Below are positions 1 to 39,288 of a DNA stretch of 39,288 nucleotides, piece by piece (within the stretch, counting starts at the first letter, position 1; each line of letters opens with the position of its first letter). The notes beneath the pieces are model-generated. The model searched no databases, was not told the origin of the DNA, and saw nothing but the letters and a program-made list of their open reading frames with translations. The stretch comes from Winogradskyella sp. (GTDB taxonomy: Bacteria; Bacteroidota; Bacteroidia; Flavobacteriales; Flavobacteriaceae). A program made the position numbers and the translations under genes. The stretch is taken from assembly GCF_025210595.1 (NCBI RefSeq), contig NZ_JAOARH010000097.1:1-39288 (forward strand), given 5' to 3'.

Positions 1-83
1 TCTTTTTTACAGCAAGGAATACATATTGTTTTTGGTATGTTTTTTGTGATCTTTTAGTTAATAACTAACTATTATTCAATTGT

Positions 84-1472
84 ATGATGATAAGACAACC
101 TATTTTCTTAGTTATAGCTATGCTATTAGTTATGATTGCAAACGCTCAAACCAATATAGAATGCCAAACGAAACTTTCTAATTTTCATGAAGCTACAAAA
201 GCAAACAATTATGATTCCGCTTACAAAGACTGGCTTTATGTAAGAACTAATTGTCCCAATCTAAGTTTAGCTATCTACACTGATGGAGAAAAAATTCTAA
301 AGCATAAGATTAAGGATACAAAAGCTAATGAAAAGAAGGATTATATAGAAGATTTATTGGCCTTATGGAAAGAACGAAAAAACTACTTTCCTAGTCTAAC
401 CTCAACAGGCGAATATGCTGCTAAGGCTTGCCAATTAATATACGATCATAAAGACAAGTTTGGTAAAACAAATCTTGAATTATATAATTGTTTTAATACA
501 GCATTTATAGAAGACAAAAAAACAGTTAGAAATCCAAAAAGTTTATATACTTATTTTTCACTTTCCACTAAGCTTTTTGATGGAGGTAATAAATCAGCTT
601 TAGAGCTTTTTAATACCTATGATGATATTAGTGATAAGATTGAAATTGAAGTACAGAATTATTCGGAAAAACTGAATGCACTAGTTGATAAGCTAGAAAA
701 TGGTGAAAGTCTCTCAAGGAGGGAAAAGAATAAAAAAACGGCTTATGAGAGCTATCTTAAAAATTATTCACTGATTAAAGATAATATTAATGCTTTGGCT
801 GATAAAAGAGCCAAATGCGAAAATTTAATTCCACTTTATTCAAGAGACTTTGAAAAGCACCAAAACGATTCTATATGGTTAAAACGTGCAGTTGGCAGAA
901 TGTATTATAAGAAATGTACAGATGACGAACTATATGAAAAACTTGTAAAACAGTATGATAAAGTGGCACCATCGGCAGATACTAAAATTTTTGTAGCTAC
1001 AATTTTATTTAAAAAAGGAAAAGATAAAGAAGGATATCAATATTTAGAAGAAGGTTATGCTTTAGAGACTAAGGCTTATAAAAAATCTAATTTAGCAATT
1101 AGGATAGGTGTAATTTTAAAAAGCAAGAAACAGTATAGTAAAGCACGATTGTATTTTATAAATGCTTTAAAATTAAATCCTTCAAACGGCAAGCCACACC
1201 TTTTAATTGCAGATATGTATGCTAAAAGTGCTAAGAATAAAAACTGTGGTAAAGATAATTTTTATCAAAGAGCAGTCTATTGGTTAGCGGCTAAAGAAGC
1301 TGAAAGGGCATCTCGTATAGACCCAACTTTACAGAAGTTAGTAAACCAAACTGTTGCTAATTATTTAGCCAAAGCACCAACAAAAGAAGAAGTGTTTCTT
1401 AAAGGATTGGGTGGAAAAACGATAAAAATTGAATGTTGGATTATTAGACCTATTGTAGTGCCAAAGCCATAA
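84..1472 (+). CDS. Secreted tetratricopeptide-repeat protein
   Basis: 462 aa. The first ~22 residues are a hydrophobic signal peptide (ILVIAMLLVMIANA-like core ending in NAQT), so the protein is exported. The body is mainly charged helix, with a probable coiled coil around residues 185-245 and TPR-like helix pairs around residues 285-430 (for example the stretch reading SKARLYFINALKLNPSNGKP). I see no catalytic motif. Such exported TPR proteins are common scaffold or envelope proteins in flavobacteria, but I do not recognise a specific role. Two adjacent ATG codons (84 and 87) are both possible starts; there is no clear ribosome binding site. The gene stands alone, with 119 nt before the next gene. 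Confidence 0.8.
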   Translation: MMIRQPIFLVIAMLLVMIANAQTNIECQTKLSNFHEATKANNYDSAYKDWLYVRTNCPNLSLAIYTDGEKILKHKIKDTKANEKKDYIEDLLALWKERKNYFPSLTSTGEYAAKACQLIYDHKDKFGKTNLELYNCFNTAFIEDKKTVRNPKSLYTYFSLSTKLFDGGNKSALELFNTYDDISDKIEIEVQNYSEKLNALVDKLENGESLSRREKNKKTAYESYLKNYSLIKDNINALADKRAKCENLIPLYSRDFEKHQNDSIWLKRAVGRMYYKKCTDDELYEKLVKQYDKVAPSADTKIFVATILFKKGKDKEGYQYLEEGYALETKAYKKSNLAIRIGVILKSKKQYSKARLYFINALKLNPSNGKPHLLIADMYAKSAKNKNCGKDNFYQRAVYWLAAKEAERASRIDPTLQKLVNQTVANYLAKAPTKEEVFLKGLGGKTIKIECWIIRPIVVPKP

Positions 1473-1561
1473 TTAATTATAGATGTTGCATGAAATCACA
1501 AAAGCCACTATACATAAAAACTTCAATTCGATTCAAAAATATTTTTTATCAATATAAATCG

Positions 1562-1569
1562 TAACTTTG
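1562..1569 (+). promoter_or_regulatory. Candidate -7 promoter element (TAACTTTG)
   Basis: This 8-mer matches the Bacteroidota -7 consensus TAnnTTTG exactly and lies 22 nt before the HupE/UreJ-like start codon. I do not see a TTG at the expected -33 spacing, so this is a partial match. Confidence 0.4.
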
Positions 1570-1591
1570 GTTCATCCCAAATGAAAAAATT

Positions 1592-2182
1592 ATGTTAGAC
1601 AATTTTTGGTTTAATGTGCAGTATGGCATTGACCACGTCCTAGATCCTAATGGTTATGACCATGTTCTTTTCTTAATGGTTTTAGCTGTTCCTTATGTGT
1701 TTAAAGATTGGAAACGTGTTCTTTTACTTGTTTCTATGTTTACTTTAGGTCACACGTTATCATTGGTGTTAGCAGCTTATGGTGTTGTAACTGTAGATGG
1801 AAAGTTGGTTGAATTTTTAATTCCGGTGACCATTTTAATAGCAGCTATTTATAATGTGTTTACAGCTGGTAAAAAAGATGGAGGAAATAAAGTAGGCTTG
1901 TTATTTTTCACAACCTTATTTTTCGGGCTTATTCATGGTTTAGGTTTTGCTAGAGAATTCAAAATGTTTGCAGGCCAATCTCAAAACAAAATAGAGCTTC
2001 TTATAGAATTTGCCTTAGGTATTGAAATTGCTCAGGTCATCATTGTATTTGTTGTTCTTTTTCTTGGGTTTTTATTTCAAACTATATTTAGATTTTCGCG
2101 TCGCGATTGGGTTATGGTACTCTCAGCAGTTGTTGTTGGTTTGGTTATTCCTATGATAATTAATAGCGATTTGCTTCAATAA
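1592..2182 (+). CDS. HupE/UreJ-like integral membrane protein (orphan)
   Basis: 196 aa with about six hydrophobic segments. Histidines sit in or near the membrane segments in the family pattern: H15 and H24 near the N-terminus (YGIDHVLDPNGYDHVLFL), a TLGHTL motif in the second hydrophobic segment and a HGLGFA motif near residue 120. HupE and UreJ proteins are thought to be nickel or cobalt permeases of hydrogenase or urease clusters. There is no hydrogenase, urease or nickel chaperone gene here, so the substrate is open; flavobacteria often carry this family as a lone gene. The likely -7 box is at 1562-1569. The family call is firm, the metal-transport role is inferred. Confidence 0.82.
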   Translation: MLDNFWFNVQYGIDHVLDPNGYDHVLFLMVLAVPYVFKDWKRVLLLVSMFTLGHTLSLVLAAYGVVTVDGKLVEFLIPVTILIAAIYNVFTAGKKDGGNKVGLLFFTTLFFGLIHGLGFAREFKMFAGQSQNKIELLIEFALGIEIAQVIIVFVVLFLGFLFQTIFRFSRRDWVMVLSAVVVGLVIPMIINSDLLQ

Positions 2183-2218
2183 ATCTAAAAGTTTGGTAAA
2201 ACTTTAACGACAAGTAAA

Positions 2219-2249
2219 TTGCTTAAACAATGCTTTACTTTTATCTTCG
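2219..2249 (+). promoter_or_regulatory. Candidate promoter for dCMP deaminase/protease pair
   Basis: TTG (2219-2221), 20 nt, then TATCTTCG (2242-2249), one mismatch from TAnnTTTG. The spacing equals that of two other good promoters in this window. It lies 22 nt before the ATG at 2271. Confidence 0.55.
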
Positions 2250-2270
2250 TTATTTACATTGTATATAATA

Positions 2271-2702
2271 ATGTCAAACAAAAAACAACTACGTTACGAT
2301 AAAGCCTATTTACGTATTGCTCAAGAATGGGGGAAATTATCGCATTGCAAACGCAAGCAAGTTGGAGCTCTTATTGTTAAAGACCGTATGATTATTTCAG
2401 ATGGTTATAATGGCACTCCTACAGGTTTTGAAAATTGTTGTGAAGACGAGGAAGGGAAAACTAAATGGTATGTGCTCCACGCAGAAGCTAATGCTATATT
2501 AAAGGTAGCAGCATCAACGCAATCCTGTAAGGGTGCTACTTTGTATGTTACTTTGTCGCCTTGTACAGATTGTAGTAAACTAATACACCAAGCTGGTATA
2601 GTAAGGGTAGTTTATTCTCGTGCCTACAAAGATTGTTCTGGTCTTGAGTTTTTAGAGAAAGCAGGCATAGAATTGGTTTACATAGAAGACTTAAGAGCCT
2701 AA
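2271..2702 (+). CDS. Deoxycytidylate (dCMP) deaminase, ComEB type
   Basis: 143 aa from the ATG at 2271; an upstream in-frame TTG at 2259 is less likely. It carries the zinc-dependent cytidine/deoxycytidylate deaminase fold: His70-Ala-Glu72 supplies a zinc ligand and the catalytic Glu, and Cys98 and Cys101 in PCTDC supply the other two zinc ligands. The N-terminal CKRKQVGALIV and the GYNGTP segment are typical of dCMP deaminases, which convert dCMP to dUMP to feed thymidylate synthesis. The stop codon overlaps the next gene's start by one base (TAATG), so translation of the two is probably coupled. The same deaminase-protease pairing is familiar from flavobacteria; no functional link is obvious. 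Confidence 0.92.
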   Translation: MSNKKQLRYDKAYLRIAQEWGKLSHCKRKQVGALIVKDRMIISDGYNGTPTGFENCCEDEEGKTKWYVLHAEANAILKVAASTQSCKGATLYVTLSPCTDCSKLIHQAGIVRVVYSRAYKDCSGLEFLEKAGIELVYIEDLRA

Positions 2703-4309
2703 TGGCAACAAAAAACAAATACATACCATTAATTATTGGAGTAGCAATAGCTACAGGAGTTGTCATTGGTGGAAAATTAAACTTTTCAGACACTTCAGAT
2801 AATCTATTTACAACCAATAGTAAAAAAGATAAGCTTAATCGATTAATAGATTATATAGATTACGAATATGTAGATGATGTAAATACAGATAGTATTGTAG
2901 ATGTCACAGTAAATGGAATTTTAGACAATCTCGATCCGCATTCTACATATATTCCAAAAGAAGATTTAGAGCGTATTAACGAAAACATGAAAGGTGATTT
3001 TGTTGGAATTGGAATAAATTATTATCCATACAAAGACACTATTGCTGTTATTAAGCCTACTGAAGGTGGTCCAAGCGAGCGTGCTGGTATTATGAGTGGT
3101 GATCGTATTTTATTAGCAGATGGAGATACCATTTACGGAAAAAATATGACGAACGATCTCATTTCAAAAAAGCTAAAAGGAGATAAGAACACTAAAGTAA
3201 AGCTTACGGTTTACAGAAAAAGCGAAGATCGACTTATTGAGTTTAATGTAAAGCGAAAAAGTATACCAATTAAAAGTGTAGAGGCTGCTTATATGCTTAC
3301 AGATCAATTAGGTTATATAAAGATGAACCGTTTTGCTGAGACAAGTTTTAAAGAATTTAAATCGGCATTAGAAGAATTACAAGATCAAGGTGCAATAAAA
3401 TTAGCGTTAGACTTGCGTGATAATCCTGGAGGTTACTTGGGTGTTGCAGAGCAAATAGCAGACGAGTTTTTAGAAGATGATAAACTTATTTTGTTTACAA
3501 GAGACAAAAAAGGAAATGAAGAACGTACCTATGCCACAAGAAGAGGAGATTTTGAAGAAGGTGAGATTTATATTTTAATCAATGAAAATTCAGCATCTGC
3601 AAGCGAAGTTATAGCAGGTGCACTTCAAGATAACGACAAAGGTATTATTGTTGGTCGTAGGTCTTATGGTAAAGGATTAGTGCAGCGCGAAATGGCTTTA
3701 GGTGATGGTAGTGCTGTGCGTTTAACAGTGTCTAGATATTATACTCCAACAGGTCGCTCTATACAAAGACCATATAGTAATGGAGATAATCATTCCTATT
3801 ATAACGATTACTTTAAACGTTTAAGGACAGGTGAATTGGCAGATGAATCTAATATAGAAGTAGATGATTCTTTAAAATTCACTACTCCTAAAGGTAAAGT
3901 AGTTTATGGAGGTGGTGGAATTATTCCAGATGTATTTGTACCTATAGATCAGTCTTTTGATAATGAAACCATTAACTACTTAAGACGAAGAGGACACTTT
4001 GGTTATTTTGTTTTTGAAGAATTAGACAAAGATAGAACTGCTTATGAGCAAGAGTCTAAATACGATTTTATAAATAATTTTGAAGTTAGTGATCTTATGG
4101 TAATGCGTTTTCAAGATTATGTTAACCGAAGAGAAGGAACCAACATTTCTTTTACTGTTTATAAAGAAGAAATAAGACGTCTTATAAAAGCAACTTTAGC
4201 AAGACAATTATTTGACGATAATGCTTTTGAAGAAATACTTAATAAAGAAGATATTATGGTGCAGGAAGTTATATTTTTAAGTAACGAGCATCCTACCTTT
4301 AGACAGTAA
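2702..4309 (+). CDS. C-terminal processing protease, peptidase family S41
   Basis: 535 aa. An N-terminal hydrophobic segment (residues ~8-24) acts as signal peptide or anchor, placing the protease in the periplasm. A PDZ domain follows (~residues 90-175, with the GIGINY start and GIMSGDRILLADG core), then the S41 catalytic domain. The catalytic Ser is the middle one of the SASASE motif (Ser299) and the general-base Lys is in YGKG (Lys324), 25 residues later, the same spacing as in E. coli Prc. The family trims C-termini of envelope proteins. It starts inside the stop codon of the deaminase gene. Its 3' end overlaps the convergent oxidoreductase gene by 11 nt, and there is no intrinsic terminator between them. 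Confidence 0.93.
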   Translation: MATKNKYIPLIIGVAIATGVVIGGKLNFSDTSDNLFTTNSKKDKLNRLIDYIDYEYVDDVNTDSIVDVTVNGILDNLDPHSTYIPKEDLERINENMKGDFVGIGINYYPYKDTIAVIKPTEGGPSERAGIMSGDRILLADGDTIYGKNMTNDLISKKLKGDKNTKVKLTVYRKSEDRLIEFNVKRKSIPIKSVEAAYMLTDQLGYIKMNRFAETSFKEFKSALEELQDQGAIKLALDLRDNPGGYLGVAEQIADEFLEDDKLILFTRDKKGNEERTYATRRGDFEEGEIYILINENSASASEVIAGALQDNDKGIIVGRRSYGKGLVQREMALGDGSAVRLTVSRYYTPTGRSIQRPYSNGDNHSYYNDYFKRLRTGELADESNIEVDDSLKFTTPKGKVVYGGGGIIPDVFVPIDQSFDNETINYLRRRGHFGYFVFEELDKDRTAYEQESKYDFINNFEVSDLMVMRFQDYVNRREGTNISFTVYKEEIRRLIKATLARQLFDDNAFEEILNKEDIMVQEVIFLSNEHPTFRQ

Positions 4310-4910
4310 CCTTATCGTGCACTTTAGTGTGTTTTCCATCATTCCATAATGTTAGAATATCTGTGGCAACATGAGATCCACTACCACAAGCTATAGCATA
4401 TTGACTGCGCCAACCAGCTAAAGTTCCGGCAACATAAAGGTTTTTATCTACTATATGATCTGTGTTTTTTAACCAAATTCTATCTTTTTCTACTGCGGCT
4501 CTTGGGTGAGGTTCAATATAATTTTCGAGTCCTTTTATTGTCATTAAGCTAGTATAACCTACAGCAATAACTACAATTCTAGATAGATATTCATTTTTAT
4601 TGGTAACAACTTTATAACCTTCAGAATTTTGTTCTATACGCGTTACTTTTTCTTTGTCTATTTGAGTAACATGAGGATATGCATCTTTAAGCTGTTGCTT
4701 ACCATTTTCTAAAAGATCTTTACCTAAAGTGCCAGGTTGCAATCCTAAAACATTATTAAACAAAGCATTTTGAAGGTGAGATGTTTTTTGATGAGTAATT
4801 ATACCAATATGCTTATCTTTTGCGTATGCTTTATTTTTAGCAGAGCCTAAAACTAGTGCACAAGATAAACCAGCAGCTCCTCCACCAATAATTAAAGTAT
4901 CAAAATTCAT
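4299..4910 (-). CDS. Compact FAD-dependent oxidoreductase, thioredoxin-reductase-like, lacking NADPH domain
   Basis: 203 aa. The N-terminus has the FAD dinucleotide motif GGGAAG (residues 9-14), and the C-terminus the second FAD contact typical of thioredoxin reductases (NLYVAGTLAGWRSQYAIACG). Thioredoxin reductase is about 310 aa because a separate NADPH domain with the redox CxxC is inserted between these halves; here that insert is missing and the segment joining the halves contains no CxxC. It is therefore a single FAD domain whose electron donor is not apparent. The start codon overlaps the upstream stop as ATGA, so it is translated with the small membrane protein and probably with marC. 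The 3' end overlaps the protease gene. Confidence 0.8.
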   Translation of the reverse strand: MNFDTLIIGGGAAGLSCALVLGSAKNKAYAKDKHIGIITHQKTSHLQNALFNNVLGLQPGTLGKDLLENGKQQLKDAYPHVTQIDKEKVTRIEQNSEGYKVVTNKNEYLSRIVVIAVGYTSLMTIKGLENYIEPHPRAAVEKDRIWLKNTDHIVDKNLYVAGTLAGWRSQYAIACGSGSHVATDILTLWNDGKHTKVHDKVTV

Positions 4911-5110
4911 TTTTGTTTTTTACTTAGAGCTTCTATTTTTTTAGATATTCTAAGAATCTGAAGTAAAATCACAGCACAAAGACCTGCAATAATAGTTATT
5001 ACAGCGGTATAACTTTCACCTTCAAATAAGGCGTTAAAATTCAACTTTGTGGAATTAAAAATGATAAGTCCTACGGCTAAAATTGTTAAAACCCAGATAA
5101 AAATCTTCAT
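4907..5110 (-). CDS. Small membrane protein, two transmembrane segments
   Basis: 67 aa. Two hydrophobic helices (about residues 3-20 and 36-54) and a lysine-rich C-terminal tail give a hairpin topology with both ends probably cytoplasmic. I do not recognise a family. It lies 11 nt after the MarC gene and overlaps the FAD oxidoreductase start by four bases (ATGA), so the three minus-strand genes look like one operon. Position suggests a membrane partner or anchor for the oxidoreductase, which is only inference. Confidence 0.7.
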   Translation of the reverse strand: MKIFIWVLTILAVGLIIFNSTKLNFNALFEGESYTAVITIIAGLCAVILLQILRISKKIEALSKKQK

Positions 5111-5121
5111 AATAAATTTAT

Positions 5122-5703
5122 TTAAGCTAATAGCGCTTTTATATTTTGAGCAAATAATTTAACTGCTATAGCTAACAAAATTACACCAAAAACTTTTCTT
5201 ATAATGTTAATTCCGTTGTTACCTATAAGTCGTTCAATCTTTGAAGACGTTTTTAACACTATATATATAAAAACAACATTGCAGATTACCGCTACAATAA
5301 TATTTTCTATTGCAAACTCTGCACGGAGAGATAGTAGTGTTGTTAAACTACCAGGACCTGCAATAAGCGGAAATGCTAAAGGAAACACAGAAGCAGTAAT
5401 GGCATTACTATCATCTTCTTTATAAAGTGTAATTCCTAAAATCATTTCTAAGGCTATAAAAAATAGTATAAACGCACCTGCCACCGCAAATGAGTTTACA
5501 TCAATACCAATAAGATTTAGTAAGCTTTTACCAACAAATAAAAACACAATCATAATGATACCAGCAATTAATGATGCTTTCTCACTTTGTATATGACCTA
5601 CTTTTTTTCGTAAATCTATAATAATAGGAATGTTACCAATAATGTCTATTACGGCAAAAAGAACCATAAAAGCAGTAAAAATTTCTTTAAAAACTAATTT
5701 CAT
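5122..5703 (-). CDS. MarC family integral membrane protein
   Basis: 193 aa from the ATG at 5703; nine extra in-frame upstream residues lack membrane character and include the promoter, so I discard them. Six hydrophobic segments match the MarC/NAAT family, with the usual AFPLIAGPGSLTTLLSL segment near the middle and DIIGNIPI near the N-terminus. MarC was once tied to multiple antibiotic resistance in enterobacteria but the role is now regarded as unknown; one thermophilic homologue moves neutral amino acids. First gene of a probable three-gene operon with a 67-aa membrane protein and an FAD oxidoreductase. Confidence 0.87.
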   Translation of the reverse strand: MKLVFKEIFTAFMVLFAVIDIIGNIPIIIDLRKKVGHIQSEKASLIAGIIMIVFLFVGKSLLNLIGIDVNSFAVAGAFILFFIALEMILGITLYKEDDSNAITASVFPLAFPLIAGPGSLTTLLSLRAEFAIENIIVAVICNVVFIYIVLKTSSKIERLIGNNGINIIRKVFGVILLAIAVKLFAQNIKALLA

Positions 5704-5727
5704 GACATTCAATTTTAAAATTCGCCG

Positions 5728-5757
5728 CAAAGGTGCAACTAAATTACTGATTTACAA
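5728..5757 (-). promoter_or_regulatory. Candidate promoter of the marC operon
   Basis: On the minus strand TTG (5757-5755), 19 nt, then CACCTTTG (5735-5728), one mismatch from TAnnTTTG. The start codon is 24 nt downstream, at 5703. Confidence 0.5.
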
Positions 5758-5857
5758 TATTAAATTATAATTAAGTTTATATACTTTAGGTCTTTAAAAG
5801 CTTATGTTTTAAGATTTTTTTCACTTGTTTTTTTCTGAAAACTAAAACTTAAAAAAC

Positions 5858-5865
5858 TATTTTTG
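5858..5865 (+). promoter_or_regulatory. Candidate -7 element, probably leaderless start
   Basis: TATTTTTG matches TAnnTTTG exactly. Only four bases separate its last G from the ATG at 5870, so transcription would begin at or next to the start codon. No TTG is seen at the usual -33 position. Confidence 0.45.
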
Positions 5866-5869
5866 CAAA

Positions 5870-6439
5870 ATGTTTCAGCTAGGAAAAACTATAATTTCAG
5901 AAGATATAATACAGAAGGATTTTGTCTGTAATTTGTCGGCTTGCAAAGGCGCATGTTGTATAGAAGGTGATGCAGGCGCACCTTTAAATGAAGAAGAGGT
6001 GAAGATCCTAGAAGATATCTATCCAAAAGTAAAACCATTTCTTAGAAAAGAAGGAGTTGAAGCTATTGAAAGTCAAGGTACTTCAATAAAAACGGTGTTT
6101 GGAGATTTAGAAACACCTCTTATAAATGGTGCGGAATGTGCATATGTTATTTTTGATGACAATAATATGGCACTTTGCGGTATAGAACAAGCTTATATTA
6201 AAGGTGAGGTTGATTGGAAGAAACCTATATCTTGCCATCTATATCCAATAAGAGTAAAGGATTATTCAGAGTTTTCGGGTGTTAATTATGAACGGTGGGA
6301 TATTTGTGATGATGCTTGTTCACTTGGTAAGGAGTTGCAAGTTCCGGTATATAAATTCGTTAAGGAAGCACTCATTAGAAAGTTTGGTGAAGATTGGTAT
6401 ACTGAATTAGAAAAAGTAGCTGAGGAAAATTTCAAATAA
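5870..6439 (+). CDS. DUF3109 family cysteine-rich protein
   Basis: 189 aa, no signal peptide. The N-terminus carries a cysteine cluster (Cys20, Cys25, Cys29, Cys30 in CNLSACKGACC) and further cysteines follow in AECAYV, ISCHLYPIR and WDICDDAC. This layout is that of DUF3109, a relative of the YkgJ group, in which the cysteines are expected to bind zinc or an iron-sulfur cluster. The enzymatic role of the family is not established. It is a single-gene unit with a strong -7 box almost touching the ATG. Length and start agree with what I recall for the family in flavobacteria. Confidence 0.85.
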   Translation: MFQLGKTIISEDIIQKDFVCNLSACKGACCIEGDAGAPLNEEEVKILEDIYPKVKPFLRKEGVEAIESQGTSIKTVFGDLETPLINGAECAYVIFDDNNMALCGIEQAYIKGEVDWKKPISCHLYPIRVKDYSEFSGVNYERWDICDDACSLGKELQVPVYKFVKEALIRKFGEDWYTELEKVAEENFK

Positions 6440-6772
6440 CAGTATTTGTTAGCTTGAATTTAATAACGGTCTTTTTGCTAGATTTTTCTTATATAAATTT
6501 TAATTTCAATTCTTTTTTTAAGCTACAATAGCTTACTAATATCCACCATTTAATAGCTAATTCATTGTTCATTGATTTGTAATATAATTATCAATAACAC
6601 ATTGATAAATAGGTCTTTTTAGTTAGTGTTTTTTCTTTTTAAAGTTTAATGAGCAATCTCTTTTTTGTTGAGAACTCGTATGCATTGTTAATAAGAATGT
6701 CTTTCATTTTTTTGCGTATTTTTAAATCTTTGTCCTTCCCAAGTTATATCAAAATAAACTACTATAATGCAG

Positions 6773-6784
6773 TAAGCGAAGGAG
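6773..6784 (+). repeat. 12-nt direct repeat, copy 1
   Basis: TAAGCGAAGGAG, identical to 7040-7051 on the same strand. It is one of the few GC-containing words in this otherwise AT-rich gap. Function unknown. Confidence 0.4.
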
Positions 6785-7039
6785 TTTGTTTTAATTGAAA
6801 ATGAAGATTGATTTACAATAAAACTTAACCTTTATTAACAACATAATTGAATGACAATGAATGTTGTTTTATTAAACACGTTTTAGCCTTTTTTGCCACA
6901 AATTACAGAATTGTATTTTATGCAGTTCTAAATAATGATGGAGCGCATCCATAATAAAACCTACGCGTTGTTAATAGATGTATATTTATGTTAAGTATTA
7001 GCTTAAATGAATAATTTTTAAGCTATAGGAATTAAAACT

Positions 7040-7051
7040 TAAGCGAAGGAG
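7040..7051 (+). repeat. 12-nt direct repeat, copy 2
   Basis: TAAGCGAAGGAG, second exact copy, 267 nt from the first; both lie between the DUF3109 gene and the LolA-like gene. Confidence 0.4.
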
Positions 7052-7124
7052 ATGATTGTTTTGTGGATGGTTATTAATTGATTTTAAGTTTTAGTTGTTG
7101 AGCACATTAGAAACAAAGTGTTAT

Positions 7125-7162
7125 AAAGCGTTTCAACCAATAGCTATTGGTTGAAACGCTTT
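7125..7162 (-). terminator. Strong terminator after the LolA-like gene
   Basis: A perfect 19-bp inverted repeat (AAAGCGTTTCAACCAATAG and its complement) directly downstream of the minus-strand stop at 7175. On the plus strand it is followed by a run of T, so it could also stop transcription from the left. Confidence 0.85.
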
Positions 7163-7174
7163 TTTTCAAGAAAC

Positions 7175-7894
7175 TTAGTCTTCAATTAATGTGTCTGTTC
7201 CTAAATATTCATCATTTTTGTTGTAATACCAAGCGCGTACTTTAGGCATTTTAATTCCACTTATTGTAGTTTCTTCAGATAGTAAAATGTATTCGCCAGA
7301 ATCAGGTTTTTCATTACCGTTTTTATCTGTTTTAAAGAATTGATATACTTCCATGGCATAAGTTTTAGGATTAAAATAAAAATACCATACATCACTGCCA
7401 ACAGTTTCATCATAGGTTGCTTTTAATACCAAATAATCTTTGCCTTTAAAGGTCCTTTTTTCAACGGTTTCGCTAAGATTTGTTTCAGAATCTTTTAATT
7501 TCATTGGCAAACCATAGAGATAGGTGTAATAGTTTTTATAGAGTTTGGCTCTATCGCAAGACATGTTGTTTTTTTTAGCAGTAATGCTATCTACATTCTT
7601 GTTGTTTAATACCAAATAGCAATTTTCTTTAGAAATAGTATACACAGTCGTTGTGGTGTCTTTTGTAGATCTTACGCTAAAATGTTCTCTTAGCAAATCA
7701 AGTCTAATAGTGCTAGTTCGTTTAGTGGTGTTAGGAGTAGTAGTCTCAACAGTAAATTGTGCTCTAAATGTATCCCACTTTTGATTAGGATCATGATAAG
7801 ACAAAGCATTTTCTAAAAGTTGATCTGGTGATAGGGTTTGAGCTATACTAGCGAATGATAGACAAAAAACAATAAAGGTTATCAATGATTTCAT
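7175..7894 (-). CDS. Secreted LolA-like protein (DUF6503-type)
   Basis: 239 aa. Signal peptide of about 18 residues (ITFIVFCLSFASIAQT). The mature part is rich in predicted beta strands, with repeated strands such as TIRLDLLREHFSVRS, DVWYFYFNPKTYAMEVYQFF and GIKMPKVRAWYYNKNDEYLG, as in the LolA/LolB half-barrel fold that binds lipids or lipoproteins. From memory it resembles the Bacteroidota family DUF6503; I could not verify that. It is not a canonical LolA, which is shorter and has a different N-terminus. Single gene with a TACATTTG -7 box on the minus strand at 7917-7910 and a strong terminator. Confidence 0.65.
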   Translation of the reverse strand: MKSLITFIVFCLSFASIAQTLSPDQLLENALSYHDPNQKWDTFRAQFTVETTTPNTTKRTSTIRLDLLREHFSVRSTKDTTTTVYTISKENCYLVLNNKNVDSITAKKNNMSCDRAKLYKNYYTYLYGLPMKLKDSETNLSETVEKRTFKGKDYLVLKATYDETVGSDVWYFYFNPKTYAMEVYQFFKTDKNGNEKPDSGEYILLSEETTISGIKMPKVRAWYYNKNDEYLGTDTLIED

Positions 7895-7909
7895 AAAGTT
7901 GGTTTAATA

Positions 7910-7917
7910 CAAATGTA
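7910..7917 (-). promoter_or_regulatory. Candidate -7 element for the LolA-like gene
   Basis: TACATTTG on the minus strand, an exact TAnnTTTG match 15 nt upstream of the ATG at 7894. No TTG at ideal spacing. Confidence 0.4.
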
Positions 7918-7923
7918 AAAAAC

Positions 7924-7962
7924 AAAAGCACTCAATGCCTAACTATAAGGGAGAGTGCTTTT
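7924..7962 (-). terminator. Terminator after the OmpA-type lipoprotein gene
   Basis: Inverted repeat AAAAGCACTC / GAGTGCTTTT with a ~19-nt loop, 22 nt downstream of the minus-strand stop; the minus-strand 3' arm runs into GCTTTTGTTTTTT. Confidence 0.75.
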
Positions 7963-7984
7963 TTACTTTAGTAAAATGGATTAG

Positions 7985-8836
7985 TTAATTTGCTTCCATT
8001 AAAGCAAAGAATTTATCAATGTTTGGCATTAAAATAATTCGAGTTCTTCTGTTTTTAGAACGATTTTCTCTGGTGTTGTTTTCTACAAGTGGTTGATAGC
8101 TACTGCGACCAGATGCGATTAATTTTGAAGGATCTACATTGTATTTGTGTTGTAGTTTTCTTACTACAGAAGTTGCTCTTAACACACTTAAATCCCAGTT
8201 GTCTTTAATCTTTTCTGTATTGATACTTCTAGAATCTGTATGGCCTTCTACCATAACATCTATACTCTCTTCAGAGTTAATTACATCTGCTAATTTTTGT
8301 AGTATGTTATTGGCTTTGCTACTAATTCTGTAGCTTCCAGAGTTAAACAACATTTTGTCCGAAATTGAAATCATTACTACAGTTTCGTTAATATTTACGG
8401 CAATGTCTTCATCGTTATTTAAATCAGAGCTGTGCATAGTTTTTTCGAGATTATACTGTAATGCTAAGTTCATAGAATCTTTTAAAGTCTTTGCATTAGC
8501 TAATTTTTCTTGGTCAACCTTTTCTAAAGTGGCTATCATCTTTCGCTTAGCGTCATTAGAGATTATGGTACCATCGTCATTAACATCTAATTTAATATCA
8601 TTCTCAATTCTAAGATCTTCTATATCTTCATTTAAAGAATTAATCTTTTTATTGTATCTGTCTACACGAGCTTGAATTTTTGCAAACTTGTTTTCTAAAT
8701 CTTCTTTTTCTACTTGAGTTTTAACGAGTTGGTTTTTGGTTTCTCCATGTTCTTGTTCTAAGGCTAAATATTTCTTTTTAGAAACACAAGAACTTAGTAA
8801 AAGTGCTGCAATTAAAAGGATTGAGATTTTTTTCAT
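7985..8836 (-). CDS. OmpA-family peptidoglycan-binding lipoprotein
   Basis: 283 aa. Lipoprotein signal with lipobox LSSC, lipidated Cys17. Residues ~20-95 form a heptad-rich coiled coil (YLALEQEHGETKNQLVKTQ onward). The C-terminal half is an OmpA/MotB domain: the VEGHTDSR strand with the Asp, then the LSVLRATSVVRKL helix and the NRRTRI segment with the Arg that together bind diaminopimelate in peptidoglycan. It probably links the outer membrane to the cell wall. Unlike OmpA it has no beta-barrel. It is divergent from the chromate transporter gene and ends in its own terminator. Confidence 0.88.
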   Translation of the reverse strand: MKKISILLIAALLLSSCVSKKKYLALEQEHGETKNQLVKTQVEKEDLENKFAKIQARVDRYNKKINSLNEDIEDLRIENDIKLDVNDDGTIISNDAKRKMIATLEKVDQEKLANAKTLKDSMNLALQYNLEKTMHSSDLNNDEDIAVNINETVVMISISDKMLFNSGSYRISSKANNILQKLADVINSEESIDVMVEGHTDSRSINTEKIKDNWDLSVLRATSVVRKLQHKYNVDPSKLIASGRSSYQPLVENNTRENRSKNRRTRIILMPNIDKFFALMEAN

Positions 8837-8916
8837 GCTTAAGATAATTTATTCAATACATTTACATATACGATTAAATACAAATTTTAGATGTTGAAAA
8901 GCTTAAAATATTGAGA

Positions 8917-10044
8917 ATGAATTCTAAACTAAAAGAAGTTGCACAGGTGTTTTTTAAGTTAGGTCTTTTTGCTTTTGGTGGCCCAGCCGCTCATATTGCC
9001 ATGATGGAAGAAGAAATTATTGAGAAAAGAAAATGGATGACGAGAGACTATTTTTTGGATTTAATAGGAACTACAAATTTAATTCCTGGTCCAAATTCTA
9101 CAGAGATGACAATGCATTGTGGTCATGAAAGAGCAGGTAAAGCTGGACTTTTTGTAGCAGGTATAGCCTTTATTTTTCCGGCAACAATTGTAACAGCTAT
9201 TTTGGCTTATTTATACGTAGAGTATGGGCAATTGCCAGAGGTAGAGCCATTTATTTACGGAATTAAGCCTGCGGTGTTGGCAATAATAGCAGGTGCCATT
9301 TTAAAGCTAGGTAAAAAAGCAATAAAAAATACTGAGCTTACCATATTGGGAATATTAGTTTTGGTAGCTAGTTTGCTAGGTGTTAATGAAGTCGTAGCAT
9401 TATTATCTGCAGGAGTTTTAGGTATGCTGTTTTTTTATTTAAAATCTAAATCAACACCTAATTTAAACACCATTTCTCCTTTTCTTCTTTTTCTTGGGAT
9501 TAATACGACTATAGTGAAGATTTCGACTTTAAAACTCTTTTTAATTTTTTTAAAAGTAGGTGCTATTCTTTACGGAAGTGGATATGTGCTATTTGCGTAT
9601 TTAGATGCCGAATTGGTAACCAAGGGTTTACTTACTAGAGCTGAATTAATAGATGCTATTGCTATTGGCCAATTTACACCTGGGCCTGTGTTATCTACAT
9701 CGACCTTTATTGGCTATCAGCTCTCTGGATTTACTGGTGCGCTTGCAGCTACAACAGGTATATTTTTACCTTCTTTTTTGTTTGTTTTAATATTAAACCC
9801 TTTTATATCTAAAATGCAACAGTCTAAAATTCTAAGATATTTTTTAGACTCTGTTAATGTTGCTGCTGTTGCTGTAATGCTTACTGTGCTTATAATTATG
9901 GCAAAAGACACCTTATTGGAATGGCAAAGTATTGTAATTGCTCTGTCTGCTATATTTCTTACTTTTAAAACTAAAGTTAGTACGGTTTGGACAATAGTAA
10001 TTGGAGCTGCTTTAGGATTTATTTTATTAAAGTTTTTTAAATAA
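8917..10044 (+). CDS. chrA: ChrA family chromate transporter, two-domain form
   Basis: 375 aa from the ATG at 8917 (a TTG six bases upstream is less likely). It has two homologous halves, each a CHR domain: residues ~8-170 with FGGPAAHIAMMEEE and LIPGPNSTEMTMHCG, and residues ~205-375 with YGSGYVLFAYLDAELV and FTPGPVLSTSTFIGYQLSG. About ten to twelve hydrophobic segments. ChrA proteins export chromate in the best-studied cases; in organisms without chromate exposure the natural substrate may be another oxyanion such as sulfate. No chrB-type regulator is nearby. Divergently transcribed from the OmpA-type gene. Confidence 0.9.
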   Translation: MNSKLKEVAQVFFKLGLFAFGGPAAHIAMMEEEIIEKRKWMTRDYFLDLIGTTNLIPGPNSTEMTMHCGHERAGKAGLFVAGIAFIFPATIVTAILAYLYVEYGQLPEVEPFIYGIKPAVLAIIAGAILKLGKKAIKNTELTILGILVLVASLLGVNEVVALLSAGVLGMLFFYLKSKSTPNLNTISPFLLFLGINTTIVKISTLKLFLIFLKVGAILYGSGYVLFAYLDAELVTKGLLTRAELIDAIAIGQFTPGPVLSTSTFIGYQLSGFTGALAATTGIFLPSFLFVLILNPFISKMQQSKILRYFLDSVNVAAVAVMLTVLIIMAKDTLLEWQSIVIALSAIFLTFKTKVSTVWTIVIGAALGFILLKFFK

Positions 10045-10076
10045 AAAAAGCCAGCATTAGAGATGCTGGCTTCAAA
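10045..10076 (-). terminator. Bidirectional terminator between chrA and the PiT gene
   Basis: Perfect 8-bp stem GCCAGCAT / ATGCTGGC (10050-10057 and 10063-10070) with a 5-nt loop. On the minus strand it is followed by TTTTTTTATTT, so it mainly serves the PiT gene; it also abuts the chrA stop codon. Confidence 0.85.
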
Positions 10077-10092
10077 GTAAATTATTTGTACT

Positions 10093-12390
10093 CTATTCTT
10101 GTTCAGAAGAATCTTTTACTTCCTCTGTAACAGTAATTGTCGCAGGTTCTACTGAACTATCAAAAGATTTGTGATATTCTTGTAATAAATTCATTGTAGC
10201 ATTAAGTAAATCTTTAGTTTCAAGTAATAATCCGAAATAAAGTGTTGTGTTTTTTGGACTAGACTCTTCTGTTCTAGTTCGAGAAACTTGCTTTACAATC
10301 TTTTCAGTTACTAAATCAAGAACTTCTTTCTTACGATTAATTATTAAACCAATTTGTTCAAAAGACCTAGAGTCGAAGGCAATCTTAGCATCATTTAGTA
10401 GGGACTCTAATGCTTGATCTACTTCTTTAAGCTCTTTAATTTGGCTAAATTTAAGTTTCTTATGGTTATTGTTAACGTGTTTATGACTTACTTTAGAAAT
10501 GTACTCAAGTGATTGTGTCATGTCTTCTAAATAGCCAAGAATATTGATGTAGAAACTACTAGCTCTTAGACTTGTTTCATCTAAATTTTTAATAAAATAG
10601 AAAATGTTATCTCTAAGACTATCAACTTCGGTAGATAACTTATCGATTTGTTTCTTATTCTTTTTCAGTAGTATTAAATCTTGTTTAGCTAAACCACTTA
10701 CAGCGTTAGTATAGATTTTATTTCCGCGTTTTACAACATTAGAAATATTATCAGCACTCTCTAAGATAACACCTTGTACAGATCTGCTACCAGTTTCTTT
10801 TAAACTATCTTCTTCTAGAGTGTTTGTTGATTTGTTTTTGTGAGATATGTAGTTTCTGTATAATAAAATTGCTGTTAATAATAATAGAATAGGTGTAATT
10901 ACAGCAGGATTCCAGTTTATTAAAAATACCACTGTACCAGCAGCTATAAAAGCTCCAAGAGCAGTACCAAACCATCCTCCAATAACGTTTAAAACACCAG
11001 CAACACGGTATACAGCACTTTCTCTTCCCCAAGCTCTATCAGCTAAAGATGTACCCATAGCTACCATAAATGTAACATAAGTTGTAGATAATGGTAACTT
11101 CATTGAGGTTGCAATGGCAATTAAAACACCTGCTACCATTAAGTTTACTGATGCTCTAATCATATCAAAAGCAGGAGCATCAATACTCTGGTCTTTTGTC
11201 ATGATTACCTCAGGCTTATTAAAGCTATTTTCTATTTTATTACTTAATGATTTTGGTAAAATAGCTCCAATGTAGTTAGATAATCTAGATGTGCTTTTTA
11301 CAATACTTCTAGATAAAACATTAGGTTCAAATTTTTCGTGAGTATCACCTTGTCTAGAAAGGCTAATCTCTGTTTCGGCAACAGTTTTAGCTTTTTTAGA
11401 AAACCAAAGCGTAAGCACCATTATAGCACCTGCAATAAATAATAAGTAAGGTTCTGCAGGTACTTTTTTATCTAAAACTTCCATAGACATAGCTACATCC
11501 ATTCCGCCAGCGACCCAAGCTTCGTAAGAGTGGTATGCTGCCATTGGTACACCAATAAAGTTTACTAAATCATTGCCAGAAAAAGCTAAAGCTAAACCAA
11601 ATGTTCCTACAGCTATAACTATAAGAAGTACTGTTTTTTTTGTGATTTTTTCAAATATGAATGAAAATAGAGTCCAAAAAACAAGACTGCCAAGTATAAT
11701 ATAAATTTCATTGCCTTCTAAAGCACCTTTAAGTTCTTTGTAGTATGGTGTTCCTTTTAGTCCTTTTAAGAAGATAAAGTATGTGATAGCGGTTAAAGCT
11801 ACGCCACCGAAAACCATCCCAAAATTCTTAACTTTTTTCTCATAGTTAAATGTGAAAATAAGTCTCGATACCCATTGTACAAGAGCACCAACAGAAAATG
11901 CAATAACAACAGATAATAAAATACCAGAGATGATTTCTATAGCTTTCTCAGTATTGATATATGTAGCTAAATCTGAAATTGTTTGTGACTCTGAATTGCT
12001 TATTTTTATTAATGACATCACTACAGCTGCACCTAATAAATTAAATACAATAGATACTGTAGTTGATGTTGGTAAGCCTAATGTGTTAAAGAAATCTAAT
12101 AGAAGAATATCTGTAATCATTACAGCCATGAAAATGAGCATAATTTCACCAAATTCAAATTGAGCCGGAACAAAAATTCCTTTTCTGGCGACTTCCATCA
12201 TTCCACTAGAGAACACAGCACCAATAAAAATACCTAAACTGGCTACAATCATTATAGTTCTTAAAGAAATAGCTTTAGAACCAATAGCAGAATTTAAGAA
12301 ATTAATAGCATCATTACTTACACCAACTATGATATCGAACACAGCAAGTGTAGTTATGGCAATTAGCATTAGTAAATAAATATTATCCAT
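10093..12390 (-). CDS. PiT-family inorganic phosphate transporter with PhoU-like cytoplasmic tail
   Basis: 765 aa. The two inverted PiT repeats are evident: VGVSNDAINFLNSAIGSKAI (residues ~23-42) with LGLPTSTTVSIVFNLLGA near residue 105, and in the second half LPLSTTYVTFMVAMGTSLAD near residue 430 with RVAGVLNVIGGW. These GxSNDxxNF and PxSTT motifs define the PiT/Pit phosphate permeases. After the last membrane segment (~residue 525) come about 230 charged, helical residues (LILLKKNKKQIDKLSTEVD onward) resembling PhoU/DUF47 domains, usually encoded separately; the fused form is common in Bacteroidota. It probably takes up phosphate with a cation across the inner membrane. The porin gene is 76 nt upstream, and a putative phosphate box lies in that gap. 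Confidence 0.92.
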   Translation of the reverse strand: MDNIYLLMLIAITTLAVFDIIVGVSNDAINFLNSAIGSKAISLRTIMIVASLGIFIGAVFSSGMMEVARKGIFVPAQFEFGEIMLIFMAVMITDILLLDFFNTLGLPTSTTVSIVFNLLGAAVVMSLIKISNSESQTISDLATYINTEKAIEIISGILLSVVIAFSVGALVQWVSRLIFTFNYEKKVKNFGMVFGGVALTAITYFIFLKGLKGTPYYKELKGALEGNEIYIILGSLVFWTLFSFIFEKITKKTVLLIVIAVGTFGLALAFSGNDLVNFIGVPMAAYHSYEAWVAGGMDVAMSMEVLDKKVPAEPYLLFIAGAIMVLTLWFSKKAKTVAETEISLSRQGDTHEKFEPNVLSRSIVKSTSRLSNYIGAILPKSLSNKIENSFNKPEVIMTKDQSIDAPAFDMIRASVNLMVAGVLIAIATSMKLPLSTTYVTFMVAMGTSLADRAWGRESAVYRVAGVLNVIGGWFGTALGAFIAAGTVVFLINWNPAVITPILLLLTAILLYRNYISHKNKSTNTLEEDSLKETGSRSVQGVILESADNISNVVKRGNKIYTNAVSGLAKQDLILLKKNKKQIDKLSTEVDSLRDNIFYFIKNLDETSLRASSFYINILGYLEDMTQSLEYISKVSHKHVNNNHKKLKFSQIKELKEVDQALESLLNDAKIAFDSRSFEQIGLIINRKKEVLDLVTEKIVKQVSRTRTEESSPKNTTLYFGLLLETKDLLNATMNLLQEYHKSFDSSVEPATITVTEEVKDSSEQE

Positions 12391-12430
12391 AATTTTTAGT
12401 TAAAATAATTTTGCAAATATCTTTATACCA
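12383..12430 (-). promoter_or_regulatory. PiT promoter region, weak -7 element
   Basis: On the minus strand GATATTTG (12409-12402 approximately) differs from TAnnTTTG at one base and lies shortly before the ATG at 12390, downstream of the tandem 11-bp site. There is no TTG -33, as expected for a promoter that relies on an activator. Confidence 0.35.
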
Positions 12431-12437
12431 TTTAAGT

Positions 12438-12457
12438 GTAACGTTACCTAAACGTTA
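12438..12457 (-). promoter_or_regulatory. Putative Pho-box-like tandem site upstream of PiT
   Basis: Minus strand reads TAACGTTTAGGTAACGTTAC: two half-sites (TAACGTTTA and TAACGTTAC) 11 nt apart. They fit TWACRTTWA at 9/9 and 8/9. The site is 47 nt from the PiT start. The same arrangement occurs upstream of the porin and of the beta-helix lipoprotein. Confidence 0.5.
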
Positions 12458-12466
12458 TGTTTTAAA

Positions 12467-13672
12467 TTAGAAATGAATATCAAAACCAAGTCTAAAAGTG
12501 ATGTTATCTTCATTACCATCTACAGTAGTATAGCTAATGTCAGATTGTACTTTTAGCTTATGACCAACAATAAATTTATTAACACCAAGTGTATATTGTT
12601 CAGTTGGTAATGCACCAGTAACATTTTCGTAATCTAATGTGGTGAAACGTGCCGCAATTTCATAGTTGTTTTTGAATAAATAACCAGCTTGAAGGTTTAA
12701 AGCATCACCTGTTAAAACAACATCACCAGTTGGCGTAACACCATCTGCTTCGGTTGCAATTTCGTCATCTGCAGTTCTTTTAGCATATTCACCCATAAAA
12801 GAAAATCCTTTGTATTTAAACATAGCATCAGCAAAAATGGTAGTTTGGTCAGTCTCATAGATAGTGCCATCTGTTCTTATCATGTAATCTCCAGCAAAAC
12901 CTCTTTCTCTAACAGCATCTTGATTGTAGTTATAAGTAAATCCTAGCATTAATTTTGGTTTTTCCTCTCTCTTTAAATCAGACTGACTGTAATCTCCTTT
13001 AGACTTAAATTTTCCGAATGGTAAAAGCTCTAAACGTGCAGTATATTGTAAACCACCTTCGTTTCCTTCACTTACGTTACGACCTTCTCCTTGAGAAACA
13101 GATAGCTTTTCGCGCATTAAGAAATTACCTCCTAATTTGCTTTTATGACGTAATTGTATCCCTAAATCACGATCTATATTAAAACGACTATTCAATAAAG
13201 AGCGATCTATTAATTGAAGATTACCAGAAGATACAACACGTTCTACGTTACCAGGAAGTTTTGTTTGTCCTGCCCAAAGTTCCCAATTGTCAGCAAATTT
13301 CCATTTAAGGACCGCATCTAGAATGTAACGTGGTGTATTTCTATTAAATTCATTAGCACCAGAAATATCTCTGTTAGATAAACCAAGTTCTATTTTGTAT
13401 ACTAATTTTGGACTATAAGCAAATCCATCAAATTTTAAACGCGCACGACGAACAATAAAATTATGTTCTGGGCTTATGTATTGATTGCCATCATGATCCC
13501 AAGACGACATAGAACGTACTTGAAAACGTGGAGCAAACTTTACACTAAAAGTACTGTCTTTGGCAACAAAGTTGATTAAGCCCTTACCGAAAGAAGTGTC
13601 ACTAATTTCCTGAGCTTTTAGGGTAATAACTGATAATATAGCTATAATAGCTATAGATAATTTTAGTTTCAT
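12467..13672 (-). CDS. Phosphate-selective porin, OprO/OprP type
   Basis: 401 aa from the ATG at 13672, where the signal peptide begins (LSIAIIAILSVITLKAQE); twelve in-frame residues further upstream are not signal-like and are discarded. The mature protein is a beta barrel with alternating strands, with the family markers SVKFAPRFQVRSM, FIVRRARLKFDGFAYSP and YKIELGLSNRD at the N-terminus, WAGQTKLPGNVERV in the middle and a C-terminal strand ending in aromatic FRLGFDIHF. OprO/OprP porins pass phosphate or polyphosphate across the outer membrane, which fits the PiT gene immediately downstream. Selectivity cannot be read from sequence. The leader is ~290 nt and contains a terminator hairpin. 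Confidence 0.88.
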   Translation of the reverse strand: MKLKLSIAIIAILSVITLKAQEISDTSFGKGLINFVAKDSTFSVKFAPRFQVRSMSSWDHDGNQYISPEHNFIVRRARLKFDGFAYSPKLVYKIELGLSNRDISGANEFNRNTPRYILDAVLKWKFADNWELWAGQTKLPGNVERVVSSGNLQLIDRSLLNSRFNIDRDLGIQLRHKSKLGGNFLMREKLSVSQGEGRNVSEGNEGGLQYTARLELLPFGKFKSKGDYSQSDLKREEKPKLMLGFTYNYNQDAVRERGFAGDYMIRTDGTIYETDQTTIFADAMFKYKGFSFMGEYAKRTADDEIATEADGVTPTGDVVLTGDALNLQAGYLFKNNYEIAARFTTLDYENVTGALPTEQYTLGVNKFIVGHKLKVQSDISYTTVDGNEDNITFRLGFDIHF

Positions 13673-13750
13673 TTTATGATTTAGTTTTTGTCGCCGCAAA
13701 GAACTCACTTATTTCAAACACGAATGTTTCCTTAGTGTTAAGTTTTGCGT

Positions 13751-13778
13751 AAAAAAAACTGCCCTGGCCAAAGGCAGT
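13751..13778 (-). terminator. Intrinsic terminator inside the porin 5' leader
   Basis: On the minus strand ACTGCC, 9-nt loop, GGCAGT, followed directly by eight T. It lies 79 nt upstream of the porin start codon and downstream of the putative Pho-box-like site, so no annotated gene ends here. It looks like an attenuator or the end of a small RNA. Confidence 0.65.
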
Positions 13779-13963
13779 CATTAGAATTCATGATAACTAG
13801 TCGACAAAAACTATTAGATCATACGAAACTAATTTGTCCTAATAAGACTAGACAAATGTATGTGTAACATTTGATTACAGTGTAATCTTAATATTAAGTA
13901 ATTATTAAACAAAAACACTGCAACTCTATCTTTTAAAATGTTTAAAACCAGCGAAATAGCTCT
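13779..13963 (-). ncRNA. Possible small RNA or regulatory leader upstream of the porin
   Basis: A transcript started near the tandem site at 13964-13983 and stopped at the terminator 13751-13778 would be ~180-200 nt with no coding frame that I can support. Structure visible: a 7-bp hairpin ATTTGTC/GACAAAT at 13832-13857, a 6-bp inverted repeat GATTAC-AGT-GTAATC at 13873-13887 and CTTAATATTAAG at 13887-13898. An internal -7 match, TACATTTG, is on the minus strand at 13860-13853. It matches no riboswitch class that I know. Confidence 0.3.
13873..13887. repeat. Inverted repeat GATTACAGTGTAATC in the porin leader
   Basis: Perfect 6-bp arms with a 3-nt centre, the size of a dimeric regulator's operator. 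It lies between the porin and the MORN-repeat gene, just upstream of the internal TACATTTG box on the minus strand. Confidence 0.35.
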
Positions 13964-13983
13964 TTAATGTAAAATTAATGTTA
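13964..13983 (-). promoter_or_regulatory. Putative Pho-box-like tandem site upstream of the porin
   Basis: Minus strand reads TAACATTAATTTTACATTAA: half-sites TAACATTAA and TTACATTAA 11 nt apart, both perfect fits to TWACRTTWA. A weaker third half-site, CAACATTTT (7/9), lies another 11 nt upstream. The region is shared with the divergent MORN-repeat gene. Confidence 0.5.
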
Positions 13984-13991
13984 AGAAAATG

Positions 13992-14022
13992 TTGCTTAAA
14001 TATTAAGAAATCTTTATATTTG
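13992..14022 (+). promoter_or_regulatory. Promoter of the MORN-repeat protein gene
   Basis: TTG (13992-13994), 20 nt, TATATTTG (14015-14022): an exact match to the Bacteroidota housekeeping promoter. The ATG at 14052 lies 29 nt downstream. The tandem 11-bp site ends nine nt upstream of the -33. Confidence 0.7.
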
Positions 14023-14051
14023 ATTTAATAAGTAATTTAACCTCATTGATT

Positions 14052-14411
14052 ATGAACAAGAATATTTTAATGCTTTTCGTTTTATGTTTTGGTTTAGTTT
14101 CTTTTGCTCAGCAAGAAAAACAGTTGAAATTTAATGAAGATACTAGTTTAACAGAAGTTACTTACTTTCATGATAATGGTGAAGTAAGTCAAACAGGTGT
14201 TTTTAATGCAGAAGGTAAGGTTCATGGCAAATGGAAAAGCTATGATGCTAATGGTAATAAAGTTGCTATAGGAAATTATGATAATGGTAAAAAAGTCGGA
14301 AAATGGTTTTTTTGGCTTGGTGATACTTTGAAAGAAGTAGATTACATAGATTCTAGAATAGTGAATATTAATCATTGGGATAACAAAACCAAAGTGACAA
14401 TTAATAACTAA
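14052..14411 (+). CDS. Small secreted MORN-repeat (YwqK-like) protein
   Basis: 119 aa from the ATG at 14052; a TTG two codons upstream is ignored. Signal peptide of ~18 residues (ILMLFVLCFGLVSFAQ). The mature part has three MORN-2 type beta-hairpin repeats: EVTYFHDNGEVSQTGVFN, HGKWKSYDANGNKVAIGNY and VGKWFFWLGDTLKEVDYI. Related proteins are often annotated as YwqK antitoxins, but no toxin partner is present and this one is exported, so that label should not be trusted. It has a strong own promoter and ends in a terminator shared with the convergent receptor gene. It shares its upstream region with the phosphate porin, so co-regulation is possible. Confidence 0.78.
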   Translation: MNKNILMLFVLCFGLVSFAQQEKQLKFNEDTSLTEVTYFHDNGEVSQTGVFNAEGKVHGKWKSYDANGNKVAIGNYDNGKKVGKWFFWLGDTLKEVDYIDSRIVNINHWDNKTKVTINN

Positions 14412-14431
14412 ATAGTTATTCTGAAAAAAAT

Positions 14432-14467
14432 AAAAAAGGCGTTTCAAATTTTTGAAACGCCTTTTTT
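14432..14467. terminator. Bidirectional terminator between MORN gene and TonB receptor
   Basis: AAAAAAGGCGTTTCAAA, two bases, TTTGAAACGCCTTTTTT: a perfect 11-bp stem flanked by A and T runs, so it works for both convergent genes. It shares the GCGTTTCAA stem word with the terminator at 7125-7162. Confidence 0.92.
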
Positions 14468-14496
14468 AATATCGATTTTTAAAAATCTTTAATAGG

Positions 14497-17340
14497 TTAG
14501 AATTTAAAAGTATAGCCTAACGAAATTTCTGTACCTGGTTCTCTCAATGAGAAAATTTGATTACTTGTTCCGTAAGATTCATACTCGCTTAATCTTTCGT
14601 CACCAAGTAGATTAGATACCTTAAGATCAATTGATGAACGCTTGTTTTCACCAAAAGATTTGTTTAAGGTAAAGTTTAAGCTGTTAAATGGTTGAGAGTA
14701 CACATCTGGAACTTCACGAATACCTACAACTTCTAAAGTTTCACCTTGAATGTTATAGAATATACCAGTTCTTAAACCTATATCACTATTGTCATAATTT
14801 AGACCAACATTAATTAAGTAAGGCGCTTGTCCTTGCATATCTCTTTTTCTGTCAATGGTTTCACCATCTCTTGCTGAAGAAAGTCTACCTTCGTATTCAT
14901 CATCTGACATTGTTAATTCAGATTTTATCAAGGAAAGGTTAGCTGTTATTTTTAAATTATTTAAACCTTCAGAAATAAAACCTAAACGCTGTCTGGCTTC
15001 AAATTCAGCACCATATACAATAGCATCTCCTAAGTTGCCAACAGTAAGCTGAGTAGGTGCAGAAACAAAGAATGTTTGCTCTATAACATCAGTAAAATCT
15101 TTATAAAAACCACTAATGGCAAACATTTGTCCTTCTTCTCCAAAGAATTCATATCGTATATCAAAGTTATTAATATACGTAGGTTTTAAATTAATATCAC
15201 CAATGAATAATCGACTGGTTATAGGGTCATATATATTAGCAAGTGAAGCTTCTTTAAACGATGGTCTTGCTGTAGTGCGAGAGTAAGATGCTCTTAGGTT
15301 AGATTTATCATTTAGAGCATAAATTAAGTTTGCAGATGGGAAAAAGTCAAATTCATCTAATATTAATTCTCTATTAAAAACATTCTCTGCATCTTCACCA
15401 GTGTAAAAAGAGTTGAACATTTCTGTCCTTAATCCTATAACGGTTTTAAATTCTTCTGAAAGATTAAACTCAGTAGAAAAATAGGTAGCTGCAATTTGCT
15501 GTTCTCCTTCATAAGCATCTTGTGGATTAAAGTTGTCTGTAAAAACAACAAATGTACCTGCATCTGTTTCTGGTGTCCAAATGTTTTCAGAAGCTAAAAG
15601 ATTATCTGCTTCACCACTAGAAATAAAAGACTGATCACCACGAATATTAAATGTAAAATCATCAATGCTAAAATCTCTAAACTTATAGGTGTATGCACCT
15701 CCAAATTTAATTTTTGCAGGACGACCAAAAAGATCTACAGTTTTATCAAAATCAACTTTACCAGCCCAAGACTCTTCTAATAAGTGCCTCCACAATTGTA
15801 TTGGTAATGTAGAAGCAGAAGGGCTTAAAAATGAACTTCCGTCATCTGCTTGTTGAAAAGGTGTAATTCTATGTCCTTTATCCATTACCTTAGCAAAGCT
15901 AGGTGAGAACTTCCATTCAAAATTAAAAGGTTTGTCATCAGAGAAGCTATTCAATCTGTGTTTACCAGAGATTAGTAAGTTAGTGATTGAACGTTCAGTA
16001 TAAGTGATAGAATTTTTAGTTAATGGCTCTAAAGCACCACCTGTACCATCTTGGGAAATGGTTTGGTTAAAAAAACCAGCAGTAGATTCTCCATTTTGTA
16101 TGTGTAATAAGTTAACTCTAAACTTAGATCTGTCAGTTTTATAAGCCACGCCTAACATACCATTTAAGATAATATTGTTTAGACCTTCAGACCCTTTTGA
16201 ATCTAAGGTTGCTATAAGGTCATTATCAGAGGTGTTTTGAGGGTTCTTTATATATGCACCATCAAATCTATTCTTGTAAAAAGTAGTTTCATTTTTGTAA
16301 GAAAACGACGCTTGATAACCTATTTTGTCATTACCAAGATCATATTGATTACCAAGAGTAAATCCAAAATCATAATTCATGCCACTAGTTTCTTGTTTAG
16401 CAGCAAGTTCTTTTTGAAATTTATTAGTAAGGTTTGTTAATGTAACTGTATTTACACCATTACCTAAAAGCCCTTCTTCAAATTGATATCTATTAACAGG
16501 AACATCGCGAGTACCATCATCATAACCCAACCAATCTGTATCACTTCCGGTTGAGGTTAAATACGAATCATTAAAATGCATATCTGGATTGTAGCCGCCA
16601 CCTAATGAGATAGAATACTCTGCTTTACTTGGAAAATCTTTGGTTACGATATCTACAATACCACCAGTAAAATCTGCTGGATATTCTGCAGATGCAGATT
16701 TTAATACAATAACATTGTCTAAGATGTTTGTAGGAAATAAATCCATTTGAATGGTATTACGATCTGGATCCAAACCAGGAATGTCAATTCCGTTTAAAAT
16801 AGATTTAGTATAACGATCACCAAGACCACGAACAAAAACATACTTACCGCCTTGAATAGAAACACCAGGTACACTTTTAACAGCAGCAGCTACATTGCTA
16901 GCTCCTGTGCTTTTTATGGCCTGAGATGACAAACCATCTAGTACTACAGCAGATTTTTTTTGTAGATTTAAGACAGCACTCTCTGTATTTCGTTTTGAAG
17001 AAGAAGTAACAACAACCGTATCTAAAGAGTTGGTTTCCATTACAACATCTAAGGTAAACACCTCATTGTTTTTTATAACAACATCCGAGATTTCTTGAGT
17101 AGCATACCCAACAAAAGAGAACACTAATGTATAGGTGCCTTCTTCTAGTTCTAACTCATATTTTCCGTCAAAATCGGTTGTCATACCTGTAGTGGTGCCT
17201 TTTACTAGTATATTAGCAAAGGCCATAGGTTCGTTAAATTCGCCATCAATTACAGTACCTGCTACTTTTCCTTGAGAAGAAGCAATGAATGATACTGATA
17301 GAAATAAAACAAAAGCTAAAACGTTTTGTATGGTTTTCAT
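14497..17340 (-). CDS. TonB-dependent outer-membrane receptor with carboxypeptidase-like N-domain
   Basis: 947 aa from the ATG at 17340, where the signal peptide begins (TIQNVLAFVLFLSVSFIASSQ). A CarboxypepD_reg-like domain follows (~residues 24-110: GTVIDGEFNEPMAFANILVK, TDFDGKYELELEEGTYTL), then the plug (~residues 130-235, with SVPGVSIQGGKYVFVRGLGD and PGLDPDRNTIQMDLFP) and a long beta-barrel ending in EISLGYTFKF. It imports a substrate with energy from TonB-ExbBD, none of which is encoded here. It has no SusD partner; instead it lies 72 nt downstream of a beta-helix surface lipoprotein. The ligand is unknown. The position next to phosphate genes and the upstream tandem site suggest a phosphorus-containing substrate, which is inference. 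Confidence 0.92.
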   Translation of the reverse strand: MKTIQNVLAFVLFLSVSFIASSQGKVAGTVIDGEFNEPMAFANILVKGTTTGMTTDFDGKYELELEEGTYTLVFSFVGYATQEISDVVIKNNEVFTLDVVMETNSLDTVVVTSSSKRNTESAVLNLQKKSAVVLDGLSSQAIKSTGASNVAAAVKSVPGVSIQGGKYVFVRGLGDRYTKSILNGIDIPGLDPDRNTIQMDLFPTNILDNVIVLKSASAEYPADFTGGIVDIVTKDFPSKAEYSISLGGGYNPDMHFNDSYLTSTGSDTDWLGYDDGTRDVPVNRYQFEEGLLGNGVNTVTLTNLTNKFQKELAAKQETSGMNYDFGFTLGNQYDLGNDKIGYQASFSYKNETTFYKNRFDGAYIKNPQNTSDNDLIATLDSKGSEGLNNIILNGMLGVAYKTDRSKFRVNLLHIQNGESTAGFFNQTISQDGTGGALEPLTKNSITYTERSITNLLISGKHRLNSFSDDKPFNFEWKFSPSFAKVMDKGHRITPFQQADDGSSFLSPSASTLPIQLWRHLLEESWAGKVDFDKTVDLFGRPAKIKFGGAYTYKFRDFSIDDFTFNIRGDQSFISSGEADNLLASENIWTPETDAGTFVVFTDNFNPQDAYEGEQQIAATYFSTEFNLSEEFKTVIGLRTEMFNSFYTGEDAENVFNRELILDEFDFFPSANLIYALNDKSNLRASYSRTTARPSFKEASLANIYDPITSRLFIGDINLKPTYINNFDIRYEFFGEEGQMFAISGFYKDFTDVIEQTFFVSAPTQLTVGNLGDAIVYGAEFEARQRLGFISEGLNNLKITANLSLIKSELTMSDDEYEGRLSSARDGETIDRKRDMQGQAPYLINVGLNYDNSDIGLRTGIFYNIQGETLEVVGIREVPDVYSQPFNSLNFTLNKSFGENKRSSIDLKVSNLLGDERLSEYESYGTSNQIFSLREPGTEISLGYTFKF

Positions 17341-17354
17341 ATATAATTTTATAT

Positions 17355-17385
17355 AACCCATTACCTACCTTGTAGATAATGGGTT
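17355..17385 (-). promoter_or_regulatory. Strong intercistronic RNA hairpin between lipoprotein and receptor
   Basis: In minus-strand RNA 14 base pairs close a 3-nt loop (AACCCATTATCTAC, AAG, GTAGGTAATGGGTT) with a single G-U pair; on the plus strand that pair would be a C-A mismatch, so the fold belongs to the operon transcript. No T run follows. It probably protects the 3' end of the lipoprotein mRNA or lowers receptor expression. Confidence 0.6.
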
Positions 17386-17412
17386 TGTTTAATTTAATAA
17401 TTAGAGTAAATC

Positions 17413-18690
17413 TTAGAATCCTAAGCTTCCTTCAGCATTAGAATAGGTCCAGCTTAAGTTTGATGTTGTAGCACCAACAGTTTGTGCACCTTCAGATACA
17501 GCAGTTGCTGTAGATCCAAATCCTGTTACAGTAACAGTTTCAGCTTTGTTAACAAAAATATCTGTAACATTAGTAACACCTGTAGGTAAAACAATTTCCC
17601 ATGCGCCAAAAGTTAAATCACCATTGTTATAGTTAGTTGCAACACCATCGTTGTCTAACTCAACGTCTGAAGAATCTTTAAAACCATAAGCATATACATT
17701 TTCAGTATGTCCTTGTGCGTTACTTCTGTAATCTGCATATTCTCCATTAGCAGTATCAGTGTTACCAATTATTGTAGCATTTCTTAAGGTAAATGAACCA
17801 GAACCAGTTCCTTCAGGACCATCAATTTCAAAAGCATGATCAGAGATATCACCCAATACAACAACTACATTGTCAACAGTACCAGAATATGCTTGATCAA
17901 TATCTATAGCATCATCACCTTGTGCCCAAACTAATAAGTTAGAAGCATTAACAGTACCACCAAAGAATTCAATACCATCATCTACGTTACCTATAACTTC
18001 AATATTGTCTATAATAGTTCCGTTACCAACACCACCTAAAGTAAGGCCGTTAATTTCGTTACCTTCACCAATTAGAGCACCTCCATGTCTAATAGAGATA
18101 TATCTTAAGCTTCCTGAGCTATCGTTAGCATCAGAGCCACCATAAAGACCAAAAGTGTCATCAGCAGGAATACCTTCAATTTGTGCTTCTGGAATATCAC
18201 CAGAAAAAGAGCAAGGAGCGTTACCTAAAATAATTAAACCTCCCCAAAGACCTCTATCGTTTTCGTCTAAGTTTGTTCCCGCAGTTTGTCCGCAAGTAAT
18301 ATTGTCTTGAGTTGATGTGAAAATTATTGGCTCATTTTCTGTACCATTAGCATTAAGTGTTCCTCCTCTTGCTACAATTAAAGCAGAAGCTAAAGAACCA
18401 GTACCTGATGATCCTTTAATAATTGTACCAGGATTAATTGTTAAAGTTGCACCAGCAGGTACAACAACTTTTTGGTTTAATTGGTATATGTTATCATTTG
18501 TCCAAACAGTTCCGTCAGTAATTTCACCAGTTACAGCAACTATAGGGCAATCATCACCACCTGAGCCTCCAGGATTTTCGTTAATAATTGTAGTAGAAGT
18601 TTCTACAATTAAAGGAGCATCATCATCTTTAAAACATCCTGTAAATACAAATGTTGAAGCTACTAATGCGATTAAAAGTAATTTTTTCAT
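17413..18690 (-). CDS. Beta-helix surface lipoprotein paired with the TonB receptor
   Basis: 425 aa. Lipoprotein signal with FTGC lipobox, lipidated Cys19, followed by an acidic stretch (KDDDAP) of the kind that sends Bacteroidota lipoproteins to the cell surface. The body is built of short strand-turn repeats, with the sequence ATLTINPGTIIKGSSG and many N/D/G-rich turns (GTIIDNIEVIGNVDDGIEFF, GSFTLRNATIIGNTDTANGE), as in right-handed parallel beta-helix proteins. It has no SusD-like TPR. I do not recognise a named family. First gene of a two-gene unit with the receptor and the likely capturing subunit for its ligand. A Pho-box-like site is 111 nt upstream. Confidence 0.75.
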   Translation of the reverse strand: MKKLLLIALVASTFVFTGCFKDDDAPLIVETSTTIINENPGGSGGDDCPIVAVTGEITDGTVWTNDNIYQLNQKVVVPAGATLTINPGTIIKGSSGTGSLASALIVARGGTLNANGTENEPIIFTSTQDNITCGQTAGTNLDENDRGLWGGLIILGNAPCSFSGDIPEAQIEGIPADDTFGLYGGSDANDSSGSLRYISIRHGGALIGEGNEINGLTLGGVGNGTIIDNIEVIGNVDDGIEFFGGTVNASNLLVWAQGDDAIDIDQAYSGTVDNVVVVLGDISDHAFEIDGPEGTGSGSFTLRNATIIGNTDTANGEYADYRSNAQGHTENVYAYGFKDSSDVELDNDGVATNYNNGDLTFGAWEIVLPTGVTNVTDIFVNKAETVTVTGFGSTATAVSEGAQTVGATTSNLSWTYSNAEGSLGF

Positions 18691-18938
18691 TGAGTTAAAT
18701 TTTAATAATCAAATTTTGTTTTTTGTAATGAGGCAAAGAAAATGTGATATTCTTTGTTGTAGGTTACTCAATGATTAAACATTTGTAATGAAAAAGTTAG
18801 TTAAACGTAACCTTAATGTTAGTTGATTTCTCATTAAGAAAACAATTTCTTAACATTAAGATTTCTAAAAACACTTAAGGCTATATCTAAATAATTCTAT
18901 TTCAATTTATTTATATTGCAATCTTAATATTTTAAGCT
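18691..18938. other. Divergent intergenic region of lipoprotein and dGTPase genes
   Basis: 248 nt with several TTAA-rich words. It holds the tandem site 18802-18821, a solitary half-site TAACATTAA on the plus strand at 18851-18859 (inside CTTAACATTAAG), and on the minus strand TTTCTTTG, one mismatch from the -7 consensus, near 18740. No open reading frame. Confidence 0.5.
18802..18821 (-). promoter_or_regulatory. Putative Pho-box-like tandem site upstream of the beta-helix lipoprotein
   Basis: Minus strand reads TAACATTAAGGTTACGTTTA: half-sites TAACATTAA and TTACGTTTA, 11 nt apart, both 9/9 to TWACRTTWA. A third weaker copy (TAACTTTTT, 7/9) follows at the same spacing. It shares the AGGT spacer with the PiT site. 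Confidence 0.5.
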
Positions 18939-20279
18939 ATGAATTGGGAGCAACTACTATCCTTGAAGCGTTTTGGAGATGAAAATAAACGTCTAAGAAG
19001 AGAACAAGATGAAACACGTGTAGGTTTTGAGGTTGATTATGACAGAATTATTTTTTCTACTGAATTTAGGAGTCTTCAAGACAAAACTCAGGTTGTACCA
19101 TTATCTAAAACAGATTTCGTACATACCAGATTAACTCATAGTTTAGAGGTAAGTGTTGTTGGTCGTTCGTTAGGTAGAAAAGTAGGTAAGTTACTTTTAG
19201 AAAAGCATCCACATTTAGAAAATATTCATGGATATAAAATAAATGACTTTGGTGCTATAGTTGCAGCAGCAGCTTTGGCACATGATATAGGTAATCCTCC
19301 TTTTGGGCATTCTGGTGAAAAAGCCATTGGTGCTTATTTTAAAAATGGAAAAGGAAAACAGTTTAAAACTTATTTAGCGGAAAAAGAATATCAAGATTTA
19401 TGTGACTTTGAAGGTAATGCTAATGGGTTTAAAATCTTAACAGAGAGTAGAGAAGGAAGAGCAGGCGGATTACGATTAAGTTATGCCACATTAGGTGCTT
19501 TTATGAAATATCCAAAAGAGTCCTTACCAAAAAAACCAACCAATCATATAGCAGATAAAAAATATGGTTTTTTTCAGAGCGAAAAACAGATGTTTACAGA
19601 TGTTGCTTTAGATTTGGGTTTAACGACAAGAAGTAAAAAGGATATAAGCTATAGTAGGCATCCATTAGCATATTTAGTTGAAGCAGCAGACGATATTTGT
19701 TATACTATAATAGATTTTGAAGACGGAATCAATCTTGGGTTGATTGAAGAAGAATTTGCGTTAGAATATTTAATAAAGTTGGTGAAAGGTAAAATAATAA
19801 CCAAAAATTACAATGCATTAAAAACTACTCAAGATCGCGTAAGTTACTTAAGAGCATTAGCTATTAGTACCCTTATTGATGAAGCCGCGTCTCTTTTTAT
19901 GAAACATGAAGATGCTATTTTGAACGGAAAATTTGAAACAGCACTTTTAGATATAAGTCAATATAAAGCACAGATAAAGGATATTATTAATTTAAGCATC
20001 AAAAAAGTCTACCGTTCTAAAGAAGTGATTAATAAAGAAATTGCTGGTTATGAAATATTGAATCAATTACTTGGTGCTTTTGGACAATTAGCATTTAATT
20101 CTTACGAAAACAATCTTTCTAATTATGATAAATTATTAATTAACCTACTACCCGAAACGGTAGAATTGTCAAACGATTCACTGTATAATAATTTGCTAGG
20201 AATTTGCTTATATATTTCAAAACTATCGGATACAAATGCTATGTTATTGCATCAAAAATTAAAGGGTAATATTTTGTGA
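18939..20279 (+). CDS. dgt: dGTP triphosphohydrolase (dGTPase), HD superfamily
   Basis: 446 aa. The HD metal-binding residues are present: His of RLTHSLEV (near residue 69), His115-Asp116 of AHDIGNPPFGHSGE, and the downstream Asp in LVEAADDICYTIIDFEDG. The N-terminus (RFGDENKRLRREQDETRVGF, FSTEFRSLQDKTQVVPLS) is typical of the bacterial dGTPase type, which releases tripolyphosphate from dNTPs and so controls nucleotide pools and phage susceptibility. Length fits the family. Cytoplasmic. Divergent from the lipoprotein gene. It stands alone except for a 56-aa membrane protein gene after it. Confidence 0.92.
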   Translation: MNWEQLLSLKRFGDENKRLRREQDETRVGFEVDYDRIIFSTEFRSLQDKTQVVPLSKTDFVHTRLTHSLEVSVVGRSLGRKVGKLLLEKHPHLENIHGYKINDFGAIVAAAALAHDIGNPPFGHSGEKAIGAYFKNGKGKQFKTYLAEKEYQDLCDFEGNANGFKILTESREGRAGGLRLSYATLGAFMKYPKESLPKKPTNHIADKKYGFFQSEKQMFTDVALDLGLTTRSKKDISYSRHPLAYLVEAADDICYTIIDFEDGINLGLIEEEFALEYLIKLVKGKIITKNYNALKTTQDRVSYLRALAISTLIDEAASLFMKHEDAILNGKFETALLDISQYKAQIKDIINLSIKKVYRSKEVINKEIAGYEILNQLLGAFGQLAFNSYENNLSNYDKLLINLLPETVELSNDSLYNNLLGICLYISKLSDTNAMLLHQKLKGNIL

Positions 20280-20360
20280 GTGTATTTCGTCGAAAAAATT
20301 TGGTTTTCAGCGACTTATTGGTTTTCTTTATTACCTAATTAGCCCCAAAAAAACCTACTT

Positions 20361-20531
20361 ATGAGAAATAATATACTCGGAGGCTTAGTCATTTTTGTTG
20401 TGGTATTGACTTGCCTATTATTGTTAGACGACATATCAAATACTCAAGAAAAACCTTCAATTGAGGATACAGCACAAGTTGAGCAAACAACAAATAAAAA
20501 TGATTTAGCCATTGTTGAAAGTAATAAGTAA
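20361..20531 (+). CDS. Small single-pass membrane protein (56 aa)
   Basis: A complete frame ATG-TAA. The N-terminus MRNNILGGL is followed by one hydrophobic helix (residues ~8-23, LVIFVVVLTCLLLL) and an acidic, polar tail of ~32 residues rich in E, Q, T and N. Predicted inner-membrane protein with the tail outside, or an uncleaved signal anchor. I recognise no family. It lies 81 nt after dgt and 20 nt before the convergent dxs stop. Support is the hydrophobic/polar architecture and clean start; no homology check was possible. Confidence 0.55.
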   Translation: MRNNILGGLVIFVVVLTCLLLLDDISNTQEKPSIEDTAQVEQTTNKNDLAIVESNK

Positions 20532-20551
20532 GTATTAAAGTATTTTTAATA

Positions 20552-22312
20552 TTAGTTATCGATTAATTTTTCAACGATTTCTTTTATAGATGATACATCT
20601 AATTGTTGAAGTTTTTGTAATTGATCAATTGAACCATGCTCAATAAATTCGTCTTTAATACCTAAGACAGTAACCGATTGTTTATAGTTGTTAGTATTAG
20701 TAAATGCCAAAACAGAACTTCCAAAACCACCTACTGTTGTGCCATCTTCAATGGTAATGATATGTTTGTGAGTTTTAAAGGCATCATGCAATAATGACTC
20801 ATCAAGAGGTTTTATAAATTGCATGTCATAATGCGATACTTCAAAGTGTTTAATAGCCTCTTCAACATGTTTTGCTATTGTACCGACAGATAAAATAGCA
20901 ACTTGTTTTCCTTTTTTTAGACAAATACCTTTACCTATGGTAAGGATTTCAAAAGGTTGTTTCCAATGTAAAAGATGACCTCTTCCACGTGGATAACGAA
21001 TGGCAATAGGGAAATCAATACCCAATTGAACTGTGTACATAATATTGCGCAAAGCAACAGCGTCTCTTGGAGCAAAAATTACCAAGTTAGGAATACAATT
21101 AAGGTAAGCCAAATCAAAAACACCATGGTGTGTTGCACCATCTTCACCAACTAGTCCTGCTCTATCTAAGCAAAAAATAACAGGTAAATTTTGAGTTGCT
21201 ACATCATGAATAATTTGATCGTAAGCACGTTGAAGAAAAGTTGAATAAATATTACAAAAAGGGATTAAACCTTGGGTTGCCATACCTGCAGCTAATGTTA
21301 CTGCATGCTGTTCAGCAATACCAACATCGAAAGCACGATTAGGTATTTTATCCATCATGTATTTTAAAGAACTTCCTGTTGGCATAGCAGGTGTAATCCC
21401 TATAATTTTTTCATTCTTTAAAGCGAGTTCAACGATGGTTTCACCAAAAACATCTTGGTATTTAGGCGGTTCACTTACACTAGATTTAGCAATAAGTTCG
21501 CCAGTATTGGCATTGAATTTTCCTGGAGCATGATATTTTACTTGGTTTTCTTCAGCTTGTTTTAAGCCTTTACCTTTTGTAGTTATAACATGCAAAAATT
21601 TTGGACCTTCAATATGTTTTAATCGTTCTAATTCTGAAATTAAAGTAGGAAAATCATGTCCATCAATTGGACCAGAGTAATTAAAATTTAGAGCTTCAAA
21701 AATATTATCTTGCTTTTGAGTGCCTTTTTTAACGTTAGTTAAATATTGCTTTAAAGCACCAACACTAGGATCTATGCCAATAGCATTATCATTCAATATT
21801 ACAAGTAGATTAGCGTCAGTAACACCAGCGTGATTAAGACCTTCAAAAGCCATTCCACTAGCAATAGATGCATCACCAATGACAGCAATATGATGTCTGT
21901 TTTCTCCTTTAAGTTGTGAAGCTATTGCCATTCCTAAAGCTGCAGAGATTGATGTTGATGAATGACCAACTCCAAATGTATCATATTTACTTTCGCTACG
22001 TTTTGGAAAACCACTAATGCCATTAAGTTGCCGATTGGTGTGAAAACTATTTTTTCTTCCAGTTAGTATTTTATGACCATAAGCTTGGTGACCAACATCC
22101 CAAATCAATAAATCTTCAGGAGTATTAAAAACATAATGTAAAGCTATGGTTAATTCTACAACACCTAAACTCGCTCCTAAATGGCCTTCTTTAGTAGCTA
22201 CAATATTGATGATAAACTCACGTAATTCTTTAGCAAGTTGAGGTAAGTCCTCAGCCTTTAATTGGCGTAAGTCCTTTGGTAAATCGATATATTCAAGAAG
22301 TGACTTTTTCAC
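20552..22312 (-). CDS. dxs: 1-deoxy-D-xylulose-5-phosphate synthase
   Basis: 586 aa. First enzyme of the MEP pathway: condenses pyruvate and glyceraldehyde 3-phosphate, with thiamine diphosphate, to DXP for isopentenyl diphosphate and thiamine/pyridoxal synthesis. Visible marks: HLGASLGVVELTIALHYVF, DVGHQAYGHKILTGR, the TPP/Mg site GDASIASGMAFEGLNHAG with NDNAIGI, and the transketolase-like pyrimidine domain with GIAEQHAVTLAAGMA and DRAGLVGEDGATHHG. No ATG start is available; GTG at 22312 gives the usual N-terminus (VKKSLLEYIDLPKDLR), whereas a TTG five codons upstream is less likely. The polyprenyl synthase at 37335 uses its downstream products. Confidence 0.95.
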   Translation of the reverse strand: MKKSLLEYIDLPKDLRQLKAEDLPQLAKELREFIINIVATKEGHLGASLGVVELTIALHYVFNTPEDLLIWDVGHQAYGHKILTGRKNSFHTNRQLNGISGFPKRSESKYDTFGVGHSSTSISAALGMAIASQLKGENRHHIAVIGDASIASGMAFEGLNHAGVTDANLLVILNDNAIGIDPSVGALKQYLTNVKKGTQKQDNIFEALNFNYSGPIDGHDFPTLISELERLKHIEGPKFLHVITTKGKGLKQAEENQVKYHAPGKFNANTGELIAKSSVSEPPKYQDVFGETIVELALKNEKIIGITPAMPTGSSLKYMMDKIPNRAFDVGIAEQHAVTLAAGMATQGLIPFCNIYSTFLQRAYDQIIHDVATQNLPVIFCLDRAGLVGEDGATHHGVFDLAYLNCIPNLVIFAPRDAVALRNIMYTVQLGIDFPIAIRYPRGRGHLLHWKQPFEILTIGKGICLKKGKQVAILSVGTIAKHVEEAIKHFEVSHYDMQFIKPLDESLLHDAFKTHKHIITIEDGTTVGGFGSSVLAFTNTNNYKQSVTVLGIKDEFIEHGSIDQLQKLQQLDVSSIKEIVEKLIDN

Positions 22313-22402
22313 TCTGTAAAAATACAAGATTTATTAGTCTTCAGCGAGGATAACTAAAGGTAAAGAATAAACTATAACAACGCTTGTATTCTGTTGTTAA
22401 CT

Positions 22403-22410
22403 TATGTTTG
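22403..22410 (+). promoter_or_regulatory. Candidate -7 element upstream of the fungalysin gene
   Basis: TATGTTTG, an exact TAnnTTTG match, about 130 nt before the protease start. A TTG is present at a short 16-nt spacing. A long leader would result. Confidence 0.3.
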
Positions 22411-22539
22411 TGTTAAAAAAGTTTACTATGTTTAATTGATGTGTTTTTTATGCTAGAATAAAGATCTTAAATATTTATTTTATATAAGGAAATGAAAAGT
22501 TTATAATGTTTTTACGACCTATGTTTTTAAACTATGATT

Positions 22540-25176
22540 ATGAAAAAAAAAGTCCTTAAAACTATTTTATATTTTTCTACAGTACTCTGCTTTAATCTCA
22601 TGGAAAGTCAGACTCCATTAAAATCTCACAAATACAGAGAGCTAATTACTGATTATCTCAATAACAAAAAAGCTGATTATGGTTTATTTAATAAAGATTT
22701 AGAGACTTTGTTGGTAACAGACTCCTATACATCAAAAACTACAGGTGTAAGTTACGTTTATATTCAACAAACGTTTCAAAGTATTAAAATATACAATGCT
22801 GTTTCTAGTTTTGCAATTAAGAATAATGATGTCTTTTATTTTAGTAATCGTTTTGTGGGTAGAGCCAATTCCAAGGTTAATAGTGTCATACCCACCATAG
22901 CGCCTGAAATTTCAGTGGCTAACGTAGTAAGTCATTTTCAATTGGGAGAGCTTCAAGCCATTCAGCAAATAGAGCGTTACAATAATATGTATGTGTTTTC
23001 TGATGGGTCAGTTTCTAATCGCAATATTACAGCAGAATTGGTGCTTTTAAATACAGAAGATGAGTTAAAACTCGCATGGGATATTATGATCTATGCTAAG
23101 GATGATTCGCATTGGTATAGTGTAAGAGTAGATGCCTTAACAAATACTGTTTTAGAATCTAATGATTTAATTCTTAATTGTACGTTTGGTACTCACAGTC
23201 ATAAAGAGGCTAATAAGAAGCCTGTATTCAGTTTATTTAAAAGTAATAATTCAGCAGCCTCTGTTTTAGTAGATGGCTCTGTATATAATGTCTTTACTTT
23301 ACCAACAGAAAGTCCAAATCATGGATTAAGACAAATTGTAACAAATCCATCAAGTGTGTTAGCATCACCTTTTGGTTGGCACGATACAGATGGTATTTTT
23401 GGACCAGAATTTACTACAACCAGAGGTAATAATGTCATTGCTCGAGAAGACAGAAATGGAGCGGATTCTAATTTAGGTTTTTCGCCAGATGGTGGAAATA
23501 CATTAAATTTCAATTTTCCATTAGATATTAATCAACCACCAAGTGGTTACGAAGATGTAGCTATAACAAACCTTTTCTATACCAATAATATGATGCACGA
23601 TATTTGGTATCACCATGGTTTTGATGAAGCTTCTGGTAACTTTCAGGCTAATAATTATGGAAATCTTGGTTTTGGAAATGATCATGTTATAGCGGATGCA
23701 CAAGACGGAAGTGGTTTAAATAATGCGACGTTTGGTACGCCTCCAGATGGGATAAATCCTATAATGACCATGTTTCTATGGTCGCCTTCTGGTCCATTAA
23801 ACCAACCATTAACCATAAATACTGGTACTGTAGCAGGAAGCTACAATGGTACACAGGCAGGATTTGGAAGTGAATTAATGACTACACCTATTATAGCAGA
23901 TTTAGTTTTAGTTAATGATAATAGTTTAGATACAGCTGACGCTTGCCAGCCTCTTAACAATGATGTCAATATTAATGGGAATATAGCTGTTATTAGAAGA
24001 GGTGGATGTGAATTTGGGTTTAAAGTACTTGCCGCTGAAAATGCTGGTGCTGTGGCTGCAATCGTAGTCAATAATCAACCAGATGGTACATTTACAATGG
24101 GATCAGGCGCTAATGGAGCACAAGTAACTATACCATCAATAATGGTAAGTCAAGCAGATGGTGAAGCTATTATAGCAGCATTATTAAATAATGAAAGTTT
24201 AAATACATCATTAGTAAATAATGGTCCTTTTTTAATTGATGGTGATTTTGATAATGGTATCATTGCACATGAATTTGGTCATGGTATTTCTACACGTCTC
24301 AATAGTGGTCCTTCTAATGTAGGTTGTCTTTTTAATGACGAGCAAATGGGAGAAGGTTGGTCCGATTGGTTTGGTCTTATGGTAACTATAGAGCCAGGGG
24401 ATTTAGGAGAAGATATTAGAGGTATAGGCACATTTGCAATAAGTCAGTCAACGACAGGGAATGGCATTAGACCAGCTCCTTATAGTACAGATTTTTCAAT
24501 AAATCCATTTACATATGGGGATACAAACAATGTTAACCTTAGTCAGCCACATGGAATAGGCTTTGTGTGGTCTACAGTATTATGGGATTTAACTTGGGCG
24601 TATATTGATAAATATGGTTTTGATTCTGATTTATTTAATGGTAATGGAGGAAACAATAGAGTAATGCGATTAGTAATAGAAGGTCTTAAATTGCAACCGT
24701 GTGAACCTGGTTTTATAGATGGGAGAGATGCATTATTAGCTGCTGATCTGGCAGCTACAGGTGGTGAAGATCAATGTATGATTTGGGAAGTGTTTGCTAG
24801 AAGAGGTCTAGGGTTCAATGCCTCACAAGGTTTTTCTACATCTAGAACTGATCAAATAGAAGATTTTAGTATGCCTCCAACTAACGATCCATCTTTAGCA
24901 AATTGTTCTTCTTTAAGTATTGATGAGGTTTCAATTGAAAATACAATTAAAATATATCCCAATCCGGCTAATGATCAATTATTTATTAGTACGACTATTA
25001 GTTTTGATGATGTTTTAGTATCATTAATTGATATTAATGGTAGAGTTGTTTTAAACAAAACATTAAATTTATCAAACAAAAATTCAATCAATATTACCCA
25101 ATTAGAATCGGGAGTGTATATTGTTAATATTTTAAGTAAGAATTTTAATTATAAAAAGAGAATTGTTAAAAATTGA
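22540..25176 (+). CDS. Secreted fungalysin (M36) metalloprotease with PA domain and T9SS tail
   Basis: 878 aa from ATG 22540 (an ATG two codons earlier is also possible). Signal peptide to about residue 24, then an FTP inhibitory propeptide (~residues 50-200: SYVYIQQTFQSIKIYNAVSS, TAELVLLNTEDELKLAWDIM). The M36 catalytic core has the zinc motif HEFGH at about residue 577 and the third ligand Glu in GEGWSD. A protease-associated (PA) domain (~residues 455-560, NINGNIAVIRRGGCEFGFK) is inserted before the HEFGH helix. The last ~80 residues (IKIYPNPANDQLFI, LIDINGRVVL, SGVYIVNI, KKRIVKN) are a type A T9SS sorting domain, so the enzyme is exported through PorSS. tadA follows after 9 nt. Confidence 0.94.
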   Translation: MKKKVLKTILYFSTVLCFNLMESQTPLKSHKYRELITDYLNNKKADYGLFNKDLETLLVTDSYTSKTTGVSYVYIQQTFQSIKIYNAVSSFAIKNNDVFYFSNRFVGRANSKVNSVIPTIAPEISVANVVSHFQLGELQAIQQIERYNNMYVFSDGSVSNRNITAELVLLNTEDELKLAWDIMIYAKDDSHWYSVRVDALTNTVLESNDLILNCTFGTHSHKEANKKPVFSLFKSNNSAASVLVDGSVYNVFTLPTESPNHGLRQIVTNPSSVLASPFGWHDTDGIFGPEFTTTRGNNVIAREDRNGADSNLGFSPDGGNTLNFNFPLDINQPPSGYEDVAITNLFYTNNMMHDIWYHHGFDEASGNFQANNYGNLGFGNDHVIADAQDGSGLNNATFGTPPDGINPIMTMFLWSPSGPLNQPLTINTGTVAGSYNGTQAGFGSELMTTPIIADLVLVNDNSLDTADACQPLNNDVNINGNIAVIRRGGCEFGFKVLAAENAGAVAAIVVNNQPDGTFTMGSGANGAQVTIPSIMVSQADGEAIIAALLNNESLNTSLVNNGPFLIDGDFDNGIIAHEFGHGISTRLNSGPSNVGCLFNDEQMGEGWSDWFGLMVTIEPGDLGEDIRGIGTFAISQSTTGNGIRPAPYSTDFSINPFTYGDTNNVNLSQPHGIGFVWSTVLWDLTWAYIDKYGFDSDLFNGNGGNNRVMRLVIEGLKLQPCEPGFIDGRDALLAADLAATGGEDQCMIWEVFARRGLGFNASQGFSTSRTDQIEDFSMPPTNDPSLANCSSLSIDEVSIENTIKIYPNPANDQLFISTTISFDDVLVSLIDINGRVVLNKTLNLSNKNSINITQLESGVYIVNILSKNFNYKKRIVKN

Positions 25177-25185
25177 AACTAGATT

Positions 25186-25635
25186 ATGATTAAACCATTT
25201 GATGATACTTATTTTATGCGTAAAGCTCTAGATGAAGCCCAAGTTGCTTTTGAGAAAGGTGAGATTCCTGTAGGAGCTGTAATAGTAGTAGAAGATAGAA
25301 TTATTGCCAGAACGCATAATCTTACAGAATTATTAAATGATGTTACAGCACATGCCGAAATGCAAGCGATTACCTCTGCTGCTAATTTTTTGGGTGGTAA
25401 GTATTTAACTAAATGTACACTTTATGTTACTTTAGAGCCTTGCCAAATGTGTGCTGGTGCTTTGTACTGGAGTCAGATTGCTAAAATTGTATATGCAGCT
25501 TCAGACGACCAACGTGGTTTTAAGACTTTAGGAACAAAATTGCACCCTAAAACCAAAGTGGTAAGCGGTATATTAGCAGATGAAGCTTCAGAATTAATGA
25601 AACGATTTTTTATTGAAAAACGTAATTTGAATTAA
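25186..25635 (+). CDS. tadA: tRNA-specific adenosine deaminase TadA
   Basis: 149 aa. Zinc deaminase motif His56-Ala-Glu58 and Cys86/Cys89 in EPCQMCAGAL, as in TadA, which makes the wobble inosine 34 of tRNA-Arg(ACG). The N-terminal DDTYFMRKALDEAQVAFEKGEIPVGAV and the NLTELLNDVTAHAEM segment separate it from the dCMP deaminase at 2271, which has the same fold. Essential housekeeping gene. It sits between the protease and a PrcB-like lipoprotein with gaps of 9 and 11 nt, so a shared transcript is likely. Confidence 0.93.
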   Translation: MIKPFDDTYFMRKALDEAQVAFEKGEIPVGAVIVVEDRIIARTHNLTELLNDVTAHAEMQAITSAANFLGGKYLTKCTLYVTLEPCQMCAGALYWSQIAKIVYAASDDQRGFKTLGTKLHPKTKVVSGILADEASELMKRFFIEKRNLN

Positions 25636-25646
25636 AACCAATTAAC

Positions 25647-26108
25647 ATGGTACATAAACTTTTAGGAATAACATTACTATTATTTGCATTAAACTGCAAG
25701 TCAACTAAAAATCAAGCAAATATGAATAATGAAGATGTTGTTTTAATTGGTGAAGGTAAATTGTATGGTTCTGGATCAGAAGGTATTGAAAAGCAAAATT
25801 TAGTGATTACCAATTCTAAAGATTGGAACGCGTTAGTTGCAAAAATGAATGCTGTTAATAATGTATCTGATAGTTTTACTGAAATAGATATTGACTTTTC
25901 AGAATATACAGTTATTGCTGTTTTTGATGAGGTAAAGAATTCTGGTGGGCACAGTCTAAACTTAATTTTTCAAGAAATTAATGACAAAATTTTAGTTGAA
26001 GTGTTGCGCAAGTCACCAGAGGGTATAGCAACTTCAGTAATGACACAGCCTTATTATATTGTAAAAATCCCTAAAACAGAAGTTCCGATTGAGTTTAAGA
26101 AAATATAG
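25647..26108 (+). CDS. PrcB-like lipoprotein
   Basis: 153 aa. Lipoprotein signal (KLLGITLLLFALNC, lipidated Cys17). The mature domain, from about residue 48 (LVITNSKDWNALVAKMNAVN) through IDFSEYTVIAVFDEVKNSGG and SVMTQPYYIVKIPKT, looks like the PrcB domain first described in the dentilisin protease complex of Treponema denticola. It may help export, fold or hold a protease at the surface. It is close downstream of a secreted fungalysin gene, separated only by tadA. The function in flavobacteria is not established. Confidence 0.75.
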   Translation: MVHKLLGITLLLFALNCKSTKNQANMNNEDVVLIGEGKLYGSGSEGIEKQNLVITNSKDWNALVAKMNAVNNVSDSFTEIDIDFSEYTVIAVFDEVKNSGGHSLNLIFQEINDKILVEVLRKSPEGIATSVMTQPYYIVKIPKTEVPIEFKKI

Positions 26109-26132
26109 AGAGATTCTTGCCTAAGTAGTAAT

Positions 26133-26161
26133 AAAAAACGCCCAACCAAAGGTTGAGCGTT
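26133..26161 (-). terminator. Terminator of the cold-shock gene
   Basis: In minus-strand RNA AACGCTCAACC, TTT, GGTTGGGCGTT forms 11 pairs with one G-U, then TTTTTATTA. On the plus strand the same stem has a C-A mismatch, so it is optimised for the minus-strand cold-shock transcript but may also affect the PrcB-like gene. Confidence 0.85.
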
Positions 26162-26184
26162 GAAACTTGTAAGATATATACTAA

Positions 26185-26376
26185 TTATAGTACCTGTACG
26201 TTTGCAGCTACCATTCCTTTTCTTCCTTCTTCTTCTGTGTACTCTACATTATCACCTTCGCGTAACTCTACTCCATTAAGGTTTGATACATGTACAAAGA
26301 TGTCTTTTCCGGTTTCTTCGTTGGTAATGAACCCAAATCCTTTGGAGTCATTGAAAAATTTAACTGTTCCAGTCAT
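26185..26376 (-). CDS. Cold-shock domain protein, CspA family
   Basis: 63 aa, one cold-shock domain. RNP1 is KGFGFI (residues 12-17) and RNP2 DIFVHVS (residues 25-31). It binds single-stranded RNA/DNA and acts as an RNA chaperone. The protein is a little shorter than CspA (70 aa), as usual for this flavobacterial type. Own terminator; the upstream leader of ~100 nt has TACCTTTA on the minus strand (26408-26401), one mismatch from the -7 consensus. Confidence 0.95.
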
Positions 26377-26476
26377 TATAAATAAATAAAAATTAAAGCG
26401 TAAAGGTAGTGTATTAAATAATGCGCAAGGTTAATTAATTGTTTTATTTTAAAAAATTGATAATTAACGTGTTATA

Positions 26477-26728
26477 CTAGATCTTGTTTTTTCTTTGATT
26501 TTCTCGCATTTTCTCAAGATTTTCTTTAGTAAGCATGTAATCTTTTACATTTTTACCTTTCCATCTGTAATATGAAAATAGGGGAAATACCACAAAGAAT
26601 AAGCCTAATACACCAAAACCAATTAATTTTTCAGAATAATCGAGATCTAAGATAAAGCCACAAGTAATGCTTGCTACTGAAGCAATAAAAGTAATTAACG
26701 TTATAATGTGTATAGGTTTCATATTCAT
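26477..26728 (-). CDS. Small membrane protein with two transmembrane segments
   Basis: 83 aa from ATG 26728 (TTG two codons upstream and ATG 26722 are alternatives). Two hydrophobic helices, about residues 6-24 and 34-53, followed by a basic tail (YYRWKGKNVKDYMLTKENLEK) presumably in the cytoplasm. I recognise no named family. It is 28 nt downstream of the ClC gene on the same strand, so it may be co-transcribed. Confidence 0.7.
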   Translation of the reverse strand: MNMKPIHIITLITFIASVASITCGFILDLDYSEKLIGFGVLGLFFVVFPLFSYYRWKGKNVKDYMLTKENLEKMRENQRKNKI

Positions 26729-26756
26729 TTTCAACGAAAGTGAGAATCTTTTTAAT

Positions 26757-28538
26757 CTATGATGTAAAGTTAATCAATTCGCGCCTATAAGCCGTTAATA
26801 GTTTAGATTTTGAAACAAATCCGTAGTATTTTTCATCTTTTATAACAGGAAGATTCCAAGCACCTGAAGATTGAAATTTCTTCATTACCTGTTCCATAGA
26901 ATCATCTTCGTAGTAAATAATTTCTAGTGGTTTTTGCATAAAGGTTTCCACAGTTGTAGAATCATAAAGAGACGAATCAAACATTACAGATCTTATATCA
27001 TCTAATAAGATAATACCAACAAAGTTTTGTTCATCGTCAGTAACCGGAAATAGATTTCGATTAGATTTAGAAACTCCATTTTTTAGCATATCACCAAGTG
27101 TCATTTCAGGATGTAAGGCAATAAAATTTTGTTCTATTACCGAATTAAGCTTCATTAAAGTGAGTACACTTTTATCTTTGTTTTGGGTTATTAAGGCACC
27201 TTTTTCTAATAACTCTTTGGTGTAAATGGTATGATCCAAGCCATTTTTATTTATTATAAATGACATAGATGCTGTTATCATTAATGGCACAAACAACTCA
27301 TAACCTCCAGTGATTTCTGCAATTAAGAAAATAGCGGTAAGTGGTGCATGAAGCACACCAGCAATAAGACCAGACATACCAATTAATGTGAAATTAGCTT
27401 CAGAAACGTTAAAGCCTAAACCACAATTATTAATCACTTTTGCGACAACATTACCTAAGGCACTTCCCATAACTAGGGTTGGAATAATAATTCCGCCAGT
27501 TCCTCCAGCAGCGAAAGTCGTTGTCATGGCTATGGCTTTAAAAAGTGTAATGCCAAATAGTAAACCTATCACAATCCAGATATTATCTAAATGTGCATCA
27601 AAGGGTGTGTTCCCTAATGCTTTAATGTCATTGCCAAGCATTAAATTATTAATAAAACCAAAACCTTCACCATAAAGTGGAGGAATAAAAAATAGCATAA
27701 TACCAATCGTTAAACCTCCAATGATTAATTTTTGTCTAGAGGATTTAAATCGATTAAAAAATGCGGTAATTCCAAAGTATATTTTTGAAAAATAGATTGA
27801 AGCAATTCCTGTTCCTATGCCTAAAAGGATATAAAATAAGGTGTCTTTAATGGCAAATTTATCTGTAACATTAAAATCGAAAAGCACACTATCTCCTAAG
27901 AAAAAATAAGATGTTATTACAGAGGAAACAGAAGCAATTAAAAGCGGTAATAAAGAAGCAAAGGTTAGATCTAAGCTAAACACTTCTATAGCAAATATAA
28001 TTGCCGCAATAGGTGATTTAAAGATAGATGCTATAGCACCTGCAGATGCGCAGGCAATTAGTAAGCTTCTGGTTTTTCTATCAATATGCAATAAACGACT
28101 TAGATTAGAACTTAATGCTGAAGCCGAAGCAATCGCAGGTCCTAACAAACCAACAGAACCTCCAAAACCTACGGTAAGTGGTGCGGTTATTAAAGGTAGG
28201 TAAATTTTTCGTCTTCTAATGATACCATCACGTTTAGATAAGGCATATAAAATAGATGGAATAGCATGCTCGCTTGGTTTTTTTGAAATGTATTTTACAA
28301 ATAAATATACAAGGTATAAACCAACTATTGGTAAAATAAAATAGATGCTATTTTCTGAAAGGATTATACCTTTTTCAAAAACGGCCTCTATGGTAAAAGT
28401 GATATTTTTTATAAAAACTGAAATTAATCCAGCTAACAATCCAATAACTAAACTCAACAAAAACACAAAGTTCTTTTCGGAAATGTGTTTGTATCTCCAA
28501 ATAAGCAAACGTTTAAAAAAGTTGGATTTAGTTGGCAT
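26757..28538 (-). CDS. ClC-family anion channel/transporter with tandem CBS domains, gate glutamate absent
   Basis: 593 aa. Membrane domain of ~10-12 helices (residues ~25-430) plus two CBS domains (~450-590, ending in WNLPVIKDEKYYGFVSKSKL) that normally sense nucleotides. ClC landmarks are recognisable but altered: the G-R/L-E-G/A-P motif with the external gating glutamate reads GLLGP here, so the gate position is Leu132; the inner proton-path position reads IEVF (Val186 where E. coli ClC has Glu203); the GIFAP segment reads GIIIP; and the GSGIP segment reads EHAIP. Loss of the gate Glu implies it does not exchange H+ for Cl- in the usual way and may be a passive channel. Preceded by the aspS terminator, with little room for a promoter. 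Confidence 0.88.
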   Translation of the reverse strand: MPTKSNFFKRLLIWRYKHISEKNFVFLLSLVIGLLAGLISVFIKNITFTIEAVFEKGIILSENSIYFILPIVGLYLVYLFVKYISKKPSEHAIPSILYALSKRDGIIRRRKIYLPLITAPLTVGFGGSVGLLGPAIASASALSSNLSRLLHIDRKTRSLLIACASAGAIASIFKSPIAAIIFAIEVFSLDLTFASLLPLLIASVSSVITSYFFLGDSVLFDFNVTDKFAIKDTLFYILLGIGTGIASIYFSKIYFGITAFFNRFKSSRQKLIIGGLTIGIMLFFIPPLYGEGFGFINNLMLGNDIKALGNTPFDAHLDNIWIVIGLLFGITLFKAIAMTTTFAAGGTGGIIIPTLVMGSALGNVVAKVINNCGLGFNVSEANFTLIGMSGLIAGVLHAPLTAIFLIAEITGGYELFVPLMITASMSFIINKNGLDHTIYTKELLEKGALITQNKDKSVLTLMKLNSVIEQNFIALHPEMTLGDMLKNGVSKSNRNLFPVTDDEQNFVGIILLDDIRSVMFDSSLYDSTTVETFMQKPLEIIYYEDDSMEQVMKKFQSSGAWNLPVIKDEKYYGFVSKSKLLTAYRRELINFTS

Positions 28539-28550
28539 TCTTTAAAGCTA

Positions 28551-28578
28551 ACAAAAAAATCCTGCAAGAAGCAGGATT
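28551..28578 (-). terminator. Terminator of aspS
   Basis: Perfect 8-bp stem AATCCTGC / GCAGGATT with a 5-nt loop; minus strand continues in a run of T. It sits between the aspS stop (28585) and the ClC start (28538). Confidence 0.88.
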
Positions 28579-28584
28579 TGATAG

Positions 28585-30339
28585 TTATGATTTTAAATTC
28601 AATTTTAAATTGAGTTCTTCAAGTTGTTCATCATCAATTGGTGCAGGTGCATCAATCATTACATCTCGCCCTGAATTATTTTTTGGGAAAGCAATATAAT
28701 CTCTTATGGTTTCTTGTCCGCCTAAAATAGCAACCAATCTATCTAGACCAAAAGCAATTCCGCCATGTGGTGGTGCACCAAATTCAAAGGCATCCATTAA
28801 GAATCCAAATTGTGCTCTAGCTTCTTCTTCAGAGAAACCTAAGTGTTTCAACATAATAGCTTGTGTGGCTTTATCGTGAATACGAATAGAACCACCTCCT
28901 ATTTCATTACCATTCAATACTAAATCGTAAGCATTAGCTTTTACTTCACCGGGTTTTGTGTCTAATAGCTCTAACTGTCCAGGTTTTGGTGAGGTAAATG
29001 GATGATGCATAGCGTGGTAACGTTCTGTTTCTTCGTCCCATTCTAATAAAGGAAAATCCATTACCCAAAGTGGTGCAAACTCATCTGGTTTACGTAAACC
29101 TAGCCGTTCAGCAAGTTCCATACGTAAGGCACTTAATTGTGCTCTTACTTTGTTGGTGTTGCCAGAAAGTACACAGATTAAGTCACCTGCTTTGGCACCT
29201 GTAACTTCTGCCCATTTTGCTAAATCATCTTGATCATAAAATTTATCTACAGAAGATTTATACGTGCCATCATCATTGCAACGACAATATACCATACCTA
29301 AAGCTCCAACTTGTGGACGTTTTACCCAATCGATAAGTTTATCGATTTCTTTTCTTGTATAAGAATTTCCACCAGGTACAGCAATACCAACAACTAATTC
29401 AGCTGAATTGAATACTTTAAAATCTTTATGTTGTGCAACGTCGTTAAGTTCTCCAAATTCCATCCCAAAACGTATGTCTGGTTTATCATTTCCGTATAAA
29501 CGCATTGCGTCATCATACTGTATTCTTGGGAATTTGTCAATTTCAACTCCGTTGATTTCTTTTAATAAATGACGTGTTAAGCCTTCAAAAGTGTTTAAAA
29601 TATCTTCTTGTTCAACAAAGGCCATTTCGCAGTCTATTTGTGTAAACTCTGGCTGACGATCTGCTCTTAAATCCTCATCTCTAAAACACTTTACAATCTG
29701 AAAATATTTATCCATGCCACCAACCATAAGCAATTGCTTAAAGGTTTGTGGTGATTGTGGTAAGGCGTAAAACTGACCTTCGTTCATACGAGAAGGTACA
29801 ACAAAATCACGCGCACCTTCTGGTGTAGATTTTATTAAGTAAGGTGTTTCAACTTCAATAAAATCTTCATTAGATAAGTAATTTCTAACTGCTTGAGCTA
29901 CTTTATGTCTAAAAATAAGGCTGTTTTTTACAGGATTACGACGAATATCTAAGTAGCGATATTTCATACGCAAGTCATCACCACCATCAGTTTCGTCTTC
30001 AATAGTAAACGGTGGTGTTAAAGCGTTGTTTAAGATCTTAAGTTCAGAAACTAATACTTCAATATCTCCTGTTGGAATATTAGGGTTTTTTGAAGCGCGT
30101 TCTTGTACTTTACCTTTTACCTGAATTACAAACTCACGACCTAATTTTTGAGCTTGCTCCATTAAGTCTTTAGAGGTTTGTTCTTCATCTAAATACAATT
30201 GCGTAATTCCATAACGATCTCTAAGATCTACGTAAATCATAAACCCTTTATCTCTAACTCCTTGTACCCAACCTGCAAGTGTTACTTCTGTATTGTTATT
30301 AGTGGCTCTTAATTCGCCACAATTATGACTTCTATACAT
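28585..30339 (-). CDS. aspS: Aspartyl-tRNA synthetase
   Basis: 584 aa, full length. N-terminal OB-fold anticodon-binding domain (~residues 1-110, [20 protein letters not shown]), then the class II catalytic core with motif 2 ([16 protein letters not shown], near residue 220) and motif 3 ([15 protein letters not shown], near residue 535), and the bacterial GAD insertion between them (~residues 290-420). Charges tRNA-Asp with aspartate. Single-gene unit: terminator on both sides, -7 box TAAATTTG on the minus strand at 30400-30393. Its leader contains a 7-bp inverted repeat, CATCTTC/GAAGATG at 30361-30392. Confidence 0.96.
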
Positions 30340-30360
30340 AATGAAAATTTAGATAATGTT

Positions 30361-30400
30361 CATCTTCGCCAAGGCTTTGATGAATGAAGATGCAAATTTA
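30361..30400 (-). promoter_or_regulatory. aspS leader: -7 box and hairpin
   Basis: TAAATTTG (30400-30393, exact -7 match) followed immediately by arms CATCTTC and GAAGATG (30392-30386 and 30367-30361) 18 nt apart with an inner GCC/GGC stem. The hairpin would sit at the 5' end of the mRNA. Confidence 0.4.
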
Positions 30401-30420
30401 ATTAACTTAAAGGATAAAAA

Positions 30421-30452
30421 AACAAAAAGCCACAACAATTGTTGTGGCTTTT
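30421..30452 (-). terminator. Terminator of the efflux operon
   Basis: Perfect palindrome, AAAAGCCACAACAA and its complement (30425-30452), 40 nt downstream of the RND stop; minus strand continues TTTTTGTTTTTTT. Confidence 0.92.
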
Positions 30453-30491
30453 CTCGCTATTAATCGCTTTATATAAAGAATATAAAGTATG

Positions 30492-33400
30492 TTATTTATC
30501 TAATACAAACTGAGCATCGTCTTCAATTTGAATAGTCTCAGTTTCAACTTCAGTACTTTCATTTGTTGAGGCAACTCTATTTTTATACATTCTCATTTTT
30601 AATCTTGTAACTAAATAAAATAGTATTGGTACAACAATTAGCGTTAAGAATGTTGCTATAAATAATCCGTAGATTACAGCCCAAGCTAATGGTCCCCAAA
30701 AAACTACATTATCACCACCCATGTATATGTTTGGATCTAGCTCACTCATTAATGTAAAGAAGTTAATGTTTAACCCAATAGCCAAAGGAATTAGACCAAG
30801 AATTGTGGTAATTGCTGTTAACAATACTGGGCGAAGACGTGCTTTCCCACCTTTTACAATAGCATAAAGTAAATCTTTATTATTTACAAATTGATCTTTC
30901 GGAATATTGTGTTCAGCCTTTTTTCTATCTATTAATAGTTGCGTGTAATCTAAGAGTACAACACCATTGTTTACCACAATACCTGCGAGAGAAATAATTC
31001 CCATCATAGTCATCATAATAACAAATGAAGCTCCTGTAATAACTAAACCACCAAATACACCAATAAAACTTAAGAAAATAGCTAACATAATGATACCAGG
31101 TTTTGATACCGAATTAAACTGGAAAATAAGAATAAAGAAAATTAAACTTAAGCCTGTAAAGAATGCTCCCATTAAGAAGGCCATTTGTTTATTTTGCTCT
31201 TCTATCTGACCTGTATAATCAATCTTAACATTATTAGGTAATTTTCTAAAGGTCTTCATTTCATTCTGTATCTGTTGTACTATAGCACCTGCATCTGTAT
31301 AACCTGGTGCTAATGCAGAATATAATGTTACAACACGTTTTGTGTCTCTGTGTTTAATAGCACTAAATCCAGAATTGTTAGTAGGACTTGCCAATGCAGA
31401 GACTGGAATTTCTATAAGCTTACCTGAATTGTTTCTAAAAGTGATTTTTTGATTAAATAAAGCACTTCTGTTATATCTATTTTCTTCGTTAAAACGTACA
31501 TAAATATCGTAATCGTCACCACCTTCTTTATAAACACCTGCTTTAACACCAAAGATAGAATTACGCAATTGATTACCTACTTGAGAAGATGCAACACCTA
31601 ATTCTCCTGCTTTTTTTCGGTCTACAACAACTTGCATTGAAGGCTTATCTTTGTTAACATCTATCTTAAGCTCATCTATTCCTCCAATACTTTTTTGATT
31701 GATGAAATTACGCATTTCTTCAGCAATGGCAATTAATTCATTATAGTCATCACCTTCAATTTCAATATTGATAGGATGCCCTACTGGAGGACCATTTTGA
31801 TCTTTTTCTACAGAAATTAATACACCTGGATAAATACCAACTAAAGCTTCTTGTACTTTTTGACGCATTAACTCACTATCTTCTCCACGACGATACTTAT
31901 ACTCACGCATTGAAGCCGTAATTTTACCTTTATGCGGTAACTCAGCAGAAGAACCTCCATCAGTTTGTGGATTTCCAGCACCTGCACCAACTTGAGATAC
32001 TGCACTTTCTACCATAAAGTTATAATCACCATCTGTATATTGATCGTTATTTAATACCTCAAATACACGCTTTTCAATATCCTTTGTGATTTTATTAGTC
32101 TTTTCAATATCTGTACCTTCTGGATATTCTATATAAACAATAATCTGATTTGGTTTATTATCTGGAAAAAATTCAATTTTTGTTCTTTGTGATGCAATTG
32201 ATGCTCCAAAACCAACAAATGATAAGACAAGTAATATCACAGTTCCAATTACAATAAGACCAGGCTTCCATCCTTTTAATGCACCTTTTAAAATCTTTTC
32301 ATAAAAGTTTTCGAGACGTACTAGGGCACCATTTTGAAATGCATTTGCCCAGTTTCTTAGGAACAATCTATAAACCCAAAGCATAATTGCGGTAAAGATC
32401 ATTAATGTTCCTATACTCTTATAGCTACCTCCTATAAAGAAAATTAATAATCCAATACCACCCATTATTGAGGTCATAACTACAATTTGCTTTAATGGCA
32501 TGTCTTTATCTTCTGTAGTCATAAATTTTGACACTAGTACTGAATTAAAAAAGATAGCTACAAATAAGGATGAGCCTAGTACAATAGATAAAGTTATAGG
32601 AAGAAGTTTCATAAATTCTCCCATAACTCCTGGCCATAGTCCAAGAGGTACAAAGGCTGCTACAGTAGTTAATGTAGATATGATGATAGGGAATGCAATT
32701 TCACCAATTCCTTTTTTAGCAGCTTCAATTCTATCCATACCTTCTTCGTCAATTAAACGATAGACATTTTCTACAACCACAATACCGTTATCTACTAACA
32801 TTCCTAATCCCATAACAAGACCAAACAAAATCATTACATTAAGTGTGTAGCCTAAGGAATTAAGAATCATTAAGGACATAAACATAGACATTGGGATTGC
32901 AAACCCAACGAAAATGGCATTTTTAAATCCTAAAAAGAACATTAAAACAACTACTACTAAGATAACACCAAAGATGATGTTGTTTACCAAGTCATCTACT
33001 TGGCTAATAGTTTTTGGCGATTGGTCGTTTGCTATTGTTATGTTTAGATCTTTAGGGAAAACAGTTTCTTTAGCTTCATTAACAACGTGTTGTACTTTTT
33101 CTGCAGCTTCTACCATATTTCTACCAGCACGTTTTTTAACATCTATCATTACAACAGTATGTCCGTCTTCTCTTGCATAAGTAGTTTTGTCTTTTTCTTT
33201 AAAAGTTACTTTAGCAATATCTTTTAAATAAATAGGACTATTTTCATCTGATTTTACTACAAAATTTTCTAAATCTGATGGGTTTTCTATCTCTCCAAGG
33301 ATTCTAATGGTACGGCGCTGACCGCTAGTAATAAAGTTTCCGGCAGACATGGTAACATTACCGCCATTGATAGCATCTTCAATGTTTTTAAAGCTTACTT

Positions 33401-34034
33401 GTGCAGCCATCATTTTGTAAATATCTACTGCAACTTCAACTTCACGTTCTTGGGCTCCTCTAATATCAGCTTGCTTAATTTCTGATAAGTTTTCAATTTC
33501 GTCTTGTAAGTATTCAGCAAAATCTTTTAAGCGTTGTACAGGATAGTCGCCAGAGATATTAATGTTTAATATTGGCATTTCTTCAGACATACTTAGCGCA
33601 AATACATTTGGTTCTACCTTAGCACCATTAAATGTTGGCCAGTCTTCTGATGAGGTTTCTGTATCAATTTCGTCTTTTACTTTTTGTTTGGCTTGATCTA
33701 CAGTTATGTTTTCATCAAACTCAACAATAACCATGGAGTAATCTTCTTGAGAAGTAGATGTAATCTCAACAACATTACTTACAGTTTTTAATTTATCTTC
33801 TAAAGGATCGGTAATTAACTTCTCGATGTCTTCAGCAGTATTCCCTGGAAATAAAGAGCTAATGTAAATTTTAGTCTCGTTAATCTCTGGGAAATTCTCG
33901 CGAGGCATGTTGTAGAATCCTTTGATTCCTAAAAATAGAATCAAAGCAATCAACACATATATTGTGGTAGAATTGTTAATTGCCCAAGTAGACAATTTAA
34001 ATTCTTTGTGTACCTTTTTTTGTTCTTGAGTCAT
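30492..34034 (-). CDS. RND multidrug efflux permease, HAE-1 type
   Basis: 1180 aa, proton-driven inner-membrane pump. TM4 carries the proton-relay motif GLGMLVDNGIVVVENV (one Asp, DN instead of the DD of AcrB, as in many HAE-1 relatives), and the second half repeats the pattern with GIVVNNGVVLLDY. Large periplasmic loops follow TM1 and TM7. It is about 130 aa longer than AcrB, partly because of an insert at about residues 512-560 (after TM6) with two additional hydrophobic segments. It works with the adaptor and TolC-like proteins encoded just upstream; the gap to the adaptor gene is 9 nt. Substrate unknown. Last gene of the four-gene operon, ended by a strong terminator. Confidence 0.93.
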   Translation of the reverse strand: MTQEQKKVHKEFKLSTWAINNSTTIYVLIALILFLGIKGFYNMPRENFPEINETKIYISSLFPGNTAEDIEKLITDPLEDKLKTVSNVVEITSTSQEDYSMVIVEFDENITVDQAKQKVKDEIDTETSSEDWPTFNGAKVEPNVFALSMSEEMPILNINISGDYPVQRLKDFAEYLQDEIENLSEIKQADIRGAQEREVEVAVDIYKMMAAQVSFKNIEDAINGGNVTMSAGNFITSGQRRTIRILGEIENPSDLENFVVKSDENSPIYLKDIAKVTFKEKDKTTYAREDGHTVVMIDVKKRAGRNMVEAAEKVQHVVNEAKETVFPKDLNITIANDQSPKTISQVDDLVNNIIFGVILVVVVLMFFLGFKNAIFVGFAIPMSMFMSLMILNSLGYTLNVMILFGLVMGLGMLVDNGIVVVENVYRLIDEEGMDRIEAAKKGIGEIAFPIIISTLTTVAAFVPLGLWPGVMGEFMKLLPITLSIVLGSSLFVAIFFNSVLVSKFMTTEDKDMPLKQIVVMTSIMGGIGLLIFFIGGSYKSIGTLMIFTAIMLWVYRLFLRNWANAFQNGALVRLENFYEKILKGALKGWKPGLIVIGTVILLVLSFVGFGASIASQRTKIEFFPDNKPNQIIVYIEYPEGTDIEKTNKITKDIEKRVFEVLNNDQYTDGDYNFMVESAVSQVGAGAGNPQTDGGSSAELPHKGKITASMREYKYRRGEDSELMRQKVQEALVGIYPGVLISVEKDQNGPPVGHPINIEIEGDDYNELIAIAEEMRNFINQKSIGGIDELKIDVNKDKPSMQVVVDRKKAGELGVASSQVGNQLRNSIFGVKAGVYKEGGDDYDIYVRFNEENRYNRSALFNQKITFRNNSGKLIEIPVSALASPTNNSGFSAIKHRDTKRVVTLYSALAPGYTDAGAIVQQIQNEMKTFRKLPNNVKIDYTGQIEEQNKQMAFLMGAFFTGLSLIFFILIFQFNSVSKPGIIMLAIFLSFIGVFGGLVITGASFVIMMTMMGIISLAGIVVNNGVVLLDYTQLLIDRKKAEHNIPKDQFVNNKDLLYAIVKGGKARLRPVLLTAITTILGLIPLAIGLNINFFTLMSELDPNIYMGGDNVVFWGPLAWAVIYGLFIATFLTLIVVPILFYLVTRLKMRMYKNRVASTNESTEVETETIQIEDDAQFVLDK

Positions 34035-34043
34035 TTTTAGATG

Positions 34044-35213
34044 TTAGTTTTTTGTTACAATTTCTACTTGTTGTCCTTCTTTTACACTACGTGCACCTTC
34101 TTCAACAATTTCCATATTAGATTCTAATCCCTCTATAACTTCTATAATATCATCTTGTGCTTTGCCTGTTTTTACAATAATTCTTTTTGTTGTTCCAATA
34201 TTATCGGCAATGTCATTAACAACATAAATGTATTGTTCGCCTTTTGCGTTTTCTGAAATGATACTTTGCGGAATTAAAAATGCTTTTTCGCTACTATAGT
34301 CGTTAATTTTAAGTTTTGCTGTAAGGTTAGGCTTTATGTTTTTATCCTTATTAGGCACTGCAACTTCAATTTTAAAAGTTCTATTGACTGCATTTATAAA
34401 GTTGCCTGCTTGTCTTACTGTGGCATTGTATGATTTTCCTAAAACAGGGAAGTCTACAATTACTTTTTTACCTTTAGTAATGCTAGTAATATAAGTTTCA
34501 GGAACATCTGTTTCTATATACATGTCTTTAAGATTTACAATGCGAAATAGTTGGGTTTGACCTTGAGAAACAACGGTTCCTTGATCTGTAATAACATCGT
34601 CAATTGTTCCAGAAAAAGGGGCTCTTACTATAGTTTTAGCAATTTGACTTTTCATATTGTTAACTACTTCTTGTTGAGCCTCATAATTAGATTTAGCTTG
34701 TAAGTATTGCATTTCGCTACCAATTTTTTGATTCCAAAGACGTTGTTGACGCTCATATGTTGTTTTAGCTAAATTGGTTTGAATTTCTAATTGTGCTAAT
34801 TGCTGACTTAGGCCACCATCATCTATTTTAGCTAGTTGTTGCCCTTTGTTAACACGTTGTCCTTCTTTTACATATACATTGGTTAATACTCCACTAAACT
34901 CTGGATTTATAACTATGTTTTGTTTGGTAGAAACATTTCCTTGTAACTCTAAATAATGATCAAACTCCTTTTGTGTTGCTTTAAATGTTGTGATTTGTGA
35001 CAATTTTTTGTTAGTATCTAAAGCTTCTATTTCATCATTTAGAAGTTGTAACTGATCTGAAAGTAATGTTTGTTTAGCTTCTAAAGCAGATTTTTTTTCT
35101 TTTATCTGTTTAAGGTCTCCTGTAGCAATAATATCTTCTACTGAAGTTTCTTTCTCTCCTCCACATGATGCTAGGATTAAAGTTATGATAAATAATGAAA
35201 CTATTTTTTTCAT
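34044..35213 (-). CDS. Periplasmic adaptor lipoprotein of RND pump (MFP)
   Basis: 389 aa. Lipoprotein signal (FIITLILASCGG, lipidated Cys17). Coiled-coil helices at ~residues 38-75 and ~140-195 form the hairpin that meets TolC. Lipoyl/barrel-sandwich halves flank it (GVLTNVYVKEGQRVNKGQQL and TIVRAPFSGTIDDVITDQGT), and a beta-barrel and membrane-proximal domain complete the HlyD/AcrA fold. It bridges the RND pump and the outer-membrane channel. 30 nt after the TolC gene and 9 nt before the RND gene. Residues 20-80 include a second N-terminal helical segment that is common in Bacteroidota adaptors. Confidence 0.92.
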   Translation of the reverse strand: MKKIVSLFIITLILASCGGEKETSVEDIIATGDLKQIKEKKSALEAKQTLLSDQLQLLNDEIEALDTNKKLSQITTFKATQKEFDHYLELQGNVSTKQNIVINPEFSGVLTNVYVKEGQRVNKGQQLAKIDDGGLSQQLAQLEIQTNLAKTTYERQQRLWNQKIGSEMQYLQAKSNYEAQQEVVNNMKSQIAKTIVRAPFSGTIDDVITDQGTVVSQGQTQLFRIVNLKDMYIETDVPETYITSITKGKKVIVDFPVLGKSYNATVRQAGNFINAVNRTFKIEVAVPNKDKNIKPNLTAKLKINDYSSEKAFLIPQSIISENAKGEQYIYVVNDIADNIGTTKRIIVKTGKAQDDIIEVIEGLESNMEIVEEGARSVKEGQQVEIVTKN

Positions 35214-35243
35214 GTTATAATGATTATGTTTTGGTTGATGTGT

Positions 35244-36563
35244 CTAATTATTAGTACTTATAATGGTTTCTAAATCTGCTTTTTTGTTAATGATTTCTAT
35301 CATTGATTGCAGATATTCTTGTTGAGAATTGTACAATTGTGTTTGTGCTTGTCTTAGCTCAAAACTAGAAGCAATCCCTTCAAAAAATTTGGTCTGATTT
35401 TTTTGCTCTATTCGTTGTGCAAGATTTAGGTTTTCTTTTTTGTTTTGGTATTCTTCTATAGCAAACTTGTAATTACTTTTTGCTTCTGCGATTTGTAATT
35501 TTAATTGTTGTTCTGTTTGAGCAAGATTATCCTCTGCTTTTTTCAAGTTAATACGAGCACGTTGGGTTGCAGCAGATCTACCAAGAGAACTAAAAATAGG
35601 TATGTTTAAATTAGCACCAAAGGTTACAGTTCCTATCCATGACTTGTTAAAATCAAAATAATTGAACTCAAATCTGTTTGCAATATAAGAGCCATTTAAT
35701 GATGCGTTTAGTGTAGGTAATGCTTTGCTTTTTTCAAGTTTTAAAAGTAGAAATTTAGATTTCTTGTCATTATCTGCAATTTTATAATCTATTGTGTTGG
35801 TTACATTTTCATCAATTTTAAGAAGATTTAGCTCTATATTTTGAATCGCTAAAGATTCAAGATTATCTGTTAATTGAGTTGGATGATTAATGTCAACACC
35901 TAGATTGATATTTAGCATTTGGTAAGCAATACTTTTTAAGCGTTTAGTATTACCTAAATTACTTCTTACTCCTGAAAGTGTTATTTGCAATTGCTCCACA
36001 CTTTCTTCTTCTTCTAAACCGTTTTCGAAGATTTTTGTAGTTTCATTTAAGTTTTTTTCTAATACTGAAATGTTTCTCTCTAATACTTTTATGGTTTCTT
36101 CTGTTAATAAAACATTACCATAGGCATTAATTACAGATTTTCTAACTTCAAGATCGGTTTTAATTTTAGTGTTTTTTGAAATTTCTAAAAACACTTTAGC
36201 AGATTGAAGTCCTACTAAATATGAGCCATCAAAAATTTTCTGAGTTAAATTAGCACTTGCAGTCATGCCATGAGGTGCTCCAAAATCTGGAATCCCATCA
36301 TTATCAAAATCTATAGCTTCAAATTGCTGTTTTATTTGGTTTTGATAATCAATAGAGCCATTAAGTTGTGGTAAACCTGTTGCTGTAGTTTCCCATTTTT
36401 GTTTCACTGCTGCATCAATATCTCTAGCTGCGTTTTTGGCAGTTCTATTATTTTCTAGGGCATAATCTATAGCTTCTTGAAGACTAAAACTTTCGGGTGG
36501 TTCTTGCGAATAGCCAAAATAAGATAGGCATAATATCGCTATATAAATAAATTGTTTATCCAT
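35244..36563 (-). CDS. TolC-family outer-membrane efflux protein
   Basis: 439 aa. Signal peptide of ~19 residues (FIYIAILCLSYFGYSQ). The SFSLQEAIDYALENNRTAKNA opening and the second repeat's helices (LPTLNASLNGSYIANRF, RARINLKKAEDNLAQTEQQL, SSFELRQAQTQLYNSQQEYL) are the duplicated OEP pattern that forms a trimeric channel-tunnel. It is the exit duct of the RND system. The gene starts 3 nt after the TetR stop, so the regulator and pump are one transcript. Confidence 0.93.
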   Translation of the reverse strand: MDKQFIYIAILCLSYFGYSQEPPESFSLQEAIDYALENNRTAKNAARDIDAAVKQKWETTATGLPQLNGSIDYQNQIKQQFEAIDFDNDGIPDFGAPHGMTASANLTQKIFDGSYLVGLQSAKVFLEISKNTKIKTDLEVRKSVINAYGNVLLTEETIKVLERNISVLEKNLNETTKIFENGLEEEESVEQLQITLSGVRSNLGNTKRLKSIAYQMLNINLGVDINHPTQLTDNLESLAIQNIELNLLKIDENVTNTIDYKIADNDKKSKFLLLKLEKSKALPTLNASLNGSYIANRFEFNYFDFNKSWIGTVTFGANLNIPIFSSLGRSAATQRARINLKKAEDNLAQTEQQLKLQIAEAKSNYKFAIEEYQNKKENLNLAQRIEQKNQTKFFEGIASSFELRQAQTQLYNSQQEYLQSMIEIINKKADLETIISTNN

Positions 36564-36566
36564 TTT

Positions 36567-37181
36567 TTATGATTGATTTTCTTTGTATTTAATTAATTGT
36601 TGTTCTAATATAGAATGTCCATAAAGTGTTGCAATGGCTCTTGTATGGTATTCTAAAATCTTAACTTCTGTTTTAACAACTTCAGAGAGGTTGTGGTCAA
36701 ATAAATCACTTTCATATGCGCCAAAAACAAGAGTAAAGTAAAATTTCATTACCATTTCCTTATCTATGTTTTCTCGGTATAATTTTTCTGAAATCCCTTT
36801 TTCTAGATTTGTTATTACACATTCACTAAAGGTGCAAATTTCTCTATCCATGAGTTTTGCATAGGTTTCAGGATAGTATTTTTTTAACTGAAACATAGGA
36901 GATGTTTTTGCGTTTTTAAACATGTTTTTAAACACGTTTTTTATAGCAAAATTTTCTTCTATAGCGTTATAGTCTTTACTCATTATATCTTCTATAATGG
37001 CATCTATAGTTTTTTGAACGTAAGCTACGGTTTCATCTACCAAGTGGTCTTTATTATCAAAGTACTTATAAATGGTTTTTTTAGAAATGCCCATTTCATT
37101 GGCAATATCATCCATAGTAACGCTCTTAAAACCATATTTTAAGAACATATCTCCTGCTTTATCTGTAATTTTTTCTTGCAT
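36567..37181 (-). CDS. TetR/AcrR-family regulator of the efflux operon
   Basis: 204 aa from ATG 37181; TTG two codons upstream is unlikely. N-terminal helix-turn-helix, residues ~24-45 (SVTMDDIANEMGISKKTIYK followed by YFDNKDHLV). The C-terminal helical part should bind an inducer. First gene of the operon tetR-tolC-mfp-rnd. A perfect 12-bp inverted repeat overlaps its promoter, so it is probably an autorepressor that controls the whole operon, with derepression by a pump substrate. The binding assignment is inference from position and symmetry. Confidence 0.9.
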   Translation of the reverse strand: MQEKITDKAGDMFLKYGFKSVTMDDIANEMGISKKTIYKYFDNKDHLVDETVAYVQKTIDAIIEDIMSKDYNAIEENFAIKNVFKNMFKNAKTSPMFQLKKYYPETYAKLMDREICTFSECVITNLEKGISEKLYRENIDKEMVMKFYFTLVFGAYESDLFDHNLSEVVKTEVKILEYHTRAIATLYGHSILEQQLIKYKENQS

Positions 37182-37201
37182 AGGCAATTATAATTTCGGC
37201 G

Positions 37202-37232
37202 CAAAAATACATTTGGAAACTTTACAAACCAA
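37202..37232 (-). promoter_or_regulatory. Promoter of the efflux operon
   Basis: Minus strand TTG (37232-37230), 20 nt, TATTTTTG (37209-37202), an exact -7 match with the same spacing as the MORN-gene promoter. The ATG is 20 nt downstream, so the leader is very short. Confidence 0.75.
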
Positions 37233-37245
37233 AAAAGTTTCCAAA
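37212..37245. promoter_or_regulatory. TetR-type operator: perfect 12-bp inverted repeat
   Basis: TTTGGAAACTTT (37212-37223) and its exact complement AAAGTTTCCAAA (37234-37245), separated by 10 nt. One arm fills the space between -33 and -7, the other lies just upstream of -33, so a bound repressor would block RNA polymerase. Confidence 0.8.
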
Positions 37246-37322
37246 GTTTTAATAATTTTTTAACACAAAGACTTAACCTTGGCAGAATTTTAAAATCTAT
37301 AAGGTCTTTTAAACAATTCATT

Positions 37323-37330
37323 TATTTTTG
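37323..37330 (+). promoter_or_regulatory. Candidate -7 element of the polyprenyl synthase gene, leaderless
   Basis: TATTTTTG, an exact match; the ATG at 37335 starts four bases after it, as at the DUF3109 gene. No TTG -33 at the standard distance. Confidence 0.45.
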
Positions 37331-37334
37331 TTGC

Positions 37335-38309
37335 ATGCAAAACATAGAAACTTACCAGAAATCTTTTTTAAAGTATTTAGAGGAATTTACCTTAAAAAGA
37401 GAACCAATAAACTTATACGAACCTGTAAACTATATTCTCCATCTTGGTGGGAAACGATTACGACCAGTTTTAACTTTAATGACTGCTGAGATTTTTGGTT
37501 GCAGAATGGAAGATGCCATGAGTGCTGCACTTTCTATTGAGGTGTTTCATAATTTTTCGTTAGTACACGATGATATTATGGACGATGCTCCCTTACGAAG
37601 AGGGCAAACTACAGTGCATGAAAAGTGGGATTTAAACACAGGAATACTTTCTGGTGATGCTATGCTGATTTTAGCTTATCAATTGTTTGAAAATTATGAT
37701 TCATCTACATTTCAATCGCTTGCTAAGTTGTTTAGCAAAACTGCATTAGAGGTTTGCGAAGGTCAACAATATGATATAGATTTTGAAACTCGAGACGATG
37801 TTACCATACAAGAGTATCTTAAAATGATAGAATTTAAGACCGCTGTTTTGGTAGGTGCTGCTATGAAAATGGGAGCTATTGTTGCTAAAGCTTCAGAAGA
37901 GGATCAAATCTCAATTTATGATTTCGGACGTTATCTAGGTATTGCATTTCAATTACAAGATGATTATTTAGATGCTTTTGGAAATCCGGAAACTTTTGGA
38001 AAACAAGTTGGTGGTGATATCTTAGAAAATAAGAAAACCTATTTATACATTAAGACCATAGAGCTAGGAACAGAAGACGATACTTCTAAATTAGTAAAAT
38101 TAATGGCCAACACTACTATTTCTAATGACGAAAAGGTTGATGCTGTTAAAGCAATTTTTAATAACTCTGGCGCATCGCAAGCAACACAAGAGGCTGTGAA
38201 AGTGTATACACAAAAAGCTTTTGAAATTCTTAATAACCTTAATATATCTGAAGATAAAAAACAAATACTTAGACTATTTGGTGAGCAATTAATGAATAGA
38301 CATGTGTAA
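37335..38309 (+). CDS. Polyprenyl diphosphate synthase, probably short-chain
   Basis: 324 aa. Trans-prenyltransferase: first Asp-rich motif DDIMD (residues 79-83) with GGKRLRP upstream and LRRG downstream, second motif DDYLD (residues 209-213), and the KT/FQ residues in EFKTAVL and AFQLQDD. It adds isopentenyl diphosphate to an allylic diphosphate. The residue five before the first DD is Phe74 (HNFSLVHDD), an aromatic position that in this family favours short C15-C20 products; octaprenyl synthases have a small residue there. So it may make FPP or GGPP rather than the quinone tail. Its stop overlaps the next start (TAATG). dxs at 20552 is upstream in the pathway. Confidence 0.9.
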   Translation: MQNIETYQKSFLKYLEEFTLKREPINLYEPVNYILHLGGKRLRPVLTLMTAEIFGCRMEDAMSAALSIEVFHNFSLVHDDIMDDAPLRRGQTTVHEKWDLNTGILSGDAMLILAYQLFENYDSSTFQSLAKLFSKTALEVCEGQQYDIDFETRDDVTIQEYLKMIEFKTAVLVGAAMKMGAIVAKASEEDQISIYDFGRYLGIAFQLQDDYLDAFGNPETFGKQVGGDILENKKTYLYIKTIELGTEDDTSKLVKLMANTTISNDEKVDAVKAIFNNSGASQATQEAVKVYTQKAFEILNNLNISEDKKQILRLFGEQLMNRHV

Positions 38310-38659
38310 TGTGTTTACCAACGACTTTTGAAGGTTTAATTACTGAAGCTTCTGCTTTAAATCTATACAAAAAACTTATTGCGCAGCTCAATAAAGATTT
38401 ACTTCTCGCTAATATAGATTTAGAATTAGATGAAGAAACATTGCCTTTAAGCCTAAAGTTGGTGTTACAAGAAACCGTGTTTTATCTTATTCAAAATAAA
38501 TTTTCAGACTACCTTAATCTTCTTTACCAGGTTGATGTTTCTGAAATAAAAATACGAGCCCTAGCTACTGATGATGCTGAAAAATTATCTCACGATGTAA
38601 CCTTTTTAATTCTTCAGCGCGAATGGCAAAAGGTGTGGTTTAAGGCAAAATATTCTTAA
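38309..38659 (+). CDS. Uncharacterised 116-aa protein coupled to the polyprenyl synthase
   Basis: 116 aa, soluble, mainly helical; no signal peptide and no motif that I recognise. Features: acidic middle (NIDLELDEETLPLSLKLVLQ), a hydrophobic helix YLIQNKFSDYLNLLY and a basic/aromatic C-terminus (QREWQKVWFKAKYS). It starts within the stop codon of the polyprenyl synthase gene (TAATG), so the two are translationally coupled and may work together. The convergent TonB receptor gene ends one base away. A conserved flavobacterial unknown, as far as I can judge from memory. Confidence 0.7.
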   Translation: MCLPTTFEGLITEASALNLYKKLIAQLNKDLLLANIDLELDEETLPLSLKLVLQETVFYLIQNKFSDYLNLLYQVDVSEIKIRALATDDAEKLSHDVTFLILQREWQKVWFKAKYS

Positions 38660-38660
38660 A

Positions 38661-39288
38661 TTATGGGAATAAGTAAGACACGTTGATATAAAAATTTCTT
38701 CCTTGTCTTGGTATGTTATTCCAATCTGCATATGTAGAATAGTTGGCATCTAATATATTTTCAATTCCGTATTTTAGAATAGTTCTTCCATGTTTACCAT
38801 AAAACGCATTGCCGAGATTGAGGTTTAAAATGGCAAATGCAGCTGTTTCGTTTTCACCATAAAAGCTGCTATAGTTGCTTTGATTTCCGTTGCCATCTAG
38901 CTGCAAAGCAATATTAAATTTAGGTCTTTTATAGTTTAATTCTGTAAAGTAAGAGAAAGGTCTTATAAGAGGAAGATTCTCGTTATTACTCCCTTTTCCG
39001 TAGTTATATCCAATAGTTCCATTAATAGACAAATGCTTAGAAAAATTGTAGCTAGTATTTAAATGAACATCAAATATTTTAGCATTGTCTAGTGCAGTAT
39101 AAATGCGTACTCCATTAGCTCCTATGGTCATTGGGCTAATATTGTTAGGAGCAATATCTCCGATAATGTAATCCATAATGTAGAAATAAGAAGATTCTAT
39201 ACCAATTTTAAAATCTTTATAGGTTTTAGAGTAACTTAGATTTGCTTCTAAAGCTTTTTCATCTTTTAAATTAGGATTGCCGATATAA
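38661..39288 (-). CDS. TonB-dependent receptor, C-terminal part (cut by window edge)
   Basis: The frame is open from the stop at 38661 to the last base, so the gene continues beyond the window; the internal Met at 39176 is not the start. About 209 residues are visible, all beta-barrel: GNPNLKDEKALEANLSY, the classic strand seen near the C-terminus of receptors, then FKIGIESSYFYIMDYIIG, LNTSYNFSKHLSINGTIGYN, LNLNLGNAFYG and a final strand ending FYINVSYLFP. The form resembles siderophore or metal receptors, but the plug is not in view and the ligand cannot be assigned. Only one base separates its stop from the convergent 116-aa gene. Confidence 0.88.
   Translation of the reverse strand, partial: YIGNPNLKDEKALEANLSYSKTYKDFKIGIESSYFYIMDYIIGDIAPNNISPMTIGANGVRIYTALDNAKIFDVHLNTSYNFSKHLSINGTIGYNYGKGSNNENLPLIRPFSYFTELNYKRPKFNIALQLDGNGNQSNYSSFYGENETAAFAILNLNLGNAFYGKHGRTILKYGIENILDANYSTYADWNNIPRQGRNFYINVSYLFP

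Follow-up and report, generated by a model that had tools for sequence, protein, structure and literature searches.

MicF, a small antisense RNA that acts in trans, base-pairs at the beginning of the mRNA for an outer-membrane porin. Flavobacteriaceae are major marine degraders that are frequently phosphate-limited and, to our knowledge, few small RNAs of Bacteroidota have been worked out and Shine-Dalgarno signals are absent from the phylum.

For phosphate control, the E. coli Pho box is described as head-to-tail 11-bp direct repeats, with several units per promoter, that stand before phosphate-scavenging genes and near phoB, and its consensus varies among species (PMC4415409). In Flavobacterium johnsoniae, the phoBR cluster encodes a lipoprotein of pectin-lyase fold (FII) together with a TonB-dependent transporter, both strongly up at low phosphate, a condition that also induces PlcP, a glycosyltransferase and endonuclease I; the term 'Pho box' is absent from that study, and the parts of it drawn on here describe no small RNA (PMC8115612). 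The plcP gene is reported to be phosphate-regulated in marine bacteria, among them the flavobacterium Dokdonia, with putative Pho boxes at plcP clusters, and the corresponding parts of that report describe no flavobacterial box sequence, array phase or −7 anchoring (PMC4796936). Small RNAs of Bacteroidota include Rfp18 of Flavobacterium (PMC9723704) and GibS of Bacteroides (PMC7366714), which have other sequences and targets than the RNA described below, with no porin or phosphate target given in the portions of the two papers used here.

Here, we describe a window (the whole stretch of DNA analysed, 39,288 nucleotides from Winogradskyella sp.) in which arrays of 11-bp units probably serve as PhoB-like operators and a neighbouring candidate small RNA probably pairs with the start of the porin mRNA, most likely blocking translation.

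Phased 11-bp repeats

A sequence-only reading of this DNA had proposed that three 20-mers, at 12457-12438, 13983-13964 and 18821-18802, mark a Pho-box-like regulon. All three are present on the minus strand, with half-sites that fit TWACRTTWA at 9/9 positions in five of six cases and at 8/9 in the remaining one, and the weaker third copies reported beside two of them were confirmed (CAACATTTT at 13994 and TAACTTTTT at 18799). The promoters concerned and their genes are as follows.

18745..18821, minus strand: array of 11-bp units of the lipoprotein/TonB operon, containing the site 18821-18802; units start at 18821, 18810, 18799, 18788, 18777, 18766 and 18755 (the last degenerate, AAAG)
18734..18741, minus strand: lipoprotein promoter −7 box TTTCTTTG; predicted transcription start ~18729
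17413..18690, minus strand: lipoprotein, 425 aa, with orthologues in many family genomes
14497..17361, minus strand: TonB-dependent receptor, 954 aa
13697..13740, minus strand: porin promoter, units TAAC 13740 and AAAC 13729, 40 and 29 bp before TTTG
13704-13697, minus strand: porin −7 box GTTCTTTG; predicted transcription start ~13692
12467..13672, minus strand: porin, Porin_O_P family, ATG at 13672
12436..12457, minus strand: PiT promoter units TAAC 12457 and TAAC 12446, including the site 12457-12438
12414..12421, minus strand: PiT promoter −7 box GATATTTG; predicted transcription start ~12409
10093..12390, minus strand: PiT-type phosphate transporter, 765 aa, PHO4 family

The exact 20-mer pattern has two matches in the 3.12-Mb genome, both inside the window, and with one mismatch it has seven genome-wide, the PiT site among them. 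At up to two mismatches there are 79 matches in the whole genome against 62 for the backward control, and a three-unit bare TWAC pattern was not enriched genome-wide (10 against 12 in the control), as would be expected if the words were chance matches in AT-rich DNA. Since controls match nearly as often, the word by itself lacks specificity and, because the pattern was derived from the three sites, its matches there are circular; pattern counting alone was therefore rejected as proof. The non-circular support for the repeats is their conservation across orthologues. In front of the lipoprotein orthologues, counted at 29 of 30 loci after the truncated L089 was dropped, TWAC pairs peaked at spacings of 11, 22, 33 and 44 (56, 33, 34 and 36 pairs), compared with a mean of 2.73 at other spacings, 0, 0, 0 and 0 in the coding DNA of the lipoprotein loci, and 5, 2, 1 and 2 (background 0.90) in 40 control upstream regions of this Winogradskyella genome.

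The repeats also keep a phase. Counted back from the TTTG of the flavobacterial −7 box, TAnnTTTG, given as spanning −12 to −5 (PMC9723704), the half-site TWAC repeats each 11 bp at 18, 29, 40, 51, 62 or 73 bp, and these fixed distances are common to the lipoprotein/TonB, PiT, porin and small-RNA promoters (orthologues from 27–69 genomes each). For the lipoprotein (N = 29), TWAC was found 17, 24, 6, 11, 23 and 23 times at 18–73 bp (off-phase mean 0.19), with the window's own row anchored on the wrong TTTG; for PiT, where 27 of 30 loci were used, it was found 25 times at 29 bp and 25 times at 40 bp, both positions being kept in 25 of the 27 relatives (off-phase 0.42). Porin promoters had 59, 15 and 24 at 18, 29 and 40 bp (off-phase 0.54; the −7 box was located in 69 of 90 loci), and small-RNA promoters 10 and 39 at 18 and 29 bp (off-phase 1.17; 54 of 71 loci with a TTTG). 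Within the window, the lipoprotein units precede TTTG by 84, 73, 62, 51, 40, 29 and 18 bp and the PiT units by 40 and 29 bp, and the 18-bp unit of the porin promoter is lost, with TTTG instead at 13718. The spacing peaks and the phase recur across orthologues and the controls are clean; together with the genome-wide matches before independent phosphate-family genes (below), this makes the chance explanation exceedingly improbable, and conservation has already largely refuted it. The earlier proposal of OmpR/PhoB-type 11-bp tandem repeats before the lipoprotein/TonB, porin and PiT genes is supported.

Like the E. coli Pho box, these promoters carry at least two direct repeats 11 bp apart. In contrast to it, the half-site is TWAC(A/G)TTWA (TWACRTTWA-like), the E. 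coli consensus half-site CTGTCAT being unmatched, the units are counted from the Bacteroidota −7 box TAnnTTTG, and arrays reach seven units. The sequence-only reading had reported two or three units at the lipoprotein promoter, where there are six or seven, and gave no fixed distance between the units and the −7 box.

Predicted genome-wide targets and the probable regulator

A whole-genome scan, which the sequence-only reading had called for, placed matches before phosphate-starvation families and beside phoB. Model R2 ranked the window's three promoters 1–3 genome-wide (porin 1, PiT 2, lipoprotein 3); its training set included the window's porin promoter and neither its PiT nor its lipoprotein promoter, and its alignment A2 held 52 of 88 promoters, hand-picked after dropping off-phase or poor-looking rows, so that R2 is biased towards the phase. 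Rank 4 was a PF12850/PF00149 phosphoesterase (PlcP-like) gene with units at 18, 29, (40, 51), 62 and 73, rank 8 the phoB intergenic region, and rank 11 a PF04101 glycosyltransferase gene adjoining phoR. An endonuclease I gene stood at rank 20, and the units are in phase at ranks 4, 11 and 20. The arrays are, like Pho boxes, enriched before phosphate-starvation genes and near phoB, with the PhoX-family loci of relatives negative: in 30 such loci TWAC pairs numbered 4, 3 and 3 at 11, 22 and 33, and a repeat count gave 4, 2 and 2, again no array. Many PhoX matches are partial with uncertain starts, which makes this a weak negative, yet it counts against the reading; this genome has no PF05787 match.

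Three OmpR-type regulators were found when PF00486 regulators were counted. One scores best as PhoB and is the genome's single PhoB-like regulator gene, with receiver and winged-helix domains and an adjoining histidine kinase gene; its best NCBIfam matches are PhoB models, at scores under their cut-offs (220.6 bits against 296.2 and 212.1 bits against 270). The upstream regions of phoB carry a unit chain directed away from phoB in 29 of 30 cases and in the opposite direction in 11 of 30, and the box beside phoB in this genome has no phased −7. No PF01895 (PhoU) match was found in this 96.94% complete genome, which is a further difference from E. coli and means that the classical Pst/PhoU signal would be missing.

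Another OmpR-type (RprY-like) regulator, or an unrelated reader of 11-bp repeats, could instead be at work, with envelope stress rather than phosphate as the theme. The array-free PhoX-family genes and the sub-cut-off PhoB scores fit such a regulator, as does an assignment made from sequence among PF00486 regulators alone. We nevertheless regard it as rather unlikely, given that the array targets are phosphate-family genes, that 29 of the 30 upstream regions of phoB hold unit chains and that the remaining two OmpR-type regulators score best as RprY. A PhoB-like regulon appears well supported.

From the perspective of known low-phosphate responses, this locus resembles PUSIII/PUSIV of F. johnsoniae, where a lipoprotein/TonB transporter pair lies by phoBR, and gene families induced there recur among the predicted targets here (PMC8115612). 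The lipoprotein of the window has no Pfam or NCBIfam family match, and 18 of 120 genomes show the lipoprotein/receptor pair linked with phoB; the phosphorus role earlier suggested for the pair fits both this linkage and the F. johnsoniae low-phosphate data (PMC8115612). The porin-PiT unit of the window differs in being located away from phoBR, and F. johnsoniae OprP (Fjoh_0542) is reported as unresponsive to phosphate (PMC8115612), which speaks against the regulon reading.

A candidate small-RNA gene upstream of the porin

Between the site at 13983-13964 and the porin lies a candidate gene for a small RNA, with the following features.

13964..14005, minus strand: distal four-unit array (14005 TAAT, 13994 CAAC, 13983 TAAC, 13972 TTAC), the site earlier assigned to the porin
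13882..13907, minus strand: small-RNA promoter units TAAT 13907, TAAT 13896 and TTAC 13885
13853..13860, minus strand: small-RNA −7 box TACATTTG
13751..13848, minus strand: candidate small RNA, ~98 nt, with 5' hairpin, central hairpin, terminator hairpin and T-run
13802..13812, minus strand: small-RNA loop AGUUUUUGUCG, antisense to the porin leader
13757..13779, minus strand: intrinsic terminator of the small RNA
13683..13693, minus strand: CGACAAAAACT, at the predicted porin mRNA 5' end, a perfect complement of the small-RNA loop

The promoter units precede TTTG by 51, 40 and 29 bp, and the distal array stands upstream of this promoter in inexact phase with its TTTG (116 and 127 bp). The sequence-only reading held up for the tandem repeats and the regulon targets, and failed for the site near 13970 as a porin box, since a small-RNA gene with promoter and terminator intervenes. 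We rejected 13983-13964 as the porin promoter; a separate phased box, at 13740/13729 and absent from that reading, belongs to the porin.

Judged from its sequence, the candidate RNA has its own promoter and an intrinsic terminator, and its structure is conserved with compensatory changes, as for trans-acting small RNAs. The fold has z = −3.06, and the hairpins covary (161 cells, against 52.8 in shuffled and 42–65 in slid alignments); alignment A1 comprised 69 of 71 sequences, two with badly parsed ends having been excluded by hand, and GTTTTTGTC in the loop is invariant across the 69. RNA model R1 matches 13751-13858 with E 1.9e-16, the window sequence having belonged to its training set. The RNA was found at 71 of 80 named loci, with Olleya aquimaris and a Winogradskyella type strain both carrying it, and in 97 of 199 family genomes, some of these matches being weak (E 1e-5 to 1e-3), and the one weak match checked (G069) lay outside the usual setting. 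Class-wide, 15 of 395 genomes matched at E <= 0.001: four strong matches (E <= 9e-11) all belong to the same family, and the other eleven (E 1.6e-5 to 9.7e-4) exceed the nominal expectation, as far as these rough E-values go, so distant relatives may exist outside the family. Rfam gave chance matches only, far under gathering scores, and the RNA fits no family there.

Predicted pairing with the porin leader

The cognate loop-leader duplex reaches −20.6 kcal/mol, compared with −17.9 kcal/mol for permuted pairs, and none of 10,000 permutations was as good, in tests that take no account of relatedness among genomes and in which the leader was the best 9-mer match in a stretch (exact in 67 of 79). 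The flanks of loop and leader covary as pairs, G-U included, with compensatory changes.

One could read the conserved segment as a cis-acting porin leader, an attenuator or long-range hairpin with no separate RNA, as in most of the loci compared it precedes the porin by 100–200 nt and shares its strand. Against this, the two are divided by a terminator and by a phased promoter that belongs to the porin and, in G101 and G078, ~3 kb with opposite-strand genes separates RNA and porin while complementarity is retained, so that pairing there must be in trans. The segment is also kept without an adjoining porin in four genomes (G107, G121, G014 and G161), where the porin is therefore not its sole reason. 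We consider a cis leader unlikely; the pairing co-evolves and needs no shared transcript, as for a trans-acting small RNA. Very improbable, in turn, is that a protein recognizes the two inverted copies of GTCGACAAAAACTA-like DNA as an inverted repeat in the DNA itself, because the copy in the RNA forms the loop of a hairpin that covaries and is followed by a terminator, and the flanks covary as pairs with G-U included.

Like MicF, the candidate RNA would act in trans on the start of a porin message; it differs from MicF, to which it is unrelated in sequence, in being encoded beside its target, in having its seed in a hairpin loop that matches the mRNA from about the first base, and in being family-restricted so far.

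Proposed regulation and its targets

Mechanistically, we propose that the arrays serve as operators for a response regulator of the PhoB type, with that at G000:C14 the likeliest candidate. Its head-to-tail copies would occupy 11-bp units on one DNA face, keeping a constant spacing to the sigma-A −7 box, and substitute for the −35 contact. Phosphate shortage would lead the regulator to activate phosphate-scavenging genes, a putative regulon of the lipoprotein/TonB receptor, the Porin_O_P porin, PiT, lipid remodelling by the PlcP-like protein and glycosyltransferase, a secreted nuclease and the small RNA. A promoter of the RNA's own, close by on the upstream side of the porin, would drive its transcription as far as the terminator, and its central loop would base-pair with the very start of the porin mRNA, most likely blocking translation. 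If phosphate controls the RNA and the RNA represses the porin, as we infer, the regulator would activate both the porin and its repressor, and this incoherent feed-forward loop would limit or time porin production. We lean, if only slightly, towards a broader version, in which a PhoB-like regulator activates porin and trans-acting RNA in such a loop in about half of the sampled Flavobacteriaceae genera and the RNA predates the porin at some loci; the greater age is suggested by RNA kept without an adjoining porin and by the leader element retained before porins of another branch (G110, G071 and G003).

The promoter code (units 18, 29, 40... bp before TTTG) could make the phosphate regulon readable from a flavobacterial genome sequence and assign roles to orphan lipoprotein/TonB pairs, and the small RNA would give Bacteroidota a conserved example of porin control by RNA that is open to testing.

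As for other targets, GTCGACAAAAACTA at up to two mismatches was rarer than its backward control in each of six genomes (20 against 126 in this genome), and at up to one mismatch in this genome the matches listed were the RNA gene and the porin leader only. Thirty GTCGACAAAAACTA loci among the matches listed, five per genome, were examined; at one of them (L282, in G107) a one-mismatch match stands 29 nt before an ATG.

Phased 11-bp arrays at the promoters

The window corresponds to contig C144 of the draft genome (3.12 Mb, 157 contigs), and its minus strand carries, in order, genes for a lipoprotein and a TonB-dependent receptor, a candidate small RNA, a Porin_O_P porin gene and a PiT transporter gene. 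The porin's best named relatives (best 80; 68–89% identity) belong to Winogradskyella, Olleya, Lacinutrix and Psychroserpens, from which we infer that the genome's family is Flavobacteriaceae.

18821–18802, minus: 20-mer before the lipoprotein gene
14046–14411, plus: gene for a 121-aa, small, secreted-looking protein between receptor and small RNA
13983–13964, minus: 20-mer formerly assigned to the porin
~13848–13751, minus: candidate small RNA
~13692, minus: predicted porin mRNA start (TTTG as anchor), at GACAAAAACT
12457–12438, minus: 20-mer before the PiT gene

The sequence-only reading had located the three 20-mers exactly. As a bare word this motif is little proof; the proof is the spacing among orthologues. 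TWAC pairs in the regions before 29 lipoprotein genes of this orthologous group numbered 56, 33, 34, 36 and 19 at spacings of 11, 22, 33, 44 and 55 bp, versus a mean of 2.7 at other spacings in the same regions, and the coding DNA of these loci held none at spacings 11–44. Porin upstream regions gave 45, 36 and 28 pairs at 11, 22 and 33 bp (background 7.5), and the porin–PiT gap 33 at 11 bp (background 1.95). Control upstream regions from this genome, originally fetched for motif matches, gave 5 pairs at 11 bp (background 0.90), a small excess that may be due to that choice of loci.

The −7 box, TAnnTTTG, is reported to span −12 to −5 from the transcription start (PMC9723704). Measured from the T of its TTTG, phased units stood 18, 29, 40, 51, 62 and 73 bp upstream: lipoprotein promoters (n = 29) had 17, 24, 6, 11, 23 and 23 units at these distances (off-phase mean 0.19), PiT promoters (n = 27) a unit at 29 bp in 25/27 and at 40 bp in 25/27 (0.42), porin promoters (n = 69) 59, 15 and 24 units at 18, 29 and 40 bp (0.54), and small-RNA promoters (n = 54) a unit at 29 bp in 39/54 and at 18 bp in 10/54 (1.17). 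One frame is thus common to the promoters of different genes, each retaining different units. At the window's lipoprotein promoter, credited earlier with two or three units, the array comprises seven units, six of them good and the seventh degenerate.

Genome-wide matches and the PhoB-like regulator

A sequence-only model of the phased promoter (R2; 62 positions), built from 52 hand-picked promoters that included the window's porin promoter and excluded its PiT and lipoprotein promoters, found 56 matches in the whole genome at E ≤ 10. Ranks 1–3 were the window's porin, PiT and lipoprotein promoters (E 2.8e-7 to 1.2e-5), and four of the eight matches at ranks 4–11 (E 0.005–0.21) were of interest.

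R2 matches by rank
Rank 4: upstream of a PlcP-like phosphoesterase gene (PF12850/PF00149); units at 18, 29, (40, 51), 62, 73
Rank 5: contig end; phased box, TTTG, then hairpin and T-run ~100 nt further along
Rank 8: intergenic, phoB on one side and the gene of a lamin-tail-domain protein (secreted) on the other
Rank 11: upstream of a PF04101 glycosyltransferase gene adjoining phoR; in phase
Rank 20 (E 0.59): upstream of an endonuclease I gene (secreted product); in phase

The expectation that a genome scan would reach Pho genes was borne out: matches fell beside phoB and before the phoR-linked glycosyltransferase and PlcP-like genes. The other four of ranks 4–11 (C108, C79, C125, C32; one inside an ORF) had no such tie, and ranks 12–19 no evident link to phosphate. 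PlcP (FC 8.59), a phoBR-linked glycosyltransferase (FC 5.42) and endonucleases (FC 4.66 and 4.13) are reported as induced in F. johnsoniae at low phosphate (PMC8115612), the R2 targets being matched to these genes by Pfam family and context, not by orthology.

This genome encodes three PF00486 regulators. The one on contig C14, with an adjoining histidine kinase gene, is best matched by NCBIfam PhoB models and the other two by RprY, all scoring under the cut-offs; PhoU was not found in this genome. Among 30 phoB upstream regions of relatives, 29 had a run of two or more units pointing away from phoB, versus 11/30 in the opposite direction (baseline). A TTTG in phase occurred in 5/30, clearest in G057, G096 and G111; in these three, the divergent gene begins like a TonB-dependent receptor. 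In at least 18 of 120 genomes, phoB had a lipoprotein match no more than 5 kb away on its contig, and the same neighbours are reported for F. johnsoniae (Fjoh_0543–0546; PMC8115612). Across the phoB upstream loci (L130–L159), the product of the divergent gene is often either small, secreted and sorting-tail-like (YPNP motif) or a lamin-tail protein.

Most likely, low phosphate would yield active PhoB-like regulator, which would line up on the arrays and recruit RNA polymerase. The same signal would give rise to both porin mRNA and small RNA, the latter from a promoter whose box is partial and which also has a distal array of four units.

A candidate small RNA and its predicted pairing with the porin leader

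In aligned porin upstream regions, four features come between the 13983–13964 site and the porin: another phased promoter, ~100 nt of conserved sequence, a terminator and the porin's own phased promoter. This site had been read as the porin's promoter box, an assignment we abandon because a candidate small RNA with promoter and terminator stands between. The conserved stretch folds better than 200/200 shuffles (z −3.06), its three hairpins covary in 69 aligned genomes (161 cells changed on both sides versus 52.8 shuffled and 42–65 with partners slid), and its loop, GTTTTTGTC, is invariant there. The RNA lies upstream of the porin in 71/90 porin loci and is present in 71/80 named loci; its model has matches in 97/199 family genomes at E ≤ 0.001, no strong match was seen outside the family in the class genomes searched, and nothing in Rfam matched it.

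The loop matches the porin leader perfectly (AGUUUUUGUCG with CGACAAAAACT). Among 19 porin loci without the RNA directly upstream, the leader element, the start of the predicted porin mRNA, occurs in only two, G101 and G078, where the RNA lies ~3 kb upstream of the porin with opposite-strand genes in between; it is also retained before Porin_O_P porins of other branches (G110, G071, G003). Cognate duplexes averaged −20.6 kcal/mol over 79 genomes versus −17.9 with leaders permuted (0/10,000 as low), and −21.3 versus −17.2 in 35 genomes with unusual loops (0/10,000). The own leader fell in the best quartile for 45/79 RNAs, and a few RNAs (e.g. G034, G103) paired with theirs no better than average. 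In G151, the otherwise invariant core is altered (GTTTTAGTC) together with the start of the downstream gene (GACTAAAAT), which has no Pfam family and an uncertain start codon.

Since translation in this phylum is reported to start without Shine-Dalgarno sequences (PMC6847099), covering of the first 20 nt by the RNA should block the start region; from this our guess is that the RNA represses the porin, and it could possibly activate the porin or stabilise its mRNA. Four genomes (G107, G121, G014, G161; L262, L263, L272, L273) retain the RNA upstream of PiT with no porin between, and there it should do other work.

In the open-licence literature we found no description of a Pho box, or of a phosphate or porin small RNA, in Bacteroidota or Flavobacteriia; putative Pho boxes are reported for plcP clusters in marine bacteria (PMC4796936). 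The array code and the small RNA are likely, not certainly, new.

Related loci

In L265 (G003) and L266 (G047), a porin-type gene follows the RNA, and after it, in place of PiT, come a PstS-like gene (PF12849) and, by eye, PstC/PstA-like genes. Second RNA copies lie near the lipoprotein in L269 (G141), L270 (G088) and L275 (G122), that of G141 being followed by the leader element and an apparent short porin remnant. The 121-aa protein has a similar-looking counterpart in the corresponding position in most of 16 loci compared and no match in NCBIfam. A record titled 'uncultured Rhodobacteraceae' (L384) contains this flavobacterial locus (porin identity 82%) and is probably mislabelled or a mixed metagenome bin. 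Outside the window, at a contig end (L036, C148:52326–52379, minus), a phased box (TAAT at 40, TAAC at 29) precedes TTTG, with a hairpin and T-run ~100 nt on; this may be another small RNA belonging to the regulon.
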